NCBI GenBank assembly: GCA_948468385.1
Contig: CAOKHZ010000002.1
Location: 124,001 to 188,000 of the forward strand
From: an uncultured Faecalicatena sp.
GTDB lineage: Bacteria; Bacillota; Clostridia; Lachnospirales; Lachnospiraceae
DNA length: 64,000 bases
Reading direction: 5' to 3'
This document shows, piece after piece, positions 1 through 64,000 of this stretch. Position 1 is the stretch's first letter. Each line of letters opens with the position of its first letter. The notes below the pieces were generated by a model. That model had not been told where the DNA came from and did not search any database. It worked only from the letters and a program-made list of their open reading frames with translations. A program made the translations under genes and the position numbers.

Positions 1-1
1 T

Positions 2-124
2 CTCGTCGTACAGAAAAATCAGTATTTTGAATATATTTTGCAAAAAGACATGTCGCTTCGGCAGTGGAATTATGGTATACTGAAGGCACGGGAGACGGCC
101 GAGGATTATTTTCGGGGAGAATAG
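2..124 (+). CDS. C-terminal end of an upstream gene (partial)
   Basis: An open frame enters from the left edge and stops at the TAG at 122-124, giving about 40 residues ending in DYFRGE. The segment is hydrophilic and helical, rich in Gln, Glu and Lys, with no motif I recognise. It lies 90 bases upstream of the FtsW-like gene on the same strand, so it may belong to the same operon. Only the reading frame is visible; no function can be given. Confidence 0.45.
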   Translation, partial: LVVQKNQYFEYILQKDMSLRQWNYGILKARETAEDYFRGE

Positions 125-213
125 CATCTGTACGCCGATGCCGGCATCAATGTATGGGTTGGCGTGTTGGTATCTGGTGCATCGGCGCGAGGGGCGTTGC
201 CGGGAGATGATTA

Positions 214-1461
214 ATGAATTGGGGAGTGAACGTATTTGTGGGAAAGGTAAATAAGAACAAGATTGTAAAAGAAATCAAGGAGAATATGAACCGGACGGAT
301 TTGACCATCATAACCATGACCGTGTTTTTGTGTTGCTTCGGCCTTGTCATGATTTATTCGGCTTCTTCATACGAATGTTCGATGAGCGCGGACTATGGCT
401 ATGATTCGTTCTACTATTTGAAGAACCAGCTGAAATATATTTTGCTTGGTTTCGCGGGGATGGCGTTCGTTTATTTCTTCATCCGGGATGACTTTTTCGG
501 GAAATTGGCGCATTTGGCCTATGGATTTTCCGTGGTTTGCATTCTTTTGCTCGAAACGTCGATGGGCGTGAATGTAAAGGGGGCCACGCGCTGGCTTGCT
601 TTGGGAACGATGCAGTTTCAGGTGGCGGAGGTCGTGAAAATTGGCGTGATTATCTTCCTCGCCTACATGATTTCGAAGTATGACAAGATGTTGGACAAAA
701 CCCGCCTGACCATTTATTTGTGGGCGGTGGGGGGGATTCCCGCCGTGATGCTTCTGCGCATTTCCAATGACTTGAGCAGTAGCGTCGTCGTGTTGGCAAT
801 CACGTTTGGCATCAGCTTTATTTGCACGAAGACATGGAAGCTTCATTGTGCGGCGATGGGAGGGGCACTCGCGTTCGTCGCGCTCTACGTTCGAAACATC
901 GCGCAAAACATGCCGGATCCTGACAATTTGGAGGACGTGCCGTTTCGGGTGCTTCGCATCGCGGCGTGGATAGACCCGGAAAAATATGCCTCGGGCTCGG
1001 GATATCAGGTGCTGCAGTCGTTGTACGCGGTCGGTTCCGGCGGCTTCATGGGCAAGGGGCTGGGAAATTCCGTGCAAAAACTGGGTGGCATTCCTGAATC
1101 GCAAAATGACATGATTTTTTCCATCATTTGCGAGGAACTGGGCGTGTTCGGGGCGATTATGACGATTTTGATGATAAGCTACTTGTTATACCTGATTGTC
1201 CGGGTGGCCATGAACTCGGAAAGCTTGTTCGGGTTCGTGCTGGCATTCGGCGTGTTTTTACATATATCCGTACAAGCCATCATCAATATCGCCGTGAACT
1301 GTAACTTGTTTCCAAACACGGGGCTTCCCCTGCCGTTTATTTCCGCGGGCGGAACTTCGGTGTTTTGCATGCTGATGGAAATCGCGATGGTGCTGACCGT
1401 CTCGCGCACCCATCTGGCGAAAAACGTGAAGAAAGAGTACGAATCACGGTCGGTACGCTGA
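214..1461 (+). CDS. FtsW/RodA/SpoVE-family SEDS peptidoglycan polymerase
   Basis: SEDS-family integral membrane glycosyltransferase that polymerises lipid II into glycan strands, working with a class B penicillin-binding protein in septation, elongation or spore cortex synthesis. The protein has 415 residues and about ten hydrophobic segments. It carries the family signatures VKGATRWL, FQVAEVVKIG, the periplasmic-loop stretch GSGGFMGKGLG, and PESQNDMIFSIICEELG, followed near the C-terminus by PNTGLPLPFISAGG. These resemble FtsW/SpoVE more than RodA. Start 214 has a GGGAG site seven bases upstream. An internal ATG at 286 (MNRTDL) has AAGGAG only three bases away and would remove a polar 24-residue lead, so it remains possible. 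An inverted repeat at 1550-1597 follows the gene. Confidence 0.85.
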   Translation: MNWGVNVFVGKVNKNKIVKEIKENMNRTDLTIITMTVFLCCFGLVMIYSASSYECSMSADYGYDSFYYLKNQLKYILLGFAGMAFVYFFIRDDFFGKLAHLAYGFSVVCILLLETSMGVNVKGATRWLALGTMQFQVAEVVKIGVIIFLAYMISKYDKMLDKTRLTIYLWAVGGIPAVMLLRISNDLSSSVVVLAITFGISFICTKTWKLHCAAMGGALAFVALYVRNIAQNMPDPDNLEDVPFRVLRIAAWIDPEKYASGSGYQVLQSLYAVGSGGFMGKGLGNSVQKLGGIPESQNDMIFSIICEELGVFGAIMTILMISYLLYLIVRVAMNSESLFGFVLAFGVFLHISVQAIINIAVNCNLFPNTGLPLPFISAGGTSVFCMLMEIAMVLTVSRTHLAKNVKKEYESRSVR

Positions 1462-1549
1462 CTTGTTGGCTTTCGGGCGGGCCGTTTGGCGAAATGTCAT
1501 TGGGCCGACATGGGAGGCTTGTCTTGTTGAAATTATCGCAAAGAAGGAC

Positions 1550-1597
1550 AAGCGGAGTCCGTCAAAGAACAAAATTTGAGGGCTCCGCTTATTTTTA
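1550..1597. terminator. Convergent intrinsic terminator
   Basis: Arms AAGCGGAG (1550-1557) and CTCCGCTT (1583-1590) enclose a loop and are followed by A-T5. It lies between the rightward SEDS gene and the leftward gene ending at 1601, so it probably serves one or both. Confidence 0.6.
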
Positions 1598-1600
1598 GAC

Positions 1601-1882
1601 TTATGTATTCTTTTTGATTAAGCCTTGTACCATCTGGATCGTGCGGTCGATTTGTGCTTGTTCTTCTTTGGACTTTCCCTCTTTCAGGATGTCTAATATC
1701 AGTCCGATTTCTTCGGAAGTAAAACGGATTCCCTTTTTGTTTGCGGTCGTGATGAGTGCCATCATGATGGGAGCCATGTCGCGCCCCGACTTGCCTTGCG
1801 TCTGCTCGGCGGCTCGGTGTATCAGCTCCATTTTTATGGGGTCAAGGTTTTTAAGTTGTGGGTTGTTCATCCATTCGTTCAT
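1601..1882 (-). CDS. Small conserved helical hypothetical protein
   Basis: A 93-residue, mostly helical, soluble protein with no signal peptide or membrane segment. The start at 1882 is chosen because GGAGG lies seven bases upstream; longer versions reading back to 1906 lack a good site. It overlaps the 3' end of the preceding leftward gene by 32 bases, so the two are likely translationally coupled. It contains NLDPIKMELIHRAAEQ and ends in a Lys-rich tail. The central part (DMAPIMMALITTANKKGIRF) reads as one amphipathic helix followed by a helical hairpin. I do not recognise a family; the neighbour shares a methionine-rich helical character. Confidence 0.75.
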   Translation of the reverse strand: MNEWMNNPQLKNLDPIKMELIHRAAEQTQGKSGRDMAPIMMALITTANKKGIRFTSEEIGLILDILKEGKSKEEQAQIDRTIQMVQGLIKKNT

Positions 1883-2486
1883 GTGAGTCTCCTCCTTCCT
1901 TTTCAAATATGTTCTGGTATGTGCGAAACATTTCTTGCTGGCTTGGGGAAAGCATGTTCTGTAACAAGTCCATCGGGTTCATGGAGGGAAAGCCGTTTGC
2001 GAAAGGTGCGTCCGTATTTTCCCACGCGTTTTGTGCCTGCCCTGCATCCGAGTCTTCGCCCATGTCCCGTGTTGCTTCCGCGTCTGATGTTTGCCGTGCG
2101 TCCTCGTTTCCTTGCATTCCCTGCATTCCTTGCATTTCCTGCATCATCTGCATCATTTCCATCATGTTCATCATGTTGCGCATGTTTTCGAACATTTCGC
2201 GTTCCGGCGGTGAGAGGTATGGCAGGATTTCCTCTATCATGGAGAGCGAGAATCCTTGCGGGTTCGCCTGTCCCTTTTCAGACATGCTTTGTGACGGGGA
2301 GAGGGCGTTTGGATTTTCTGAAAAGATCTGTATCGTGTGCTGCAGCTCCATGAATTTGATGAGGATGGCAAGCATCGGCCTCGTCGCGGCGGGAGTGTAG
2401 GCAAGCATCAACTTCATCATGCGAAACTGTGGAGGCATCGTCAATTCATCAAATAAGGTCATTGGTCTGGGCGGTTGCTTTTCCAT
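1851..2486 (-). CDS. Methionine-rich hypothetical protein
   Basis: A 211-residue protein of unknown function. The N-terminal half (LFDELTMPPQFRMMKLML and following) is helical. A central low-complexity run follows in which Met alternates with Asn, Glu and Gln (MMNMMEMMQMMQEMQGMQG). Then comes an acidic linker and a C-terminal helix (MDLLQNMLSPSQQEMFRTY). The start at 2486 has GGGAG five bases upstream; a GTG two codons earlier is possible. It is transcribed leftward and overlaps the 93-residue gene that follows. The Met-rich run resembles that of metal or signal-peptide binding grooves only in composition, so no function is claimed. Confidence 0.7.
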   Translation of the reverse strand: MEKQPPRPMTLFDELTMPPQFRMMKLMLAYTPAATRPMLAILIKFMELQHTIQIFSENPNALSPSQSMSEKGQANPQGFSLSMIEEILPYLSPPEREMFENMRNMMNMMEMMQMMQEMQGMQGMQGNEDARQTSDAEATRDMGEDSDAGQAQNAWENTDAPFANGFPSMNPMDLLQNMLSPSQQEMFRTYQNIFEKEGGDSHERMDEQPTT

Positions 2487-2545
2487 AGGCACTCCCGGGA
2501 TTTACGTTGTAAAAATATATGCGCCCGGGACGAAGGGTATGCATG

Positions 2546-2586
2546 AAATCCCCTGCAGCAGAGATTTGTGCTTATGCAGGGGATTT
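2546..2586. terminator. Hairpin upstream of the Met-rich gene
   Basis: A perfect 12-base stem, AAATCCCCTGCA (2546-2557) with TGCAGGGGATTT (2575-2586), separated by 17 bases. It lies between the Cys-rich gene and the Met-rich gene. It could terminate leftward transcription or be a regulatory structure; the U-run is short. Confidence 0.45.
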
Positions 2587-2648
2587 ATGCTTATACATAC
2601 GTCGGTGTAGGGATTGTGTTGCCTTTCCCACATCGATACCGGGGGTTG

Positions 2649-2692
2649 CCCGTCATGACGCGCGGCCCGACCGGGCCGCACGTCGTAACGGG
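2649..2692 (-). terminator. Strong GC-rich hairpin after the Cys/Gly-rich gene
   Basis: A 20-base imperfect stem at 2649-2668 and 2673-2692 with the four-base loop GACC. Two of its three mismatches become G-U pairs when transcribed leftward, so the structure fits a minus-strand RNA. It begins 18 bases beyond the stop of the 85-residue gene. There is no clear U-run. Confidence 0.5.
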
Positions 2693-2709
2693 GGTTCAAA
2701 AGGTCGTGA

Positions 2710-2967
2710 TTAGCAGCATCCGTTGCCACAGCCACCACAGAAGATGAGCAGCAGGATGATCCACATGCAGCTGTCATTGCCGCAGCCACAGCCGCATCCG
2801 TCACCTCTTCCGCCGAAGAGGCTGCCGCCATTGCAGCCACAGCCGCCGCCGCAGAAGATCAACAGCAGGATGATCCAAAGGCAGGAAGACATTCCGGTGC
2901 CACATCCGTTGTTCGCGCAGGATACTCCACAGTTGTTCTCACATCCGCATCCACAATTGTCATTCAT
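2710..2967 (-). CDS. Cys/Gly-rich duplicated mini-protein
   Basis: An 85-residue protein made almost entirely of Cys, Gly and Asn around two copies of a hydrophobic core, CLWIILLLIFCGG (about residues 29-41) and CMWIILLLIFCGG (about 67-79). It looks like an internal duplication. There are 19-20 cysteines, in CGCGC-type clusters flanking each possible membrane segment. A GGAGG site precedes the ATG by eight bases. Clostridial proteins of this look are often annotated as high-cysteine hypothetical proteins; YjcZ-like spore proteins share the short hydrophobic cassette. Its role (membrane peptide, spore component, metal binder) cannot be decided from sequence. Confidence 0.75.
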   Translation of the reverse strand: MNDNCGCGCENNCGVSCANNGCGTGMSSCLWIILLLIFCGGGCGCNGGSLFGGRGDGCGCGCGNDSCMWIILLLIFCGGCGNGCC

Positions 2968-3229
2968 GTTAAAAATCCTCCAAAGATGATGTTTACAGTT
3001 TCATAATATGTGGTTGGGGGAAATGTGTGAAAGTAAAAATAAAAAAATTTCAAGGTCGGATTTGGTAAGGGAAAGGAGGTAGGCCGGGTCGGTATTTGAA
3101 ATGGAAAAATCCGGCGTTCGGGCGTAAAATGATAGCAGAGTCAAAAACATGGCAGTGTTGGCGCAAGGAGACAAGTCGGTACCCGTACGCCGATGCCAGG
3201 AAACTTATGATATATGAGGAGGTATTTTT

Positions 3230-4882
3230 ATGAGCAGTCAGAGAACCATCTATACGAACAACGGAAAACCGTGGATTGCCATCGCGGGCGAAGTGCACAA
3301 TTCTAATTCGTCCGATCCGGCCTACATGGAGGGCGTGTGGGAGCAGGCGAAAAAACTTGGCATGAACACGCTCTTGCTTCCCATGAGTTGGGAACTGGTC
3401 GAGCCGGAAGAGGGACGATTCGAGTTTGCGTTGACGGACAAGTTGATTGCCCAGGCCAGGGAGCGTGACATGAAGATTGTCTTTCTGTGGTTTGGTACGT
3501 GGAAGAACGCCCAGTGCATGTACGCGCCGGAATGGGTAAAGAAGGATTTGACGCGTTTCCCGAGGGCGCAAGTGGAGAAAGGGAAGAACAAGGTGGCTTT
3601 GGCGAAGTTTTACGGCATGAGCTACACGACGCTTTCTTATATGGGAGAAGAGACGAACAAGGCAGATGCCAAGGCGTTTGTCGAGTGGATGAAGCATCTT
3701 AAGGCGGTGGACGAGCAGGAGCGCACGGTCATCGGCGTCCAGGTGGAGAATGAAACCGGACTGCAGGGCGCGGCGCGGGAGCATTCCGACGCGGCGGACG
3801 AGGCATTTGCCGGTGCGGTTCCGCAGGGACTCGTGGATTACATGAAGGCACATGTGGAGAGTATGGAGCCGGAGATGAAGGCGGCGGTAGAAAACGGGGC
3901 GGCATCCGGGACTTGGAGCGAGGTGTTTGGCCCCGTGGCGGAGGAAGCGTTTTCTGCATACATGATTTCCGCGTACGTGGAGCGCGTGGCGGCGGCAGGC
4001 AAGGAGGTTTACGACCTTCCGATGTCCGCGAATTGTTGGTTGGACAAGGGCGGCGAGCCGGGAACGTATCCGAGCGGCGGCCCGGTGGCGAAGGTGATGG
4101 AGATTTGGAGATATGCCGCGCCGTCCATCGACGTGATTGCCCCGGATATTTACGTACCTTATTTCCACAAAATTTGTGATCAGTACATGAAGATGGACAA
4201 TCCGTTGGTGATTCCGGAGACGGCGGTACATTCCTATGCGGCACCCCGCATGGTCTATTGCGTGGGGCATTACCATGCCGCGTGCTTCGCCCCGTTTGGA
4301 TTCGAGGACATGGGACGGCCGTTTAACTCGACGCAGGGATATTTGTTCGGAATGGACGTGACCGATCCCCTGCTTCAGACTCCGCAAAATGTGGAAGAAT
4401 ATGGCTGGTGCGGTAATGCGTTACATAACATGATGGACTTGCTGGCTTCCAAATATGGGACGAAGGATTTGCAGGCGGTCATTTCGGAAAAAATAGACAT
4501 GACGCCGATTGACATGTCCTCCATGGATCCGGCAAAGGGCATGGCGGCGATGATGAAGGGTGACCCGGAAAACGACACCATGATGTTTGGCACGTTTGGG
4601 TTCAAGATTATCATGAACATGCCGATGATTGCGCGGAAGGACGGCGTGTGCTTAATCGTAAAGGAAAGCGAGGACACCTATTACTTGTTAGGAAATGCCT
4701 GCATGATTTCTCCGTTTTCGGTGGATCCGGCGAAGCCGAATTACGACATCGTCTCTTTGGAAGAGGGGCATTTTGAGAATGGAACGTGGAAGGCGGGACG
4801 CCGTTTGAACGGAGACGAGTCGGCAAGTTTGTCCTTTGATGAATACGGAATTTTGAAATTGAAAGTGTTTACTTATGCGTAA
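3230..4882 (+). CDS. GH35-like glycosidase with DUF5597-type tail
   Basis: A 550-residue cytoplasmic glycoside hydrolase of the beta-galactosidase superfamily (clan GH-A). The N-terminal TIM barrel shows the strand signatures WIAIAGEVHN, LGMNTLLLPMSWELVEPEEG and IVFLWFGTWKNAQ. The likely acid/base is E175 in QVENE and the likely nucleophile is E330 in VIPETAVHS. The C-terminal ~180 residues match the all-beta extension of GH35 members annotated with DUF5597. There is no signal peptide, so it would act on imported oligosaccharides. The start follows GAGGAGG. It is convergent with an AraC-type regulator, a common partner of sugar-use genes. The substrate is not determined. Confidence 0.85.
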   Translation: MSSQRTIYTNNGKPWIAIAGEVHNSNSSDPAYMEGVWEQAKKLGMNTLLLPMSWELVEPEEGRFEFALTDKLIAQARERDMKIVFLWFGTWKNAQCMYAPEWVKKDLTRFPRAQVEKGKNKVALAKFYGMSYTTLSYMGEETNKADAKAFVEWMKHLKAVDEQERTVIGVQVENETGLQGAAREHSDAADEAFAGAVPQGLVDYMKAHVESMEPEMKAAVENGAASGTWSEVFGPVAEEAFSAYMISAYVERVAAAGKEVYDLPMSANCWLDKGGEPGTYPSGGPVAKVMEIWRYAAPSIDVIAPDIYVPYFHKICDQYMKMDNPLVIPETAVHSYAAPRMVYCVGHYHAACFAPFGFEDMGRPFNSTQGYLFGMDVTDPLLQTPQNVEEYGWCGNALHNMMDLLASKYGTKDLQAVISEKIDMTPIDMSSMDPAKGMAAMMKGDPENDTMMFGTFGFKIIMNMPMIARKDGVCLIVKESEDTYYLLGNACMISPFSVDPAKPNYDIVSLEEGHFENGTWKAGRRLNGDESASLSFDEYGILKLKVFTYA

Positions 4883-4979
4883 AGACGTGTAAACAATGGC
4901 CGTAAAAAGTAATGAATGATGGCATCGGCGTGCGGATGGCAATACGCTTCAACGTATTTGTGCGTCATCGTGAATTTTG

Positions 4980-5005
4980 GCGGGGGATTTCCCCCGTCAT
5001 TTTTG
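4980..5005 (+). terminator. Intrinsic terminator after the GH35-like gene
   Basis: Stem CGGGGG / CCCCCG with the loop ATTT, followed after three bases by T5. It is about 100 bases past the stop of the glycosidase gene, between it and the converging AraC gene. Confidence 0.5.
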
Positions 5006-5058
5006 TGGGAAGAAAGTTATCGGGGGTGCGTCGCACCCTATATTATTTGCGGGTCGCT

Positions 5059-6123
5059 TTAAAGCCGCGCCTTCCTTTCGAGCTTCCGAAAGTCCCCTGG
5101 AAGGACGTGGTATTTTTCTTTGAATTTTTTGTAAAAAAATCCCTGGTTCTGATATCCGATTTGCGCGGCAATGTTTTCGACGGACAAGTCCGTCGTGTGG
5201 AGCAGTTTCATGGCCTCGGACAAGCGTACGTCCTGAATGTAGGCGGACAAGGTGAGCCCGATTTGTTTGCGGAAAATACGGTTTAAGTAGTCCGGGCTAA
5301 AGTGAAAGGCCGTGCCAATCTGTTGGACGGTCACCGTGGAATGGTGCCTGCGGATGTAGCTTTGGATGTCCTCGAACAGTGCCTGGTGCAAGTCCGCCGT
5401 GTCTTGTCTTGCGACTTGCGTGTGGAACTCTTTTGTCAATAAGTCAATCACGCGTTCCACGGCTCCGATGGAGAGATGCTTTTTGCCCGGAAGGTTTGCG
5501 GACATTTCTTGTAAAAGCAACGTTAAAATGGCGGTCGTCTGCGGGGCGTTCCCTGCCGGGGAAAAACGGATGTATAAGTACTGGCTTCGCTTTTCGTTTA
5601 TCAGCTTTTTCAGGCTCTGCGTGTAATCCTCCTCCCCGCGGGATTCCATATGGCGTGTGAAGAAGCTGTCGTCGATGTCAAGGCAAATCAGGGTGCAGTC
5701 TTCCTTATATAAGTATTCCCCGTGCATGATGTCGGAATTAATCAGGACGAATTCTCCTTGGTTGAAGGAAAGCGCTTCTTCTTCAATTTGTATGCTCAGA
5801 CGGCCCTCGATGATGTAGGTCAGTTCGATGGAGTTGTGGGAATGCATCTTGCACATCGTCCCGGAGGAAAAGGGCGAAATCCAGGCATAACAGCGAGGTA
5901 TGGAAAAGCCCGCATAGAAATAACCACGTAATTGCTCCGTGTTCGTATACCACCCTGAAAGCGTGACGAGGTCGTACAAGGGTCTGCTTTGCGAAAGGCT
6001 GACGTGATGGATTTGGGATACAAAATCCTCATGTTCGGCGATATCGGAAGGCTGTAACATGGAACTGGAGTGGTTTTGAATAAGCCGGTGCAAATACTTT
6101 TTCAATTCTGCATTTGATACCAT
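5059..6123 (-). CDS. AraC-family regulator with cupin sensor domain
   Basis: A 354-residue transcription factor. The N-terminal half holds a cupin/AraC-binding domain (MCKMHSHNSIELTYIIEG, then LSFNQGEFVLINSDIMHGE), where a sugar-type ligand would bind. The last ~100 residues are the double helix-turn-helix (IGTAFHFSPDYLNRIFRKQIG, then VENIAAQIGYQNQGFFYKKF). The start at 6123 has AAGGAA upstream; an ATG at 6144 is possible. It converges on the GH35-like gene and diverges from ylxM. Control of the neighbouring glycosidase is an inference from position. Confidence 0.85.
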   Translation of the reverse strand: MVSNAELKKYLHRLIQNHSSSMLQPSDIAEHEDFVSQIHHVSLSQSRPLYDLVTLSGWYTNTEQLRGYFYAGFSIPRCYAWISPFSSGTMCKMHSHNSIELTYIIEGRLSIQIEEEALSFNQGEFVLINSDIMHGEYLYKEDCTLICLDIDDSFFTRHMESRGEEDYTQSLKKLINEKRSQYLYIRFSPAGNAPQTTAILTLLLQEMSANLPGKKHLSIGAVERVIDLLTKEFHTQVARQDTADLHQALFEDIQSYIRRHHSTVTVQQIGTAFHFSPDYLNRIFRKQIGLTLSAYIQDVRLSEAMKLLHTTDLSVENIAAQIGYQNQGFFYKKFKEKYHVLPGDFRKLERKARL

Positions 6124-6245
6124 GGGAAGGTTCCTTTCGTACATGTAAATATGCCGTTATCTGTACATCGACGTTATCATAACATGATGGCAACATGTCG
6201 TCAAGTGACCGGGAATAGAAAAAACGCCGGTGTCAAGAAAAAAAC

Positions 6246-6274
6246 TTGACAGATTTATTTTTTTGGTGTACTAT
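6246..6274 (+). promoter_or_regulatory. Sigma-A promoter of ylxM-ffh
   Basis: TTGACA (6246-6251), 17 bases, TACTAT (6269-6274). The expected transcription start (about 6281) falls only a few bases before the ylxM start codons at 6285 and 6291, implying a very short or absent 5' leader. Confidence 0.7.
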
Positions 6275-6290
6275 ACCAAAGGTGATGGGC

Positions 6291-6647
6291 ATGGATGAAA
6301 TTTTGGAGCAGGCATTGCTGTTCGATTTTTATGGGGAACTGCTTTCCGAGCGGCAGAAAGAGGTATATCAGTATTACGTGTTTGATGATCTTTCGTTAGG
6401 CGAGATTGCCGCCGAGGTTGGCATGAGCCGGCAAGGGGTTCACGATCTTGTAAAACGCGGCAGGCTGATGTTGGAAGACTATGAGCGAAAGCTGCATTTG
6501 GTAGAGAAGTTCATGTCAGTCAAAGAGAAGGTGCAGCAGATAGACCGCCTGCTTGATACGTACGAGGGGGATTGCCGTGTGGAAAACCCGCAGGAACTGT
6601 TGGAGAAGATTCGGAAAATCGCGGATCTGATTATAGAAGAATTATAG
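6291..6647 (+). CDS. ylxM: YlxM family DNA-binding protein (UPF0122)
   Basis: A 118-residue protein with a sigma-70 region-4-like helix-turn-helix (LSERQKEVYQYYVFDDLSLGEIA, then MSRQGVHDLVKRG) and a C-terminal helix. YlxM proteins sit immediately upstream of ffh in Firmicutes and are linked to the signal recognition particle pathway. The start at 6291 (MDEIL) is chosen because it aligns with family N-termini and AAAGG lies just upstream; ATG 6285 is two codons earlier. The gene is 67 bases from ffh, and the usual upstream partner ftsY is absent here. Confidence 0.9.
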   Translation: MDEILEQALLFDFYGELLSERQKEVYQYYVFDDLSLGEIAAEVGMSRQGVHDLVKRGRLMLEDYERKLHLVEKFMSVKEKVQQIDRLLDTYEGDCRVENPQELLEKIRKIADLIIEEL

Positions 6648-6714
6648 GCGGCAGGGAAATTTCAGGCGGTAGAGAATGATAGCTGGTAAAGAAGGATAAT
6701 AAAGGAGTCATGGG

Positions 6715-8082
6715 ATGGCATTTGACAGCTTAACGGAAAAACTTCAAAACGTGTTTAAGAACCTGCGCGGCAAGGGACGTTTGACGGAGGAGGACGTGAA
6801 GGCCGCCTTAAAGGAAGTGAAGATGGCACTTCTGGAAGCGGATGTCAACTTCAAGGTGGTCAAGGGATTTGTGAGGGACGTTCAGGAGCGCGCCGTTGGG
6901 CAGGACGTGATGAACGGCCTGAACCCGGGGCAGATGGTCATCAAGATTGTAAACGAGGAACTCGTGAAGCTGATGGGGTCCGAGACGACGGAGATTAAGT
7001 TCCAGCCGGGCAGTGCCATTACCGTCATCATGATGGCGGGTCTGCAGGGCGCGGGTAAGACGACGACCACGGCGAAGCTGGCAGGCAAGTTTAAGCTAAA
7101 AGGGAAGAAACCGCTCTTGGTGGCTTGTGACGTGTATCGCCCGGCGGCCATCAAGCAGTTACAGATAAACGGCGAGAAGCAGGGCGTGGAAGTGTTTTCC
7201 ATGGGAGACAGGATAAAGCCCGCCGACATCGCCAGGGCCGCCCTTGAGCACGCGGTGAAGAACCACAACAATCTGGTGATTCTTGACACGGCCGGCCGTC
7301 TCCACGTTGACGAGGAGATGATGGCGGAGCTTCAGGAAATCAAAGAGGCGGTGGAGGTTCACCAGACCATACTCGTGGTCGATGCCATGACCGGGCAGGA
7401 CGCGGTCAACGTGGCGAAGAACTTTAACGAAAAAATCGGGATTGACGGCGTGATCGTGACCAAGCTGGACGGCGACACGCGGGGCGGCGCGGCATTGTCC
7501 ATCAAGGCGGTGACCGGAAAGCCGATTCTTTATGTTGGCATGGGGGAGAAGCTTTCGGACTTGGAGCAGTTCTATCCTGACCGCATGGCTTCCCGCATAC
7601 TGGGCATGGGCGACGTGCTGACATTGATTGAGAAGGCCGGGGAGGAACTTGATGAGGAAAAGGCCCGGAAGATGACCGAGAAGATGAAGAAGGCCCAGTT
7701 CGATTATGAGGATTACTTAGAGAGCATGGACCAGATGAAGAAGATGGGCGGCTTGTCCAGCATCATGGGCATGATGCCGGGACTCGGCGGGATGGGCGGT
7801 ATGGGAAATAAGAAGATGCCGAACATCGACTCGGAGGAAAGCGAGAAGCGGATGGCCCGGATGGAGGCCATGATTTACTCGATGACGCCTGCGGAGCGGC
7901 AGAATCCCGACCTGATCAATCTGTCTCGGAAGCATCGTATTGCCAAGGGGGCGGGCGTGGACATCGCGGAGGTCAACCGCATGGTGAAGCAGTTCAATGA
8001 GACGCGCAAGATGATGAAAAAATTGCCCGGTCTCATGGGTGGCAGGGGTGGTAAAAAGGGACGTTTTCGTTTTCCCTTTTGA
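6715..8082 (+). CDS. ffh: Signal recognition particle protein Ffh
   Basis: A 455-residue SRP GTPase that binds 4.5S/6S RNA and the signal sequences of nascent membrane proteins and docks with FtsY. The N domain (1-90) is followed by the G domain with P-loop GLQGAGKTTTTAKLA (about 105-119), the DTAGR motif and TKLDGD. The Met-rich M domain (about 300-435) carries MGGLSSIMGMMPG and the RNA-binding helix region. Length is normal. The start follows AAAGGAG. It is the second gene of the ylxM-ffh unit, ahead of rpsP. Confidence 0.97.
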   Translation: MAFDSLTEKLQNVFKNLRGKGRLTEEDVKAALKEVKMALLEADVNFKVVKGFVRDVQERAVGQDVMNGLNPGQMVIKIVNEELVKLMGSETTEIKFQPGSAITVIMMAGLQGAGKTTTTAKLAGKFKLKGKKPLLVACDVYRPAAIKQLQINGEKQGVEVFSMGDRIKPADIARAALEHAVKNHNNLVILDTAGRLHVDEEMMAELQEIKEAVEVHQTILVVDAMTGQDAVNVAKNFNEKIGIDGVIVTKLDGDTRGGAALSIKAVTGKPILYVGMGEKLSDLEQFYPDRMASRILGMGDVLTLIEKAGEELDEEKARKMTEKMKKAQFDYEDYLESMDQMKKMGGLSSIMGMMPGLGGMGGMGNKKMPNIDSEESEKRMARMEAMIYSMTPAERQNPDLINLSRKHRIAKGAGVDIAEVNRMVKQFNETRKMMKKLPGLMGGRGGKKGRFRFPF

Positions 8083-8175
8083 CACATAAATCGCGCTTGG
8101 CATGGATGGAGATCCATATGCCGGCGCGGGTACAAAAAAGAATAAAATATCAAGAAAAGGTGGAGGTAACTAAAA

Positions 8176-8421
8176 ATGGCAGTAAAAATCAGATTGACAA
8201 GGATGGGAAAGAAGAAGGCTCCTTTCTATAGAATCATCGTGGCGGATTCCAGATCCCCGAGGGACGGAAGATTCATCGAAGAGATCGGAACCTATGATCC
8301 GAACCACGATCCGAGCGAGTTCAAGGTAAACGAGGAAGCGGCTAAGAAGTGGCTGGCAAACGGCGCACAGCCGACGGAAGTCGTCAGCAAGATTTTCAAG
8401 GCGGCGGGCATTGAGAAATAA
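8176..8421 (+). CDS. rpsP: 30S ribosomal protein S16
   Basis: An 81-residue S16 protein starting [20 protein letters not shown], the family signature, with RIVVADSR-type and GTYDP motifs and the usual full length. It belongs to the 30S 5' domain and assists early assembly. A GGAGG site lies eight bases before the start. The order ffh-rpsP-KH-rimM-trmD is the conserved Firmicute ribosome cluster. Confidence 0.98.
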
Positions 8422-8495
8422 GCTTGTGTTTTGTGGCACGGCAATAAGCCAATGAAGCGGTGGTGTAACTGTGAAGCCGCTTGGAGGAGACTTAG

Positions 8496-8726
8496 ATGAA
8501 AGAATTAGTTGAAGTAATCGCGAAGGCACTGGTTGACAATCCGGAGGGCGTCGTCGTTACCGAGAGGCAGGACGGCAGGACGACCGTGTTGGAGGTTCGC
8601 GTGGCGGACGGCGACATGGGCAAGGTGATTGGCAAGCAGGGACGCATTGCAAAGGCCATCCGTGCCGTGGTGAAAGCGGCGGCGGCCAAGGAAGACCAGA
8701 GGGTGGTCGTGGACATCATTCAGTAG
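8496..8726 (+). CDS. khpA: KhpA-like KH-domain RNA-binding protein
   Basis: A 76-residue single KH domain with the GxxG loop in GKVIGKQGRIAKAIR. KhpA (YlqC) binds RNA with KhpB/Jag and affects cell division and small-RNA regulation in Firmicutes. Full length for the family, GGAGG upstream, and the standard position between rpsP and rimM. Confidence 0.95.
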   Translation: MKELVEVIAKALVDNPEGVVVTERQDGRTTVLEVRVADGDMGKVIGKQGRIAKAIRAVVKAAAAKEDQRVVVDIIQ

Positions 8727-8769
8727 GAAACGGTGTCGATTTGTCGACGGTTTCGAAGGATAATATGAC

Positions 8770-8800
8770 AGAAGGGACAGCCCGCGCGGACTGTCCTTCT
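8770..8800 (+). terminator. Hairpin between khpA and rimM
   Basis: Stem GAAGGGACAG / CTGTCCTTCT around CCCGCGCGGA. The U-run after it is weak, so it may be an attenuator or processing hairpin between khpA and rimM rather than a full terminator. Confidence 0.4.
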
Positions 8801-8846
8801 TGTGATATGGGAATATGTTCATGAATTGGGTGAAAGGGTAAGGAAC

Positions 8847-9350
8847 ATGGAACAATTTTTGCAGGTGGGGGTCATTTCTTCCACGCACGGCGTGCGCGGG
8901 GAGGTAAAGGTGTTTCCGACGACGGATGACCCCAGACGTTTTTTGGATTTGAAAAAAGTGATGTTGGATACGGGGACGGAACGGATTTCCCTGGAGATTT
9001 CAAGCGTGCGGTTTTTTAAGAAACTGGTCATCGTGAAATTCAAGGGGATTGACAATATAAACGAGATTGAACGATATAAGGGAAAGAGCTTGTTGGTGAG
9101 CCGCAAGGACGCGGTGGAACTTGAGGAGGACGAATATTTCATCGCGGACCTGGTCGGGATGGAGGTCGTCACGGAAGACGGGGAGAGGGGCGTTTTAAAG
9201 GACGTGCTTACGACCGGGGCCAACGAGGTTTACGTCATCGAGTTTGAAACCCTTGGCGAAGTACTGGTTCCGGCCATCCGCCAGTGCATTTTGGACGTGG
9301 ACGTGGAGAACGCGCGGATGAAGGTTTATCTGCCGGAAGGGTTGGTGTGA
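8847..9350 (+). CDS. rimM: Ribosome maturation factor RimM
   Basis: A 167-residue protein that binds S19 in the 30S head and assists late 16S processing. The N-terminal beta-barrel begins LQVGVISSTHGVRGEVKV, the classic RimM opening. The C-terminal PRC barrel begins EDEYFIADLVGMEV. The start at 8847 is chosen because the family signature follows directly; the frame is open to 8802 but that lead is not family-like. The stop is separated from the trmD start by one base. Confidence 0.96.
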   Translation: MEQFLQVGVISSTHGVRGEVKVFPTTDDPRRFLDLKKVMLDTGTERISLEISSVRFFKKLVIVKFKGIDNINEIERYKGKSLLVSRKDAVELEEDEYFIADLVGMEVVTEDGERGVLKDVLTTGANEVYVIEFETLGEVLVPAIRQCILDVDVENARMKVYLPEGLV

Positions 9351-9351
9351 C

Positions 9352-10182
9352 ATGAACTTCCATATATTGACCTTGTTTCCGGAAATGGTCATGAGCGGGT
9401 TGAATACGAGCGTCATCGGCCGGGCGGTGGCAAAAGGCCTGCTTGGCATCGAGGCGGTCAACATTCGCGATTATGCATATAACAAGCACCAAAGCGTTGA
9501 CGACTATCCGTATGGCGGCGGCGCGGGGATGCTGATGCAGGCGGAGCCGGTGTATTTGGCCTACGAGGCGGTGGCAGAGATAATCCGGACGAGAAGAGCC
9601 GAAGAAGCGGCGGCATGCAAGGAAACAGAGGCCGCAGGAGAAGAGAGAAAAGTAACACTGACCGGGCGGCCGCGCGTGGTGTACCTGTCCCCCCAGGGAG
9701 AGACGTTTTGCCAGGGGATGGCCGAGGAACTGGCGCGGGAAGAGGATGTTGTTTTGCTGTGCGGGCACTATGAGGGGATTGACGAGCGCGTGTTGGAAGA
9801 GATTGTTACGGATTACGTTTCCATCGGCGATTACGTGGTGACGGGCGGCGAATTGCCGGCGATGGTGATGGTGGACGCCATCTCCCGCCTGGTGCCGGGA
9901 GTTCTGCACAATGACGCGTCGGCGGAGTCCGAGTCGTTTCATGACAATTTGCTGGAGTACCCGCAGTATTCCAGGCCGGAAGAATGGCATGGAAAAAAGG
10001 TGCCGGAAGTTTTGCTGTCGGGGCATCATGCCAATATTGAAAAATGGCGGCGGGAACAGTCTATTTTACGTACGAGGGAACGCAGGCCGGATTTGCTCGA
10101 AAAGAGCGAGTTGACGGAGAAGGAGAGGGCATGGCTGGAAGAGACATGGCGAGAGAAGGAAAACGGGCGGATAGAGAAGTAG
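9352..10182 (+). CDS. trmD: tRNA (guanine37-N1)-methyltransferase TrmD
   Basis: A 276-residue SPOUT methyltransferase that makes m1G37 in tRNAs reading CNN codons, preventing +1 frameshifts. It opens MNFHILTLFPEM and has YGGGAGMLMQ, the trefoil-knot SAM motif VSIGDYVVTGGELPAMV and a C-terminal HHANIEKWR segment. Family members are about 240-250 residues; the excess is a charged insertion (about residues 83-107, RRAEEAAACKETEAAGEE) between the VYLAYEAV helix and the VVYLSPQG strand. The gene directly follows rimM. Confidence 0.97.
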   Translation: MNFHILTLFPEMVMSGLNTSVIGRAVAKGLLGIEAVNIRDYAYNKHQSVDDYPYGGGAGMLMQAEPVYLAYEAVAEIIRTRRAEEAAACKETEAAGEERKVTLTGRPRVVYLSPQGETFCQGMAEELAREEDVVLLCGHYEGIDERVLEEIVTDYVSIGDYVVTGGELPAMVMVDAISRLVPGVLHNDASAESESFHDNLLEYPQYSRPEEWHGKKVPEVLLSGHHANIEKWRREQSILRTRERRPDLLEKSELTEKERAWLEETWREKENGRIEK

Positions 10183-10190
10183 AGGGCAAG

Positions 10191-11201
10191 ATGGAAAATA
10201 ATGGGCGGGTCGACAAAGAGACGGAACATGGAGTGGAAGAGGGCATGGTGGAATGGAAGGAAGGAAGCGCGGAAGAGGTCGCGGTCTTGATTCCCTGCTA
10301 TAACGAAAGCATGACGATTAAGAAGGTCGTGGAGGATTTTCGCAAAGCCCTGCCGAAGGCAAAAATCTACGTTTATGACAATAATTCGGATGATGGTACG
10401 GACGAGGCGGCGAAAGAAGCGGGAGCCATCGTCCGATACGAGCGCCGCCAAGGCAAGGGGAACGTGATTCGTTCCATGTTTCGGGACATTGATGCCGATT
10501 GTTATATCATGGTGGACGGGGATGACACGTACCCGGCGGAAAGCGCGCCGGAAATGGTCAGGCTGGTATTGGAAAAAAGAGTGGACATGGTGATAGGCGA
10601 CCGCCTTTCGTCCACATATTTTCGGGAGAATTCCCGGCCGTTTCACAACATGGGAAATCGTCTTGTCTGCTTTTTGATTAACCGTCTGTTTCAAAACCGG
10701 ATACATGACATCATGACCGGGTATCGCGCGTTTGGAAAGTTGTTCGTGAAATCATTTCCCGTCATGTCCCAAGGGTTCGAGATCGAGACGGAGATGACCG
10801 TGCACGCCTTGGATAAAAATTTCGTGCTGGAAGAGATTCCGGTAGTGTATCGCGACCGTCCCGAGGGAAGCGTCTCGAAATTGGACACGATGAAGGACGG
10901 CATGCGGGTGTTGGGGACGATAGCCACCTTGTTTCGGGAATATCGCCCATACTATTTTTTTTCGTCCATCAGTCTGCTTTTGTGGCTGGTGGCGACGGCA
11001 TTTTTCTTTCCGATTTTGCTGGAATTTTTCAAAACGGGCCTGGTGCCGCGTTTCCCGACATTGATCGTGGTGGGCGTGGTGGCGACGGCGGGGATTTTGT
11101 TGTGGATTTGCGGTGTCATTTTACAAGTGATCGCCAACAAGCACCGGCAGTTGTACGAGATGATGCTGAACATGATGGCGCAGATGGCGCAAAAGATGTA
11201 A
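10191..11201 (+). CDS. Family 2 glycosyltransferase (polyprenyl-phosphate type)
   Basis: A 336-residue membrane glycosyltransferase. The GT-A domain has VAVLIPCYNES, a nucleotide-binding strand with YDNNSDDGTDE and the metal-binding DGDD in MVDGDDTYPAE. The last ~80 residues hold two hydrophobic segments and a Met-rich cytosolic tail. This layout fits DPM1/GtrB-like enzymes that charge undecaprenyl phosphate with a sugar at the membrane. The start at 10191 has GAGG five bases upstream. The open frame continues into trmD, but that overlap is not family-like. Insertion between trmD and rplS is unusual, since those two genes are normally adjacent. Confidence 0.85.
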   Translation: MENNGRVDKETEHGVEEGMVEWKEGSAEEVAVLIPCYNESMTIKKVVEDFRKALPKAKIYVYDNNSDDGTDEAAKEAGAIVRYERRQGKGNVIRSMFRDIDADCYIMVDGDDTYPAESAPEMVRLVLEKRVDMVIGDRLSSTYFRENSRPFHNMGNRLVCFLINRLFQNRIHDIMTGYRAFGKLFVKSFPVMSQGFEIETEMTVHALDKNFVLEEIPVVYRDRPEGSVSKLDTMKDGMRVLGTIATLFREYRPYYFFSSISLLLWLVATAFFFPILLEFFKTGLVPRFPTLIVVGVVATAGILLWICGVILQVIANKHRQLYEMMLNMMAQMAQKM

Positions 11202-11356
11202 AAACTACTTGCGGTTTGCCCAAAAGTATGGTAAAGTATAACAGTTGTTTGTGAGAAGAATGCGATGTTCCGCTGGCACTTAATGAACTGTCACAAGTTA
11301 TTTTGCAACAGATTCGAAGCGTGTTAAGAGCGTCAAAGATGAAGGAGGATGCACAA

Positions 11357-11704
11357 ATGAACGACATTATTAAGAACATTGAAGCAGAGCAGCTCAAGGA
11401 GAACGCTCCGCAGTTCAGAGTGGGAGATACGGTAAGGGTATCTGCAAAAATCAAAGAAGGTAACCGTGAGAGAATCCAGGTTTTCGAAGGCACCGTGTTG
11501 AAGAGACAAGGTGGCGGAGTCAGGGAGACGTTCACGGTCAGGAAGTTTTCAAACGGCGTGGGTGTCGAGAAGACATGGCCGTTGCATTCCCCGAACGTGG
11601 AGAAAGTGGAAGTGGTTCGCAGGGGTAAGGTTCGCAGGGCGAAGCTGAACTATTTGAGAAACCGCGTTGGTAAGAGTGCGAAGGTGAAAGAATTAGTAAA
11701 ATAA
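11357..11704 (+). CDS. rplS: 50S ribosomal protein L19
   Basis: A 115-residue L19 with [34 protein letters not shown] and the C-terminal RRAKLNYLR motif. It lies at the 30S/50S interface. The start at 11357 follows GGAGG by about seven bases; the 18-residue open extension upstream is not family sequence. The 155-base gap from the glycosyltransferase suggests independent transcription or a leader. Confidence 0.97.
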
Positions 11705-11852
11705 GGTTACGCTTCGGTCAGGTCTGCGCGCTTGCCGCGTTGGCCGTGCGAAGACGTGATGGTGTCAATGGGCATCCAGCCCATTGCCGTAGGCAATTTA
11801 AAAATGGCTGGACGCCGTCATAAACCACGGTCGCTTAGGCCGTGGTTTATGA
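11705..11852 (+). ncRNA. Structured inter-gene RNA between rplS and rbgA
   Basis: The 222-base gap is full of pairing potential. ATGGGC/GCCCAT (about 11768-11784) competes with TCCAGCC/GGCTGGA enclosing ATTGCC-GTA-GGCAAT (about 11774-11812). A perfect 13-base stem then follows, TCATAAACCACGG (11818-11830) with CCGTGGTTTATGA (11840-11852). No U-run follows the last stem. It could be a processing site, a transcript-stabilising 3' end, or an uncharacterised regulatory RNA; no known riboswitch class was recognised. Confidence 0.4.
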
Positions 11853-11870
11853 CAAATAGGTGAGGATGAG

Positions 11871-11906
11871 AGGGACAATTACAGATTTGTAGTTTGTCCC
11901 TTTTCT
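11871..11906 (+). terminator. Intrinsic terminator/attenuator before rbgA
   Basis: Stem AGGGACAA (11871-11878) with TTGTCCCT (11894-11901), then TTTTC. It ends 20 bases before the rbgA start codon, so it can stop rplS transcripts or attenuate rbgA. Confidence 0.65.
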
Positions 11907-11926
11907 TCTATAAAAAGGAGTCGTAT

Positions 11927-12781
11927 ATGCATTTTCAATGGTATCCGGGTCATATGACCAAGGCCAAGCGGATGATGCAGGAAGATATCAAGTTGATTGA
12001 TTTGGTGATTGAACTGGTGGATGCCAGAATCCCGATGAGCAGTCGCAACCCGGACATTGACGAACTGGGGAAGAACAAGGCGCGGCTGATTCTCCTGAAT
12101 AAATCTGATTTGGCGGAGGACGTAAAAAACGACGAGTGGACGTCGTATTTTCAAAATAAGGGCTATTTCGTGGTAAAGGTGAATTCCAGAAACGGCGCGG
12201 GGCTGAAATCCATCAACACGGTGATTGGCCAGGCATGTAAGGAAAAGACCGAGCGTGACAGGAAGCGCGGCATTTTAAACCGGCCGGTGCGGGCAATGGT
12301 CGTGGGAATTCCCAACGTCGGCAAGTCCACCTTTATCAATGCCCTGGCGGGCAAGTCTTGCACGAAGACGGGAAACAAGCCGGGAGTGACCAAGGGCAAG
12401 CAGTGGATTCGCCTGAATAAGAGCGTGGAACTTCTGGACACGCCGGGGATTTTGTGGCCGAAATTCGAGGATCAGACGGTGGGGCTTCGATTGGCCTTCA
12501 TCGGTTCCATCCGGGACGAGGTTCTTCAGGCGGAGGAACTGGCGGCGGAACTTGTTACATTTCTGAAGGAAAATTATCCAGGTGTTTTGAAAGCGAAATA
12601 CGAGGTGGACGAGACGGGAGGCAAATTCGAGATTTTGCGCGAGATTGCAAAGAATCGTCATTGTCTGTTAAAGGGAAGTGAACTGGACGTGGAGAAGGCG
12701 GCAAGGCTTCTTTTGGATGATTTTCGGAATGGAAGGCTAGGACGGATTACGTTGGAATTTCCAGAATCGTATCGGGAATGA
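11927..12781 (+). CDS. rbgA: Ribosome biogenesis GTPase RbgA (YlqF)
   Basis: A 284-residue circularly permuted GTPase needed for late 50S assembly. It opens with the diagnostic FQWYPGHMTKAKR. The GTPase motifs come in permuted order: LNKSDL (G4), then the P-loop GIPNVGKSTFINAL (G1), GNKPGVTK (G2) and LDTPGILWP (G3). A C-terminal ANTAR-like helical domain binds rRNA. The start at 11927 follows AAGGAG. The last ~40 bases, including the stop, are followed by a diverged tandem copy. Confidence 0.95.
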   Translation: MHFQWYPGHMTKAKRMMQEDIKLIDLVIELVDARIPMSSRNPDIDELGKNKARLILLNKSDLAEDVKNDEWTSYFQNKGYFVVKVNSRNGAGLKSINTVIGQACKEKTERDRKRGILNRPVRAMVVGIPNVGKSTFINALAGKSCTKTGNKPGVTKGKQWIRLNKSVELLDTPGILWPKFEDQTVGLRLAFIGSIRDEVLQAEELAAELVTFLKENYPGVLKAKYEVDETGGKFEILREIAKNRHCLLKGSELDVEKAARLLLDDFRNGRLGRITLEFPESYRE

Positions 12782-12822
12782 GAAGGATTGCGTTGGAATT
12801 TTCGAAAATCGTATCGGGATTG
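12741..12822 (+). repeat. Diverged tandem repeat across the rbgA stop
   Basis: About 40 bases at the 3' end of rbgA (GGATTACGTTGGAATTT, then ATCGTATCGGGAATGA) are repeated at once with about six differences (GGATTGCGTTGGAATTT, then ATCGTATCGGGATTGA). It is an old local duplication; the second copy is non-coding. Confidence 0.8.
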
Positions 12823-12844
12823 AACTTGAAAGCGTAGGTGCATT

Positions 12845-13417
12845 ATGGACAAGAATAAAAAAATAGAGGAAAAAAATCAGGAAAAGGGCGTGATAAGGGA
12901 GCTGCTTGGATGGGTGGTCTACATCGCGTTTATCGTGGTCGCGTCTTTTTTGGTTCTTACGTTTGTCGGGCAGCGAACCAAGGTGGATGGGCGCTCCATG
13001 GAAACCACGTTGTATGACGGGGACAATTTGTGGGTGGATAAATTATCTTTCCGGTTTCGGGAGCCGGAGCGTTATGAAATTATTGTTTTCCCATATAAAT
13101 ATAAAGAGAACACGTATTATATCAAGCGCATTATCGGCCTTCCGGGCGAGACGGTACAAGTTCAGGACGGCTATGTGTACATTGACGGGGTGAAATTGGA
13201 TGAACATTACGGGAACGAGCTGATGGATAACCCTGGGATTGCCGCCACGCCGATTACGCTGGGTGATGATGAGTACTTCGTGCTGGGTGACAACCGTAAT
13301 CATAGTTCGGACAGCCGGGACGAGAGCGTGGGCGTATTAAAGCGCGAGGATCTGGTCGGCAGGGCGTGGGTGCGCATCTGGCCGCTTGACCGGCTCGGGG
13401 TAATCCGGCACGAGTAA
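12845..13417 (+). CDS. lepB: Signal peptidase I
   Basis: A 190-residue type I leader peptidase that cleaves Sec and Tat signal peptides outside the membrane. One N-terminal membrane anchor (about residues 17-40) precedes box B with the catalytic Ser (DGRSMETTL), box D with the catalytic Lys (YYIKRIIGLPGE) and box E (GDNRNHSSDSR). The size is typical of Gram-positive SipS-type enzymes. It lies between rbgA and rnhB, a common Firmicute arrangement. Confidence 0.95.
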   Translation: MDKNKKIEEKNQEKGVIRELLGWVVYIAFIVVASFLVLTFVGQRTKVDGRSMETTLYDGDNLWVDKLSFRFREPERYEIIVFPYKYKENTYYIKRIIGLPGETVQVQDGYVYIDGVKLDEHYGNELMDNPGIAATPITLGDDEYFVLGDNRNHSSDSRDESVGVLKREDLVGRAWVRIWPLDRLGVIRHE

Positions 13418-13501
13418 GCGAAAAAAGTATGGTCGGGATGAATTCGGGCAGTTCGGCATAAGCGAAAAAAGCACGATTAGGAGAAACGCGGGGAATTTGA
13501 C

Positions 13502-14266
13502 ATGGGTGAAAATATCGGCGTGATTAAAAAGAAGTTTGAAGAGGCAGGGACGGAAGAATTAGCGGCCTTGTACGAGGAATATGGTGCGGATGAAAGGACG
13601 GGAGTGCGGACGTTGATTTCCAAGTATCGCCGCAAGGAAGAAAAGCTTGCGGCGGAACGGAAACGCCTAAAGGCCATGCACGAGTTCGAGGAACGTTATG
13701 CCGGCTGCGAGTTCATTTGTGGAATCGACGAGGCCGGGCGCGGCCCACTGGCCGGGCCGGTAGTGGCCGGGGCAGTGATTTTGCCGAAAGACTGTGAGAT
13801 TTTGTACTTGAATGATTCGAAGCAGGTTTCGGCGAAAAAAAGGGAAGAGCTTTACCAGGAAATCATGGAAAAGGCGGTCGCCACGGGAATCGGGATGGCG
13901 TCTCCGGGAAGGATTGACGAGATAAACATTTTGCAGGCGACGTACGAGGCGATGCGGGAGGCAATCGCGAAGCTGGGCGTGGTACCAGACGTCCTTTTGA
14001 ACGACGCGGTCACGATTCCGCTAGTGCCGATTTGCCAAGTGCCGATTATCAAGGGAGACGAAAAAAGCGTGTCCATCGCGGCGGCCAGCATTCTGGCCAA
14101 GGTGACGAGGGATCGATTGATGGTTCAGTATGAGGAAATATTGCCCGGGTACGGGTTCGCGAAGCATAAGGGATACGGATCGAAGGAGCATGTCGAGGCC
14201 TTGAAGAGACTGGGGCCGTCCCCGATACATAGGGAGACGTTTATCGCAGGGATACTGGGGAGGTAA
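13502..14266 (+). CDS. rnhB: Ribonuclease HII
   Basis: A 254-residue RNase HII that nicks RNA-DNA hybrids 5' of single ribonucleotides. The catalytic core begins CGIDEAGRGPLAGPVVAGAVIL, in which D and E are metal ligands, and continues with LNDSKQVSAKKRE and the LLNDAVTIP strand. It ends with KHKGYGSKEH. The ~70-residue helical N-terminal extension is typical of long Bacillus-type RnhB. The ATG at 13502 follows a weak GGGG-type site, and the gene is two bases from the next start. Confidence 0.95.
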   Translation: MGENIGVIKKKFEEAGTEELAALYEEYGADERTGVRTLISKYRRKEEKLAAERKRLKAMHEFEERYAGCEFICGIDEAGRGPLAGPVVAGAVILPKDCEILYLNDSKQVSAKKREELYQEIMEKAVATGIGMASPGRIDEINILQATYEAMREAIAKLGVVPDVLLNDAVTIPLVPICQVPIIKGDEKSVSIAAASILAKVTRDRLMVQYEEILPGYGFAKHKGYGSKEHVEALKRLGPSPIHRETFIAGILGR

Positions 14267-14268
14267 GG

Positions 14269-14628
14269 ATGGAAAAGAAAAGCCAGAACATGCGGGCCAA
14301 GGGCGCGGTGTACGAGCGGGCGGTCGGGTTTTACCTGGAACGGCAGGGCTACGAGATTCTGGCATTTAATTACCGTTGCCCGTTGGGGGAAATTGACATT
14401 GTCGCCAGGGAGGGCGGTTATCTGGTGTTTTGTGAGGTGAAGTACCGCCAAAATGCTTCGAAGGGAAGCCCGCTTTCGGCGGTCGGCCCTGGAAAGCAGC
14501 GGACGATTTATCGTTGCGCGCAGTGGTATTTGAGCGAGAAGCGTTTGGGCGATGTCGCGTGCCGGTTTGACGTGGTCGGAGTGGAAGGAAGCAAAATCAC
14601 GTTGGTGAAGAATGCGTTTGAAGGATAA
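14269..14628 (+). CDS. YraN family putative endonuclease (UPF0102)
   Basis: A 119-residue protein with the restriction-endonuclease-like fold. It has GAVYERAVGFYLERQGYEIL, CPLGEIDIVAREG and FCEVKYRQ, carrying the D...ExK pattern. The family is widespread, often next to rnhB, and its function is not settled. GGAGG lies just upstream and the gene follows rnhB by two bases, indicating translational coupling. Confidence 0.92.
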   Translation: MEKKSQNMRAKGAVYERAVGFYLERQGYEILAFNYRCPLGEIDIVAREGGYLVFCEVKYRQNASKGSPLSAVGPGKQRTIYRCAQWYLSEKRLGDVACRFDVVGVEGSKITLVKNAFEG

Positions 14629-14666
14629 TTTATTCACGCGGGCAACGAACGGATAAAGGAGAGGGC

Positions 14667-15554
14667 ATGGATCTAGGGTTGAATTACAAAAATCAAGAAC
14701 CGATTTTTCGCGAGGTGGAAGGGGAAACGCCATACTTGGAATTTCACCTTCTTGCGGATGCGGGCGTGGTGCGGCATGCGTTTTCGACGCGGCTCGGCGG
14801 AATCAGCAAGGGGTGCTTTTCGTCTTTGAACCTGAGTTTCACCCGGGGGGACGACGAGGCCGTGGTGCGGGAAAATTTTCGGCGGATTGCCGCCGCGATT
14901 GGCGTGCGCTGCGAGGACATGGCATTTTCCCAGCAGACGCACACGACCAACGTCCATGTGGTGACGAAGGATGACAAGGGGATGAATGCGTTGCACCTGA
15001 TGGCTTCCCCGGACGCACCCTCACCGTCGTTGCCGGTGAGGACGGACGTGGACGGACTGGTGACAAACGTGCCGGGAATTTGTCTCGTGACGTTTTTTGC
15101 CGATTGCGTGCCTTTGTATTTTGTCGATCCGGTGAGGCGGGTAATCGGGTTGAGCCATTCAGGATGGAGGGGGACGGTTGGCAAGATTGGAAAAGTGACG
15201 GTGGAACGGATGCGGGATGTGTTCGGGTGCGACCCGAAGGACATTCTGGCGGCGATAGGCCCTTCGGTGTGCCAGGAATGTTATGAAGTGAGCGAAGACG
15301 TGATAGAGCGGTTTCAAGAAAATTTTGCGCCCTCGTCTTGGCAGGAACTATATTATCGCAAGGAAAACGGAAAGTACCAGCTCGATTTATGGAAGGCGAA
15401 CGAACTGGTATTTTTGGAGGCGGGAATTTTGCCGCGAAACATGGCGGTGACGAACCTTTGTACACATTGTAATAGTAAAATACTATATTCTCATCGGGCG
15501 ATGGGAAACGAGAGGGGGAACTTGGCGGCATTTTTGGCTTTGAAAGGAGAGTAG
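14667..15554 (+). CDS. pgeF: Peptidoglycan editing factor PgeF / YfiH laccase-domain protein
   Basis: A 295-residue protein of the YfiH/PgeF family, variously described as a multi-substrate purine nucleoside enzyme or an oxidase that corrects mis-made UDP-MurNAc-peptides. Conserved Zn/Cu ligand motifs are FSQQTHTTNVHVV, VTFFADCVPLYF, LSHSGWRGT and GPSVCQECYEV. It has full family length and no signal peptide. AAGGAG precedes the start. It is the last gene of the housekeeping string, five bases before the MscS gene. Confidence 0.92.
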   Translation: MDLGLNYKNQEPIFREVEGETPYLEFHLLADAGVVRHAFSTRLGGISKGCFSSLNLSFTRGDDEAVVRENFRRIAAAIGVRCEDMAFSQQTHTTNVHVVTKDDKGMNALHLMASPDAPSPSLPVRTDVDGLVTNVPGICLVTFFADCVPLYFVDPVRRVIGLSHSGWRGTVGKIGKVTVERMRDVFGCDPKDILAAIGPSVCQECYEVSEDVIERFQENFAPSSWQELYYRKENGKYQLDLWKANELVFLEAGILPRNMAVTNLCTHCNSKILYSHRAMGNERGNLAAFLALKGE

Positions 15555-15559
15555 GGTAC

Positions 15560-16456
15560 ATGGGTGAGGACATAAAAGAGGTGGCCATCCAGTCGGCGAT
15601 GGAAACGGCGAATGATATCAGCCAGGAGGTTTCGGCGATTCCCGAATTTGTTGGAAAGCACATCCCGGATTTCGTTCAGTTCGGGATTCGTGCGTTGGTG
15701 GCGGTACTTATTTTTTTCGTGGGGCGTTTTTTGATCCGGTGGTTACGAAAGCGCGTGAAATATTTTTTCAATCGGACAAATGCGGATGCCGGGGTGGCAC
15801 AGTTTACGGATTCCATCTTGAAATTCGGACTATACGTCGTGTTGGTGATGATTATCCTGGCCAATTTGGGCGTGGAACTTTCCTCGTTTATGGCACTGTT
15901 CGCCGGGGCCGGGGTAGGCGTGACGTTGGCGTTGCAGGGCACGTTGTCTAATTTTGCCGGCGGGGTCTTGATTTTGATGCTGAAGCCGTTCAAGGTCGGG
16001 GATTACATCATCGAGGATACGAACAAGGACGAGGGAACGGTGAAGGAAATCCAGATTTTTTATACCAAGCTGACCACCGTGGATAACAAGACAATCGTCA
16101 TTCCGAACGGGATGCTGACGAACAATAGCTTGACCAATGTCACGGCGAAGAACGAGCGGCAGCTTGACCTTCGAATTTCCATTTCTTATGGGGCTGATTT
16201 GAAAAAGGCGAAGCATCTTTTGGAAGCCATGTTGGTCGAGGACGAGAAAATCATGACGGAGACGGCGGAGTGGAGCGTGTTCGTGGACTCCCTGGGGGAA
16301 AGCGCGGTGGTGCTCGGCGTGCGCGCGTGGGTGCGGACGGACGAATACTGGCCGGTCAGGTGGGCACTATTGGAGCGGATTAAGTTGGAGTTTGACGAGG
16401 AAGGAATCGAGATTCCTTATCCGCAGATGACGGTGCACGTGCGAGGAGAGGAGTAG
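15560..16456 (+). CDS. MscS-type mechanosensitive channel
   Basis: A 298-residue channel that opens under membrane tension to release solutes. Three hydrophobic helices occupy about residues 34-120; the third, pore-lining one is Gly/Ala-rich (FAGAGVGVTLALQGTLSNFAGG). The beta domain follows (FKVGDYIIEDTNKDEGTVKEIQIFYT, then PNGMLTNNSLTN), then the alpha/beta cytosolic cage. It has the standard small MscS size. AGGAG precedes the start and the next gene begins 13 bases later. Confidence 0.93.
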   Translation: MGEDIKEVAIQSAMETANDISQEVSAIPEFVGKHIPDFVQFGIRALVAVLIFFVGRFLIRWLRKRVKYFFNRTNADAGVAQFTDSILKFGLYVVLVMIILANLGVELSSFMALFAGAGVGVTLALQGTLSNFAGGVLILMLKPFKVGDYIIEDTNKDEGTVKEIQIFYTKLTTVDNKTIVIPNGMLTNNSLTNVTAKNERQLDLRISISYGADLKKAKHLLEAMLVEDEKIMTETAEWSVFVDSLGESAVVLGVRAWVRTDEYWPVRWALLERIKLEFDEEGIEIPYPQMTVHVRGEE

Positions 16457-16469
16457 GGAGGTACAAAAG

Positions 16470-17036
16470 ATGGCGGAATTAGTGAGAAAGTCCATATTGA
16501 GCGGGATACTGGTTGGAATCGGCACGGTAATTAACACGCTTGCGCCTGACAAGACCGTCGGCGCGCTGCTCTTTAGTTTCGCATTGTTGACCATCATTCA
16601 TTTACAATTGACGCTTTATACCGGGAAGATTGGGTTCATAGGGCAGACGAAGGCGAATGAACTGGCCGTCATGCTGGGGTGTAATTTTGTCGGCGCGGCT
16701 TTGCCGCCCGTGCTGGTCGCGTTGGTACGCGGTGAGTTTCGTGACTCGTTCGTGGCCGCCGCGCAAGGGAAGTTTGGCAAGAGCCATCTTGCCTTGTTCA
16801 TACTGGGAATCCTATGCGGGGTGATGATGTTCGTCGCAGTGTATACAAAGAAGGACGTCATCGTCGTGTTTTGCATCATGATTTTTATCTTGTCGGGATT
16901 TGAGCACTGCGTGGCGGACTTTCCGTACTTGTTGTATGCGTTTTCTCTGGAAAATGTCGGGAAACTGCTATGCGTCATCGCGGGCAACTCGGTCGGGTCA
17001 ATTGGGATATATTATCTTGCAAGGGCAAAGGCGTAG
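16470..17036 (+). CDS. Short formate/nitrite transporter (FNT) family protein
   Basis: A 188-residue, six-helix membrane protein. The FNT signature is SGFEHCVADFPYL before the last helix, and LTIIHLQLTLYTG resembles the first FNT pore loop. Classical FocA/NirC proteins have 260-290 residues, so this is a compact subfamily member rather than a truncation: all six hydrophobic segments are present with short loops. It may pass formate, nitrite or hydrosulfide; the substrate cannot be read from sequence. It is downstream of the MscS gene, likely co-transcribed. Confidence 0.8.
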   Translation: MAELVRKSILSGILVGIGTVINTLAPDKTVGALLFSFALLTIIHLQLTLYTGKIGFIGQTKANELAVMLGCNFVGAALPPVLVALVRGEFRDSFVAAAQGKFGKSHLALFILGILCGVMMFVAVYTKKDVIVVFCIMIFILSGFEHCVADFPYLLYAFSLENVGKLLCVIAGNSVGSIGIYYLARAKA

Positions 17037-17167
17037 GGGTTGCGCGAGGGAGATTGTGGAGGAAGAAAATTATTTACGCATAAGCGGAAAAGTGGCAGGG
17101 TGTAAAAACTTTGTCACTTTTATTATAGTGATAAATAATAGGAAATAAAAATTTCAACATTTTTTTG

Positions 17168-17217
17168 TTAGGTACCTTGACAAAATATCGTTGTTGAATT
17201 ATAATCAAGGTACCTAA
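17168..17217 (+). promoter_or_regulatory. Promoter and MarR-type operator
   Basis: A consensus promoter, TTGACA (17177-17182), 17 bases, TATAAT (17200-17205), lies between two inverted 13-base arms, TTAGGTACCTTGA (17168-17180) and TCAAGGTACCTAA (17205-17217). Each arm contains the palindrome AGGTACCT. One arm overlaps the -35 and the other abuts the -10, so binding would block RNA polymerase. Autoregulation by the MarR protein encoded next is the simplest reading. Confidence 0.85.
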
Positions 17218-17236
17218 TGAAAAGGAGGGCTAATTT

Positions 17237-18043
17237 ATGGCAGAAAAAAATATTTGTCCCGGTTGCGGGAGACAATGTGATTTGAGCGAGCCGCATTGCG
17301 GCAGAGGAGAAGCATATCGCCGTACAAGGGAGATGCCACAGCAGCAACATGGAAAAGAATATCAAAATGAAACGGGACATTCCCACGGAAAGGAATCCTA
17401 CCATGAGACGGGGCGTCCACACGGAAAGGAATCCTACCATGAGACGGGGCATCCACATGGAAAGGAATGTTATCATGAGACGGGACACCTCCACGGAAAG
17501 GGATCTTATTATGAGATGCGCAAGGCGTATTACCAGGCTGCAGATACGAACGAAAAGCTGATTATCAATTTGCGGGATTTGAGCCATATCATGCGGTTTT
17601 TGTATGAGGGAAAAGCAAGCCAGAAGCGTATTTTAATTATCCTGAACGAGTCGAAGAAGATGACGCAGAGGGATTTGACGGAGCGTTTGGGAATCCAGCC
17701 GGGGTCGGCCAGTGAAATCCTTTCCAAGCTGGAAAGCGCGGGCTTGATTCTTCGCACCCCGAGCGAGGCGGATCGCAGGACTACGGACATTTGTCTAACG
17801 GATAGTGGCAGGAAAGTGGCCACAGAGGCCTCGGCACGGCGCCAAAAACAGCGTGAAGAAATGTTTTCGTGCCTTTCAAAAGAAGAGCGGCAGGAACTTT
17901 TGTCGTTGCTGGAAAAGGTCTGTGCCGACTGGAACAGTCGTTATAGTGAAGGAAATGCGCATGGATACGGACGTCATCATGATGCTCACGGCTCTCATGA
18001 TGGCCATGGCCGTCACGGCCATTTTGCTGGCGGGAGAGTTTGA
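17237..18043 (+). CDS. MarR-family regulator with Cys/His-rich extensions
   Basis: A 268-residue regulator. The N-terminus has a Zn-ribbon-like cluster (CPGCGRQCDLSEPHC). Five 12-residue repeats based on HGKESYHETGHP follow (about residues 38-97). The winged-helix MarR domain is at about 105-235 (MTQRDLTERLGIQPGSASEILSKLESAGLI, then RTPSEADRRT). A His-rich tail (YGRHHDAHGSHDGHGRHGH) ends the protein. The start has GGAGG eight bases upstream. The His/Cys content suggests metal sensing, which is an inference. It is followed directly by a broken ABC exporter, the usual target of such regulators. The tail overlaps the exporter remnant in another frame, so part of it may be recent. Confidence 0.85.
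   Translation: MAEKNICPGCGRQCDLSEPHCGRGEAYRRTREMPQQQHGKEYQNETGHSHGKESYHETGRPHGKESYHETGHPHGKECYHETGHLHGKGSYYEMRKAYYQAADTNEKLIINLRDLSHIMRFLYEGKASQKRILIILNESKKMTQRDLTERLGIQPGSASEILSKLESAGLILRTPSEADRRTTDICLTDSGRKVATEASARRQKQREEMFSCLSKEERQELLSLLEKVCADWNSRYSEGNAHGYGRHHDAHGSHDGHGRHGHFAGGRV
17349..17528 (+). repeat. 36-base coding tandem repeat (5 units)
   Basis: Five in-frame copies of a 36-base unit encode the 12-residue motif HGKESYHETGHP with variation. Units two to four are nearly identical; the outer units are diverged. The number of units is likely to vary among strains. Confidence 0.85.
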
Positions 18044-18779
18044 AGTGGGAAATGGTACGGGCACGCCGGGAACCGTCATGGCGGCACTTACTTACACGAC
18101 GCAGCTTTTAAATGGCATTTTGATGCTCGTCATGTTATTCCAAAACATTTCCAAAGGAATCGCCTCGTGGGAGCGGGCAGAATGTGCTTTCCCATATCGA
18201 CTTGACGATACGTAAAGGGGAAACCGTGGCCGTCATGGGGGCGACCGGGAGCGGCAAGACCACGATCGTAAATCTTCTCATGCGGTTTTATGAGATGGAG
18301 AGCGGGGAAATCTATATCAATGAACAGAATATACGGGATGTCGCAAGGGCCAGCCTGCGGCGGAACAACTCGCGGTGGCGGTGGAAATGAGCCAGTGCCA
18401 GGAAATGATTGAGCTTCTTCCACAAGGATGTGACACGGTGCTGACCGGATCCGGCGCAAATATCAGCCGGGGGCAGCGGCAGCTCATCACCATCGCCCGC
18501 GCGTTTGTCGCCGACCCGAAAATCCTGATTTTGGACGAAGCCACCTCCAACGTGGATACCCATACCGAAAAGGCGATACAAGATGCCATGCAACGCATTA
18601 TGCAAGGACGCACCAGCATCGTGATCGCGCACCGCCTCTCTACAATCCGGGATTCCGACCTTATCGTCGTCATGGATCACGGTGAAATCGTTGAGAGCGG
18701 AAATCACGAGGCGTTGCTTGTAAAGAAGGGGAAGTACTATGAGTTGTACATGACCCAGTATGCGGGTTTTGCAACATAA
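18026..18779 (+). pseudogene. Decayed ABC multidrug exporter
   Basis: Three pieces of an ABC exporter half-transporter in two frames. The first (about 18026-18170) encodes the end of the membrane domain (TVMAALTYTTQLLNGILMLV). The second (about 18180-18365) encodes VLSHIDLTIRKGETVAV with Walker A GATGSGKT. The third (about 18363-18779) encodes the signature ISRGQRQL, Walker B ILILDEATS and the H-loop AHRLST. Between pieces one and two about 80 residues of linker are missing, and between two and three about 40 residues (the Q-loop). Both deletions change frame. The N-terminal membrane domain is absent. The adjoining MarR gene is probably its old regulator. Confidence 0.85.
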
Positions 18780-19033
18780 GCAAAGGAAGACGATGCCATT
18801 ACCATGTGCCGCTTTTGCATGTAGTGCGGCACGGGATTTTGTGCATTTTTCTTGAATGGCACGACACCGTTTTTCGTAGAAAATGTCCTTTGATTTTTAA
18901 ATGTGGAAAAAGTATAATATTACCTGGCAATTTAATCAGGCAAATTAACGACACATGTGGCGCACCGCGCGTAAATCTGATTACGGTACGGAAACTGCAG
19001 GTGTCTTTTTTTGCGCAAAATAAAGGAGGATTT

Positions 19034-21028
19034 ATGGAAAACAGTAATTATCTTGGTACGGAAAAAGTTGGGAAGCTGCTACGGCAGTTTGCAATCCCTT
19101 GCATCTGTTCCCTCATCATTTCATGTCTTTACAACATTGTAGACCAGATATTTGTGGGTAACGGCGTAGGGTATTTGGGCAACGCCGCCACTGGCGTAAT
19201 CTTTCCGATTACGGTAGTGGGATGGGGGCTGAGCTTGTTTTTTGGTGACGGGGCGGCCGCCGCGCTGAGTGTTTCTTTGGGGCGCGGGGAAACGAAGGAA
19301 ATTCATAGGAGCGTTGGCGGCGCGATCCTTGGGTCCTTTCTCTCCGGCGTGGTAGTGATTGCCATTGCCTATCTGTGGGGGGACGGCTTGTTGCTCCTCA
19401 TCGGTGCAACGGATGCCAATCTTAAGATGGCCCATGATTACGGCGTGATTATTTTCGCGATGATGCCGCTTGCCATGACGCAGAATACCCTGGCATCCAT
19501 TATCCGGGCGGATGGCAGTCCGAAATACGCCATGATGGCCATGCTCACCGGGGCGGTCATCAACATTATCGGTGATCCGGTGGCAATTTTCGCACTTGGC
19601 ATGGGAATCAAGGGCGCGGCTTGGGCCACTATCCTTGGACAGTTCGTCAGTTTCCTGATTTGTGCGGTGTATTTGGGGCGATCTAAGACTTTCCGGGTGA
19701 GCGCTTCCAGTTTTAGGCCAAGCATCGCGCTTTTGAAACCAGTAATGGCATTGGGGACTTCCAGCTTATTGACGCAGCTTTCCATCGTGGTCATTACGGT
19801 AGTCAATAATATCCTGCTGGTGAAGTATGGTGCCAAATCCCCTTATGGCGCGGATATTCCCTTGGCGGCGTTTGTAGTCATTATGAAACTCTTTCAAATC
19901 GTGTTGAATGTCGCCATTGGCATCGCCGCCGGCGCACAGCCGATTGTGGGCTATAATTATGGTGCAAAGAACTATGACCGGGTACGGGAACTGCTAAAGC
20001 TGATGATGAAGTGGACGGCCATTGTCGGACTGGTCTGCATGGTTTTGTTCGAAGCCGTTCCTGGCGTGTTCATCCGGATGTTTGGTTCGGCGGATGATCC
20101 CGTTTATTTCGATTTCGCCATACTCTGCCTGCGGATTTACCTTTCCTTTATCCTTGTTACTTGTGCCCAAAAGGTCTGCGCCATATTTCTGCAGTCCATC
20201 GGCAAGGCCAAGGCGGCCGCGCCTTTGTCTGTCCTGCGGGACGTGCTGCTGATTGTTTTTTCCTTACTGATTCCGCTCGTCATGGGTGTCACCGGCATTT
20301 TCTGGGCGTCACCGATTGCCGATGTACTGGCCATACTGGTTACGGCGGCGGTCATGATTCGGGTATGGAGAGAATTAAGTCATGGGACGAAGGCCGAAGA
20401 GCCCGTGGCAGCCATCTTGCCTTCCCGTCAGGGGGTAATCATCACGATTGCCAGGGAACACGGTTCCGCCGGAAAGCGGATTGGCCAGTTGGCGGCCGAA
20501 CGGCTGGGCATTCCCTGCTATTACAAGGAGCTGGTGGCGGTTGCCGCCCAGGAAAGCGGTCTGGCACAAGAATTTATTTCCGGCCTCAATTCCGATGAGA
20601 ATGCCGTTATGAGGGAACTGTACCTCACTGCCGACCCGGTGAAGCGCGCCGTCGCGGCGCAGGAAAAAGCCATCCGCCGGATTGCGGATGCCGGATCCTG
20701 CGTCATCATAGGGCGTTCGGCTGATTATGTGCTGCGGAACTATCAGGACGTGGTGCGCGTCTTTATCTATGCCCCCAAGAGTTACCGTGAGAAAAAGGTA
20801 ATGGAAATGTACGGGGACAGCCCGGAAGCCGCTAAAAAGAGCATTGCCCGGTCTGATGCGGCCAGAGGCGCCTATTACAAAAATGTTTCCGGGCAGGAAT
20901 GGGGCAATCCACATGGTTATGAACTGTGTATTGACGCATCGGTGGGCGAGGAGGCTGTTGCGGACTTAATATGCAGCTATGTCGGCCGGATGCCATCACA
21001 CCGTGCGGCCGAAGGCGGTGAAAAATAA
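19034..21028 (+). CDS. MATE transporter fused to a cytidylate-kinase-like domain
   Basis: A 664-residue fusion. Residues 1-455 form a 12-helix MATE/MOP exporter (GTEKVGKLLRQFAIPCI, NIVDQIFVGNGVG, IRADGSPKYAMMAMLTGAVINIIGDP). A short linker leads to residues 467-655, a P-loop kinase domain of the cytidylate-kinase-like family (VIITIAREHGSAGKRIGQLAAERLGIP, then CVIIGRSADYVL). The Walker A is the degenerate REHGSAGKR typical of that family. The start at 19034 follows AAAGGAGG; upstream open frame to 18806 is not MATE-like. The cytosolic domain may couple nucleotide binding to transport. The C-terminus is complete and a terminator follows. Confidence 0.88.
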   Translation: MENSNYLGTEKVGKLLRQFAIPCICSLIISCLYNIVDQIFVGNGVGYLGNAATGVIFPITVVGWGLSLFFGDGAAAALSVSLGRGETKEIHRSVGGAILGSFLSGVVVIAIAYLWGDGLLLLIGATDANLKMAHDYGVIIFAMMPLAMTQNTLASIIRADGSPKYAMMAMLTGAVINIIGDPVAIFALGMGIKGAAWATILGQFVSFLICAVYLGRSKTFRVSASSFRPSIALLKPVMALGTSSLLTQLSIVVITVVNNILLVKYGAKSPYGADIPLAAFVVIMKLFQIVLNVAIGIAAGAQPIVGYNYGAKNYDRVRELLKLMMKWTAIVGLVCMVLFEAVPGVFIRMFGSADDPVYFDFAILCLRIYLSFILVTCAQKVCAIFLQSIGKAKAAAPLSVLRDVLLIVFSLLIPLVMGVTGIFWASPIADVLAILVTAAVMIRVWRELSHGTKAEEPVAAILPSRQGVIITIAREHGSAGKRIGQLAAERLGIPCYYKELVAVAAQESGLAQEFISGLNSDENAVMRELYLTADPVKRAVAAQEKAIRRIADAGSCVIIGRSADYVLRNYQDVVRVFIYAPKSYREKKVMEMYGDSPEAAKKSIARSDAARGAYYKNVSGQEWGNPHGYELCIDASVGEEAVADLICSYVGRMPSHRAAEGGEK

Positions 21029-21069
21029 ATATTTTTGAAATAGTTCTGCACAAAATGCCATTTTAGTAG

Positions 21070-21119
21070 CGTTGGTGTACGGATGACGTGTTGCCATTCG
21101 TACACCAACGTTATTTTTT
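21070..21119 (+). terminator. Intrinsic terminator after the MATE fusion
   Basis: A 16-base stem at 21070-21085 and 21095-21110 (core CGTTGGTGTACG / CGTACACCAACG), followed by TTATTTTTT. Confidence 0.85.
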
Positions 21120-21163
21120 GCATATAATGCAAAGAAACATAAACTAAAAAGGTATGCGAAGAA

Positions 21164-22075
21164 ATGAAAGAATATGTAAGGTTATCATTAGAAACACATC
21201 TTTTTTTTGGAAGAATCATGAAGGAACATTCTTTTTTCCTGCTCGCCGGATTTCCCGCGAAGGAAACAGAGTTTATACGGCGCGCGGATCAGTTCCGGGA
21301 AGAATTTGAAGACGGGCTGAGAAAGACCGTAAGGCTCGCGGACGGTATTGTAGGCGAATGCGTCTTGCGCTCCGGGGAGGTTGTGACCGAGTTTACACAA
21401 AAGGCGGAATGCCAGACCAAAAATCTGACGGGAATTCCGATTGACGTAAAGATTACCGAGGCGGAGGAGCGGCTCCATGCCGGAAGCTGCGTCATGGTAA
21501 ACAGGGAGATGGTTCATCATGTAAAAATGTTGAATAGGCAGATGCTCAGAAGTCTGAATGGCTTGATTGCGTTGAAGGAAGAAATCCTGACGGATATGAC
21601 AAGGTGCAGACTTTACACGACAAACTATCCACTGTTGATCGAGCACATTCTAAGGGAAGCGAAAATGTACCGGCAGATTCTATCCGAGCTTGAAAACAGA
21701 GGCAGAATCTTTGCTCCCGACTTAAAAAATCTTGAAATATTCTGGAACCAGATCATGATGGAACATGCCCAGTTCATTAGGGGGCTTCTTGATCCGACAG
21801 AGTGTGAACTGATTGAAACGGCCGATGAATTTGCCGAAGACTACTGCCGCCTTTTGAAAGAGGCGAGAGAACAGGATGCGAGGGCGACAAACGCCTTGAC
21901 CGCAAAAATCCTGCGGACGACCAGACAATATCAGCGATTTAAGACGGCGGGAACAGAAGGGATTACGGGCTGTGAAATCCGCTCCATCATCCTTCCGCTT
22001 TTGGCAGACCACGTGCTTCGTGAAGCAAATCATTATCTGCGGATTTTGGAACATGTACAGAAAGGCGGAAATTAG
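21164..22075 (+). CDS. DUF2935 four-helix metal-binding-type protein
   Basis: A 303-residue, all-helical protein of the DUF2935 family, made of two similar halves. Repeated His/Glu pairs on helices recall hemerythrin/ferritin-type metal sites: RIMKEHSFFL, LLIEHILREAKMY, QIMMEHAQFIRGLLDP and LLADHVLREANHYLRIL. The function is unknown. The stop is two bases before the multicopper oxidase start, so the two are translationally coupled and probably act together. A TATAAT at about 21123 suggests a promoter just upstream of the pair. Confidence 0.85.
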   Translation: MKEYVRLSLETHLFFGRIMKEHSFFLLAGFPAKETEFIRRADQFREEFEDGLRKTVRLADGIVGECVLRSGEVVTEFTQKAECQTKNLTGIPIDVKITEAEERLHAGSCVMVNREMVHHVKMLNRQMLRSLNGLIALKEEILTDMTRCRLYTTNYPLLIEHILREAKMYRQILSELENRGRIFAPDLKNLEIFWNQIMMEHAQFIRGLLDPTECELIETADEFAEDYCRLLKEAREQDARATNALTAKILRTTRQYQRFKTAGTEGITGCEIRSIILPLLADHVLREANHYLRILEHVQKGGN

Positions 22076-22077
22076 CC

Positions 22078-25000
22078 ATGGAATTATGCAAATATCCCAG
22101 GACGGGAAATGTCAGAACTTTTCATATTGAAGCGATACAGATTCCTATTGTATATAATCGATACGGAGACTATGACCCCGACGGCCTGCTCTATGTGCTT
22201 GAGGAGGACGCGGAAAGGATTAAAAGAGAGGCCATTCAAAGATTTGAGATGGATGTACCGCAGCCATATAAGGAAGTACGGCCGTTGGTAATCCGGGTCA
22301 ACTTGGGGGACACGGTGAAGGTTCGGTTCCGAAATTGCCTGGGCCGCCGACTGTCAATCCACGTACAAGGACTTTCTTATGATGTCAATACGTCGGACGG
22401 AAGCAGCGTAGGATACAATGACGACAGTACCACGAGCGGGGAAATCTGGTATACATGGTATGCCGATGCCGAGGGCGTGTACTTGTTTAATGACATGGCG
22501 GATTCCAGAAGCACCGAAGATGCAACGAACATTCATGGCTTGTTTGGCGCCATCATTGTAGAAGCGCCGGAGGCGAAGTGGTTTGATCCGGAAACGGGGG
22601 AAGAACTGGAAAGCGGACTAATGGCAGATATTTATCAGCCGGGACGGCCGGCTTTCAGGGAGTATAGTGTCTTTTTCCATGATGAGTTGGAAATCCTGAA
22701 TAAAGAGGGTAAACCGCCACTCGATCCTCATACTGGGCTTCCATCGTCAACAACGGCAATCAGCTACCGCTCCGAACCCATGCGGAACCGAATGCCGGAA
22801 ACACATGACCCGGCTGATTCTGCGGAGGACGTATCTATGAGTTCCTGGGTATACGGTGATCCGGCACCGCCAATTCTTTTCGCCTATGTCGGTGATCCGG
22901 TAAAGATACGGCTGCTTCATGGAGGAGTGAAGGAAACCCATGTTTTCCATCTTCACAATCATCAGTGGAGGTTGGAAAATGATAATCCGGTTTCAACGAT
23001 TCTGGATTCTGTCACCATCAGCCCGCAGGAATGTTATACGCTGGATATACTATATGGAGCGGGAAGCCTGAACGGGGTGATTGGGGACGTGATATTCCAT
23101 TGTCACCTCTATCCTCATTTTATGGACGGAATGTGGACTTTGTGGAGGATTTATGACCGGCTTCAGGACGGAACCGGGAAATTGCCTGACGAGACGCCCA
23201 TTCCTCCCCTTATGCCTTTGAAAGACAGGGAGCGTCCGCCAAAGAAAGACGAGATGCACCCGGGTTATCCGAACTTTATAGAGGGCAAGTTCGGGGAAAA
23301 GCCGTTGCAGCCGCCTCTTGGCGTGCTGCGGCCGAACGGGGGCGTGACCAATGAACCGACTCCGCTTGAGCGGGCCAATTTTGTAAACGACGCGGTGCCC
23401 GGCGCATTATATACGGATACATGTCCGTGCCATGCGGATGAAAACGTAAAAGTATTTGAGATTGCCATGGTGCAGGCAAAAATCACTTACAATCGTTATG
23501 GCTGGCATGATCCGCAGGGCCGCTTTTTCGTACTTAAGAAAGATTTGGAGCGTCATGGAGGGCTGGAATGTTATATACAAAAAGTGGAAAAACAAGAAAT
23601 AAAAGTGGAACCGTTGGTCATTCGTGCAAACGCTGGGGACTGCATTGAACTGCGGACTACGAACCTTTTGCCCGAATTTATCGAGGGCAGTCCGTTCCAG
23701 CCCAGAACAAGGACGGATATCGTGGGCCATCACCTGCATCTGGTAAAATTTGACACCATTGTCTCTGACGGGTCGGCCAACGGCTGGAATAACATTGCAG
23801 GGGCAAGACGGTATGAAACGTTGGTGGAACGGTTTTTTGCGAACGAAGAATTGCGGACGGTATTCTTTCATGACCATCTGTTCGCCAATGTTCACCAGCA
23901 GCATGGATTGTTTGGGGCGTTGATTATTGAAGAGGCGGGTGCGACGTTCCACGACCCGCAGAGTGGAAAAGAACTGCATTCGGGAACCCAGGCCGTCATC
24001 CGCAGAAGGAACGGTACCTCTTTCAGGGAATTTGCTTTGTTTGTTCATGATTTTGCGTTGTTGTTTGACAGAAAAGGCAATCCCCTAAATCCGCCCGAAG
24101 TGCCGGGGTCTCATGATGATCCAGGGGTCATGGGAATTAACTACAAGGCAGAACCGATGCGGGAGCGGCTTCGTAAAAAGGAGGATCCGGCATATCTTTT
24201 CAGTTCCTTCGTACACGGGGATCCGGCGACGCCGATTCTTGAAACCTATCCGGGTGATGAACTGATGATTCGTTTGATTGACGGGGCGCATGAGGAGCAG
24301 CATTCCCTTAACATCGCGGGAATGTCGTGGAGAAAGGAATTGGCGGATTTTAAATCGCCGCTTGCCGCTTCCCAGACGCTGGGAGTTTCGGAAGCGTTTA
24401 ATTTGAACGTGACGGAAAAATATGGTGCCGGGGACTATCTCTATTATTTCGGAGGAATCGATGACGCATGGCTTGGATTGTGGGGAATCATACGTGTGCA
24501 TAGAAGATATAGGAAGCACTTAAAACCATTATGCCAGGGGAAAAACATGATTCATCCGCTTACGCCTTGCCCGTCAAAAGAGGACGTGGTCAGGCATTAT
24601 GAGGTCGTGGCCGTGCAAAAGAAGCTGATTTACAACCGATATGGGGATCATGATCCGAACGGCCTGGTATTTGTTCCCCTGGAAGACGTAGACCGCGTGA
24701 TGTCTGGAAAGTGCATGCCCAAGCCGTTGATTCTCAGGGCAAATGTAGGAGACTGGATAGAGGTTATCCTGCACAATGCATGGAATCCGAAACATCCAAT
24801 TCCGTACTTCTCTTATCCGACGGTTCCTCTGGATAAAGAGTACACGCCGTCCATGAGGGTTTCTTTGAATCCGCAGTTTTTGCAATACGACCCGGTCTCT
24901 GATTCCGGCATTAACGTGGGGTATAATGAGATGGAGCAGACGGTAGGGGTTGGCGAGAGCAAACGTTATCTCTGGCACGCGGATCAAGAATACGGGGCTT

Positions 25001-25728
25001 GTATCATACAATCCTTTGGGGACATGCGAAATCATCGTTATCATGGATTGTTCGGAGCGGTGATCGTAGAACCGCCGGGCGCGGAATGGTATCGTAATTT
25101 TTCCAGAAAAAAGGACAGCTTTGCAGAGCAGGCGGTAATTACGGCGCCGGGGATGGAGAACTTTCGGGAATATGTCTTGTTTATCCAAAACGGAATTCGT
25201 TTGCTTGACGCAGAAGGCAATCTGATTCAGACCGCGGCGGCAGATAACGGGGAGCCGGTAGATGCGGAGGACACGGGAGAAAAAGGCTACAATTATCGTT
25301 CGGAGCGGTTTGCCAACCGGCTTGCGCGCGATTCCAGGACATGGAAAGTTTTCAGTAGCAAAGTGCATGGGGATCCGGCAACTCCGATATGGAAAGCGTA
25401 TCCCGGAGACAGGGTCATCTTTCGTACCATGATGCCCGCGGATAAACCCAGGAATACGTCCATTACGGTTCATGATCATATATGGAGGGAACAGCAGCGG
25501 GATCCGTTTTCCAGAATCATTCCTCTGCAAGGAGGAATCAGCATCGGCAATAGGTTCGACATAGAGCTTCAGGACGGCGCGAGATGTCCGGGAGATTACC
25601 TTTACCGCTCAGGCAGCTTTGCGTGGGACGTGGAATCGGGCATGTGGGGAATCTTCAGGGTTGTAAAACAGACGTTTGGCCATAGATGCAGGGGGATATA
25701 CAAGAAGATTCGAGAATGTCTTCGATAA
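22078..25728 (+). CDS. Giant six-cupredoxin multicopper oxidase
   Basis: A 1216-residue protein built from three tandem two-cupredoxin repeats, each opening with a YNRYG motif (residues 26, 471 and 852). Ligands of a complete copper set are visible: HxxHxH at 288-293 and HCH with C342, H347 and M352 in the second domain (type 1 plus part of the trinuclear site); HLH 552-554 and HDH 598-600 in the third domain. The third repeat keeps the fold but has lost most ligands. Size and domain number resemble the Mn(II) oxidase MnxG of Bacillus, but orthology is unproven. There is no signal peptide. It is coupled to the DUF2935 gene. Substrate unknown; metal or oxygen detoxification is an inference. 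Confidence 0.88.
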   Translation: MELCKYPRTGNVRTFHIEAIQIPIVYNRYGDYDPDGLLYVLEEDAERIKREAIQRFEMDVPQPYKEVRPLVIRVNLGDTVKVRFRNCLGRRLSIHVQGLSYDVNTSDGSSVGYNDDSTTSGEIWYTWYADAEGVYLFNDMADSRSTEDATNIHGLFGAIIVEAPEAKWFDPETGEELESGLMADIYQPGRPAFREYSVFFHDELEILNKEGKPPLDPHTGLPSSTTAISYRSEPMRNRMPETHDPADSAEDVSMSSWVYGDPAPPILFAYVGDPVKIRLLHGGVKETHVFHLHNHQWRLENDNPVSTILDSVTISPQECYTLDILYGAGSLNGVIGDVIFHCHLYPHFMDGMWTLWRIYDRLQDGTGKLPDETPIPPLMPLKDRERPPKKDEMHPGYPNFIEGKFGEKPLQPPLGVLRPNGGVTNEPTPLERANFVNDAVPGALYTDTCPCHADENVKVFEIAMVQAKITYNRYGWHDPQGRFFVLKKDLERHGGLECYIQKVEKQEIKVEPLVIRANAGDCIELRTTNLLPEFIEGSPFQPRTRTDIVGHHLHLVKFDTIVSDGSANGWNNIAGARRYETLVERFFANEELRTVFFHDHLFANVHQQHGLFGALIIEEAGATFHDPQSGKELHSGTQAVIRRRNGTSFREFALFVHDFALLFDRKGNPLNPPEVPGSHDDPGVMGINYKAEPMRERLRKKEDPAYLFSSFVHGDPATPILETYPGDELMIRLIDGAHEEQHSLNIAGMSWRKELADFKSPLAASQTLGVSEAFNLNVTEKYGAGDYLYYFGGIDDAWLGLWGIIRVHRRYRKHLKPLCQGKNMIHPLTPCPSKEDVVRHYEVVAVQKKLIYNRYGDHDPNGLVFVPLEDVDRVMSGKCMPKPLILRANVGDWIEVILHNAWNPKHPIPYFSYPTVPLDKEYTPSMRVSLNPQFLQYDPVSDSGINVGYNEMEQTVGVGESKRYLWHADQEYGACIIQSFGDMRNHRYHGLFGAVIVEPPGAEWYRNFSRKKDSFAEQAVITAPGMENFREYVLFIQNGIRLLDAEGNLIQTAAADNGEPVDAEDTGEKGYNYRSERFANRLARDSRTWKVFSSKVHGDPATPIWKAYPGDRVIFRTMMPADKPRNTSITVHDHIWREQQRDPFSRIIPLQGGISIGNRFDIELQDGARCPGDYLYRSGSFAWDVESGMWGIFRVVKQTFGHRCRGIYKKIRECLR

Positions 25729-25841
25729 CGTCCGGGGTGAATGCCGTGATGGTGGCAGCCTGGTCGTAGCGATTATGAGAATGGCGCTATCACATGTGAT
25801 TGCAAAACGATAGAGTGATACGATGAGAGAAATAGGGAAAG

Positions 25842-25889
25842 AAAAAAGCATCGAAAGCCTTTGACTTTTGGCCTTTCGATGCTTTTTAG
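25842..25889 (-). terminator. Terminator of the tRNA-Thr gene
   Basis: Long stem AAAAGCATCGAAAG / CTTTCGATGCTTTT around 17 bases, with T-runs on both strands. Read leftward it ends the tRNA transcript; read rightward it could also stop the oxidase operon. Confidence 0.85.
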
Positions 25890-25891
25890 TA

Positions 25892-25964
25892 AGCCGAAAA
25901 TCAGACTCGAACTGACGACCCCTTCATTACGAGTGAAGTGCTCTACCAACTGAGCTATTTCGGC
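25892..25964 (-). tRNA. tRNA-Thr (anticodon CGT)
   Basis: A 73-base cloverleaf on the minus strand. Acceptor GCCGAAA pairs with TTTCGGC, followed by discriminator T. The D arm contains AGCTCAGTTGGTAGAGC. The anticodon stem CTTCA/TGAAG holds the loop CTCGTAA with anticodon CGT. The T arm contains GTTCGAGTC. CCA is not encoded. Confidence 0.93.
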
Positions 25965-25987
25965 TTGTTCACAAACGAACCTTTGTT

Positions 25988-26016
25988 ATTATAACCTCTT
26001 TCAAACAAAATTTCAA
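25988..26016 (-). promoter_or_regulatory. Promoter of tRNA-Thr
   Basis: On the minus strand TTGAAA (26016-26011), 17 bases, then TATAAT (25993-25988), about 24 bases before the tRNA 5' end. Confidence 0.8.
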
Positions 26017-26127
26017 CTGTTTTTTTAAAAAAATTCAAAAAAATAGCAAAATAGTAAATTGTATCGGTAAAATGCACTATTTTGGATATTATTGTATTCC
26101 GAATGGCAACAAGTTTCAAATTGAAGA

Positions 26128-26156
26128 TTGAAATTTGCCGACGTGTGTCCTATAAT
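26128..26156 (+). promoter_or_regulatory. Promoter of the GH106-like gene
   Basis: TTGAAA (26128-26133), 17 bases, TATAAT (26151-26156). The -35 is embedded in repeated TTTCAA/TTGAA elements (26114-26133) that could form an operator. Confidence 0.7.
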
Positions 26157-26196
26157 AAAAGGAACGTAAAGTCCTACAAGAGGAGGAGTATGTATC

Positions 26197-28884
26197 ATGA
26201 ATGAGAAGGTTCAAAGGCTATTGGGTGGAAAAGGGGGAAACTACATATTCCCGTTTTTCTGGCAGCATGGGGAGGAAGAGGGAGTCCTTCGCAAGTACAT
26301 GGAGGTCATTGAGAAGAGCAACATAGGAGCCGTTTGCGTGGAGAGCCGCCCGCACCCGGATTATTGCGGACCGGGCTGGTGGCATGACATGGACATTATC
26401 ATGGATGAGGCGAGAAAACGGGGGATGAAGGTGTGGATTCTGGACGACAGCCATTTCCCGACCGGGTTTGCCAACGGGGCGATGGCAGAGGCGGATCCGA
26501 AGCTGGCTAGAAAGAACATGGTGCACCAGGTCATTGAATGCGGCGGGGCGGGAAGCGAGATGCGGCTGAATCTGTCGGAGTACCAGGACGCGCCGGAGTG
26601 GCAGCTAAGCCAGATTGAGGCGATGATGTCTCAGGGAAAGAAGACGGAACTCTTGCCAGGAGACGAGATTATTTCCATTTCCTTGATTAGGGAAGGCGGC
26701 GACAAGGAAGCCGACATTATAGATTTGACGGGTGAGGCGGCGAAAGACGAGCTGGTGTTCACGGTTCCGGCCGAAGGGAAATGGAACCTCCATATCTGCC
26801 ACGCCACCAGGAACAGCGGCCCGCATCGCAATTATATCAACATGATGGATCATGATTCCTGCCGTGTGCAGATTGATGCCGTTTATGAGCCGCATTTCGC
26901 ACATTACGCGGATGACTTTGGCAAGACCCTGGCGGGATTTTTCTCGGACGAGCCGGAGCTTGGAAACGGCCACCTCTATGAGCAGCAAAAGCACGTAAGC
27001 GAGATGGATGACCTGCCGTGGAGCACGGAGCTTGGCGAGGCTTTGAAGGAAAAATGGGGCGAGAAGTACGCCGCTTACCTTCCGCTTGTATGGAGTGCGG
27101 ACTTTGACGAGAATTTGCTGTCGGGAATCCGACTTGATTATATGGACTGCGTAAGCCGTCTGGTGGAGAAGAATTTTTCCATGCAGCTCGGGGACTGGTG
27201 CCGTGAGCATGGCGTGGAGTACATCGGGCACGTCATCGAGGACAATAACCAGCACGCCCGCACGGGCACGAGCCTGGGACATTATTTCCGGGGATTATAC
27301 GGACAGGACATGGCGGGGATCGACGACATCGGCGGCCAGGTCATGCCGCAGGGCGAGGAAGACGGCGGCGTGGGTTCCTTTGGGGCAAAGAGAGAGGGCG
27401 GTTTCTTTCATTACGTGTTGGGGAAACTGGGCAGTTCGGCGGCATCCATCGAGCCACGCAAGAAAGGACGCGCCATGTGCGAGATTTTCGGCGCTTACGG
27501 TTGGGCCGAGGGAGTGCGTCTGGAAAAGTTTTTGGTGGATCATTTTCTTGTGCGGGGCATCAACCACTATGTGCCGCATGCGTTTAGCGCGATGCAGTTT
27601 CCGGATCCGGATTGTCCGCCGCATTTCTACGCGCACGGGCACAATCCGCAGTACCGCCATTTTGGCGCGTTGATGAAGTATTTGAACAATGTCTGCGAGT
27701 TGATGAATGACGGACATTGCGTGGCGCCGGCGGCGATGCTCTACATGGGCGAGGCCGAGTGGACGGGAGACTTCATGCTGATGCAGGAGCCGGCCAGGGC
27801 GCTTATGGACTCCCAGATTGATTTTGAGATTATACCGGCGGACGTATTTCCCGACAAGGCGGCATTTCGGACGGAAATTGGCAAGACGTTTACTGTCAAC
27901 GGGCAAGAGTACAAGGCATTTATCGTGCCGCGGACAAAGTTCCTATGCGAGGCGGCGGCCAGGGGAATCGACGAGCTGCTTGGTAGCGGCATTCCGGTGA
28001 TTTTCGTGGACGAGTTGCCAAAGGCCCTGGCAGGTGGAGGCGCGTTGCCGTTTGACGTGGAGAAATGCAAGGTGGTCGCGTTGGATAAGCTGGCAGAAGA
28101 ACTGTGCGCGATGAACCTGGCGGAAATTGGTATCACTCCGGCAAGTAGCTGGGTACATTACAGACATTATGAAAATGGTTCGCCCGTCTATATGTTCATT
28201 AATGAAGGGACAAAAACGTATAAGGGCGAAATTTGCGTGCCGCAGACCGGAAGCGTATATGCTTATAATGCGTGGGACAACCGTCTGGAATCCGTGGAGG
28301 CGAAGGCCGGTGATGGAAAGACCGTTCTTAAAGTGGAACTGGAACCGTTGCAGAGTTTGATTGTCGTGTTTGACGAGGCGGGGGACGATCTGGCCATACC
28401 GTTTGTAGTGCAGGTGAACACGGCGGGCATGGCGACGAAAGATTTCAGCGAGGGGTGGACGCGCAGTACGTGCACGAGTATTTCGTATCCGCAGTTTGAA
28501 CAGGCGAAACAAGTCAATCTGCCGGATTCTCTGGAAGCGGAAGAGCCGGAGTTTTCAGGATTCGTCCGCTATGAAAAGTCACTGCATGTAGACAAGTTGC
28601 CGAAGCGGATGATTTTGCAGATTTCCGACGCGTACGAAGGCGTGGAAGTATTTGTAAACGGAGTTAGCGCGGGCATTCAGGTCGTGCCGACGTATCGTTT
28701 TGACATTGCCCCGCTTTTAAAGGAGGGCGACAATGAAATCCGTATCGAGGTGGCGACGACGCTGGAGCGTTATGCGGCAAAGAACATTCCGAATCCGTAT
28801 GCGGCGATGTTGGGCGGCGTGCCGGATCCTACCGTGCCGTCGGGCATAAACGGGCGCGTGTATCTGATTGGGGACGAACTTTAA
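26197..28884 (+). CDS. Large cytoplasmic glycosidase, GH106-like
   Basis: An 895-residue protein resembling GH106 alpha-L-rhamnosidases and related uncharacterised hydrolases with jelly-roll domains. The N-terminal barrel has GAVCVESRPHPDYCGPGWWHDMD, VWILDDSHFPTGFANG and the acidic loop FFSDEPELGNG. Later come HVIEDNNQHARTG and NHYVPHAFSAMQFPDPDCPP. The C-terminal ~150 residues form a carbohydrate-binding-like beta-sandwich (VEVFVNGVSAG, then GDNEIRIEV). There is no signal peptide, so it would act on imported glycan fragments. It has its own promoter and a GGAGG site. Family assignment is by motif memory and substrate is not certain. Confidence 0.7.
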   Translation: MNEKVQRLLGGKGGNYIFPFFWQHGEEEGVLRKYMEVIEKSNIGAVCVESRPHPDYCGPGWWHDMDIIMDEARKRGMKVWILDDSHFPTGFANGAMAEADPKLARKNMVHQVIECGGAGSEMRLNLSEYQDAPEWQLSQIEAMMSQGKKTELLPGDEIISISLIREGGDKEADIIDLTGEAAKDELVFTVPAEGKWNLHICHATRNSGPHRNYINMMDHDSCRVQIDAVYEPHFAHYADDFGKTLAGFFSDEPELGNGHLYEQQKHVSEMDDLPWSTELGEALKEKWGEKYAAYLPLVWSADFDENLLSGIRLDYMDCVSRLVEKNFSMQLGDWCREHGVEYIGHVIEDNNQHARTGTSLGHYFRGLYGQDMAGIDDIGGQVMPQGEEDGGVGSFGAKREGGFFHYVLGKLGSSAASIEPRKKGRAMCEIFGAYGWAEGVRLEKFLVDHFLVRGINHYVPHAFSAMQFPDPDCPPHFYAHGHNPQYRHFGALMKYLNNVCELMNDGHCVAPAAMLYMGEAEWTGDFMLMQEPARALMDSQIDFEIIPADVFPDKAAFRTEIGKTFTVNGQEYKAFIVPRTKFLCEAAARGIDELLGSGIPVIFVDELPKALAGGGALPFDVEKCKVVALDKLAEELCAMNLAEIGITPASSWVHYRHYENGSPVYMFINEGTKTYKGEICVPQTGSVYAYNAWDNRLESVEAKAGDGKTVLKVELEPLQSLIVVFDEAGDDLAIPFVVQVNTAGMATKDFSEGWTRSTCTSISYPQFEQAKQVNLPDSLEAEEPEFSGFVRYEKSLHVDKLPKRMILQISDAYEGVEVFVNGVSAGIQVVPTYRFDIAPLLKEGDNEIRIEVATTLERYAAKNIPNPYAAMLGGVPDPTVPSGINGRVYLIGDEL

Positions 28885-28938
28885 AGATTTTCGAGGTTGT
28901 GGGTTGTTATAAAATGTATAAAAGGGGGCGGGTGGGAA

Positions 28939-30171
28939 ATGGAACCGGACATTTTGCAGGGAAAGGCAGGAAGGGAGACGTTACAGAAACGGCAGGATCG
29001 CCTGGTCAGTTTCTTTGACGCGATCGTGGCGGTGGGAATCACGATGATCGTGATGGGAATCGCGTTGCCGGAAGCAAGCATGGAGCCGTGGGAGTTGGTC
29101 GCTTACATTGGCTCCGAAGTGACCGTGTACCTCGTGAGTTTCATTGCTCTGGCGGAGTTGTGGCGTGTGCACCATGCGATTTTTACCCATTTTGAGGGCG
29201 TGGCGGCCGAGGAAGTGACAAACGTGCATATCGCCTTGATGTTTTTCGTGACGATTTTCCCGTTCCTGACCCGTTTTATGAACGCATACCAAAACGTCAT
29301 GGAAATCCGCGTACTTTATGTCAGCAGTTACGTGGTCATGAATTCTTTGATGGTGCTGATTGTCTATCTGGCGAATAGAAGGTACGTACAAAATCAGCTG
29401 GAGAAAGAGGACAAGATAAAGAAATGGATTCCTCTGATGCTTGCCGGGGGGGGAAGCGAGGGCGGTCTTGATGGCAAGATGGGCGAATTTACAAAATATT
29501 CTGCCATGTTCGAGAAGGGGAATTTTTCCGGGAAACAAGTGGACAAGGAGAATGCGTTTATTTTGGACGATGGATTGAAAGAGAGCTTGAAAGCGATGGG
29601 CGTCTGGGAGGAGGAAGATCCAAACCTTAAGAAGGCCGGGAGCATTCAGGCAATGATTTCCATATCGTTCAACTTTGTCAGCGTGACGTTGTCCGTCATT
29701 TTGTTGATGGTGAACCCGTTATTTTGTTATATCGTGTTTTTGGCGAAATTCGTGTTGGAGGCGATTGGCAAAAGAATCGTGGAAATCGTGCTGATGCCGT
29801 CACAAAGTGGGCAGGTTTCGCTAGAGGAGAAGCAGGCTTTGACCGCGTCTGCGCAGATTCCGCCTGGTGTTGGCCGGGGGGCTGAAACGGTACCGCTTTC
29901 GAAAGACTGGATGGAATTATTGAAGGAAGAACGAAGGCGAAGGGAACAAGAGCGCAGGCGGGTGTCGGAGCGCATGCAGAAGGAGCGCGAGGACGCGCGC
30001 AGGGCAAGGGAGAGAATGCATACCGAACGCGAAAGGGCGAAAGAGGATTCCAAAAGGACAAGGGAAGACCGCGGCAAGGCACAAAAAAAGCAGGGCGTAC
30101 AAGAAACGGCGCACGAGTGCAAGGACAATGACGATATGCGGGGGAAGGGACAAGGCTGTGGCAGAGGATAA
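28939..30171 (+). CDS. TMEM175-like membrane protein with coiled-coil tail
   Basis: A 410-residue protein. The first helix carries a variant of the TMEM175 (DUF1211) channel signature RxxxFSD, here RLVSFFD (residues 21-27), followed by AIVAVGITMIVM. Four helices fill residues ~25-150. A polar insertion of ~80 residues precedes two more helices (ISISFNFVSVTLSVILLM and PLFCYIVFLAKFV). The last ~100 residues are a highly charged Arg/Glu/Lys coiled coil. TMEM175 proteins are tetrameric potassium channels; the Ser-to-Phe change and the long tail are unusual. The start at 28939 is chosen for the family motif that follows. It overlaps the kinase gene, so the two are coupled. Confidence 0.78.
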   Translation: MEPDILQGKAGRETLQKRQDRLVSFFDAIVAVGITMIVMGIALPEASMEPWELVAYIGSEVTVYLVSFIALAELWRVHHAIFTHFEGVAAEEVTNVHIALMFFVTIFPFLTRFMNAYQNVMEIRVLYVSSYVVMNSLMVLIVYLANRRYVQNQLEKEDKIKKWIPLMLAGGGSEGGLDGKMGEFTKYSAMFEKGNFSGKQVDKENAFILDDGLKESLKAMGVWEEEDPNLKKAGSIQAMISISFNFVSVTLSVILLMVNPLFCYIVFLAKFVLEAIGKRIVEIVLMPSQSGQVSLEEKQALTASAQIPPGVGRGAETVPLSKDWMELLKEERRRREQERRRVSERMQKEREDARRARERMHTERERAKEDSKRTREDRGKAQKKQGVQETAHECKDNDDMRGKGQGCGRG

Positions 30172-31900
30172 GGATTATAATGTAAGCGGTGACGAATACG
30201 AGGACGAGAACGAATACGAATACGAGGACGAGAACGAAAACGGGCGCGGGTACGAAAACGAGGATGAGTATGGTAACCAGGATGGGGACAAGTCTGACGA
30301 GATTGCACGTCTTTTGAAAGAGAACCGCAAGCTGCAAGAAGCGCTCGGCGACGCGAAGTCAGCCAGCAAGGCGAAGGACGTGTTTCTCTCGAACATGTCC
30401 CATGATATCCGTACGCCCATGAACGCGATCATGGGAATGACCACCATCGCTTTGTCGCATATTGACGAGAGGAACCGCGTCATGGATTGCCTGAGCAAGA
30501 TACAGACGGCCTCGTCCCACCTGATGAGCCTGATTAACGACGTGTTGGACATGTCCCACATTGAGAGCGGGAAAATGACGATTCATAAGGAGCCGTTCTC
30601 GTTGCCGGACGTTTTTCATGACGTGGTGGTCATCGTGCGGCCGCAGGCAGAGCAGAAAAAGCAGACGCTCAAATTTGAAATCGAGGATATTCGTGAGGAA
30701 GAGCTTGTAGGCGACGCGCTTCGGATCAGGCAAGTCTTGGTCAACATCATTGGAAATGCCGTAAAATATACGCAGGCGGGTGGTGACATCCACGTCATTT
30801 TACGGCAGCTTCCGGGAGGGACGAAAGAAGAGTCCGTTTTTGAGTTTGTATGCCAGGACAATGGGATGGGCATGAGCGAGGAATTTCTCGCCCGCGTATT
30901 TTTACCGTTCGAGCGGGCAGGAAACACCACCCAGAGCAAGATCGAGGGAACGGGTCTGGGCCTTGCAATTTGCCACCGTCTGGTGGAACAGATGGGCGGG
31001 GCGATTCGGGTGGAGAGCCGCCTCAGGGAAGGGTCTCGTTTTACGGTGTCGATTCCGTTTAAGGGTCAGAACGCGCATGAGAATCAAAAATATTTCTCTG
31101 GCGAGACGGTGTTGGTGGTGGAGGATGACGAGGGTCAGGCGAAGAAAATTTCGGGATATTTGCAAGATGGCGGCTTGAAGCCGCAAGTCATCGGCAAGAG
31201 CGTGGACGCGGTGACGTTTCTTACGGAGGCGCTTTACGAAGGAAAGTGTCCCCTTGCCGTCTTGTTAGGCGAAAACATGGGCGGGGCGTACGCACTTGAC
31301 GTGGCGGCTTGTCTGCGCCAGATTGCCGGCAAGGGACTTCCAATCCTTCTCGTGTCGGAGGTGGATTGGCCTCAGATGGAATATCGGGCGGCTCGTGCCG
31401 GAATAAATGGCTTTGTTCCGTGTCCATTGTTTCGCAGCCGGCTGCTTTCTGCCATTCGCAGATTCGCGGCAGATGGAGGCCAGGATTCCGCCAGTGGCAT
31501 GGAAGGGGCAGATTATAGTGGAAAACGTTTCTTGCTTGCGGAAGACAACCTGCTCAATCAGGAAATTGCCATCGAACTGCTCTCTGACATGGGAATCACC
31601 ATCGAGGCGGCCGACAATGGTGAGGAGGCGGTAAAGATGTTCACGGCATCCAAGCCTGGCTATTATGACTTGATTTTGATGGACATTCAGATGCCGGTGA
31701 TGGACGGTTACGAGGCGACCCGCCGTATTCGTGCCTTGGATCGCGAGGACGCCAGGGACATCTGCATCGTGGCCATGACGGCGAACGTGTTCGCGGAGGA
31801 TGTCAGGCGGTCTCGTAGGGCGGGAATGAATTTTCATCTTGCCAAGCCCATAGACGTCAAGAAAATTGAGGAAGTGTTGCAAAAACAAGGATTTTCATGA
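30158..31900 (+). CDS. Hybrid histidine kinase lacking a sensor domain
   Basis: A 580-residue soluble kinase. After an acidic Asp/Glu/Asn/Tyr-rich low-complexity lead (about 45 residues) and a short coiled coil come the HisKA domain with phospho-acceptor H82 (SNMSHDIRTPMN) and the HATPase domain (IIGNAVKYT, CQDNGMGM, GTGLGLAIC). A first receiver domain has VLVVEDDEGQ but lacks the acceptor Asp (LLGENMGG). A second receiver has a canonical acceptor, D509 (LMDIQMPVMDG). No transmembrane, PAS or GAF sensor is present. A GTG at 30158 preceded by GGAAGGG is chosen; ATG 30128 is possible. It overlaps both neighbours or nearly so, so signal input may come from the TMEM175-like protein. Confidence 0.85.
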   Translation: MAEDKDYNVSGDEYEDENEYEYEDENENGRGYENEDEYGNQDGDKSDEIARLLKENRKLQEALGDAKSASKAKDVFLSNMSHDIRTPMNAIMGMTTIALSHIDERNRVMDCLSKIQTASSHLMSLINDVLDMSHIESGKMTIHKEPFSLPDVFHDVVVIVRPQAEQKKQTLKFEIEDIREEELVGDALRIRQVLVNIIGNAVKYTQAGGDIHVILRQLPGGTKEESVFEFVCQDNGMGMSEEFLARVFLPFERAGNTTQSKIEGTGLGLAICHRLVEQMGGAIRVESRLREGSRFTVSIPFKGQNAHENQKYFSGETVLVVEDDEGQAKKISGYLQDGGLKPQVIGKSVDAVTFLTEALYEGKCPLAVLLGENMGGAYALDVAACLRQIAGKGLPILLVSEVDWPQMEYRAARAGINGFVPCPLFRSRLLSAIRRFAADGGQDSASGMEGADYSGKRFLLAEDNLLNQEIAIELLSDMGITIEAADNGEEAVKMFTASKPGYYDLILMDIQMPVMDGYEATRRIRALDREDARDICIVAMTANVFAEDVRRSRRAGMNFHLAKPIDVKKIEEVLQKQGFS

Positions 31901-31983
31901 TTTTTGCCGGCAACGGCAGAAGCGGAGCGTGGAATTGCCACGGCGACCATGGCAAAAAAACTGTGCGGGAGGGGGGAGTGCGC

Positions 31984-33873
31984 ATGCAGTCCTATCAAAA
32001 GGAGTATGTTGAAAATTTACGTTCCGTTGCCGAACTGACGGCGGTTAGGCCTGTGGAAGGCATGTCGTTTACATCATGGTATCGGAACCTGCAAACAAAT
32101 TGGGCGCAAGCCGCGAAAATATGTGTTCGCAGCATGGAAATTCTACGTACTGAGTTTCGCCAGACGATTGACAATCTTTTTTCCGAGGGCGGAGAAGACC
32201 TCGAAGGGTTGGAGGAATTTGCCGCCGCCTTGGTTTGCAACGGGGATTATCTGGATTCAGGTCTCTACTGTACCATCCATCAGGCACTTTTAAGCTTTTA
32301 TCGTACGAGGAAGATGCGTGACGGCATCATCCGCGAACTCTATTTCAAGGGGATGGGGCTATACTCCCAGACGAAGATGCTGTTTGGCATAGATCATCCG
32401 GTGTTGGATGCCTTTGACCAGCGTTTTCGCATGTGTTTTGCAGAGGCAGGGGCATATCGGAAGTATTTTGACGAGATTGAGTCCGAGGAGACGAAGGGAT
32501 ACATTATTCGTGCCATGGCGAACGTGTCTCTGGGACGGTTTCAGAATAAAAGCGATAAGATTGCCATCGTCCGCCGTACCATCCAGGTTTTGAGTGACGA
32601 TTGGTATAAAGAACTTGCGCCGGGGCTTCCCTGGGATCGTTTTTTGTACCTGACCCATCAGCAGATGGTTTCCGGGCGTGCTTTGTTTTGCACGGATTTT
32701 ACACCACAGGATTTGGCCGACTTGATGGAATCGAGCCATGTTCTCTATAACGAGCAGTTAGAGAGCGTCGAGCGGGATGGCGGCAAGCCGAATCCGCGCT
32801 TTTTCTGGCCTTATTGTGAAATGGAGTACATGTGTGGCCTGACGACGATTCAGGAAATGCTGGGCAAGCTGGAGATGCTGATTGAGCAGGCGAGCGAGGA
32901 CGACCAGTCCGTTGACGGCATGTACGCGCAGATTACGTTGCCGATGACCTATTGCAGCATTTTGGAAGAATTCGCGGATGAAGATTTTATGAATCGAAGC
33001 TTTGCGAATCAACACTTCACGGGGAGGGACTTGATTTGGAATAAGAGGGAATATTTGCAAAGGCTGAACGAGCGGGCATTTTGGTATGTCGGCGGTCTGC
33101 CGGCAGATCAGGGTCACGCCTTTTATCTGAACCAGTTCATTTCTGCTTACATCGAGTTGGACGGTTGTCCGCCGTATGATCAGGTGCTTCTTACGGTACT
33201 TGGCAAGTGCACCCCGGACATTTACGTGCGTTCATGGATGATAGCCAAGGTGGCCGTGGCCATTTGTGAGACGGTGATGGAGGACGAGCCGCAGATTTTT
33301 GACGGCGTTCCGGCAGTGGCAAATGCGTGTGGCGTAGATGCCAAGCGAACGGCCGCGTTGCAATTCGTTCAAAAGGGCGGGATGCTTCATGATGTGGGCA
33401 TTCTTCCTTTTTACCATATACATTCGATTCGCAATCGCGAGTTGTTTCAGGAGGAACTGGAGCTGTTGCGGCTGCATACGTGCGTGGGGTGGGAAATGTT
33501 GAAAAAACGAAAATCCACGCGGGAGTACGCGGATTTGGCCTTGGGACATCATGCCTGGTACAATGGCGCGAAAGGGTATCCGGACGAGTACAAGCGCAGG
33601 GAGAGTCCGTGCCGTTGCGTGGTGGACCTCATTACCCTTGCGTCCTTTCTGACTCGGGAAATGGACTCGGACGGATTGTTCTACCGAACGGACGGCATGT
33701 TCGACGAGGCCATAGCCGAAGCCGTGCGGGAAGAGGGGCACAGGTTTTACCCGCCGCTCACCGTGAGCCTGCAGAATATGGAATTACAAAAGAAATTACG
33801 GGAAATTTTTCGGAATGGCGTGAAGGAGGCGTGCCGACGGCTTTATGATGGGAAATATGGTATAGATGAATAA
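31984..33873 (+). CDS. Divergent HD-GYP-like protein
   Basis: A 629-residue protein. The first ~430 residues are helical and unrecognised, with TPR-like periodicity in places. The C-terminal ~180 residues resemble an HD-GYP domain: HD at 469-470 (GGMLHDVGIL), the LRLHTCVGWEML helix, HH at 522-523 and GYP at 531-533 (GHHAWYNGAKGYP). Relative to canonical HD-GYP phosphodiesterases the HDxGK lysine and the first helix His are missing, so activity on cyclic di-GMP is uncertain. The start at 31984 has GGGGGAG five bases away; an ATG overlapping the kinase stop at 31897 (ATGA) would add 29 atypical residues. It is the probable output of the upstream kinase. Confidence 0.8.
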   Translation: MQSYQKEYVENLRSVAELTAVRPVEGMSFTSWYRNLQTNWAQAAKICVRSMEILRTEFRQTIDNLFSEGGEDLEGLEEFAAALVCNGDYLDSGLYCTIHQALLSFYRTRKMRDGIIRELYFKGMGLYSQTKMLFGIDHPVLDAFDQRFRMCFAEAGAYRKYFDEIESEETKGYIIRAMANVSLGRFQNKSDKIAIVRRTIQVLSDDWYKELAPGLPWDRFLYLTHQQMVSGRALFCTDFTPQDLADLMESSHVLYNEQLESVERDGGKPNPRFFWPYCEMEYMCGLTTIQEMLGKLEMLIEQASEDDQSVDGMYAQITLPMTYCSILEEFADEDFMNRSFANQHFTGRDLIWNKREYLQRLNERAFWYVGGLPADQGHAFYLNQFISAYIELDGCPPYDQVLLTVLGKCTPDIYVRSWMIAKVAVAICETVMEDEPQIFDGVPAVANACGVDAKRTAALQFVQKGGMLHDVGILPFYHIHSIRNRELFQEELELLRLHTCVGWEMLKKRKSTREYADLALGHHAWYNGAKGYPDEYKRRESPCRCVVDLITLASFLTREMDSDGLFYRTDGMFDEAIAEAVREEGHRFYPPLTVSLQNMELQKKLREIFRNGVKEACRRLYDGKYGIDE

Positions 33874-33881
33874 AAAAGTAG

Positions 33882-34360
33882 CGTTTCACCATCTTGCTGG
33901 CCAGGTTGTCCACCGTGGAGACCATGCTGTCAATACGCCTGCCGCTCTGCCATTCCACCAGGTCGTCGACGTTGTTGTGGTTGGTGTTGAACATGATGAA
34001 CGCGACCGTCACGCCGATTGCGAAGGTGATGGTGTTGAGATAAATGGCACCGGTCGAGTAGGGGGCGAGGATGAACCAAATCTTGCCCACGATCATGATG
34101 GCGGCGCTGAAAATCATCATGTTCCTGCGGCCGAGCATCTTGTCGAGCGGCACGGTCAGGATGGTGGCGACGATGGCGACAATCAGGTAGACCGCCATGA
34201 TGATCGTGGCGGCACCCGTACTGCCCATGATGTAGGTCGCATAGTAATTGATGGTGCTCATGATCAGCATGTTGATCACGCCGTAGCAGATGATGTAAAG
34301 CATGTTGAACACTCAGGAGCGGCAGCCGAACAAGATCTTCACGATCTTTAGGAAAGGTAC
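33882..34360 (-). pseudogene. Fragment of a GPH/MFS sugar symporter
   Basis: Minus-strand remnant of a glycoside-pentoside-hexuronide family transporter. It encodes IICYGVINMLIMSTINYYATY, two more hydrophobic segments and the loop NVDDLVEWQSGRRIDSMV. An in-frame TGA interrupts it near 34314; upstream, VPFLKIVKILFGCRS continues the same homology. The C-terminus is cut off after ASKMVKR, where sequence joins the 3' end of the HD-GYP-like gene. About two thirds of the transporter is missing. Confidence 0.75.
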
Positions 34361-34453
34361 GTGCAGCCGATTATTGACGGCGTGGAGAGCGGATATATCG
34401 AGGAGGCGAGATTAAGAAGGAACGTGTGCAGGATACTGGAAGCGGTACTGTAA
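34352..34453 (+). pseudogene. C-terminal fragment of a GH3 beta-glucosidase
   Basis: An open stretch ending at TAA 34451-34453 encodes VQPIIDGVESGYIEEARL, then RNVCRILEAVL. This is the usual C-terminal end of clostridial GH3 enzymes. Nothing of the upstream ~700 residues is present. It abuts the inverted symporter fragment, so both are likely debris of a lost sugar-use locus. Confidence 0.55.
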
Positions 34454-34550
34454 AAGATAGTTTGCTGATGAGAATGAGGGGGGTACACCATGTGGTATTT
34501 TCGCTATAATATAGACAAATCATTTCAAATGTCGAAAGGTGGTGAAAAAC

Positions 34551-34733
34551 ATGACCGAGGAAGAGATGGTGCAAAAAAATGTTGAGGAATTTTCCCGGCT
34601 GCAAGATTACATGGTTTCAACTGACAAAGAATCAGAAGGCTATAAAAAAATGAAACGGCGTTACATTGAATTGAAAGTTATTTTGACGGCTTCTGGTATA
34701 AATTTGACGGAAATCGACTATATAAAGGAATAG
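34551..34733 (+). CDS. Small conserved-type hypothetical protein
   Basis: A 60-residue, highly charged helical protein starting MTEEEMVQKNVEEFSRLQDY and ending in NLTEIDYIKE. AAAGGTGG lies eight bases upstream of the ATG and a TATAAT occurs at 34504-34509. The stop codon is inside the following terminator stem. No domain is recognised; size and composition suit a small regulatory or partner protein. Confidence 0.7.
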   Translation: MTEEEMVQKNVEEFSRLQDYMVSTDKESEGYKKMKRRYIELKVILTASGINLTEIDYIKE

Positions 34734-34755
34734 GCAAAACCTATTCCTTTTTGGT
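34724..34755 (+). terminator. Terminator overlapping the stop of the 60-residue gene
   Basis: AAAGGAATAGG (34724-34734) pairs with CCTATTCCTTT (34740-34750) around CAAAA, followed by more T. Confidence 0.85.
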
Positions 34756-34787
34756 TTGCGCGCCATGGGCGCGCTCTTGCCTATTTT

Positions 34788-35813
34788 TTAATACCGATTA
34801 TGTACTTTTTCGGCAAAGCAGAGCAAATTTTTGACATCAAGTACGGTTCCGTCATCAAGTACGGCCTTGCCGTTCATGCGGCCAAACACTTGGTGCTGGT
34901 CGGAAGAGATGAGCTTAAAATCCATGTTGGCACTGCGGTCGATGATGGGTATGAAATCCATCTCGAAACGGCCGTCGCTGGAGGTAAAGGTCCACGGCTT
35001 GGTGTAGTCGTCAGCAGGAATGTGGAATGTAACGTCATCCAGCTTGTGTCCCACGCCATCGTAAAACAAAATGTTTTCGCTGGCACTTGTGCGGTCGCTG
35101 AAGCCGTAACCCAAGTTGAAGCCAAAAGGCTTTCCACCCACGATGCCGTTGCCGCTGCCCCAGTACCAGGTGTTGTCATACGTCCACACGCCGCGTCCCC
35201 AGTCAAGTGTGCCAAAGTCCGTCTCGGGATGGAACTGGTACATTTTATCCCCATAAATGACTTTGCCGGAAGCGCGCATGCAGTTGATTTTTTGGTTATA
35301 GTAAAAGCACCTTGGGTCTTCTTTCCATGGTGTGGCAATGACGAGCGAATCCATCGGCGGCTGTTCCAGCACAATGTCACAGCGCAAATCCTTCGCCCCG
35401 TCAAAATTTTTGAACTTACAACGGATGTGGCGTTTGCCAGATTCGGCGACAAATTGTAGCGCCAACCGGTCTTTTTTGCGGTAGGCGCTCCGTCCGCCGG
35501 AGGAATCCGCAGGCATGTGAAGTCTTCCCATCGGGAAGGCGGTGACAAGGGATTCCGTATGTTCCCGAGGAGTCGTAAAGTCCAAAAACGACGCGCTTTG
35601 CAGGCCAAAGTAGCCGTTGTCGGAAATGGTAAAAGCCACGCCGAAATCCTGGGCCAATATCAGGTAGTAGTCCCATTCCTTGATACGAAATTTCGGCACC
35701 TTGACATCCGACCGGTCATACTGCCAGTTGAGGCGGCGGGCCCAGCCCGGTTCGATAATATGGCCGTATTCATCAAGCAGGCGGTGTGTGGTGGTGACTT
35801 CGTGGTTTCTCAT
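34788..35813 (-). CDS. DUF2804 family protein
   Basis: A 341-residue protein that fits DUF2804 throughout: EYGHIIEPGWARR, YLILAQDFGVAFTISDNGYFG, RCFYYNQKINCMRASGKV, LDWGRGVWTYDNTWYWGSG and GFNLGYGFSDRT. The family is predicted to be mostly beta and is uncharacterised. There is no signal peptide. The start at 35813 follows GGAGG by eight bases; the frame runs open to 35930 without a better site. It is downstream of the NADAR gene on the same strand with a 47-base gap. Confidence 0.88.
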   Translation of the reverse strand: MRNHEVTTTHRLLDEYGHIIEPGWARRLNWQYDRSDVKVPKFRIKEWDYYLILAQDFGVAFTISDNGYFGLQSASFLDFTTPREHTESLVTAFPMGRLHMPADSSGGRSAYRKKDRLALQFVAESGKRHIRCKFKNFDGAKDLRCDIVLEQPPMDSLVIATPWKEDPRCFYYNQKINCMRASGKVIYGDKMYQFHPETDFGTLDWGRGVWTYDNTWYWGSGNGIVGGKPFGFNLGYGFSDRTSASENILFYDGVGHKLDDVTFHIPADDYTKPWTFTSSDGRFEMDFIPIIDRSANMDFKLISSDQHQVFGRMNGKAVLDDGTVLDVKNLLCFAEKVHNRY

Positions 35814-35860
35814 GTGTGATACCTCCATTTCAATGAGCTTAGCGTCCGTTTTTTGGACGC

Positions 35861-36364
35861 TTACGTGCGATGTAGCATCTGTTCCCGAACTTCCATGAGG
35901 GCAAATCCAAGCAGGTTTTGTCCCCGCCATTTGCCCATGGAAAATCTGTCATCATCGTGCATGCCAAGTCCGATGCCCCAAATGCGATCCATTACGGCAC
36001 ATTCTGCCAGGACGCAGGTTCCCGTTTCCAAAAGCATTTTTCGTAGTGCCTCGTTTTGTCTGAATTTTTCCAACAAGCCGTTATACACGATGACCTGGCG
36101 CATTCCGCCCCATATGACGTCGTCATAATCAGCGACCTTTCGCCCGAGGGCCTTTATTTTTCCGACGTTATCCGTAGACATTATCTCGTCCGCAACCGGC
36201 TTGTCGTCAAACAGGCGTGCCTTGCGATACATCATATATTGCTCCATGGAGGAAAAGGACACGCCGTCTGCCTGAAAGTCTGATAAATACCAATTGCTTA
36301 AGTATCCGTTGGCTTCGTCGGGGTTATGAAAGCATATTATTTTTTTGCTTGACAAGTTACTCAC
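35861..36364 (-). CDS. NADAR family protein (YbiA-like N-glycosidase)
   Basis: A 167-residue NADAR/DUF1768 protein. Motifs include GYLSNWYLSDFQADG, FSSMEQYMMYRKARLF, DVIWGGMRQ and RIWGIGLGMHD. Family members hydrolyse damaged riboflavin intermediates or remove ADP-ribose from modified bases. GTG at 36364 is used; a TTG at 36355 with AGGTG upstream is an alternative. It has full family length and probably shares a transcript with the DUF2804 gene. Confidence 0.9.
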   Translation of the reverse strand: MSNLSSKKIICFHNPDEANGYLSNWYLSDFQADGVSFSSMEQYMMYRKARLFDDKPVADEIMSTDNVGKIKALGRKVADYDDVIWGGMRQVIVYNGLLEKFRQNEALRKMLLETGTCVLAECAVMDRIWGIGLGMHDDDRFSMGKWRGQNLLGFALMEVREQMLHRT

Positions 36365-36699
36365 CTACCTTTCTTATGGCCAAATTCAATTCTAAATCAT
36401 GTAGTCCATGGGATTCATGATAGGCATGCTTTTTATCCATTATAATGGAAATTACAGAAAAATCAATGGTTATTGTATTGTTTGCGAATTCGCAGCTGTT
36501 TGGGCGTCCTCCCGTGAAAAATAACGCATCAAGAAGTGCCGTTACGGAATTGGAATAATATTTGAACAAAATAACGATTAATTTAAAATGTTTGCATGAG
36601 AAGTAAAGTATAATTTGTAGGAAAAGAAACTTGGTGGAGCCGGGTCAAAGACGTGATTCTGGCTGGACGAAAGGCAAAAGGCGAAAGGAGATTTTTATC

Positions 36700-36912
36700 A
36701 TGGCAAAATTTACATTAGAAACACCTATCAAGGACTTGATGGCGGACGAGAGGGCGGTCGCGGCGATTAATTCCGTGGCGGCGGGGCTGGCGGACAACGC
36801 GATGCTCAAAGAATTGCCGATGACGTTGAAACAAGTGGCGAAGTTTGCCAATGGAATGCTGAGTGACGAGACGCTGGCAAAGATTGAGGCGGCTTTGGCA
36901 GAAATCGAATAA
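36700..36912 (+). CDS. Small helical hypothetical protein
   Basis: A 70-residue protein (MAKFTLETPIKDLMADERAV, then a Leu-rich helical part ending EAALAEIE). AAAGGAG precedes the ATG. Similar ~70-residue modules occur alone or at the ends of glycosidases in clostridia, but the function is unknown to me. It is followed by a hairpin that also supplies the -35 of the zur promoter. Confidence 0.75.
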   Translation: MAKFTLETPIKDLMADERAVAAINSVAAGLADNAMLKELPMTLKQVAKFANGMLSDETLAKIEAALAEIE

Positions 36913-36919
36913 GGTGTAG

Positions 36920-36967
36920 AAAAAACATTTGTCATGGCGTGGAATTCCACCTTGACAAATGTTTTTT
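36920..36967 (+). terminator. Terminator sharing bases with the zur promoter
   Basis: AAAAAACATTTGTCA (36920-36934) pairs with TTGACAAATGTTTTTT (36952-36967), with an inner TGGAATTCCA palindrome. The right arm contains the TTGACA used as -35 by the next operon. Confidence 0.85.
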
Positions 36968-36995
36968 TATGGAATAAAATTGAAAACGGTTCTCA
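36952..36995 (+). promoter_or_regulatory. zur-znu promoter with Fur-family operator
   Basis: TTGACA (36952-36957), 17 bases, TAAAAT (36975-36980). Next to the -10 is TGAAAACGGTTCTCA (36981-36995), a 7-1-7 near-palindrome of the Fur/Zur type (TGA-x-AAC-x-GTT-x-TCA). Binding here would block initiation, so zinc-dependent autorepression is likely. Confidence 0.65.
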
Positions 36996-37042
36996 TATTG
37001 AGGGCGATAAAATGACGAATCGAATGAAAGGAACGAAACGTG

Positions 37043-37462
37043 ATGCGAGTCAGGTATCAGACGAAACAACGTGAGGAAATATTGTCTTATCTGGAATCAG
37101 TGAACGGGCGGCATGTCACTGCCCAGGAAATTTGCCAGTACTTTGAGAAAGACGGCGTGTCCGTGGGGACGGCGACGGTTTATCGCCAGCTTGAGCGGCT
37201 GATGGGCGAGGGACTGGTGCAAAAGTATGTCATTGACGAGAAAAGCGCCGCTTGTTTTGCATACATTGATCGGAAGAAAAGCTGCCATCGCCCGGCTTGT
37301 TTTCATTGTAAGTGTGAAACGTGCGGTCGGCTGATTCATTTGGATTGCAAGGAACTGGAAGAGATTCAAAAGCATATGCTGCAAAAGCACGGGTTCGCAT
37401 TGGATTCGTTTCGAACGGTGCTTTATGGAACTTGTGAGCGGTGTCGGGAAGCGCGCGTGTAG
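37043..37462 (+). CDS. zur: Fur-family repressor, probably Zur
   Basis: A 139-residue Fur-superfamily regulator. The N-terminal winged helix (TKQREEILSYLES, then TVYRQLERLMGEGLVQKY) is followed by the dimerisation domain with structural zinc cysteines CETCG and CERCR. The sensory stretch CHRPACFHCKCE is more Cys-rich than in Fur. It is first in an operon with znuA, znuC and znuB homologues, which argues for zinc as the co-repressor; Fur or Mur cannot be excluded. ATG 37043 follows AAAGGAA; a GTG one codon earlier is in frame. Confidence 0.85.
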   Translation: MRVRYQTKQREEILSYLESVNGRHVTAQEICQYFEKDGVSVGTATVYRQLERLMGEGLVQKYVIDEKSAACFAYIDRKKSCHRPACFHCKCETCGRLIHLDCKELEEIQKHMLQKHGFALDSFRTVLYGTCERCREARV

Positions 37463-37472
37463 GAGGAAGAAC

Positions 37473-38726
37473 ATGTTTTTAAGGAATGATGCGTGTCGAG
37501 TCAGGAAGTGGATTGTCCGCGTATTGTGCGTTGTGCTGTTGGCGGCCGGCCTTGCCGGTTGTGGCTCGGGAAACGGGCGTGTTTCGGGCGAATCGCGTGG
37601 AATGGATGGGACGAATGAGATGCAAGGTGACGCGGACGAAACGGGAGTGGGAGCGGACTTGCCCATTCGTATCGTGGCGACGGTTTTTCCCGCTTACGAT
37701 TGGACACGGGAAATTTTGGGAGTGCAAAACAAGGATGCAGAATATAAAAATACAGAATATAAGGATATAGAATATAAGAATGCAGAATTTAAGGACGTGG
37801 AATTGACGCTCTTGTTGGACGGTGGTGTGGACATGCACAGCTATCAGCCGACAGCGGACGACATTATCCAGATTGCCACTTGCGACGTGTTTATTTACGT
37901 GGGCGGGGAATCTGACCAGTGGGTGGAGAAAGTGTTGGCGGCGGCGGTCAATCCCGACATGGTCGTCATAAACCTCCTCGACGTGCTTGGCGATGAAGTG
38001 AAAGAGGAAGAAGTCGTGGAAGGCATGGAGTCGGGACATGGCCATGGAGAAAATGTTGAGTCGGCGCAAGGGCGAGAAGAGGGGATGTGGGATGTCGATG
38101 ACATGGAGCATGAAGAAAGTATGGAACAGGAAGATGGATGGGAGCATATAATAGAAGATATTTTTGCGAAAGACGAGGGAGAAGCGGAGATGGACGAGCA
38201 TGTCTGGCTTTCCGTCAAAAATGCAAAGACGTTGTGCACCCACATTGCCTCGGAGATTGCCAAGGTTAATCCCGTACATGCAAAAAAGTACGAGGAAAAC
38301 GTGAAAATTTATCTCGACAAGCTGGACGAGTTGGATGTGGTGTTTCAAGACACGGTGGCGGAAGGCGAGAAGAATACCTTATTGTTTGCGGATCGTTTTC
38401 CGTTTCGCTATTTGACGGATGATTATGGATTGGAATATTTTGCCGCCTTTCCCGGTTGCGAGGCGGAGACGGAAGCCAGTTTTGAGACGGTTACGTTTTT
38501 GGCGGAGAAGGTGGATGAATTGGAATTGTCTTATGTGTTGACGGTGGAGGGGTCCGACCAGAGAATTGCAAAAACCGTGATATCCGGGACAAAGGAAAAG
38601 AACCAGGACATCCTCGTGATGGACTCCATGCAGTCGGTGACGAGGGAGGACGCGGAAAACGGGGCGACATATCTTTCGATAATGAAAGAAAATCGGAAAG
38701 TGTTGGAGCGGGCGTTGTCAGAGTAA
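37473..38726 (+). CDS. znuA: ZnuA-like zinc-binding lipoprotein
   Basis: A 417-residue cluster A-I substrate-binding lipoprotein. The signal peptide ends in lipobox LAGC (C30). Motifs: IRIVATVFPAYDWTREILG, LLLDGGVDMHSYQPTADD with the ligand His, DEHVWLS with the second His, and YFAAFPGCEAETEAS. Two insertions stand out. One is a five-unit KNTEY-type repeat (about residues 87-110) just before VELTLLLDGG. The other is the usual His/Asp/Glu-rich zinc loop (about 190-240). AGGAGG precedes the start. It delivers zinc to the ZnuCB transporter. Confidence 0.9.
   Translation: MFLRNDACRVRKWIVRVLCVVLLAAGLAGCGSGNGRVSGESRGMDGTNEMQGDADETGVGADLPIRIVATVFPAYDWTREILGVQNKDAEYKNTEYKDIEYKNAEFKDVELTLLLDGGVDMHSYQPTADDIIQIATCDVFIYVGGESDQWVEKVLAAAVNPDMVVINLLDVLGDEVKEEEVVEGMESGHGHGENVESAQGREEGMWDVDDMEHEESMEQEDGWEHIIEDIFAKDEGEAEMDEHVWLSVKNAKTLCTHIASEIAKVNPVHAKKYEENVKIYLDKLDELDVVFQDTVAEGEKNTLLFADRFPFRYLTDDYGLEYFAAFPGCEAETEASFETVTFLAEKVDELELSYVLTVEGSDQRIAKTVISGTKEKNQDILVMDSMQSVTREDAENGATYLSIMKENRKVLERALSE
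37731..37802 (+). repeat. 15-base coding repeat in znuA (5 units)
   Basis: Five in-frame copies of a 15-base unit encode K-[ND]-x-E-[YF]. They are inserted between the ZnuA motifs REILG and LTLLLDGG. Confidence 0.85.
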
Positions 38727-38823
38727 CGAAAATCGGGCGGTGCAAAACAACTCATATGAGTGAAAATCGGCGGCGCGTCTGCATATTAGAAAAACGAGAC
38801 GCCTTGAGAGGAAAGGAAGAAAA

Positions 38824-39525
38824 ATGGCACAGATTGCATGTCAGAATTTGACATTGAAATATGATGGGAAAGTCATTTTGGAGGATTTAAATTTTACCGT
38901 GCGGGCAGGAGACTATCTTTGCATCGTGGGGGAAAATGGTTCCGGCAAATCGACGTTGATGAAGACGCTTTTGGGGCTTCATGCGGAGTACGAGGGGAAA
39001 CTGGAGACGGGAGACGGACTTTTGGCCAGCGAAATTGGATATTTGCCGCAACAAACAATTGTGCAGCGGGATTTTCCGGCATCGGTCAGGGAAATCGTGC
39101 TCTCCGGCTGCCAAGGGAGGTGCGGCTTTCGGCCATTTTACACGAAAGAGGAAAAAAATCTGGCGAAAAGGAACATGGAGCGCATGGGCGTTCTTGAGTT
39201 TGAAAGGCGGTGTTATCGGGAACTTTCCGGCGGGCAGATGCAGAGGGTCTTGTTGGCACGGGCCTTGTGCGCGACGCAGAAGGCACTTCTTTTGGACGAG
39301 CCGGTTTCGGGTCTGGATCCGAAGGTGACGGTGGAAATGTACCAGTTGATTGCGAGGCTGAACCGCGAGGATGGAATTACGATATTGATGGTGTCCCATG
39401 ACATCGCGGCGGCGGTAAAATATGCCAGCCATATTTTGCATATCGGTGAAACGGTATTTTTCGGGACGAAGCAGGAATATCTGGCCAGCGGCGTTTACCG
39501 GAAGTTCTATGAGGCGGAGGTGTAA
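38824..39525 (+). CDS. znuC: Zinc ABC transporter ATP-binding protein
   Basis: A 233-residue ABC ATPase with Walker A GENGSGKST, the Q-loop at GYLPQQ, signature LSGGQMQRV, Walker B LLLDEPVSG and the H-loop SHD. It powers import through the ZnuB permease. It directly precedes znuB (three bases apart) and follows znuA by 97 bases that contain a weak hairpin and the palindrome ACTCATATGAGT. Confidence 0.92.
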   Translation: MAQIACQNLTLKYDGKVILEDLNFTVRAGDYLCIVGENGSGKSTLMKTLLGLHAEYEGKLETGDGLLASEIGYLPQQTIVQRDFPASVREIVLSGCQGRCGFRPFYTKEEKNLAKRNMERMGVLEFERRCYRELSGGQMQRVLLARALCATQKALLLDEPVSGLDPKVTVEMYQLIARLNREDGITILMVSHDIAAAVKYASHILHIGETVFFGTKQEYLASGVYRKFYEAEV

Positions 39526-39528
39526 AAA

Positions 39529-40377
39529 ATGTTGGTTGAGTTGTTTGCGAAAATTGCTTGGTATTTGCAGTATCCGTTCGTTCGTTACGCGTTAATCGTC
39601 GGAGTGTTGATTGCGTTGTGTTCCTCCTTGTTAGGGGTGACGCTGGTGCTGAAACGGTTTTCCTTTATCGGGGACGGGCTTTCCCACACGGCGTTCGGGG
39701 CAATTGCCGTCGCCTCGGTATTGAATTTGCAAAACGACATGGTGTTCGTGCTGCCAGCCACGATTGTCTGTGCGGTGCTTTTACTGCGAACGGGAAAGAA
39801 CGCGAAAATCAAGGGGGACGCGGCGGTCGCCATGATATCCGTCGGGGCGTTGGCCGTCGGTTATCTTTTGATGCACCTATTTTCCACGTCATCCAATCTG
39901 TCGGGTGACGTGTGTGGCACCTTGTTTGGTTCGACATCGATTCTCACGTTGACGAGGGGCGAGGTATGGCTGTGCATCGTTCTATCCGTGCTCGTGGTGG
40001 GCTTCTTTTTGTTTTTTTACCACAAGATATTCGCGGTGACGTTCGACGAGGACTTTGCCAGGGCGGGCGGGACGAACACCGGCGCGTATAATTTGCTGAT
40101 TGCCATAATCATTGCGGTCATTATCGTGCTGGCAATGAACCTGGCAGGGTCGTTACTGATTTCGGCATTGGTAATTTTTCCGGCATTGTCGGCGATGCGG
40201 GTGTTCAAAAGCTTTTGGTCGGTGACAGTGTGTTCTGCCATCGTGTCCGTGTGCTGTGCCTTGATTGGGATGCTTGCCGCCATTTTGGCCGGAACGCCGG
40301 TGGGGGCCACGATCGTGGTCGCGGATATCGCGGCATTCGCGGCGTTTTATTTGGCGGGAGGGATGATGGCAAAATAA
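39529..40377 (+). CDS. znuB: Zinc ABC transporter permease
   Basis: A 282-residue ABC-3 family permease with about eight hydrophobic segments. Signatures are LGVTLVLKRFSFIGDGLSHTAFG, AVAMISVGALAVGYLL and SALVIFPALSAMRV. It is the last gene of the zur-znuACB unit. Confidence 0.92.
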   Translation: MLVELFAKIAWYLQYPFVRYALIVGVLIALCSSLLGVTLVLKRFSFIGDGLSHTAFGAIAVASVLNLQNDMVFVLPATIVCAVLLLRTGKNAKIKGDAAVAMISVGALAVGYLLMHLFSTSSNLSGDVCGTLFGSTSILTLTRGEVWLCIVLSVLVVGFFLFFYHKIFAVTFDEDFARAGGTNTGAYNLLIAIIIAVIIVLAMNLAGSLLISALVIFPALSAMRVFKSFWSVTVCSAIVSVCCALIGMLAAILAGTPVGATIVVADIAAFAAFYLAGGMMAK

Positions 40378-40537
40378 AAATGCGGAATGCCCATTATCAT
40401 GCGCGTCCTATTAGTACACGCTTTACGTTACTTTTCACGGCGGCCGCCCTTTTCCGAGAAATTCAAAGATATTTCTAAAAACTGTTGTTGAAATAAAAAT
40501 CTGTGATATAATATCCATGAAAGCAAAGAGCAGTGCC

Positions 40538-40633
40538 AAAACAGAGAATGTCGAATTGTCTGCTTGCAGACAAATTCGACAGACTCTGTTTTGATAGGGC
40601 GAAAGCCCGTGACCGAGAAAACCGAAGGTTTTC
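40538..40633 (+). promoter_or_regulatory. Structured leader upstream of the phosphatidyltransferase gene
   Basis: Three hairpins in series. A long one runs 40538-40592: AAAACAGAG, then TGTCGAATTGTCTGC, pairing with GCAGACAAATTCGACA and CTCTGTTTT. GGGC-GAAA-GCCC is at 40597-40608. GAAAACC-GAA-GGTTTTC is at 40617-40633. The first ends in a U-run and can act as a terminator for znuB or an attenuator. No known riboswitch consensus was recognised. Confidence 0.6.
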
Positions 40634-40690
40634 GAGGTGCATTGCTATACAAATATGGTCATTTACAGTAATGAGAAATGGGGAAGCGGG

Positions 40691-41257
40691 ATGCATTTAA
40701 GTAAGAAGGATATTCCAAATTGTATTACAAGCGTGAGGATTGCGGGAGCGGTTGCCTTGTTTTTTGTGGAACCGTTCTCCTTATTATTTTACGTCATTTA
40801 TACCGCGTGCGGAGTCACCGACGTGTTTGACGGGTATGCCGCGAGGAAGCTTGAAGCGGTCAGCGAGTTCGGCTCGCTGCTTGACAGCATTGCCGATTTG
40901 GTGTTCTACGCGGTAATGCTTATTTACGTGATTCCGCATTTGTGGAAACGTGTTCCGAAGGAAATTTGGCTTGTGGTGGGAGTTATCATCGCGCTGCGGG
41001 TGATATCATATTTGACCGCGTGGGTGAAGTACCATCGCTTCGCGTCACTTCACACGTACGGAAACAAGATCACCGGGGCGTTCGTGTTTTCCCTGCCGTA
41101 CCTGATTTTGATTCTGGACAATACACGGGTTTGCGTGGCAGGGTGTGTCATTGGGATTTTGTTTACGCTTGAGGAATTGTGGATTCATTTGAAGTCGGAA
41201 TCCTACAATCCGAAAATGAAGACGATATTGTATCTTTTGCGGGATTCTAAAAAGTAA
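40691..41257 (+). CDS. CDP-alcohol phosphatidyltransferase
   Basis: A 188-residue membrane enzyme with a perfect catalytic signature DG-x2-AR-x8-G-x3-D-x3-D at about residues 40-62 (DGYAARKLEAVSEFGSLLD, then SIAD). About five hydrophobic helices surround it. It transfers a phosphatidyl group from CDP-diacylglycerol to a polar alcohol; PgsA (phosphatidylglycerophosphate synthase) is the nearest familiar member, but the acceptor cannot be read. The start at 40691 has GGGGAAG upstream. Confidence 0.88.
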   Translation: MHLSKKDIPNCITSVRIAGAVALFFVEPFSLLFYVIYTACGVTDVFDGYAARKLEAVSEFGSLLDSIADLVFYAVMLIYVIPHLWKRVPKEIWLVVGVIIALRVISYLTAWVKYHRFASLHTYGNKITGAFVFSLPYLILILDNTRVCVAGCVIGILFTLEELWIHLKSESYNPKMKTILYLLRDSKK

Positions 41258-41401
41258 GGGCAAAGTCGCGACGTGGCGGGATATTTGCGCAAATGTGTGA
41301 ATTTGTGATATTGTCGGAAGAGGAAAGCGAGTGGTTGTAGCGTGCACAGAGTGTTGATGCTGTTGGCGCACCGCACCGTTACATTGTAATAGGTTGACGT
41401 T

Positions 41402-41450
41402 AAAAAACGAGTACCAGAAAAATGCGAGGGCATTTCTGGTACTCGTTTTG
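41402..41450. terminator. Bidirectional terminator
   Basis: A perfect 17-base stem, AAAACGAGTACCAGAAA with TTTCTGGTACTCGTTTT, around 12 bases. T-runs lie on both strands. It follows the phosphatidyltransferase gene and also ends the minus-strand ATPase remnant. Confidence 0.85.
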
Positions 41451-41461
41451 GGAGAAGGTAA

Positions 41462-41560
41462 AACTTCCATCCATCAGCCGCCATGGACTTCCCAAATCTT
41501 CGCGGACAACTGACGCAAATATTTTTTTGCAGAGTGTTTAAAACGCAGTTCGCTCTCTCT
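41462..41560 (-). pseudogene. Remnant of an AAA-ATPase-like/PD-(D/E)XK gene
   Basis: About 30 minus-strand codons encode LNTLQKNICVSCPRRFGKSM, then AADG. This matches the Walker A block of the intact gene at 57930 (FVCVSRPRRFGKSM), with one Arg changed to Cys. The rest of the gene is gone. It lies against the terminator at 41402-41450. Confidence 0.7.
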
Positions 41561-41680
41561 ATTAGGATTATACTATAAAATTCCCTAGAAAACAAGGCTT
41601 GTAGTGTATTCTGGATGGTGCTATACTCATCTCCACCACTAGTGTTAAAGGCGGGCAGGTTCAGGATGGGAGGATGTTTT

Positions 41681-42211
41681 ATGGATAAAAATTGGATGGC
41701 TTTGCTGCAAGGGAAAAACCAGTTAGGAGAGGTGTTAAAGACCAATCAGGAAACACAAGTATTCGGGCTTGTTTTGAGTGAGTCGGACGCGGAACTGATT
41801 TTGCAGGAGCGGGGGAACACGTTGCGAGAGCAGAAGCGCGTGGAGTTTGGAGAGGGAATCGTGACAAAAATCATTTATGAGTTTTGTGATTCCCAATATA
41901 TCAGCCAGTCCGACTATGTCCAGACCATTGTTCGGTTGCAGGAAATATTTTATATGTATAAAAATGAAATGCAAGACGAGATTTCCGACGACGAGCTCTT
42001 GCATTTTATGAAGGAGCAGTTTGAAACCATCTGTTTTGGTGATTTGGAATATTTGGAAGGGACGTGTCTTTCCAATTTCGCGCAGGCGGTTCGGGCGGGA
42101 TATCAAGGGCAAGGATGTTTTGGGGAAAGAGGCGAGTATCGGAAATTTGACGAGGTGGAGCGATGGGATTATAGGCTGTATCTGGAGGCCTTGCAGGAAC
42201 TTTTTGGGTGA
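41681..42211 (+). CDS. DUF6323 family protein
   Basis: A 176-residue soluble protein beginning MDKNWMALLQGKNQ, with GLVLSESDAELILQERG, EFCDSQYISQSDYVQTIVRLQEIFYMYKNE (quoted in two parts in the family) and an acidic C-terminal half. This matches the clostridial family I know as DUF6323, encoded beside DUF6179. GGGAGG lies upstream of the ATG. The function is unknown. Its stop is 21 bases before the partner's start, so the two are probably a functional pair. Confidence 0.75.
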   Translation: MDKNWMALLQGKNQLGEVLKTNQETQVFGLVLSESDAELILQERGNTLREQKRVEFGEGIVTKIIYEFCDSQYISQSDYVQTIVRLQEIFYMYKNEMQDEISDDELLHFMKEQFETICFGDLEYLEGTCLSNFAQAVRAGYQGQGCFGERGEYRKFDEVERWDYRLYLEALQELFG

Positions 42212-42232
42212 ATGGAGATGGAGGAGTTGAAG

Positions 42233-43210
42233 ATGGAATATACCATGGAAGAATTGGTGCCAATCGTGGGCAAGCTGGCAGAAAAATATACCGCGTTTGA
42301 AAGTACGTCCGTCACTTATGAAAAGGCCGAACAATTGATGGAAGCCGTCTTGTATTGTGTCCGCGAGGTGGAATTGTCCGGGCGGGAGCAGGAGTGCGGG
42401 GATGGCAAGGCAGCGTTTGAAAACAAGGACGCAGGGCGTAAAGGCGCAGAAATCGGGGAGGGGGAAGTGTTGCCGGCAAAGTCCGAAGAGCAGAAAATGT
42501 CGGCGCAGAAAGCGTATGAACTCGGGGCGGTTCTCGTGGAGAAAAAGGTGAAACGCACGTTGGCGTTATATAATGAACTGTCAACCGATTTTGCCTATTA
42601 TGAGAATCATTGTCTGTACGACGTTTTCGTGAAAGGGATGCCGGAATTTTTCAAATGGTATGACGTAAAATTCAATCCGCAGGACACGATTTTGACGTTG
42701 GATTATCCGGTGCCAAAAGACCTTTCCAAATTTACCGGAATTGACGAAATTTATGCGTATTTGAACTGCATTCGTTTGGAACAAGCGTTTTTAAAAAGAT
42801 TTCCGGAAGAATATGTGGTGAGGGTATCGTCAAAGTGGGACGAAATGGAAAATCTCTGCGAGATAATTTTTTTGGACGTGTCAGGACATGTCCTGGCAGG
42901 TAAACCCATGTCGGAGCGGGAGTTTTCGGAGGAGGATTATCAAAAAATCAAGGGGGCATTTTCGGAAAATGGCCGACAAGAAATATGCGGTTGGCTGAAA
43001 CAAGCGATAAAGACTTTTTTGGAGAAAGATTACGAGGGGGAAGTGAAAAACGAGAATAATTCGATATGCGAGGAACGTGAGAAAAGTGCAGGATATAGGA
43101 GCAATGTGTTGAGTGAGGAATTGTATGGGTATTTTGCGGATTGCGTGGAGAACATTGTCGTCCGGCTAAAAAACGCCGCGGATAATGGCGTGCTGGGGGA
43201 CGTGCTATGA
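42233..43210 (+). CDS. DUF6179 family protein
   Basis: A 325-residue protein. It opens MEYTMEELVPIVGKLAEKYT, then STSVTYEKAEQLMEAVLYCV, a pattern I associate with DUF6179. A hydrophilic insertion (about residues 57-85, rich in Gly, Lys and Glu) interrupts the N-terminal helices, and the C-terminus is trimmed compared with my expectation of ~400 residues. GGAGG lies eight bases before the chosen ATG; ATGs at 42212 and 42218 are alternatives. Function unknown; it pairs with DUF6323. Confidence 0.75.
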   Translation: MEYTMEELVPIVGKLAEKYTAFESTSVTYEKAEQLMEAVLYCVREVELSGREQECGDGKAAFENKDAGRKGAEIGEGEVLPAKSEEQKMSAQKAYELGAVLVEKKVKRTLALYNELSTDFAYYENHCLYDVFVKGMPEFFKWYDVKFNPQDTILTLDYPVPKDLSKFTGIDEIYAYLNCIRLEQAFLKRFPEEYVVRVSSKWDEMENLCEIIFLDVSGHVLAGKPMSEREFSEEDYQKIKGAFSENGRQEICGWLKQAIKTFLEKDYEGEVKNENNSICEEREKSAGYRSNVLSEELYGYFADCVENIVVRLKNAADNGVLGDVL

Positions 43211-43225
43211 TATTGGAGGAGTTTT

Positions 43226-43346
43226 AGGTTTTGTAAGCGAGCCTGCAATGCCGAACTCCTTATTTTCATGTGGCCATGAATGGTAACATTTCCATATTCG
43301 TGAAAAGTAAATCCGTCTTGACAAAGAAAGTGACTTGAAGGATAAT
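43226..43346 (+). repeat. Decayed copy of the palindrome/promoter cassette
   Basis: AAGCGAGCCTGCAATGC (43234-43250) followed by ACTCCTTATTTTC matches AAGCAAGCTTGCAATGC, then ATTCCTTGTTTCC, at 57651-57682. CATGAATGGTAAC resembles AGATGAATAGTAAC (57814-57827). TTGACA (43318-43323), 17 bases, GATAAT (43341-43346) matches the promoter at 57856-57884. Both precede an AAA-ATPase-like gene. Confidence 0.7.
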
Positions 43347-43394
43347 GTTTCTTAAATAAAATGGCTTGAAAGATTTTCTGAGGGGAGGTGTCCT

Positions 43395-43690
43395 ATGGGA
43401 ATTTATTTGAATCCAGGGAACAAAGGGTTTTGGGAGTCGATTCGTTCGAAAATATATGTGGATAAGACGGGGCTCATTGCGTGTACGAACGAACTTTTGA
43501 ATACGGAAGAAAAATTTATCTGCGTCAGCAGGCCCAGGCGTTTTGGAAAGTCTATGGCATTGAAAATGCTCACGGCATATTAAATCGCGTGAATTTTGCA
43601 GGGCTGGGGAAAGGGCATTACCGAGTCGTCATTCGCAAGCTGCAGGAAAAGGCATATATTTTGAAAGTGTTTCATACAATATTGTAGAAG
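43395..43690 (+). pseudogene. Truncated AAA-ATPase-like gene
   Basis: A 62-codon N-terminal piece starts MGIYLNPGNKGFWESIRSK, has FICVSRPRRFGKSMALKMLTAY and then meets TAA (43581-43583). It parallels the first 60 residues of the intact gene at 57930 (GSYLNPGSKGFEESIRSE). The following ~100 bases are not clearly homologous. The same GGGGAGGTG ribosome site precedes both. The promoter looks intact, so a short peptide could still be made. Confidence 0.8.
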
Positions 43691-43706
43691 AAAAGCCGAT
43701 TTGGGT

Positions 43707-43735
43707 TTGACATGAATGGGGATTTATGGTAATCT
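43707..43735 (+). promoter_or_regulatory. Promoter of the mntP riboswitch transcript
   Basis: TTGACA (43707-43712), 17 bases, TAATCT (43730-43735). The expected start, about 43742, falls exactly at the beginning of the riboswitch. Confidence 0.7.
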
Positions 43736-43741
43736 TTATCG

Positions 43742-43910
43742 AAGATAAGGGAGTAGTCGGCGCGGTATACGCGCGGTATATCAACATGCTGGCGAGAGCC
43801 TGGTATACCTTAATTGATGAGACTTACGAATGGCGATTACGTTGCTGTACGTGGGTCTTCTTGCGTGATTGGGAAGCAGATACAGTGATGTGTCTGCTTC
43901 CTTGTGTTAT
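43742..43910 (+). promoter_or_regulatory. Manganese (yybP-ykoY) riboswitch
   Basis: The leader of mntP has the conserved elements of the yybP-ykoY class: AAGGGAGTAG near the 5' side, TCAACATGCTGGC, GAGCCTGG and GATGAGACTTACGAA. After the aptamer (about 43742-43840) comes a hairpin, GGAAGCAGATACA (43872-43884) with TGTCTGCTTCC (43891-43901), then TTGTGTT, a plausible expression platform. Manganese binding should raise mntP expression. Confidence 0.85.
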
Positions 43911-43980
43911 GGGAAACTTTGTTTCCTGCCATTTATGGTCAATGCTCAACATGAAAAAGGAAATGAGGAGGAAATGCAAA

Positions 43981-44565
43981 ATGGGATTGATTGAGTTGTT
44001 TTTGGTGGCGGTGGGGTTGTCAATGGACGCGTTTGCGGTGTCGGTCTGCAAGGGGCTGGCGATGAAGAGGGTCAGCGTCAAAAACGTGCTGCTCTGCGGC
44101 GTGTGGTTTGGTGGATTTCAGGCGTTAATGCCGATAATCGGGTACATATTGGGAGCGCAATTCGAGGTGTATATCAATGCGATCGCGCCATGGATCGCGT
44201 TTGTCCTATTGGCGGTGATTGGAGGGAACATGATTTGGGAATCCTTTAAAGAGGAGGAAGAGGCAAATGCCGGCCTGGATATAAAAACCATGTTTTTGAT
44301 GGCGGTGGCGACCAGCATTGACGCGATGGCGGTCGGTATCACCTTTGCCTGCGTGCCGGTCACGATTATAAGTGCCGGGAGGTTTTTGAACACGTTTCTC
44401 GGCGCGGTGCTGATTGGCCTGACGACGTTTATCCTTTCGTGCATTGGCGTGAAAGTGGGAAATGGGTTTGGCGCCCGTTACCGGGCGCGTTCGGTGCGCG
44501 TCGGCGGCGTGATATTGGTATTGATAGGCCTGAAAATATTGTTGGAGCACTTAAATATATTTTGA
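43981..44565 (+). CDS. mntP: Manganese efflux pump MntP
   Basis: A 194-residue, six-helix membrane protein of the MntP family that exports Mn(II). The two repeat motifs are AVGLSMDAFAVSVCKGLAM and AVATSIDAMAVGITFA, each with the conserved Asp in the membrane. The start at 43981 follows GGAGG by about seven bases. Open frame upstream to 43726 is riboswitch RNA, not coding. Control by the preceding riboswitch is expected from the family. Confidence 0.93.
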   Translation: MGLIELFLVAVGLSMDAFAVSVCKGLAMKRVSVKNVLLCGVWFGGFQALMPIIGYILGAQFEVYINAIAPWIAFVLLAVIGGNMIWESFKEEEEANAGLDIKTMFLMAVATSIDAMAVGITFACVPVTIISAGRFLNTFLGAVLIGLTTFILSCIGVKVGNGFGARYRARSVRVGGVILVLIGLKILLEHLNIF

Positions 44566-44590
44566 CCGATGTTGAAACCTATGATAGAAT
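44562..44590 (+). promoter_or_regulatory. Promoter of the hemC operon
   Basis: TTGACC (44562-44567), 17 bases, TAGAAT (44585-44590). The -35 overlaps the mntP stop codon. The leader to hemC is about 65 bases. Confidence 0.6.
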
Positions 44591-44660
44591 CTAGTTGGTG
44601 AAATCAAGCATGATATAGGGCGCGATGTCGAATGCCGGAAAGCATATTTTGGGGGTATAA

Positions 44661-45545
44661 ATGATGGGACAAGTCATTCGAATTGGCAGCCGGGAGAGTC
44701 GTCTGGCGGTCATTCAGGCCAAGCTGGTGGCGCGGGAAATTAAGAAAGAAAACCCGGACTTTGAAATAGAATTGGTGACGATGAAGACAACGGGGGATAA
44801 GGTTTTAGACCGTGGTCTGGAGGAAATTGGTGGAAAAGGATTGTTCGTCAAAGAACTTGATCAGGCACTTTTGGATGGCAGGATTGACATTGCCGTTCAT
44901 AGCTTGAAGGACATGCCGATGCGGATTGATAAGGATTTGCCGATTCTGGCTTACTCCGGGCGGGAGGACGCGAGGGACGTGTTGATTTGCAAGCCGTTGG
45001 AAGAGTTTGACGGCGGGGGCGTCATTGGAACGTCCAGTCGCCGCCGCAAAATCCAGTTGCAGAGATTGTATCCGAGGGCCTCGTTTCGCGGAATTCGTGG
45101 AAACGTGCAGACCAGGCTTCAAAAGCTTGCCGAGGAAGGGTATGACGCGACGGTTTTGGCGGCGGCGGGGCTTTTCAGGCTTGGCATGGAGGCGGTCATT
45201 GGACGCGTGTTCGAGGTGGAAGAGGTGGTTCCGGCGGCGGGACAAGGCATTTTGGCGGTGCAGGGGCGAGCGGACGGTGATTATGCTTTTCTTTCCCCCA
45301 TCAATAATCGGCAGAGTGAGTGGGCGGCATTGGCCGAGCGGCAGTTCGTGGCCGCGTTGGATGGCGGCTGCACTTCCCCGGTGGCGGCGCACGCGAGGGT
45401 TCGTGGAAGAGAATTGTGGCTGACGGGGTTATACTATGAAGACGGAAGTGACGAATATTTTACGGACACGCTGAGCGGGGACGTGGAGCAGGCACGGGAA
45501 CTTGGCGAAATGCTGGCGGTGCGGATGAAGCGAAGGAGCAGGTGA
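44661..45545 (+). CDS. hemC: Porphobilinogen deaminase
   Basis: A 294-residue enzyme that joins four porphobilinogens into hydroxymethylbilane. Motifs: IRIGSRESRLAVIQAKLV, HSLKDMPM, GTSSRRRKIQL and LDGGCTSPVAAHARV, whose Cys (about 237) holds the dipyrromethane cofactor. It has full family length. ATG codons at 44661 and 44664 are both possible after GGGGG. It is first in an operon leading to uroporphyrinogen III and siroheme. Confidence 0.96.
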   Translation: MMGQVIRIGSRESRLAVIQAKLVAREIKKENPDFEIELVTMKTTGDKVLDRGLEEIGGKGLFVKELDQALLDGRIDIAVHSLKDMPMRIDKDLPILAYSGREDARDVLICKPLEEFDGGGVIGTSSRRRKIQLQRLYPRASFRGIRGNVQTRLQKLAEEGYDATVLAAAGLFRLGMEAVIGRVFEVEEVVPAAGQGILAVQGRADGDYAFLSPINNRQSEWAALAERQFVAALDGGCTSPVAAHARVRGRELWLTGLYYEDGSDEYFTDTLSGDVEQARELGEMLAVRMKRRSR

Positions 45546-45632
45546 AGCACTGGCGGCGTGGATGAGGCGGAGGAATTGCGGGAGCACGCTGCTTTCTGTC
45601 AAAAAAGGTCAGGGCGAGAGGAATCGGGAAGG

Positions 45633-47174
45633 ATGGAAATTCAAAAAATGTTCGAGGAGACGAGGCCCGGCAGGGTCTGGCTGGCCGGGGCGGGACCTGG
45701 TGACGCGGGACTTTTGACGGTGAAAACAAAGGAATTGATGGGGAGCGCGGACGTCATCGTCTATGACGCGTTGATTGGCGTTGAGATTTTGTGCCAATTA
45801 CCGGCGGATAAGGAATTGATTTTCGTGGGAAAACGGGCGGGGCATCACGCGGTGGAGCAAGAGGAAATCAACCGTATTTTGCTTGAAAAGGCAATGGAAG
45901 GTAAGAACGTGCTGCGCTTAAAGGGCGGCGATCCGTTCGTGTTTGGGCGAGGGGGCGAGGAGTTGGAACTGCTCGTAGAAGAGGGCGTTCCGTTTGAAAT
46001 CGTTCCCGGCGTCACCTCCGCGACGGCGGTTTTAGCTTACGCGGGAATTCCATTGACGCATCGGGATTATGTCTCGTCGTTCCATGTGATTACCGGACAT
46101 CCGAGGAAAGACGGCACTTCGCGCATTGATTATCCGGCGTTGGTGAAAATGGGTGGGACGCTGGTGTTTTTGATGGGACTTTCCAAGCTGGAGGAAATCT
46201 GCGGGGGGCTTTTGCATGCCGGGATGCGCGCCGACATGCCCGCGGCGGTTCTGGAACGGGGAACGAGTGCGAGACAACGAAATATCGTATCGGATATCGG
46301 CCACCTTCCCGCACGGGCAAGGGACGCGAAAGCGGCGACTCCCGCCATCATCACGGTGGGGGAGGCATGTTCTTTGTCCTCGGAATTTTGCTGGACGGAA
46401 AAAAGAATCCTTGGTGGCAGGCAGTTTATTGTCACAAGGCCTAAAAGGCAAGGGGAGGACTTGGCACGGCGTTTGCGGACGCTGGGAGCGCAGGTGTTGG
46501 AAATCCCGGCAATCGAGACGGTTCCCGTTCGATTCAATGCGGCGTTTGCAGAAAGCGTGGAGAGGTTCGCCAACCGTGAGGGGGAGGCGTGGCTTGTCTT
46601 TACCAGTCCCGCGGGAGTGCGCACGTTTTTTGCCGAAATGATGGAACAAGGCCTGGACGTGCGGAATATTTTTCGCAAGAAGGCGGAAGTAAAGCTGGCC
46701 GTAATTGGCAGCGCCACGCGGGACGCTTTGCGGGAGTACGGACTCGCGGCAGATTTGATGCCGCCGGTTTATGACAGTGAAAATCTGGGGAAGGCTTTGG
46801 CGCGGGAAGCGGCGGAAGGCAGCGAGATTTTAATCGCGAGGGCGGCACAAGGTTCGAAGAATTTGATTCCCCCACTTGAAAATGCCGGGCTTAAGGTGAC
46901 GGATCTTGCCTTGTACGAGACGCGTTTTTTGAGTCACGGGTGGTGCCGCGAGCCGGTTCTTGCGGCCTTGAAGGCAGGGGAGGTGGACGGCGTCATATTT
47001 ACCAGCGCGTCAACCGTGAGGGGATTCGCCCGGGAATTTTGGCCGGAGCGGGTCTTGGCTTTCTGCATCGGGGAGCGGACGGCGTGCGAGGCGAGGAAGT
47101 ACGGGATGGAAACCGTGGTGGCGAAGGAAAATTCCGTTGACGCGGTGGTGGAAATGATTTGTGAGGGGAAATGA
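45633..47174 (+). CDS. cobA-hemD: Uroporphyrinogen-III methyltransferase / synthase fusion
   Basis: A 513-residue bifunctional protein. Residues ~13-255 are the SAM-dependent methyltransferase CobA (VWLAGAGPGDAGLLTVK, VYDALIG, RLKGGDPFVFGRGGEE, VPGVTSATAVLAYAGIPLTHR) making precorrin-2. Residues ~260-513 are uroporphyrinogen III synthase HemD (IVTRPKRQGEDLARRL, VFTSPAGVRTFF, DGVIFTSASTVRGF). The fusion is common in clostridia. The frame is open to GTG 45558; ATG 45633 is preferred because the conserved domain follows closely. It is downstream of hemC. Confidence 0.93.
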   Translation: MEIQKMFEETRPGRVWLAGAGPGDAGLLTVKTKELMGSADVIVYDALIGVEILCQLPADKELIFVGKRAGHHAVEQEEINRILLEKAMEGKNVLRLKGGDPFVFGRGGEELELLVEEGVPFEIVPGVTSATAVLAYAGIPLTHRDYVSSFHVITGHPRKDGTSRIDYPALVKMGGTLVFLMGLSKLEEICGGLLHAGMRADMPAAVLERGTSARQRNIVSDIGHLPARARDAKAATPAIITVGEACSLSSEFCWTEKRILGGRQFIVTRPKRQGEDLARRLRTLGAQVLEIPAIETVPVRFNAAFAESVERFANREGEAWLVFTSPAGVRTFFAEMMEQGLDVRNIFRKKAEVKLAVIGSATRDALREYGLAADLMPPVYDSENLGKALAREAAEGSEILIARAAQGSKNLIPPLENAGLKVTDLALYETRFLSHGWCREPVLAALKAGEVDGVIFTSASTVRGFAREFWPERVLAFCIGERTACEARKYGMETVVAKENSVDAVVEMICEGK

Positions 47175-47192
47175 CGAAGGGGGGATGGCGGC

Positions 47193-48125
47193 ATGGCATC
47201 GTATATGTTCAAACGTATTTTAACAGGCGTTTTTTCTCTTTTCGTGTTGGTGAGCGCCGCTTTCTTCCTGACCCGGCTGATGCCGGGAAGCCCGTTCGAG
47301 GTGGGAAATTCCTTGCCGTCTGTGCAGGCGGAGATTGAGCGGGAGTATGGCCTGGACAGGCCGCTTTTGGAACAGTATTTGCATTATCTTTCCAATCTCT
47401 TGCGCGGAGATTTGGGAATTTCATACAAAAAGCCCGGTGTCGCCGTCACGGACGTGATTTGGCGGGCGTTTCCGGTGACGTGTAAAATCGGAAGCCTGGC
47501 GGTACTATGTTCATTGGTCGTGGGAAGTGTCTTGGGAATCTGGCAGGCCGTCACGAAGAGGGCGGCGGTTTACAATGGGATTTTTTTTGTGACGATACTG
47601 GGGAGCGCGGTTTTGAATTTTGTGTGGGGCTCCCTTTTTGTCTGGCTGTTCGGAGTGAAGCTGAAAGTGCTGCCCGTCGTGGGAACCAGTGATTGGAAAA
47701 GCTTCTTATTGCCGGTACTGACAATGGCGATTTATCCGACCTGCGTCGTGGCACGCTTGATGCGAAACGGTTTTGGGCGGGAAATGCGGAAGGATTATGT
47801 CGTGCTGGCCAGGGCGAAAGGGTTGGGGACGATGTGGATTGTCGGCGTGCATATTTTGAAGAACGCGTGCCTGCCGGTGTTACAATACATGGGACCGGCG
47901 GCAGCCTTTTTATTGACGGGAAGCTTCGTGGTGGAAAGTATTTTCAACATACCGGGGCTGGGACGGGAGTTCGTAAATTCCATCGCGAATCGGGACTATA
48001 CGTTGATTTTGGGATTGACGGTGTTCATGGGCGCGGTCGTAATCGGATTGAATCTTTTGACCGACCTTTTATGTGCGTGGCTAAGTCCCACGACGCGTGT
48101 CGGCATGACGGGGGCGGGGGAATGA
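47193..48125 (+). CDS. Dipeptide/oligopeptide-type ABC permease (DppB-like)
   Basis: A 310-residue permease with six hydrophobic segments. It opens MASYMFKRILTGVFSLFVLV, contains FFLTRLMPGSPFE and YGLDRPLLEQYLHYL, and has the EAA loop RNGFGREMRKDYVVLARAKGLG. The stop overlaps the next start in ATGA. It belongs to the cluster C family transporting peptides, nickel chelates or 5-aminolevulinate/heme. It lies inside a tetrapyrrole operon, 19 bases from cobA-hemD. Confidence 0.92.
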   Translation: MASYMFKRILTGVFSLFVLVSAAFFLTRLMPGSPFEVGNSLPSVQAEIEREYGLDRPLLEQYLHYLSNLLRGDLGISYKKPGVAVTDVIWRAFPVTCKIGSLAVLCSLVVGSVLGIWQAVTKRAAVYNGIFFVTILGSAVLNFVWGSLFVWLFGVKLKVLPVVGTSDWKSFLLPVLTMAIYPTCVVARLMRNGFGREMRKDYVVLARAKGLGTMWIVGVHILKNACLPVLQYMGPAAAFLLTGSFVVESIFNIPGLGREFVNSIANRDYTLILGLTVFMGAVVIGLNLLTDLLCAWLSPTTRVGMTGAGE

Positions 48126-48949
48126 GAAGGAAGATGTTTTTGACGGGCTGCGTGTTGTTGGCCGTTTTGATGACGTTGGCGGTACTGGTTCCCGCATTTA
48201 GCCCGTATTCTTATTCGGAACAAAATGCCGGGCTTCGCAATTTGAACCCGTCCCTTTCCCATTGGTTTGGGACGGACCGGTTCGGAAGGGACTTGTTTAC
48301 CCGGGTATGGTGCGGGGCAAGGCTGAGTTTATGCATTGGATTGGGAAGTGCCGCGATTTGCGGGACGCTCGGTATGGCGTTTGGAGCCGTGGCGGGATAT
48401 TTTGGCGGTTTGGCGGATTGTCTCGTGATGCGCGCGGCGGACGTGGCAGATGCCATCCCTTCTTTGTTGTACGTGGTATTGCTTACATTGGCGCTAGGCG
48501 CGAACGTGCAGACCATGATACTTGGCATTTGCATTTCGGGATGGAGCGGGACGGCGCGCATGGTGCGCGGCGAAGTCATGCGTTTAAGGACAAGCGAGTT
48601 CGTGCAGGCGGCAAGGCTGACGGGGGCGTCCTCGTGGCGCGTCATCTGGTATCATTTATTGCCGAACGCCATGGGGGCATTGATTGTCAGCCTGACATTT
48701 TTCGTCCCGAAGGCGATTTTTACGGAGACCTTTTTAAGCTTTGCGGGGGTGGGAATCGCGGCACCGGCGGCAAGCCTGGGGGCGTTGGTCTGGGAAGGGC
48801 GGCGGCAGCTGCGCCTTTATCCGGGGCAGATGCTGTACCCGGCATTCGTGCTGTGCCTGCTGGTCGTGGCATTGCATTTAATCGGGGCGGGACTGGAGGA
48901 AGGCGATATTGAGTCTATTGAAAGTCGAGAATTTGAGCGTACAATTTGA
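48122..48949 (+). CDS. Dipeptide/oligopeptide-type ABC permease (DppC-like)
   Basis: A 275-residue second permease: HWFGTDRFGRDLFTRVWCGAR, the EAA loop RMVRGEVMRLRTSEFVQAARLTGAS, and AIFTETFLSFAGVG. About six hydrophobic segments. The start overlaps the DppB-like stop (ATGA), and its 3' end overlaps the ATPase gene by 41 bases. The frame is open to 47693 but that part is antisense-like overlap with DppB. Confidence 0.92.
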   Translation: MRRKMFLTGCVLLAVLMTLAVLVPAFSPYSYSEQNAGLRNLNPSLSHWFGTDRFGRDLFTRVWCGARLSLCIGLGSAAICGTLGMAFGAVAGYFGGLADCLVMRAADVADAIPSLLYVVLLTLALGANVQTMILGICISGWSGTARMVRGEVMRLRTSEFVQAARLTGASSWRVIWYHLLPNAMGALIVSLTFFVPKAIFTETFLSFAGVGIAAPAASLGALVWEGRRQLRLYPGQMLYPAFVLCLLVVALHLIGAGLEEGDIESIESREFERTI

Positions 48950-50825
48950 TGCGGGTGACAAGGTGGTGAATGCGGTGGACGCGGTTTCCCTATCCGTGGA
49001 GCCGGGGGAAATCATTGGCCTCATCGGACGGTCCGGATCTGGGAAAAGCACCTTGACGCGGGCGGTGATGGGACTTTTGCCATCGAATGCCAATGTCATG
49101 TATGATCGCTTGGAGTTGGATGGCGGGGTGAAAAATGCGGCGATGGTGTTCCAAGATCCGCTGACGTATTTGAATCCCAGTTTGAAAATAGGATGGCAGT
49201 TAAAAGAGACGATTCGCCGTCATTTGGAAAACAAAGAAGACAAAGAAAGCAAGGAAGGCATAGAAGACGGGAGCGGGGAGAACTGCTGGGCGCGGGCGGT
49301 AAGAAAGGTTCAGCCGTTGTTGGCGCGATGGAAGGACCGTGCGGAAGTGGACGAGATGGCGGCGGACTTGTTGGAGACGGCGGGCATTCGTCGGGCGGCG
49401 GACGTGCTTGACAAGTATCCGTTTGAATTGTCCGGCGGGCAGAGGCAGCGAATCGTATTGGCGATTGCCTTGGCTTGTCGGCCGAAACTTTTGATTGCCG
49501 ATGAGCCGACGACAGCGTTGGACGCGACCGTGCAGCGGCAGATTTTGACGAGGCTAAGGCGCATTGCAAAGGAAATGGACATGGCCGTTTTGCTTGTCAG
49601 CCATGATTTCGGGGTCATTGTTTCCATGGCGGAGCGTGTGCTGGTCATGCACGAAGGAAAAATCGTGGAATCGGGAACGCCTTGGCAGATTTACGAGGAG
49701 CCGCGGGAAGAGTGCACAAAAAGGTTGGTGGAACATGCCAGGGCCATGTCGGCGGCGGGAAAGATTGAAAAAGGAAAGTGCGGCATAGGAATGAGCGGCA
49801 TCGTGCGGGAAGGAGAAGTGAAAGGGCATGTGACGCAAAAATGTTCCATGGATGTTTTACGGGTAGAGCATTTATCCAAAGTGCATGCGGATAGAAAATC
49901 ATTCGGCGTGGACGACGTTTCGTTTGCCATTGGGGCTGGGGAATGCTTTGGCCTGGCGGGTGAGAGCGGTTGTGGAAAAACGACGTTGGCGCGGATGATT
50001 TGCGGGTTGGCAACTCCTGGCGGTGGGGAGATTTATTACCGGGGAGAACGGCTTGCATCCATTGGGCAAGGACGAGATAGGGAACAAATCCGGCAAATCC
50101 AGATGGTGTTCCAGGATCCTTATGCGTCGCTCAATCCTTGCCACACGGTGGGATGGACGCTTGCGGAGCCGCTCATTCTAAACGGGGAGACTTCCTGCAA
50201 GACGCGGGAGGTGCTGATTGCGAAAATGCTGGAAACGGTGGGGCTGGCGGCGGAGGACGCGAAGAAGTATCCGTTTGAATTTTCCGGTGGGCAGAGACAG
50301 CGTATCGCAATCGCCAGGGCGTTATTGTCCGAACCACAGATTTTAGTGCTCGACGAGCCGGTTTCCGCCTTGGACACGACGACGCAGAGTCAGATTTTGG
50401 AACTGTTTTCGCGTGTGCAAAAGGAACGGGGACTTTCGTACCTTTTCATTTCCCATGATTTGCAGGCCGTGCGGCGGATGTGCCGGAGGATGGGCGTGAT
50501 GTATGCCGGGCGCATCGTGGAGTTGGGAAATACGAAGGATATTTATAACGAACCTTGGCACCCTTATACGAAAATGCTTCTCCAGTCCGTCTTGCCGTCA
50601 AATCCGAGAAAGGCAAGAAGGAATCGAGACGTTTTGTGGGCGTGCGAGGAAGAAGCGGGACAAGGGTGGACGAAAGGGTGCCCGTTTGCCGGGCATTGCG
50701 GGTACGTGATGGAATGCTGCCGGAAGACAAAACCACCAACGCGCCGTTTTCCAAATCGCGAGGTGGCTTGCTTTCTTTATTCTGAAAAGCACATGGGGAA
50801 AGGGAACGCGAGGGCGCAGGTATGA
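48909..50825 (+). CDS. Fused double ABC ATPase (DppD-DppF-like)
   Basis: A 638-residue protein with two complete ATPases normally encoded separately. The first has Walker A GRSGSGKST (about 40-48), ELSGGQRQR and IADEPTTALD. The second has Walker A GESGCGKTT (from residue 351), FSGGQRQRIAIARALL and LVLDEPVSALD, and ends with the oligopeptide-ATPase tail with Cys residues (GCPFAGHCGYVMECC). A charged insertion (about residues 100-145) splits the first domain. The start codon is TTG at 48909 with GGAGG upstream, as judged by MSLLKVENLSV. It energises the DppB/DppC-like pair. Confidence 0.92.
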   Translation: MSLLKVENLSVQFDAGDKVVNAVDAVSLSVEPGEIIGLIGRSGSGKSTLTRAVMGLLPSNANVMYDRLELDGGVKNAAMVFQDPLTYLNPSLKIGWQLKETIRRHLENKEDKESKEGIEDGSGENCWARAVRKVQPLLARWKDRAEVDEMAADLLETAGIRRAADVLDKYPFELSGGQRQRIVLAIALACRPKLLIADEPTTALDATVQRQILTRLRRIAKEMDMAVLLVSHDFGVIVSMAERVLVMHEGKIVESGTPWQIYEEPREECTKRLVEHARAMSAAGKIEKGKCGIGMSGIVREGEVKGHVTQKCSMDVLRVEHLSKVHADRKSFGVDDVSFAIGAGECFGLAGESGCGKTTLARMICGLATPGGGEIYYRGERLASIGQGRDREQIRQIQMVFQDPYASLNPCHTVGWTLAEPLILNGETSCKTREVLIAKMLETVGLAAEDAKKYPFEFSGGQRQRIAIARALLSEPQILVLDEPVSALDTTTQSQILELFSRVQKERGLSYLFISHDLQAVRRMCRRMGVMYAGRIVELGNTKDIYNEPWHPYTKMLLQSVLPSNPRKARRNRDVLWACEEEAGQGWTKGCPFAGHCGYVMECCRKTKPPTRRFPNREVACFLYSEKHMGKGNARAQV

Positions 50826-52648
50826 ATGAAATGTCAAGGGGATGGAACATGAAATGCAGGGGCAGAATGTCGCGAGTGATAGTACTTTTATGGGTGGTTG
50901 GAATCTTGTGCGCCGGCTGTGGTCAGGCGGGCGGGGCGTGGCAAGGTGGGTCAAGCGAGGTAGATGAGTCCGGGCAATCCGTGGGTGACGGCACGAAAAA
51001 GGAAATCATTGTGGCAACGAGCAGTGAAAGCGGCGGGCTTGACCCGGCGGGAAATATAGCACTGACGTATCTTACGTATTCCGTGGCGGCACTCGACGAA
51101 TTGCTTACGTATGACGAAAATGGCGAGATTGCCTACCGGGCGGCGGTCGGTTACGAGGTGAACGACGACTTTACCGTGTGGACGTTTCATTTGCGTAAAA
51201 ATGCGCGCTGGTCGGACGGGAGCGTGGTGTGCGCGGCCGACTTTGTCAATACGATGACGCGCGCCTTGAAGCCGGAGAGCGGCAGCGGTTACGTCAATTA
51301 TTTGTTTCCCATTCAAAACGCGGAGGCGATTTATCAGGGCGAGGCCGAGATGGAAAGCCTGGGCGTGGAAACGCCGGATCCATATACGTTAATTTTTCAT
51401 TTGGAAAGGCCTTGCGTTTATTTTCTGGATTTACTGCGTTTGCCGGTCTATACTCCGTCTTCTGCGAAATACGCCGTGGCGACGGATGGCCGTTGGGATA
51501 AAAATCCAGAGACGAGCGTGTCAAACGGTCCGTTTTTTCTGGCAGAATACGTGCCAGAGCAGTATTTTGTGTTGGAAAAGAATCCGTATTATTGGAATGC
51601 GGACGCGATGTGGCTGGAGCGGATGACGTTTCGTTTCTTTGACAGTCAGGAAGCGATGGCGGTCGCCTACGAGAGCGGGGCGGTGGACGTGGCGTGCGGC
51701 GTACAGTCCATCATGGCGGAGGCGTATGACGGAAAGGAAGATCTTTTGATTACCGACATGATTGCCACGCGCTACATTTATCTGAATTTAAACGTAAAAC
51801 CGCTTGATGACGTGCGGGTGCGAAAGGCTTTGAGCCTGGCGGTTCATAGGGATGAGTTGTGCGAGATGGCGGGCGCGGAGGCGGAACCGACCGATCATTT
51901 CATTGCCAAATACATGGTAAATAAGGCGACCGGAAATTATTATGTGGAGGAAGTGGCGGGATTGTCCTCAGGGGGAAACGAGGAGGGGACGCCCCCGTCT
52001 TCTGAAGAAAACGTGGAAGGGATGGACACGTCCTTCGAGGAAAATGAGGAAGGGATGGACACGTCCTTCGAGGAAAACGTGGGAGGGACGGACACGTCCT
52101 TCGAAGAAAACGTGGCAGAGGCGAGGCGGCTCCTCGCCGAGGCGGGATATCCGGGTGGGAAAGGCTTCCCGAAGCTTGTATACAAGTATCCGTCCTTGGA
52201 ATTGGACGCGGACGTGGCACAGATTTTACAAGAACAGTGGAAACAGAATCTAGGCATAGAGGTGGAACTGCAGGCGCAGGAATTGCAAGTCAATTATAGT
52301 GAGCGCAAGGCGGGAAAATTTGATTTGTGCCGGATGAATTGGACGGCCGATTTTGCAGATCCTTACACATATTTGTCCATGCTTTTGTCAAATTCCCCTT
52401 ACAATTGCAGTGGCATTTGTGACGCGCGTTATGACGTCCTCGTGCGGCGGTCGGATGCGGAGACGGACGCGAAAAAGCGTGCGGAGCTGGTGGAACAAGC
52501 GGAAATGCTGGCGGTGGGGGAAGCGTGTTACGTGATTCCGTTATTTTCCGTGAAAAACGTGAATTTGGTTCGGCCCGGCATCAAGGGAATCACGCAGATT
52601 CCGGCAACCGGGGCGTTAGAATTGCGTCATGCGTGGCGTGAAGAGTGA
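50822..52648 (+). CDS. Peptide/nickel-type ABC substrate-binding lipoprotein
   Basis: A 608-residue cluster C binding lipoprotein. The signal peptide ends near Cys33 (ILCAGCGQ). Domain motifs: DPAGNIALTYLTYS, FTVWTFHLRKNARWSDG, FVNTMTRALKPESG, NGPFFLAEY and VRVRKALSLAVHRDEL. A repetitive insertion (about residues 390-430; DTSFEENVGG-type units) lies just before the NVAEARRLLAEAGYPGG motif. The start overlaps the ATPase stop (ATGA). It gives the importer its specificity. The setting among tetrapyrrole genes suggests nickel, heme or aminolevulinate, not proved. Confidence 0.9.
   Translation: MNEMSRGWNMKCRGRMSRVIVLLWVVGILCAGCGQAGGAWQGGSSEVDESGQSVGDGTKKEIIVATSSESGGLDPAGNIALTYLTYSVAALDELLTYDENGEIAYRAAVGYEVNDDFTVWTFHLRKNARWSDGSVVCAADFVNTMTRALKPESGSGYVNYLFPIQNAEAIYQGEAEMESLGVETPDPYTLIFHLERPCVYFLDLLRLPVYTPSSAKYAVATDGRWDKNPETSVSNGPFFLAEYVPEQYFVLEKNPYYWNADAMWLERMTFRFFDSQEAMAVAYESGAVDVACGVQSIMAEAYDGKEDLLITDMIATRYIYLNLNVKPLDDVRVRKALSLAVHRDELCEMAGAEAEPTDHFIAKYMVNKATGNYYVEEVAGLSSGGNEEGTPPSSEENVEGMDTSFEENEEGMDTSFEENVGGTDTSFEENVAEARRLLAEAGYPGGKGFPKLVYKYPSLELDADVAQILQEQWKQNLGIEVELQAQELQVNYSERKAGKFDLCRMNWTADFADPYTYLSMLLSNSPYNCSGICDARYDVLVRRSDAETDAKKRAELVEQAEMLAVGEACYVIPLFSVKNVNLVRPGIKGITQIPATGALELRHAWREE
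51980..52117 (+). repeat. 33-base coding repeat in the binding protein
   Basis: Three near-identical in-frame 33-base units encode GMDTSFEENEE, GMDTSFEENVG and GTDTSFEENVA, preceded by a degenerate unit with SSEENVE. Confidence 0.85.
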
Positions 52649-52686
52649 AGCAATACGCTGGTATAATTACAAGGAAAGGGATTATC

Positions 52687-53325
52687 ATGGCATATTTTCC
52701 GATGTTTGTAGATATTTCCGATAAAAAGATTTTGGTCGTGGGTGGCGGAAAAGTGGCTGCCAGACGGATAAAGACGCTCCGTTTGTTTACGGACGAGGTG
52801 ACGGTTTTATCCCCGCGTTTGTGTCAGGAGTTGGAGCCGTTGCCCGAAGGCGTGAACTGGATTGCGAGAGAATATGGAGCGGAGTGCTTGTCATTGGCGG
52901 GCGTGGCGGTGGGCGACGAGGCGGCACTGCCAGAATCGAATGCGGAGATGGGAGAGGTGGCCGTACTGCCGGAATTGGATGCGGTGGTGCAAGATGACGC
53001 CGAATTAATGGAAGTGGATGTCGCGCTGGCGGGGAAGGATTTCGTGCTGGCGGCCACGAATCGGCGTGAAGTAAACAAGAAGATATTTGAGGACTGCCGA
53101 CTTTTGGAGGCACATGAAGGGCGCAAAATCCTGGTAAATTGTGCGGATGACAAGTCGCATTGTGATTTCTTTTTCCCGGCGGTTGTACAGTCGGACGAGA
53201 TTACGGTGGGAATTAATTCGGGCGGGAGAAATACGAAAAAAGTGAGGGAAATAAGAGAAAAGGTGGAGGAGGTGCTAAAAGACAACATGGATAGGAAAAT
53301 GCTGTTGGAAAATAGGCATCCTTAA
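52687..53325 (+). CDS. Precorrin-2 dehydrogenase / sirohydrochlorin ferrochelatase-like
   Basis: A 212-residue Met8/CysG-N family protein that oxidises precorrin-2 to sirohydrochlorin and may insert iron. MAYFPMFVDISDKKILVVGGG gives the NAD-binding GGGKVAARR, followed by VLAATNRREVNKKI, NCADDKSHCDFFFPAV and INSGGRNTKKVREIREK. An acidic insertion (about residues 72-112) lies before the VLAATN strand. The start at 52687 follows AAGGAAAGG. With hemC and cobA-hemD it completes a route from porphobilinogen to siroheme. Confidence 0.92.
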   Translation: MAYFPMFVDISDKKILVVGGGKVAARRIKTLRLFTDEVTVLSPRLCQELEPLPEGVNWIAREYGAECLSLAGVAVGDEAALPESNAEMGEVAVLPELDAVVQDDAELMEVDVALAGKDFVLAATNRREVNKKIFEDCRLLEAHEGRKILVNCADDKSHCDFFFPAVVQSDEITVGINSGGRNTKKVREIREKVEEVLKDNMDRKMLLENRHP

Positions 53326-53357
53326 CAAGGGAATGGGTGGCTCATACGAGGTCGTTC

Positions 53358-53384
53358 ATCCCCGATCTTTTTGGGGATTTTTTG
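53358..53384 (+). terminator. Terminator of the hem-dpp operon
   Basis: ATCCCC (53358-53363) and GGGGAT (53373-53378) followed by TTTTT, after the precorrin-2 dehydrogenase gene. Confidence 0.85.
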
Positions 53385-53408
53385 TATTTCCCTGATTTTC
53401 TTGTGGCA

Positions 53409-53437
53409 TTGTAAAAAATTCTATGTTAAAATATATA
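53409..53437 (+). promoter_or_regulatory. Probable promoter of the hydrogenase operon
   Basis: TTGTAA (53409-53414), 17 bases, TATATA (53432-53437), about 48 bases before the first hydrogenase start. Confidence 0.55.
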
Positions 53438-53484
53438 CAATCGTGCGTTTTTGATTGTTCAATTCTAATGAAGGAGGTCTGAGA

Positions 53485-53979
53485 ATGGCTGAGAAAAAAC
53501 AGACTGTTCCGTTTCAAGGAACGGAGGAACAAGAGGCGGCATTAAAAAAAGTGATTGCCGACTTGCAGGATGACAGGGGGAAGCTGATGCCGATTCTGCA
53601 GAAAGCCCAGGATATTTATGGTTATCTGCCGATGGAAGTTCAGAAGATGATTTCGGACGAGACGGGGATTCCTCTGGAGAAGATTTACGGGGTGGCTACG
53701 TTTTATTCACAGTTTAGCTTAAACCCAAAGGGAAGGTATCGCATTTCCGTTTGTTTGGGAACCGCGTGTTACGTGAAGGGGTCGGGCGACATTTATAACG
53801 CCCTGATGGAGAAGCTGGGTATTGTCGGCGGAGAATGTACGCCGGACGGAAAGTTTTCACTGGACGCGTGCCGTTGCGTGGGCGCGTGCGGACTTGCCCC
53901 GGTCATGATGATTAACGACGAGGTGTACGGACGGCTGACGGTCGACGACCTTGACGACATTTTGGCAAAATACGAGTAG
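53485..53979 (+). CDS. hydC: Hydrogenase NuoE-like [2Fe-2S] subunit
   Basis: A 164-residue thioredoxin-fold ferredoxin subunit (NuoE/HndA/HydC). Cluster ligands are in CLGTACYVKG and CRCVGACGLAP. YGYLPMEVQKMISDETG and IYGVATFYSQFSL are family signatures. It passes electrons between the NAD(P)H site and the hydrogenase. GGAGG precedes the ATG. It is first of hydCBA, 14 bases from hydB. Confidence 0.94.
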   Translation: MAEKKQTVPFQGTEEQEAALKKVIADLQDDRGKLMPILQKAQDIYGYLPMEVQKMISDETGIPLEKIYGVATFYSQFSLNPKGRYRISVCLGTACYVKGSGDIYNALMEKLGIVGGECTPDGKFSLDACRCVGACGLAPVMMINDEVYGRLTVDDLDDILAKYE

Positions 53980-53993
53980 AATGGAGGTGCGGT

Positions 53994-55838
53994 ATGAGAA
54001 CTCTTGAAGAATTGCAGGAAGTAAGGGAAAGGGCGAAGGCAGAGAAAAAAGTCTGTAGTTATCGTGTCCATGTGTGCGGGGGTACGGGCTGTACTTCGTC
54101 GGGAAGTCCCAGGATTATAGAAAAGCTGAAAGAAGAAATCAAGGCCAATGGTCTTGAGGATGACGTGGAAATCGTAAAGACCGGATGTTTCGGACTCTGT
54201 GCACTTGGTCCAATCATGATCGTGCATCCGGAAAATGCGTTTTACTCCATGGTAAAGGAAGAAGACATTCCGGAGATTGTCAGGGAACACCTGAAAAACG
54301 GAAACGTGGTGAAGCGTCTCTTATATGAGGAGACGACGAAGGCGGATCACATTTTGCCGTTGGAGGAGACGAATTTTTATAAGAAGCAGCATAGGGTGGC
54401 ACTTCGCAATTGCGGCGAGATCAGCCCGGAGCATATTGAAGAATACATAGGCAGGGACGGTTACATGGCCCTTGGCAAGGTGCTGACGGAGATGACCCCG
54501 CAGCAGGTGATTGAGCTGGTGACGGCGAGCGGACTGCGCGGACGCGGCGGTGCCGGTTTCCCGACCGGCATGAAGTGGAAATTTGCCGCGGCCAACGAGG
54601 CGGATCAAAAGTACGTCTGTTGTAACGCCGACGAGGGAGACCCGGGCGCGTTCATGGATCGTTCCGTGTTGGAAGGCGATCCGCATGTCGTTTTGGAGGC
54701 CATGACGATTGCCGGTTATGCCATCGGGGCTTCCCAAGGATATATTTACGTGCGTGCGGAGTACCCGATTGCGGTACAGCGTTTGGAAATTGCCATTCGC
54801 CAGTCGCGCGAGATGGGGCTTTTGGGCAAGGACATTTTCGGCAGTGGATTTGATTTTGACATCGAACTGCGTCTCGGCGCGGGCGCGTTCGTCTGCGGCG
54901 AGGAGACGGCGCTGATGACTTCCATCGAAGGAAATCGCGGGGAGCCGAGACCGAGGCCGCCGTTCCCGGCACTCAAGGGCTTGTATGAGCGGCCGACGAT
55001 TTTAAATAACGTGGAAACCTATGCCAACATTCCGCAGATTATTTTGAACGGCGCGGAGTGGTTCGCGGGGATGGGAACCGAAAAATCCAAGGGAACGAAG
55101 GTATTTGCCCTTGGCGGAAAGATTCACAATACTGGTTTGGTGGAAGTGCCGATGGGAACGACCTTGCGGGAAATCGTGGAGGAAATCGGTGGCGGCGTAC
55201 CGAACGGCAAGAAGTTCAAGGCCGCGCAAACCGGCGGTCCGTCCGGCGGATGTATTCCGGCCGAGCATTTGGACGTGCCGATTGATTATGACAATCTGAT
55301 TGCCATTGGATCCATGATGGGTTCCGGCGGACTGATTGTCATGGACGAGGACACTTGTATGGTGGACATTGCTAAGTTCTTCCTGGAGTTTACCGTGGAC
55401 GAGTCTTGTGGAAAATGTACCCCGTGCCGTATCGGTACGCGGCGTATGCTGGAGATTTTAGAGAAGATTACAAAAGGTCAGGCAACGATGGATGACCTCG
55501 ACAAGTTGGAGGAACTTTGCAACCACTTGAAATCCAATTCGCTGTGCGCGTTGGGACAGACGGCTCCGAACCCGGTCATCTCGACGTTGCGCTATTTCCG
55601 TGACGAATACATTGCCCACATCGTGGACAAGAAATGTCCGGCCGGCGTCTGCAAGGATTTGTTGCAGTACAAGATTGATGCAGACAAGTGTAAAGGATGT
55701 ACGCTATGTTCAAGAGTCTGTCCGGCGGGAGCGATTGTCGGCAGCGTGAAGGAGCCGCACATGATCAATCCGGAGAAGTGCTTAAAGTGCGGCGCATGTA
55801 TGGAAAAATGCCGATTTGGCGCAATTTACAAAGAGTAA
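53994..55838 (+). CDS. hydB: Hydrogenase NuoF-like flavoprotein subunit
   Basis: A 614-residue NAD(P)H-binding FMN/Fe-S subunit (HndC/HydB). It contains an N-terminal [2Fe-2S] thioredoxin-like domain (CGGTGCTSSGSP, then CFGLCALGP). The NuoF core follows, with the NADH loop GRGGAGFPTGMKW, the FMN site around NADEGDPGAF and the SLBB region, then the [4Fe-4S] motif ESCGKCTPCRIG. Two C-terminal ferredoxin clusters (CKGCTLCSRVCP and CLKCGACMEKCR) complete it. This is the full layout of trimeric, often electron-bifurcating hydrogenases. Confidence 0.96.
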   Translation: MRTLEELQEVRERAKAEKKVCSYRVHVCGGTGCTSSGSPRIIEKLKEEIKANGLEDDVEIVKTGCFGLCALGPIMIVHPENAFYSMVKEEDIPEIVREHLKNGNVVKRLLYEETTKADHILPLEETNFYKKQHRVALRNCGEISPEHIEEYIGRDGYMALGKVLTEMTPQQVIELVTASGLRGRGGAGFPTGMKWKFAAANEADQKYVCCNADEGDPGAFMDRSVLEGDPHVVLEAMTIAGYAIGASQGYIYVRAEYPIAVQRLEIAIRQSREMGLLGKDIFGSGFDFDIELRLGAGAFVCGEETALMTSIEGNRGEPRPRPPFPALKGLYERPTILNNVETYANIPQIILNGAEWFAGMGTEKSKGTKVFALGGKIHNTGLVEVPMGTTLREIVEEIGGGVPNGKKFKAAQTGGPSGGCIPAEHLDVPIDYDNLIAIGSMMGSGGLIVMDEDTCMVDIAKFFLEFTVDESCGKCTPCRIGTRRMLEILEKITKGQATMDDLDKLEELCNHLKSNSLCALGQTAPNPVISTLRYFRDEYIAHIVDKKCPAGVCKDLLQYKIDADKCKGCTLCSRVCPAGAIVGSVKEPHMINPEKCLKCGACMEKCRFGAIYKE

Positions 55839-55853
55839 GGGAGGTTATGGAAG

Positions 55854-57596
55854 ATGGGAAATGTGAATTTGAAAATTAACGGGCTCGACGTGAGTGCACC
55901 CGCAGGTTCCACCATTCTTGAGGCGGCGAGATTAGCCGGAATCAAGATTCCGACCCTTTGCTTTTTGAAGGATATCAACGAGATTGGTGCCTGCCGTATG
56001 TGTATCGTGGAAGTGAAGGGCGCGAGAAACCTTGTGGCGGCCTGCGTGCATCCGGTGAACGAGGGGATGGAAGTACGGACGAACACGCCGGAGCTTCTCG
56101 AGGCGAGAAAGCGTACTCTGAAGCTGATTTTGTCCGACCATGACAAGAAATGTCTTTCCTGCGTGCGCAGCGGAAATTGTGAGCTTCAGGAGTTGTGTCA
56201 GGAGCTTGGCGTGGACGACGAGAATTATTTCGAGGGCGTGAAGAATGAGTACGAACTTGACACGAGCGCGCCGCACATGATTCGTGACAATAATAAATGT
56301 ATCCTTTGCCGTCGGTGCTCTGCAGTCTGCGAGAAGTCGCAGGCCGTGGCGGTCATCGGCCCGAACAACCGTGGATTTGCCACTTTCATTGGTTCGGCAT
56401 TTGACATGGGATTGGGCGAGACGAGTTGCGTGAACTGCGGCCAGTGTATCGCGGCATGTCCGACGGGCGCCTTGTATGAGAAGGATTTCAATGACGAGGT
56501 ATTGAAGGCCATTGCGGATCCTGAGAAACATGTCGTGGTACAGCCGGCTCCGTCCGTGCGCGCGGCACTTGGCGAGGAGTTTGGCTACCCGATGGGAACG
56601 GACGTGGAAGGAAAGATGGCGGCCGCCCTTCGCAGGATTGGCTTTGACAAGGTGTTTGACACCGATTTCAGCGCGGACTTGACGATTATGGAAGAGGCGC
56701 ATGAGTTCCTTGACAGGGTGAAGAACGGCGGAGTACTGCCGCTGATGACGTCATGTTCACCGGGATGGGTGAAATATTGCGAGCATTATTATCCGGAATT
56801 GACGGAGAATCTGTCAAGCTGCAAGTCCCCGCAGCAGATGTTTGGGGCGATTACGAAGACGTATTACGCGGAGAAGATGGGAATCGACCCGAAGAACATT
56901 GTCTGCGTGAGCGTGATGCCTTGTACGGCGAAGAAGTTCGAGCTTGGACGCGACGACCAGAACGCGGGCGGTGTGCCGGACGTGGACATTTCCATTACCA
57001 CGAGAGAGTTGGCGAGGTTGATTCGCAAGTGCGGCATTGATTTCAGAAGCTTGCCGGACGAAGGATTTGACGACCCGTTGGGAGAGTCTACCGGAGCCGG
57101 AGTCATTTTCGGCGCGACGGGCGGCGTGATGGAGGCGGCGCTTCGTACCGCGGTAGAAACGCTGACCGGAAAAGAATTGGAGAATGTCGAGTTTACGGAA
57201 GTGCGTGGAACGGACGGCATCAAGGAAGCAACCTATCATGTGGCGGGAATGGATGTCAACGTGGCGGTGGCATCGGGACTTTCTAATGCGCGGGAAGTGA
57301 TGGAGCGCGTGCGTTCGGGCGAGGCGAACTACCACTTTATCGAAATCATGGGATGCCCGGGCGGCTGTGTCAACGGCGGCGGCCAACCGCAGGTGCACGC
57401 GGACGTGAGAAACTTCACCGACGTGCGTGCCATCCGTGCGAAGGTGCTCTACGACAACGACGCGGCCAAGACATTGCGCAAGTCGCATGAAAATCCGTCC
57501 ATCAAGAAGTTGTACGATGAATATTTGGGCGAGCCGGGGAGCGAGAAGGCACATCATATCCTGCATACGACCTATGTCAAGAGGACGATAAATTAA
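55854..57596 (+). CDS. hydA: [FeFe] hydrogenase catalytic subunit
   Basis: A 580-residue iron-only hydrogenase. The N-terminal [2Fe-2S] ferredoxin domain is followed by HDKKCLSCVRSGNCEL (His-Cys cluster) and two [4Fe-4S] motifs (CILCRRCSAVCE and CVNCGQCIAACP). The H-cluster motifs are all intact: TSCSPGW (about residue 300), MPCTAKKFE (about 355) and MGCPGGCVNGGGQP (about 499). It makes or consumes H2 with NAD(P)H and probably ferredoxin through HydB/HydC. Maturases HydEFG are not in the window. Confidence 0.97.
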   Translation: MGNVNLKINGLDVSAPAGSTILEAARLAGIKIPTLCFLKDINEIGACRMCIVEVKGARNLVAACVHPVNEGMEVRTNTPELLEARKRTLKLILSDHDKKCLSCVRSGNCELQELCQELGVDDENYFEGVKNEYELDTSAPHMIRDNNKCILCRRCSAVCEKSQAVAVIGPNNRGFATFIGSAFDMGLGETSCVNCGQCIAACPTGALYEKDFNDEVLKAIADPEKHVVVQPAPSVRAALGEEFGYPMGTDVEGKMAAALRRIGFDKVFDTDFSADLTIMEEAHEFLDRVKNGGVLPLMTSCSPGWVKYCEHYYPELTENLSSCKSPQQMFGAITKTYYAEKMGIDPKNIVCVSVMPCTAKKFELGRDDQNAGGVPDVDISITTRELARLIRKCGIDFRSLPDEGFDDPLGESTGAGVIFGATGGVMEAALRTAVETLTGKELENVEFTEVRGTDGIKEATYHVAGMDVNVAVASGLSNAREVMERVRSGEANYHFIEIMGCPGGCVNGGGQPQVHADVRNFTDVRAIRAKVLYDNDAAKTLRKSHENPSIKKLYDEYLGEPGSEKAHHILHTTYVKRTIN

Positions 57597-57605
57597 AGGA
57601 TGCAA

Positions 57606-57835
57606 GTTACTTTTCACGGGTCGTGGGAAACAAGGAATCTAGCGTTATGCAAGCAAGCTTGCAATGCTTAATTCCTTGTTTCCCCACCCCGTGAAAAGTA
57701 ACCGGGTACAAAATATAGAAAGAAAATGGAAGGAATGTCGAAAGACGGATAATTCCAGAAAGGGGAGCAGTGGCTTATGTAAGTTACTGCTCCCCTATTA
57801 CTATTCACAGCCAGATGAATAGTAACACTCCCCTG
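57606..57835. repeat. Cluster of long palindromes before the AAA-ATPase gene
   Basis: The largest palindrome pairs 57606-57638 with 57671-57702. The arms begin GTTACTTTTCACGGG and end GTGAAAAGTAAC; they are near-perfect over about 32 bases. Its loop has its own GCAAGC-AA-GCTTGC core (57649-57662). Next come AGGGGAGCAGT / ACTGCTCCCCT (57761-57796) and TTACTATTCA / TGAATAGTAA (57798-57825). It could be a transcript end for hydA, a miniature transposable element, or part of a mobile cassette with the gene that follows. Confidence 0.8.
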
Positions 57836-57855
57836 ATTTTATGGGGAAAGCCATC

Positions 57856-57884
57856 TTGACAAGGAAAAAGACATGGTAGATAAT
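57856..57884 (+). promoter_or_regulatory. Promoter of the AAA-ATPase-like gene
   Basis: TTGACA (57856-57861), 17 bases, GATAAT (57879-57884), the same elements and spacing as the promoter at 43318-43346. Confidence 0.7.
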
Positions 57885-57929
57885 GTTACTTGGAAATAAT
57901 CTGAAAATTTTTGAAGGGGAGGTGTTTTT

Positions 57930-59531
57930 GTGGGGAGTTATTTGAATCCGGGAAGCAAAGGGTTTGAGGAGTCGATTCGTTCGGAAATTTATGTGGACAA
58001 GACGGAGCTTATTGAAAAAATAAATGCGATTTTGAATACCAGGCAGAAATTTGTATGTGTGAGCCGCCCAAGACGTTTTGGAAAATCCATGGTGGAGGAT
58101 ATGTTGGTCGCATATTATGAGCGGGATGAGGATTCTTCGAAATTGTTCGATAAACTGATAATCAGTCGGAGCAAATCATATCGAACACATTTGAACCAGT
58201 ATGATGTCATCAAGGTTAACATGCAAGATTTTTTAAGCACGACCCAAAGTGTGGAGGAAATGCTAAGAAAGCTCAATAAATATCTGATTTATGATTTGAC
58301 GGAAGAGTTTGAAGAGGTGCGTTTTCGGGACGAAGCCGACTTGATTCAAGTGATGAGGGATGTTTTTGCAAAAACGCGGCACTCCTTTATCGTGTTGCTT
58401 GATGAATGGGACTGTCTTTTCAGGGAGTACAAACAAGACGTGGAGGCGCAGAGGAAATATCTTGACTTTTTGCGTGCATGGTTAAAGGATAAGGATTACG
58501 TGGCATTGGTTTATATGACGGGCATCTTGCCAATTAAGAAATATGGCTCCCATTCTGCGTTGAACATGTTTACCGAATATTCCATGACGGATCCGGGAAA
58601 TCTGGCCGAATATTTCGGGTTTACGGAACGTGAAGTAAAGGCATTGTGTGCAGAATATAAGATGAGTTTTGAGGAAGCGAAAGCATGGTATGACGGGTAT
58701 CACTTGGTTACGCATACGAAGGATGGGGACGTGTGCCATTCCATGTACAGTCCGAAGTCCATGGTGGACGCGATGACCAGGTACAGATTTGGAACATATT
58801 GGAACCAGACCGAGACATATGAGGCACTAAAGGTGTATATCCAAATGAACATGGATGGTTTGAAGGACGCCGTGGTCAGGATGTTGGCGGGCGAGAAGGT
58901 TCGCATCAATACAAAGACGTTCGAGAATGACATGACGACGTTCGCAACGAAAGACGACGTGTTGACGCTTTTGGTACATCTAGGGTATTTAACATATGAC
59001 AGCGTGTTGGAGACCGTCATGATTCCGAACAAGGAAGTGTCACAAGAATATGTGAACGCAATTACTACCATGGATTGGCACGAGGTGGCCAATTCCGTGG
59101 AAAATTCCAGAAAGCTTTTGGAATCATTGTGGGCGATGGATGAAAAAGCGGTGGCGGACGGGGTTGACCGTGCGCATAAGGAGGTTTCGATTCTTCAATA
59201 TAATGATGAAAATGCTCTTAGCTGTACGATTAATCTGGCGTTTTATTTTGCCAGGGAGTACTATACGATTATTAGGGAATGTCCAGGCGGGAAAGGATTT
59301 GCGGATATTTGTCTTATTCCTCGAAAATTGCATGTGGACAAGCCGGCAGTAATTATTGAACTTAAGTGGGATAAGGAAGCGTCCGGCGCGATTGCACAGA
59401 TTAAAAGGAAAGATTATGTGGATGCCGTGAAAGATTATCGTGGAAACATGTTGCTTGTAGGGATAAATTACGATAGAAAATCAAAGAAGCATGATTGCGT
59501 GATAGAGAAAATTGAGGATTATGGAGCGTGA
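57930..59531 (+). CDS. AAA-ATPase-like protein with PD-(D/E)XK nuclease domain
   Basis: A 533-residue protein of the AAA-ATPase-like (PF09820-type) plus PDDEXK_9 family, greatly expanded in clostridia and Bacteroidetes. The N-terminus SYLNPGSKGFEESIR leads to a Walker A-like CVSRPRRFGKSM and Walker B VLLDEWDCL. The C-terminal nuclease-like fold shows GFADICLIPRK and IIELKWDKEAS (D and ExK). GTG start with GGGGAGG seven bases upstream. The function is unknown; mobile, defence or DNA-repair roles have been guessed. Two decayed relatives lie at 41462 and 43395 in this window. Confidence 0.88.
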   Translation: MGSYLNPGSKGFEESIRSEIYVDKTELIEKINAILNTRQKFVCVSRPRRFGKSMVEDMLVAYYERDEDSSKLFDKLIISRSKSYRTHLNQYDVIKVNMQDFLSTTQSVEEMLRKLNKYLIYDLTEEFEEVRFRDEADLIQVMRDVFAKTRHSFIVLLDEWDCLFREYKQDVEAQRKYLDFLRAWLKDKDYVALVYMTGILPIKKYGSHSALNMFTEYSMTDPGNLAEYFGFTEREVKALCAEYKMSFEEAKAWYDGYHLVTHTKDGDVCHSMYSPKSMVDAMTRYRFGTYWNQTETYEALKVYIQMNMDGLKDAVVRMLAGEKVRINTKTFENDMTTFATKDDVLTLLVHLGYLTYDSVLETVMIPNKEVSQEYVNAITTMDWHEVANSVENSRKLLESLWAMDEKAVADGVDRAHKEVSILQYNDENALSCTINLAFYFAREYYTIIRECPGGKGFADICLIPRKLHVDKPAVIIELKWDKEASGAIAQIKRKDYVDAVKDYRGNMLLVGINYDRKSKKHDCVIEKIEDYGA

Positions 59532-59608
59532 TGAAATCAGGTTGAAAAGAGAGGGGGCCGTGCGACGGCTCCCTCAAATGTCAAGTATAAGGTTTGTCAA
59601 ATGAAAAA

Positions 59609-60763
59609 CTACCACAAATAACTTCCGTCTAGTTTTGCTTGCCGCATAACAGATTCAAGATCTGCCGGTGTCCATTCGTGTTCCTCCCACGGTTCTTCCA
59701 CGGATTCTATATAATCCCCATTTTCATCAAAGGTGGGAATGTAGAATCGCAGTCCGAACTCGTCTTTTGCGTCCTCGATGGTTATGGTCATAGTCTTTGG
59801 TTCCAAGCCCGATAGGTAGGTTTCGATATTGTATTCATAAGTGATATATTCAAGGTTGTCAATGGTTGCCAGCAAAAGAGCCGCGTAGCCTTTCATTTTC
59901 ATTTCTGTCATCGTCTTGTCAGAAATGTGCACATCCGATTTCAGGATGATTTTCCAACCGTAAGGTTCCTCGTCAGTCAGTAGTTCATTTTCAAAATCTC
60001 CTAGTACTTCCTTCATTCCCAGTGCCTGCACACTTCGATTGTTCGCTGGCATGTCTCCCACGAATTCATGACGTGCATGGAAGACGGCGGAGATGCGAGG
60101 GGAAATGTTCGTTTCATGATCCCAAACAATTTGGTCACCTATATAGATGCGGGTAAGTCTATTTTGGGGTTCATAGGTGTTTTGTAATTTATCTTGCGTG
60201 GAAAGAGAGCTGGCGAGCACGCCCCTAAATGTGATTCGCAGGATACCGCCTTCCTCTTCTTTGTAAGAAATGCTGGACAAGTTTTTGGCACTTGATAAAC
60301 AAAAGATATCATAAACACGTACTGTGCCAGAAGCAGAAACGCCTACATGGCAACGCACTTCTTGTGGGGAAAGCTCGTCACCTATCACAAATAGTTTCAA
60401 CCCGACGAGGCATATAACCACGGCTAATATGGCTGCGACACTTAAGAAAATCTTTTTCTTCGTTTTCTTTTTCACGGTTTTTAGAAAGTCGATTTCCCTT
60501 GATGGTATTTCGGTGTTTGCAATATTTTCCGTCTTCTGCATTCGTTGCATCTTCTCCGTGCAGGTCTTGCAATTATCAAGGTGTCTTTCAACTGCTTCGT
60601 TCGTTATCTTACTGGTCAGTTTGTCCATATAAGATGGCAATAAATCTTGTACTATCTCGCAACTTAAATTGTTTTTTGAATTATTTTCGGGTGTTGCCTT
60701 AGAGGTATCATTTTCTAACGCATCATTTTTTTGTGTTTCACTATTTTGTGGTTTATCGTTCAT
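59609..60763 (-). CDS. Zinc-finger anti-sigma factor
   Basis: A 384-residue single-pass membrane protein. The cytoplasmic N-terminus has an anti-sigma zinc-binding motif (CEIVQDLLPSYMD, then ERHLDNCKTC). A membrane helix (FLSVAAILAVVICLVGLKLF, about residues 104-123) is followed by a ~260-residue extracellular domain, mostly beta, with FYIPTFDENGDY near the end. It overlaps the sigma gene by 11 bases, the usual coupling. It should hold the sigma factor until an envelope signal arrives; the signal is unknown. Confidence 0.88.
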   Translation of the reverse strand: MNDKPQNSETQKNDALENDTSKATPENNSKNNLSCEIVQDLLPSYMDKLTSKITNEAVERHLDNCKTCTEKMQRMQKTENIANTEIPSREIDFLKTVKKKTKKKIFLSVAAILAVVICLVGLKLFVIGDELSPQEVRCHVGVSASGTVRVYDIFCLSSAKNLSSISYKEEEGGILRITFRGVLASSLSTQDKLQNTYEPQNRLTRIYIGDQIVWDHETNISPRISAVFHARHEFVGDMPANNRSVQALGMKEVLGDFENELLTDEEPYGWKIILKSDVHISDKTMTEMKMKGYAALLLATIDNLEYITYEYNIETYLSGLEPKTMTITIEDAKDEFGLRFYIPTFDENGDYIESVEEPWEEHEWTPADLESVMRQAKLDGSYLW

Positions 60764-61259
60764 CCTTTTCGAGCTCCTTTCCCAATTTTTCTTTTCCGCG
60801 GTAATAGTTCACGCGTGCCCAGTTTTCCGTCTTTCCCATGACATCCCCGATTTCTCGGAAGGAACAGCCCCCGAAAATCCGCAGATACATGATTTCCCGG
60901 AACGGTTCCGGGCAGTCGTGCAATTTTTTCAGCAAGTCTACCCGTGCCAGTTGATTCAGAACCTCGGATTCCGCCGATTGCGTGGCGTTGCCCGGGGAAT
61001 CCGCCGTCTCCCAATCCTGCACTTGCGGATGTTTGCGGCGGTAGACGGCCAATTGGTTCTTGGCAATCGCACACAGCCAGGTGCGGATTTTGCAGGAGCC
61101 GTTAAACCGTTCTGGGTGCAAAACCGCCTGGTAAAAGGTTTCCTGCGTCAGTTCCTCCGCGACATCCGCGTCGTGCGTCAGGGAATATAGATATCGGTAG
61201 ACGGCCTGCGCGTGCCGCTGGTATATTTCTTCCATGGATTGTCTTTCGTCCTCGATCAT
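60753..61259 (-). CDS. ECF sigma-70 family sigma factor
   Basis: A 168-residue extracytoplasmic-function sigma factor. Region 2 has YRYLYSLTHDADVAEELTQE and TFYQAVLHPERFNGSCKIRTWL. Region 4 has LRIFGGCSFREIGDVMGKTE and NWARVNYYRGKEKL. The start at 61259 has GGGGGAGG immediately upstream; ATG 61235 is an alternative. It is paired with a downstream membrane anti-sigma factor and has a possible self-recognised promoter at 61318-61342. Confidence 0.92.
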   Translation of the reverse strand: MIEDERQSMEEIYQRHAQAVYRYLYSLTHDADVAEELTQETFYQAVLHPERFNGSCKIRTWLCAIAKNQLAVYRRKHPQVQDWETADSPGNATQSAESEVLNQLARVDLLKKLHDCPEPFREIMYLRIFGGCSFREIGDVMGKTENWARVNYYRGKEKLGKELEKDER

Positions 61260-61317
61260 GGCCTCCCCCTTTGTTTGAGTTTTGTTTGTGACAATACACT
61301 TGGCCTTCATGTATTAA

Positions 61318-61342
61318 TACGAAAAAAATGCGGTTCGTTACA
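61318..61342 (-). promoter_or_regulatory. Candidate ECF-type promoter
   Basis: On the minus strand TGTAAC (61342-61337), 15 bases, CGTA (61321-61318). This matches the TGTAAC/CGTA pattern used by ECF sigma factors and suggests autoregulation. Confidence 0.5.
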
Positions 61343-61556
61343 GATAAAAGTAAAATTTTTGAAATTTTGTATTTTGGCGGGTTCCAAATATAAATGGGAA
61401 TTCATATGTCGGCATCGTATTTCAAGTATAGAACAAATGGGGGATTGTGGCAAGGTGTGAAAATGGGAACTATCGTTTGAATAATAGTAAATGTTTTTTA
61501 CTATGGATATTGTAATTGAGTATGAAAGTGACGGGAAATTCCAGGGTGGAAACGGA

Positions 61557-61585
61557 TTGAAAAAGTGCAGGAGATATGGTAGGAT
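61557..61585 (+). promoter_or_regulatory. Possible promoter of the helicase gene
   Basis: TTGAAA (61557-61562), 17 bases, TAGGAT (61580-61585), about 45 bases before the helicase ATG. The rest of 61343-61556 is AT-rich and holds only a small ATAGTAAA/TTTACTAT hairpin at 61484-61504. Confidence 0.45.
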
Positions 61586-61629
61586 GGAATTGGAAAATAT
61601 ACGAAGGAAAGTTGAGAAGAAAAAGTATC

Positions 61630-64000
61630 ATGGTTGATTTACTGGAGCATTTAAATGAGAAGCAGAAGGAGGCGGTGCTCGAGACGGAAGGATACGTCCG
61701 GGTCATTGCCGGTGCGGGCAGCGGGAAGACGAAGCTGCTTGTGAGTCGTTATGCCTATTTGGTGAAGGATTACGGAATCGAGTCCTCCAACATTTTGTGC
61801 GTAACGTTTACGAACAAGGCGGCGGGGGAGATGAAAAAGAGGATCCGGGCCTTGATAGGCGACGGGCATGAGTTTGGCCTGATTTGCACTTATCATGGGT
61901 TCTGCAATCGCTTGCTTCGGGAAAATCCAGAAAAATTGTTTCTCGATAAACAGTTCCAGATTATCGACGCGCACCAGCAAAAGGCCATTTTGGGTGAGAT
62001 TTACCAGAAATTTGAGTTGAAATTGGATTATGCCAGTTTTGAAAGCATTTTGCGTAAGATTGGCTATGCGAAGAGGGACATGGCATATGTCAGGCGGCTG
62101 TGCAATCCGAAGCCTTGCCAGATTTTGGATAAGATTGAGGGGCGGGATGACCGCATTATAGAAGAATTTTTACAAAGGCAGAAGGCAACGTACTCTTTGG
62201 ATTTCCACGATTTAATTTCATTTGCCATTTATTTGCTGGAGACGGACGAAGAAGTACGAAAGAAATGGCAGAATCGGTTAAACTATATTATGGTGGACGA
62301 GTTTCAGGATAGTTCCTCCGTGGAAATGCGGTTGGTGGATATTTTGTCCGGGCAATATGGAAATTTGATGATTGTCGGCGATCCGGATCAAAATATTTAT
62401 GAGTGGAGGGGATCGGACGTGAAGCTGCTGGTGGATTTTGACAAGGAGCACGAACCGACCAAGACTATCATATTGAATCAAAATTATCGCTCTACGCCGC
62501 AGATTTTGCAATGTGCGAATACATTGATTGAGAAGAACACCCTGCGTTTGAAGAAGGACTTGTTTACAAGAAATCCGTCCGGCGCTCCGGTCATGCATTA
62601 CCATTCCAGAAATGATTTGGAAGAGATGGATCAAGTGATTGCCAATATCCAAAAACTACGTGAGACAGAAGGGTTTAAATATTCTGATTTTGCAATTATT
62701 TACCGTTCCAGTTTTTTGTCTCGGATTGCCGAGAAAAAATTAGTGGAAAAGAATATTCCATATGAGATTTTTGGCGGGGTACGTTTTTATCAGCGAATGG
62801 AAATTTTAGACATGCTGGCGCATTTGAAGCTGATTGCGTTTGGGGACGATGTGTCGTTTCGGCGAATCGTGAACAAGCCACGCAGGAAGTTTGGCCGCGT
62901 GAAGATGAATCATTTGGACACGCTGCGGGAGCAGGAGAACGATGATACATTGTTGGCCATACTTTTGCGTCATTTGGAAGACAAAGAGTTTCAAGGCAGT
63001 GACGTTGCCGTGTTTGTACACTTTATTGAAGAAATGCAAGGAAAATATAAGGAAATGCGCATTCACGACATTGTCAACGAGGTGGCCAAAAAGACCGGAT
63101 ATGAAACTTATATTCGTGAGTTGGGGGACGAGGAGCGTTTGGATAATCTGGCAGAGTTCAAACGGATTTCTAATGAATTTGAGCGTGAATTTGGCGAGGA
63201 TTTGAGCCTGGAGCAATTTTTACAGCAGATTGCGCTGCAGTCGAACGAGGATGACAGTGGGTCGAAGGATAAGGTTAAGTTGATGACCATTCATTCTTCG
63301 AAGGGACTTGAATTTCCAGTGGTATTTATACTTGGGTTCACGGAAGGCGTGTTTCCCTCGGCGAAGACGATAGGGGATAGGAAAAACTTGGGGCTAGAGG
63401 AAGAGCGCAGGCTTTGTTATGTGGCGATTACACGCGCGGAGAAGCATCTGTTTTTGATGGAGTCCGAGGGCGAGTCGGAGAACGGCATGAAGAAACTCGT
63501 GTCTCGTTTTTTGGATGAAATCGGGGAAAAGAATTACGTGCGGATTGGCCACGTGCCGGAAAAATTGATGCAGGAGAGCAGGGAATACACGGCGAAGCTA
63601 AACAACGGGATTTTGACTGCCGAGTTGGTCGAGGCCGCCATCGCGTCGGGCGGAAGGAACGTCGGGTCGGAAGTGGAACACCATGTATTTGGCAAGGGCG
63701 TTATCGAGGAAGTGGATGAAAAACGGGGAAGCTATCTGATTATGTTTGAAAAGCTGGGGCAGAGGCGGAACATTTCGATGGGATATTTCATGAAGGAGCA
63801 TGTGGATGTGCGGCAGAGGGTGTATGTCGCGCCAGATCAACAAAATGCTAAGTGCAGAGAAAAGGTTACGACTAAACGAATGGGTGCTGCGCAGAAAAAA
63901 GAGATTGTGTCAGAATCGGGTTGGCTACTGCAGGAAAGTATGCCAAAGGAGACTGTCACGGAAGATGTAAAAGGGGAAATGGAACAAGTTGAGCAGAATG
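61630..64000 (+). CDS. UvrD/PcrA/Rep-type ATP-dependent DNA helicase (partial)
   Basis: A superfamily 1A helicase, 790 codons present, running off the right edge without a stop. Motifs in order: Q motif LNEKQKEAV; I, AGAGSGKT; Ia, VTFTNKAAGEMKKRI; II, MVDEFQDSS; III, IVGDPDQNIYEWRGSD; IV, LNQNYRS; V, MTIHSSKGLEF; VI, YVAITRAEKHLF. The C-terminal part seen includes HHVFGKGVIEEVD, the Tudor-like RNA-polymerase-binding module of PcrA. It unwinds DNA in repair and replication restart. The ATG at 61630 opens directly on the Q motif; the ribosome site is weak. Confidence 0.93.
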   Translation, partial: MVDLLEHLNEKQKEAVLETEGYVRVIAGAGSGKTKLLVSRYAYLVKDYGIESSNILCVTFTNKAAGEMKKRIRALIGDGHEFGLICTYHGFCNRLLRENPEKLFLDKQFQIIDAHQQKAILGEIYQKFELKLDYASFESILRKIGYAKRDMAYVRRLCNPKPCQILDKIEGRDDRIIEEFLQRQKATYSLDFHDLISFAIYLLETDEEVRKKWQNRLNYIMVDEFQDSSSVEMRLVDILSGQYGNLMIVGDPDQNIYEWRGSDVKLLVDFDKEHEPTKTIILNQNYRSTPQILQCANTLIEKNTLRLKKDLFTRNPSGAPVMHYHSRNDLEEMDQVIANIQKLRETEGFKYSDFAIIYRSSFLSRIAEKKLVEKNIPYEIFGGVRFYQRMEILDMLAHLKLIAFGDDVSFRRIVNKPRRKFGRVKMNHLDTLREQENDDTLLAILLRHLEDKEFQGSDVAVFVHFIEEMQGKYKEMRIHDIVNEVAKKTGYETYIRELGDEERLDNLAEFKRISNEFEREFGEDLSLEQFLQQIALQSNEDDSGSKDKVKLMTIHSSKGLEFPVVFILGFTEGVFPSAKTIGDRKNLGLEEERRLCYVAITRAEKHLFLMESEGESENGMKKLVSRFLDEIGEKNYVRIGHVPEKLMQESREYTAKLNNGILTAELVEAAIASGGRNVGSEVEHHVFGKGVIEEVDEKRGSYLIMFEKLGQRRNISMGYFMKEHVDVRQRVYVAPDQQNAKCREKVTTKRMGAAQKKEIVSESGWLLQESMPKETVTEDVKGEMEQVEQN

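Follow-up and report, generated by a model that had tools for sequence, protein, structure and literature searches.

In Xanthomonas, the hybrid histidine kinase RpfC works with an HD-GYP partner, RpfG, which carries its own receiver. The nitric oxide (NO)-sensing HnoK/HnoD system of Shewanella includes a degenerate HD-GYP protein, HnoD, described as devoid of phosphodiesterase activity and as acting by protein interaction (PMC6335343), and a degenerate HD-GYP is likewise reported from an NO-sensing system in PMC12570481. SgmT has been described as a hybrid kinase that is itself a receptor of cyclic di-GMP (c-di-GMP) (PMC3509222). In the HD-GYP protein PmGH, alanine substitution of H189, K225, D305 and D308 is reported to have abolished or markedly reduced activity, with D305A keeping some (PMC4159591). 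RpfG is given in the same paper as active without the E185 and H189 ligands, so that loss of H189 by itself proves nothing. For MtTMEM175, roles are described for Arg24, Asp30, Ala34, Thr38, Trp74 and His77, with Thr38 as the selectivity residue (PMC7176437). The titles and abstract openings searched in the open-licence PMC literature revealed neither a TMEM175-kinase system nor a pair of kinase and dead HD-GYP protein in this group, an absence of little weight.

Analysis of the open reading frames of the window (the whole 64-kb stretch of DNA analysed) placed three co-directional genes, designated A, B and C, at 28939..33873 (Table 1). We assign a probability of about 0.6 to the reading that genes B and C form a conserved two-protein module, a soluble hybrid kinase with a non-catalytic HD-GYP partner, and that the TMEM175-family protein of gene A is an addition of this genus, probably serving as an input. 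The same three genes in the same order, with the A/B overlap, were also found in a sister species (genome G155, locus L051). The dN/dS ratios between window and sister were 0.24, 0.10 and 0.12 for genes A, B and C, respectively. This recurrence, together with these ratios, indicates that the arrangement goes beyond chance.

Table 1. Features of the locus, in positions of the window.
Feature	Position	Strand	Basis
Promoter-like site TTGAAA-17-TATAAT, 5' of the GH106-like gene	26128..26156	+	11/12 consensus matches
GH106-like (alpha-L-rhamnosidase-like) glycoside hydrolase	26197..28884	+	Pfam PF17132, 1.2e-06, just under cut-off
Gene A, TMEM175-family membrane protein, 410 aa	28939..30171	+	PF06736, 1.7e-13; PDB TMEM175 matches
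Charged tail of gene A, about residues 326-391	29914..30111	+	Composition, heptad test
Gene B, soluble hybrid histidine kinase, HisKA-HATPase-REC1-REC2	30158..31900	+	Pfam; longest ORF from 30128
REC1 pseudo-receiver	31109..31483	+	Acceptor Asp and Lys absent in 14/14 members
REC2 intact receiver	31529..31885	+	Acceptor Asp and Lys in 14/14 members
Gene C, ~400-aa N-terminal region and degenerate HD-GYP	31984..33873	+	Pfam HD, 6.2e-06; PmGH match; longest ORF from 31897
Pseudo-HD-GYP domain, H189->R, K225->I, D305->S, D308->T (PmGH numbering)	33208..33768	+	PmGH alignment

The original prediction described these genes as overlapping or nearly touching. The overlap of genes A and B stands, but its extent depends on the start of the kinase: 44 nt from ATG 30128 and 14 nt from GTG 30158. 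The latter start, which follows GGGGAAGGG and has an ATG as its counterpart codon in the sister species, is the more likely. An overlap of genes B and C is not required, since gene C can start at ATG 31984 after GGAGGGGGGAG, leaving a gap of 83 nt. This start was chosen on the basis of an M-x-x-Y-Q sequence at or near the start that is common to 12 aligned members. The GH106-like gene is probably the first gene of the transcription unit, and the promoter-like site in front of it is a candidate promoter of a four-gene operon. Inspection by eye shows TTGAAA-17-TATAAT at the corresponding position of the sister locus, where the GH106-like gene also has an orthologue. The promoter-motif scan, which found 12 sites overall against 6.7 expected, listed no plus-strand site in the 54-nt gap 5' of gene A and a weak one (9/12) at 31839-31866. 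The latter lies just 5' of gene C, which may therefore have a promoter of its own.

The description of gene B as a hybrid kinase without a recognised sensor, carrying one dead and one live receiver, agrees with its Pfam domains and key residues. The HisKA histidine (30401-30403; His in 14/14 members), the HATPase domain and a receiver with acceptor Asp and Lys identify it as a hybrid kinase, and Pfam gave no Hpt match. The dead receiver, REC1, had a dN/dS of 0.12 between window and sister. The N-termini of the kinases differ among pair members: one carries a NUDIX domain (7.1e-16), others have uncharacterised stretches, and that of the window is a low-complexity stretch. As in RpfC/RpfG, a hybrid histidine kinase is found with an HD-GYP protein as its dedicated partner. 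The locus resembles HnoK/HnoD, as described, in being a kinase system whose partner has a degenerate HD-GYP domain, and differs from it in that the kinase is hybrid and contains a pseudo-receiver.

Gene C gave a profile match to the HD-GYP domain of PmGH (PDB 4mcw) with 6.8e-08 and keeps HD, H250, HH and GYP. Unlike PmGH, which has a GAF domain, it begins with a region of about 400 aa in which no Pfam domain exceeded its cut-off. The HDxGK lysine, predicted to be missing, is indeed replaced (HDVGI), and the losses go beyond it. In contrast to PmGH, 14/14 paired members lack every one of the counterparts of H189, K225, D305 and D308, of which H189 and D305 are metal ligands and D308 a supporting residue; all four are kept in 26/26 unpaired members. 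A member was counted as unpaired if the stretch examined gave no match to this kinase immediately 5' of it; the count includes L036, which starts at a contig end, and L116, with 235 bases upstream, for both of which adjacency is not judgeable. The lysine K225 alone is present in 0/14 paired and 26/26 unpaired members. The first unpaired set comprises 12 of 14 places, all listed HD matches down to 8.9e-16, the other two being pairs. Near other unpaired members, kinase-like matches lie on the opposite strand at 2-3 kb (L119 and L121), a receiver-like match at 0.3 kb (L121 as well) and, by eye, a receiver-type gene 263 nt upstream (L120). Other site residues persist in most of the 12 paired members of the first set (H221 in 11, D222 in 7, H250, H276, H277 and the Tyr in 11 each). 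Output by c-di-GMP cleavage, which the original prediction had assigned to gene C, is contradicted by these losses: the residues on which PmGH activity depends are missing from every pair member, hydrolysis is not expected from the sequence, and we rejected gene C as an active phosphodiesterase on this basis.

RpfG, reported as an active phosphodiesterase (PMC4159591), has a receiver, whereas gene C lacks one and also lacks K225, D305 and D308. HnoD is described as a response regulator that acts by restraining the EAL enzyme HnoB (PMC6335343); unlike it, neither gene C nor any of the 12 scanned pair members gave a Response_reg match in Pfam. For residues 401-629 of gene C, a dN/dS of 0.15 between window and sister indicates that the degenerate HD domain is under purifying selection. 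The genome holds five GGDEF matches over the cut-off, which makes c-di-GMP a possible ligand of gene C. Alternatively, the N-terminal region of gene C might be an Hpt-like acceptor that takes phosphate from REC2 through H99, with the dead HD domain left as a remnant or an effector. A histidine at this position in 11/12 paired against 1/12 unpaired members of the first set, and a kinase that has a live REC2 but gave no Hpt match, would fit such a role. Against it, L060 and L115 have Arg at the H99 position, His occurs in 8/14 unpaired members of the second set, neither gene C nor its relatives gave an Hpt match in Pfam, selection maintains the HD region, and the genome has three Hpt domains elsewhere. 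H99 is not fixed in the paired clade and was rejected as the acceptor; the Hpt-like role is highly improbable.

Scanning 84,980 species with sequence patterns yielded 11 relatives of the HD protein, with the kinase directly upstream in 11/11 and a TMEM175 gene in 1/11, from the same genus as the window. Because both patterns derive from N-terminal sequence of paired proteins, the scan favours the paired clade, and a whole-profile search serves as the check. Carried out across the order, that search gave 17 places in 15/392 genomes (the window among them); apart from the window, a degenerate site was present only in the two copies adjoining a kinase. The paired HD proteins form one clade (support 100/100). 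A single inherited event is the simplest account of the catalytic losses, and the 14 members therefore do not count as independent. Distance matrices of kinase and HD protein correlated with r 0.976 over 12 pairs (0/5000 permutations as high), a value inflated by shared species history. Together, the 14/14 pair loci, the single clade and this correlation give good genomic support to a functional pair of kinase and HD protein, which occurs in some gut Firmicutes. A separate relative, L038, has an HD domain and HisKA-HATPase-REC in one polypeptide, was counted as unpaired, and keeps H189, K225, D305 and D308 with Phe in place of H221; kinase association is therefore not always accompanied by loss of those residues.

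Gene A scored 51.3 bits against the curated PF06736 cut-off of 25 and matched solved TMEM175 structures by sequence. The predicted six-helix TMEM175-like fold is consistent with this match and with hydropathy, in which TM5 and TM6 merge in one segment. RLVSFFD does stand in place of RxxxFSD. At the FSD position, five other family members have FTD (3), FSD (1) or LFD (1), so that the FFD of gene A, a departure from the family motif, is a variant rather than a unique change. R21, D27, A31, T35, W75 and H78 are invariant in 8/8 aligned members. By motif spacing, they are the counterparts of the six MtTMEM175 residues named above; as in that channel (PMC7176437), Arg, Asp, Ala and Thr lie in helix 1 and Trp and His in helix 2, with T35 corresponding to the selectivity residue. 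In contrast to TMEM175 K+ channels, gene A combines FFD with an insertion and a tail some 110 residues long. The insertion, foreseen in the original prediction, covers about residues 148-236 (~90 residues) between TM4 and TM5; L092 has a shorter one.

The tail is highly charged, as predicted; its coiled-coil nature is uncertain. The heptad pattern exceeded shuffled sequences in two of three orthologues: out of 2000 shuffles, 5, 15 and (in L051) 363 reached the observed value. The coiled coil was rejected as a firm fact. A charged tail also occurs in L051/L048 and L049. Five other aligned members lack a long one, L088 among them having a short charged end. The tail had a dN/dS of 0.32 and was the least constrained of the three gene A parts measured. 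Electrostatic docking of the basic tail on an acidic N-terminus of the kinase was also rejected: that stretch is acidic in the window (26 D+E and 10 K+R in 80 residues) and nearly neutral in the sister (18 and 16 in 86).

PF06736 is rare, occurring in 8/299 genomes of the family sample and 3/299 of the phylum sample (window included in both). The gene A type was found in 2/14 kinase-HD pair loci, both in this genus; among the 13 loci besides the window, the profile search detected TMEM175 in L051 only, and it is absent from 12/14, L056 showing only 82 bases 5' of its kinase. A third genome of the genus (G157) has a TMEM175 gene with a charged tail, flanked by a GH35-like gene and, by eye and without a Pfam hit, a solute-binding-lipoprotein-like gene; the kinase-HD pair is not beside it. 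No kinase-like match was obtained on its 5.1-kb contig, which ends 1.7 kb behind gene A, and no gene C was found in this genome (69% complete); gene A, gene C and the GH106-like gene were sought genome-wide and kinases on that contig. At 1e-3, this kinase had no match in six other TMEM175 loci of 12 kb. In L089, the TMEM175 gene stands behind a SpoIIE-type phosphatase gene.

On these distributions, TMEM175 as an integral third part lacks support as a general rule. Relatives standing mostly apart, named in the original prediction as evidence against it, were found for the TMEM175 gene but not for the kinase-HD pair. An obligate three-part system, with TMEM175 as sensor of ions or voltage, a coiled coil relaying the signal to the kinase and c-di-GMP cleavage by an active HD-GYP protein, would accord with the shared gene order and A/B overlap of the sister locus, the candidate promoter upstream with none listed directly before gene A, and the kept pore residues. 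It is improbable given the 12/14 pair loci without TMEM175, the separate gene in G157, a tail that is the least constrained gene A part measured and is kept on a contig without a kinase-like match, and the lost HD catalytic residues. Gene A might instead be an independent passenger of a sugar-utilisation locus, an ordinary K+ channel that shares only the operon with the pair. Its neighbours in G157, its position after the GH106-like gene in the window and L051, its rarity in the family and the six loci without a match to this kinase all suit a passenger; conservation of the kinase overlap in both species (14 nt at the preferred start in the window), the long tail absent from five other members, and the incompleteness of G157 and its short contig weigh the other way. 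We regard the passenger as possible, though on balance unlikely.

What is conserved is the kinase-HD pair, with an input end that varies, and not the set of three genes; TMEM175 is most likely an optional input at the genus level. In the two-protein module, the kinase would autophosphorylate on the HisKA His and hand the phosphate to REC2, as the residues present suggest, with REC1 as a structural pseudo-receiver. By analogy with HnoD, the pseudo-HD protein may read or set the kinase state through binding rather than hydrolysis, and it may still bind nucleotide via the kept His/Asp residues and the GYP loop. The kinase N-terminus would be the exchangeable input end, occupied by NUDIX, by other stretches or, presumably in a sensing role, by a separate overlapping TMEM175-like gene. 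In the two TMEM175-bearing loci, adjacency and the short overlap possibly link gene A to the kinase. A rather unlikely extension takes the TMEM175-type K+ channel as a detachable sensor, in which ion flux, pH or potential would act through the tetramer and its charged tail on the kinase N-termini and thence on the pseudo-HD protein, the core being a cassette for varied inputs.

The kinase-linked clade without the catalytic site and its relatives with the site form a natural series for the role of an HD-GYP domain after catalysis is lost. One kinase core appears with interchangeable inputs, a channel-family neighbour and a nucleotide-pyrophosphatase fold among them. A true TMEM175 link would make this a case of ion-channel gating of a bacterial two-component system, and if the channel acts as the sensor, its signal would go to an HD-GYP pseudoenzyme rather than to a DNA-binding regulator.

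The three genes lie in a source genome of 4.25 Mb. Among named relatives that share this locus, the nearest is isolate A96_90.MI.DSS, a Lachnospiraceae bacterium (contig CAJTDN010000003.1; locus L051 of the sister-species genome G155). Start codons were picked by Shine-Dalgarno-like sequences, comparison with the sister species and a shared N-terminal motif. A phmmer search of the PDB with gene A matched TMEM175 entry 6w8n (1.3e-07) as well as bacterial TMEM175 structures. A Pfam scan of the N-terminal part of gene C revealed no domain over its cut-off.

Positions and assignments of features in the window
Feature	Position	Strand	Assignment	Support
Gene A	28939-30171		TMEM175 family	PF06736, 1.7e-13
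Gene B	30158 (preferred start, GTG)-31900		HisKA-HATPase-REC-REC	
Gene C	31984 (preferred start, ATG)-33873		~400 N-terminal residues, then HD domain	
Two-domain frame	18806-21028		MatE transporter and cytidylate-kinase-like domain	single 740-aa frame
1216-aa protein	22078-25728		adjoins DUF2935 protein	multicopper-oxidase matches; several repeats by eye
MFS_2 remnant	33761-34384	minus	sugar transporter remnant, ends beside gene C 3' end	

Among 12 genus genomes, gene A was detected in three (the window, G155 and G157) and gene C in three (the window, G155 and G160, whose copy is truncated at the contig end). The sister species has the A-B-C order of the window, with the same GH106-like gene ahead and a convergent MFS gene behind; the MFS_2 remnant is 84% identical to the 480-aa copy of this species over 165 aligned residues. 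In G157, gene A with its charged tail (L049:2339-3415) is flanked by GH35-like and lipoprotein-like genes. Its 5.1-kb contig revealed no kinase-like match and no HD gene adjoining gene A, and a search of this genome (69% complete) for gene C at 1e-15 gave no match. In a search of 150 family genomes, the full-length gene C relatives of G075 and G114 each lie behind the kinase, without gene A ahead. A wider contig scan returned 11 loci, with the kinase in all 11 and gene A in one, the sister-species locus. An order-wide search (taxonomic order, 392 genomes) with the gene C profile (A8, E up to 1e-30) located 17 places, spread over 15 genomes. They comprise the window, two further pairs (G450 and G505) and 14 unpaired relatives. 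Gene A is present in 2 of the 14 distinct pair loci; on the 13 other than the window, the TMEM175 profile matched in L051 only.

The GH106-like gene is preceded by a promoter-like site (11/12), both hexamers of which recur in the sister species. A promoter scan of the 54-nt gap before gene A listed no plus-strand site, and gene B contains two weak promoter-like sites (9/12), the one at 31839-31866 lying immediately ahead of gene C. The GH106-like gene and genes A, B and C likely form a four-gene operon.

Alignment of gene C with the active phosphodiesterase PmGH, from which the ligand assignments were taken (PMC4159591), revealed the replacements H189 to R, K225 to I, D305 to S and D308 to T. 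As reported for PmGH, the H189A, K225A and D308A variants were essentially inactive, and activity of D305A was markedly lower (PMC4159591). In the first set, each residue was present in 0/12 paired and 12/12 unpaired proteins, the latter from the family search; in the set from the order-wide search, all four were gone from the two paired copies and kept in the 14 unpaired ones. Combined, these residues occur in 0/14 paired versus 26/26 unpaired proteins, some of the 26 being doubtful as unpaired. The HD partner is thus a predicted pseudoenzyme, which would regulate by binding. It keeps HD, H250, HH and GYP, and the dN/dS of the HD region between the window and the sister species is 0.15; both argue that the fold is still in use. 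In a tree of full-length proteins (14 paired, 24 unpaired), the paired members formed one clade (100/100), so that the catalytic loss is most simply explained as one event, then retained. Outside this clade, one protein (L038:7767-11453) combines HD with HisKA-HATPase-REC and has Phe for H221, with H189, K225, D305 and D308 kept. Other unpaired relatives are fused to an M32 carboxypeptidase (L035:4730-8131) or to GNAT acetyltransferases (L034:7022-9337, L037:5853-8186). A receiver-type gene, recognized by eye (L120:3259-4209), lies 263 nt upstream of an unpaired relative with an intact active site.

All 14 paired kinases keep the HisKA histidine and the acceptor Asp and Lys of REC2, and in all 14 REC1 is without acceptor Asp and Lys. 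REC2 is under strong purifying selection (dN/dS 0.03) and REC1 under purifying selection (0.12). The kinase would act by phosphotransfer; three Hpt domains are encoded in the genome, all outside this locus. The stretch ahead of the HisKA histidine varies from 41 to 182 residues across 12 kinases. In one (L061:7941-9995), a NUDIX domain (Pfam 7.1e-16), a nucleotide-hydrolase fold, is fused to the pair's hybrid kinase at the sensor position. Four others (L057-L060) carry 143-152 N-terminal residues that are PAS-like by eye; the one scanned (L058) gave no Pfam match, nor did the shorter stretches of L054 and L055. The window and sister-species kinases have a low-complexity N-terminal stretch and a membrane gene upstream.

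In an alignment of eight gene A-family members, R21, D27, A31, T35, W75 and H78 are invariant; by motif spacing they are the counterparts of assembly and selectivity residues described for the MtTMEM175 channel (PMC7176437). Their invariance makes it plausible that gene A encodes an ion pore, and the protein may act as a sensor. The Ser of the FSD motif is Phe in gene A, and this position is Thr, Ser or Phe in five other local members. Of the three gene A parts for which dN/dS was measured, the tail is under the weakest constraint (0.32 versus 0.13 and 0.15 for the other two). Another TMEM175-family gene is located directly 3' of a SpoIIE-type phosphatase gene (L089:3386-5936).

The nearest precedent for a dead HD partner is HnoD, a degenerate HD-GYP regulator, as described in PMC6335343. 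The best-supported reading is that hybrid kinase and pseudo-HD-GYP protein form a conserved pair whose input can be swapped, and that the TMEM175 gene would be a genus-level form of this input.
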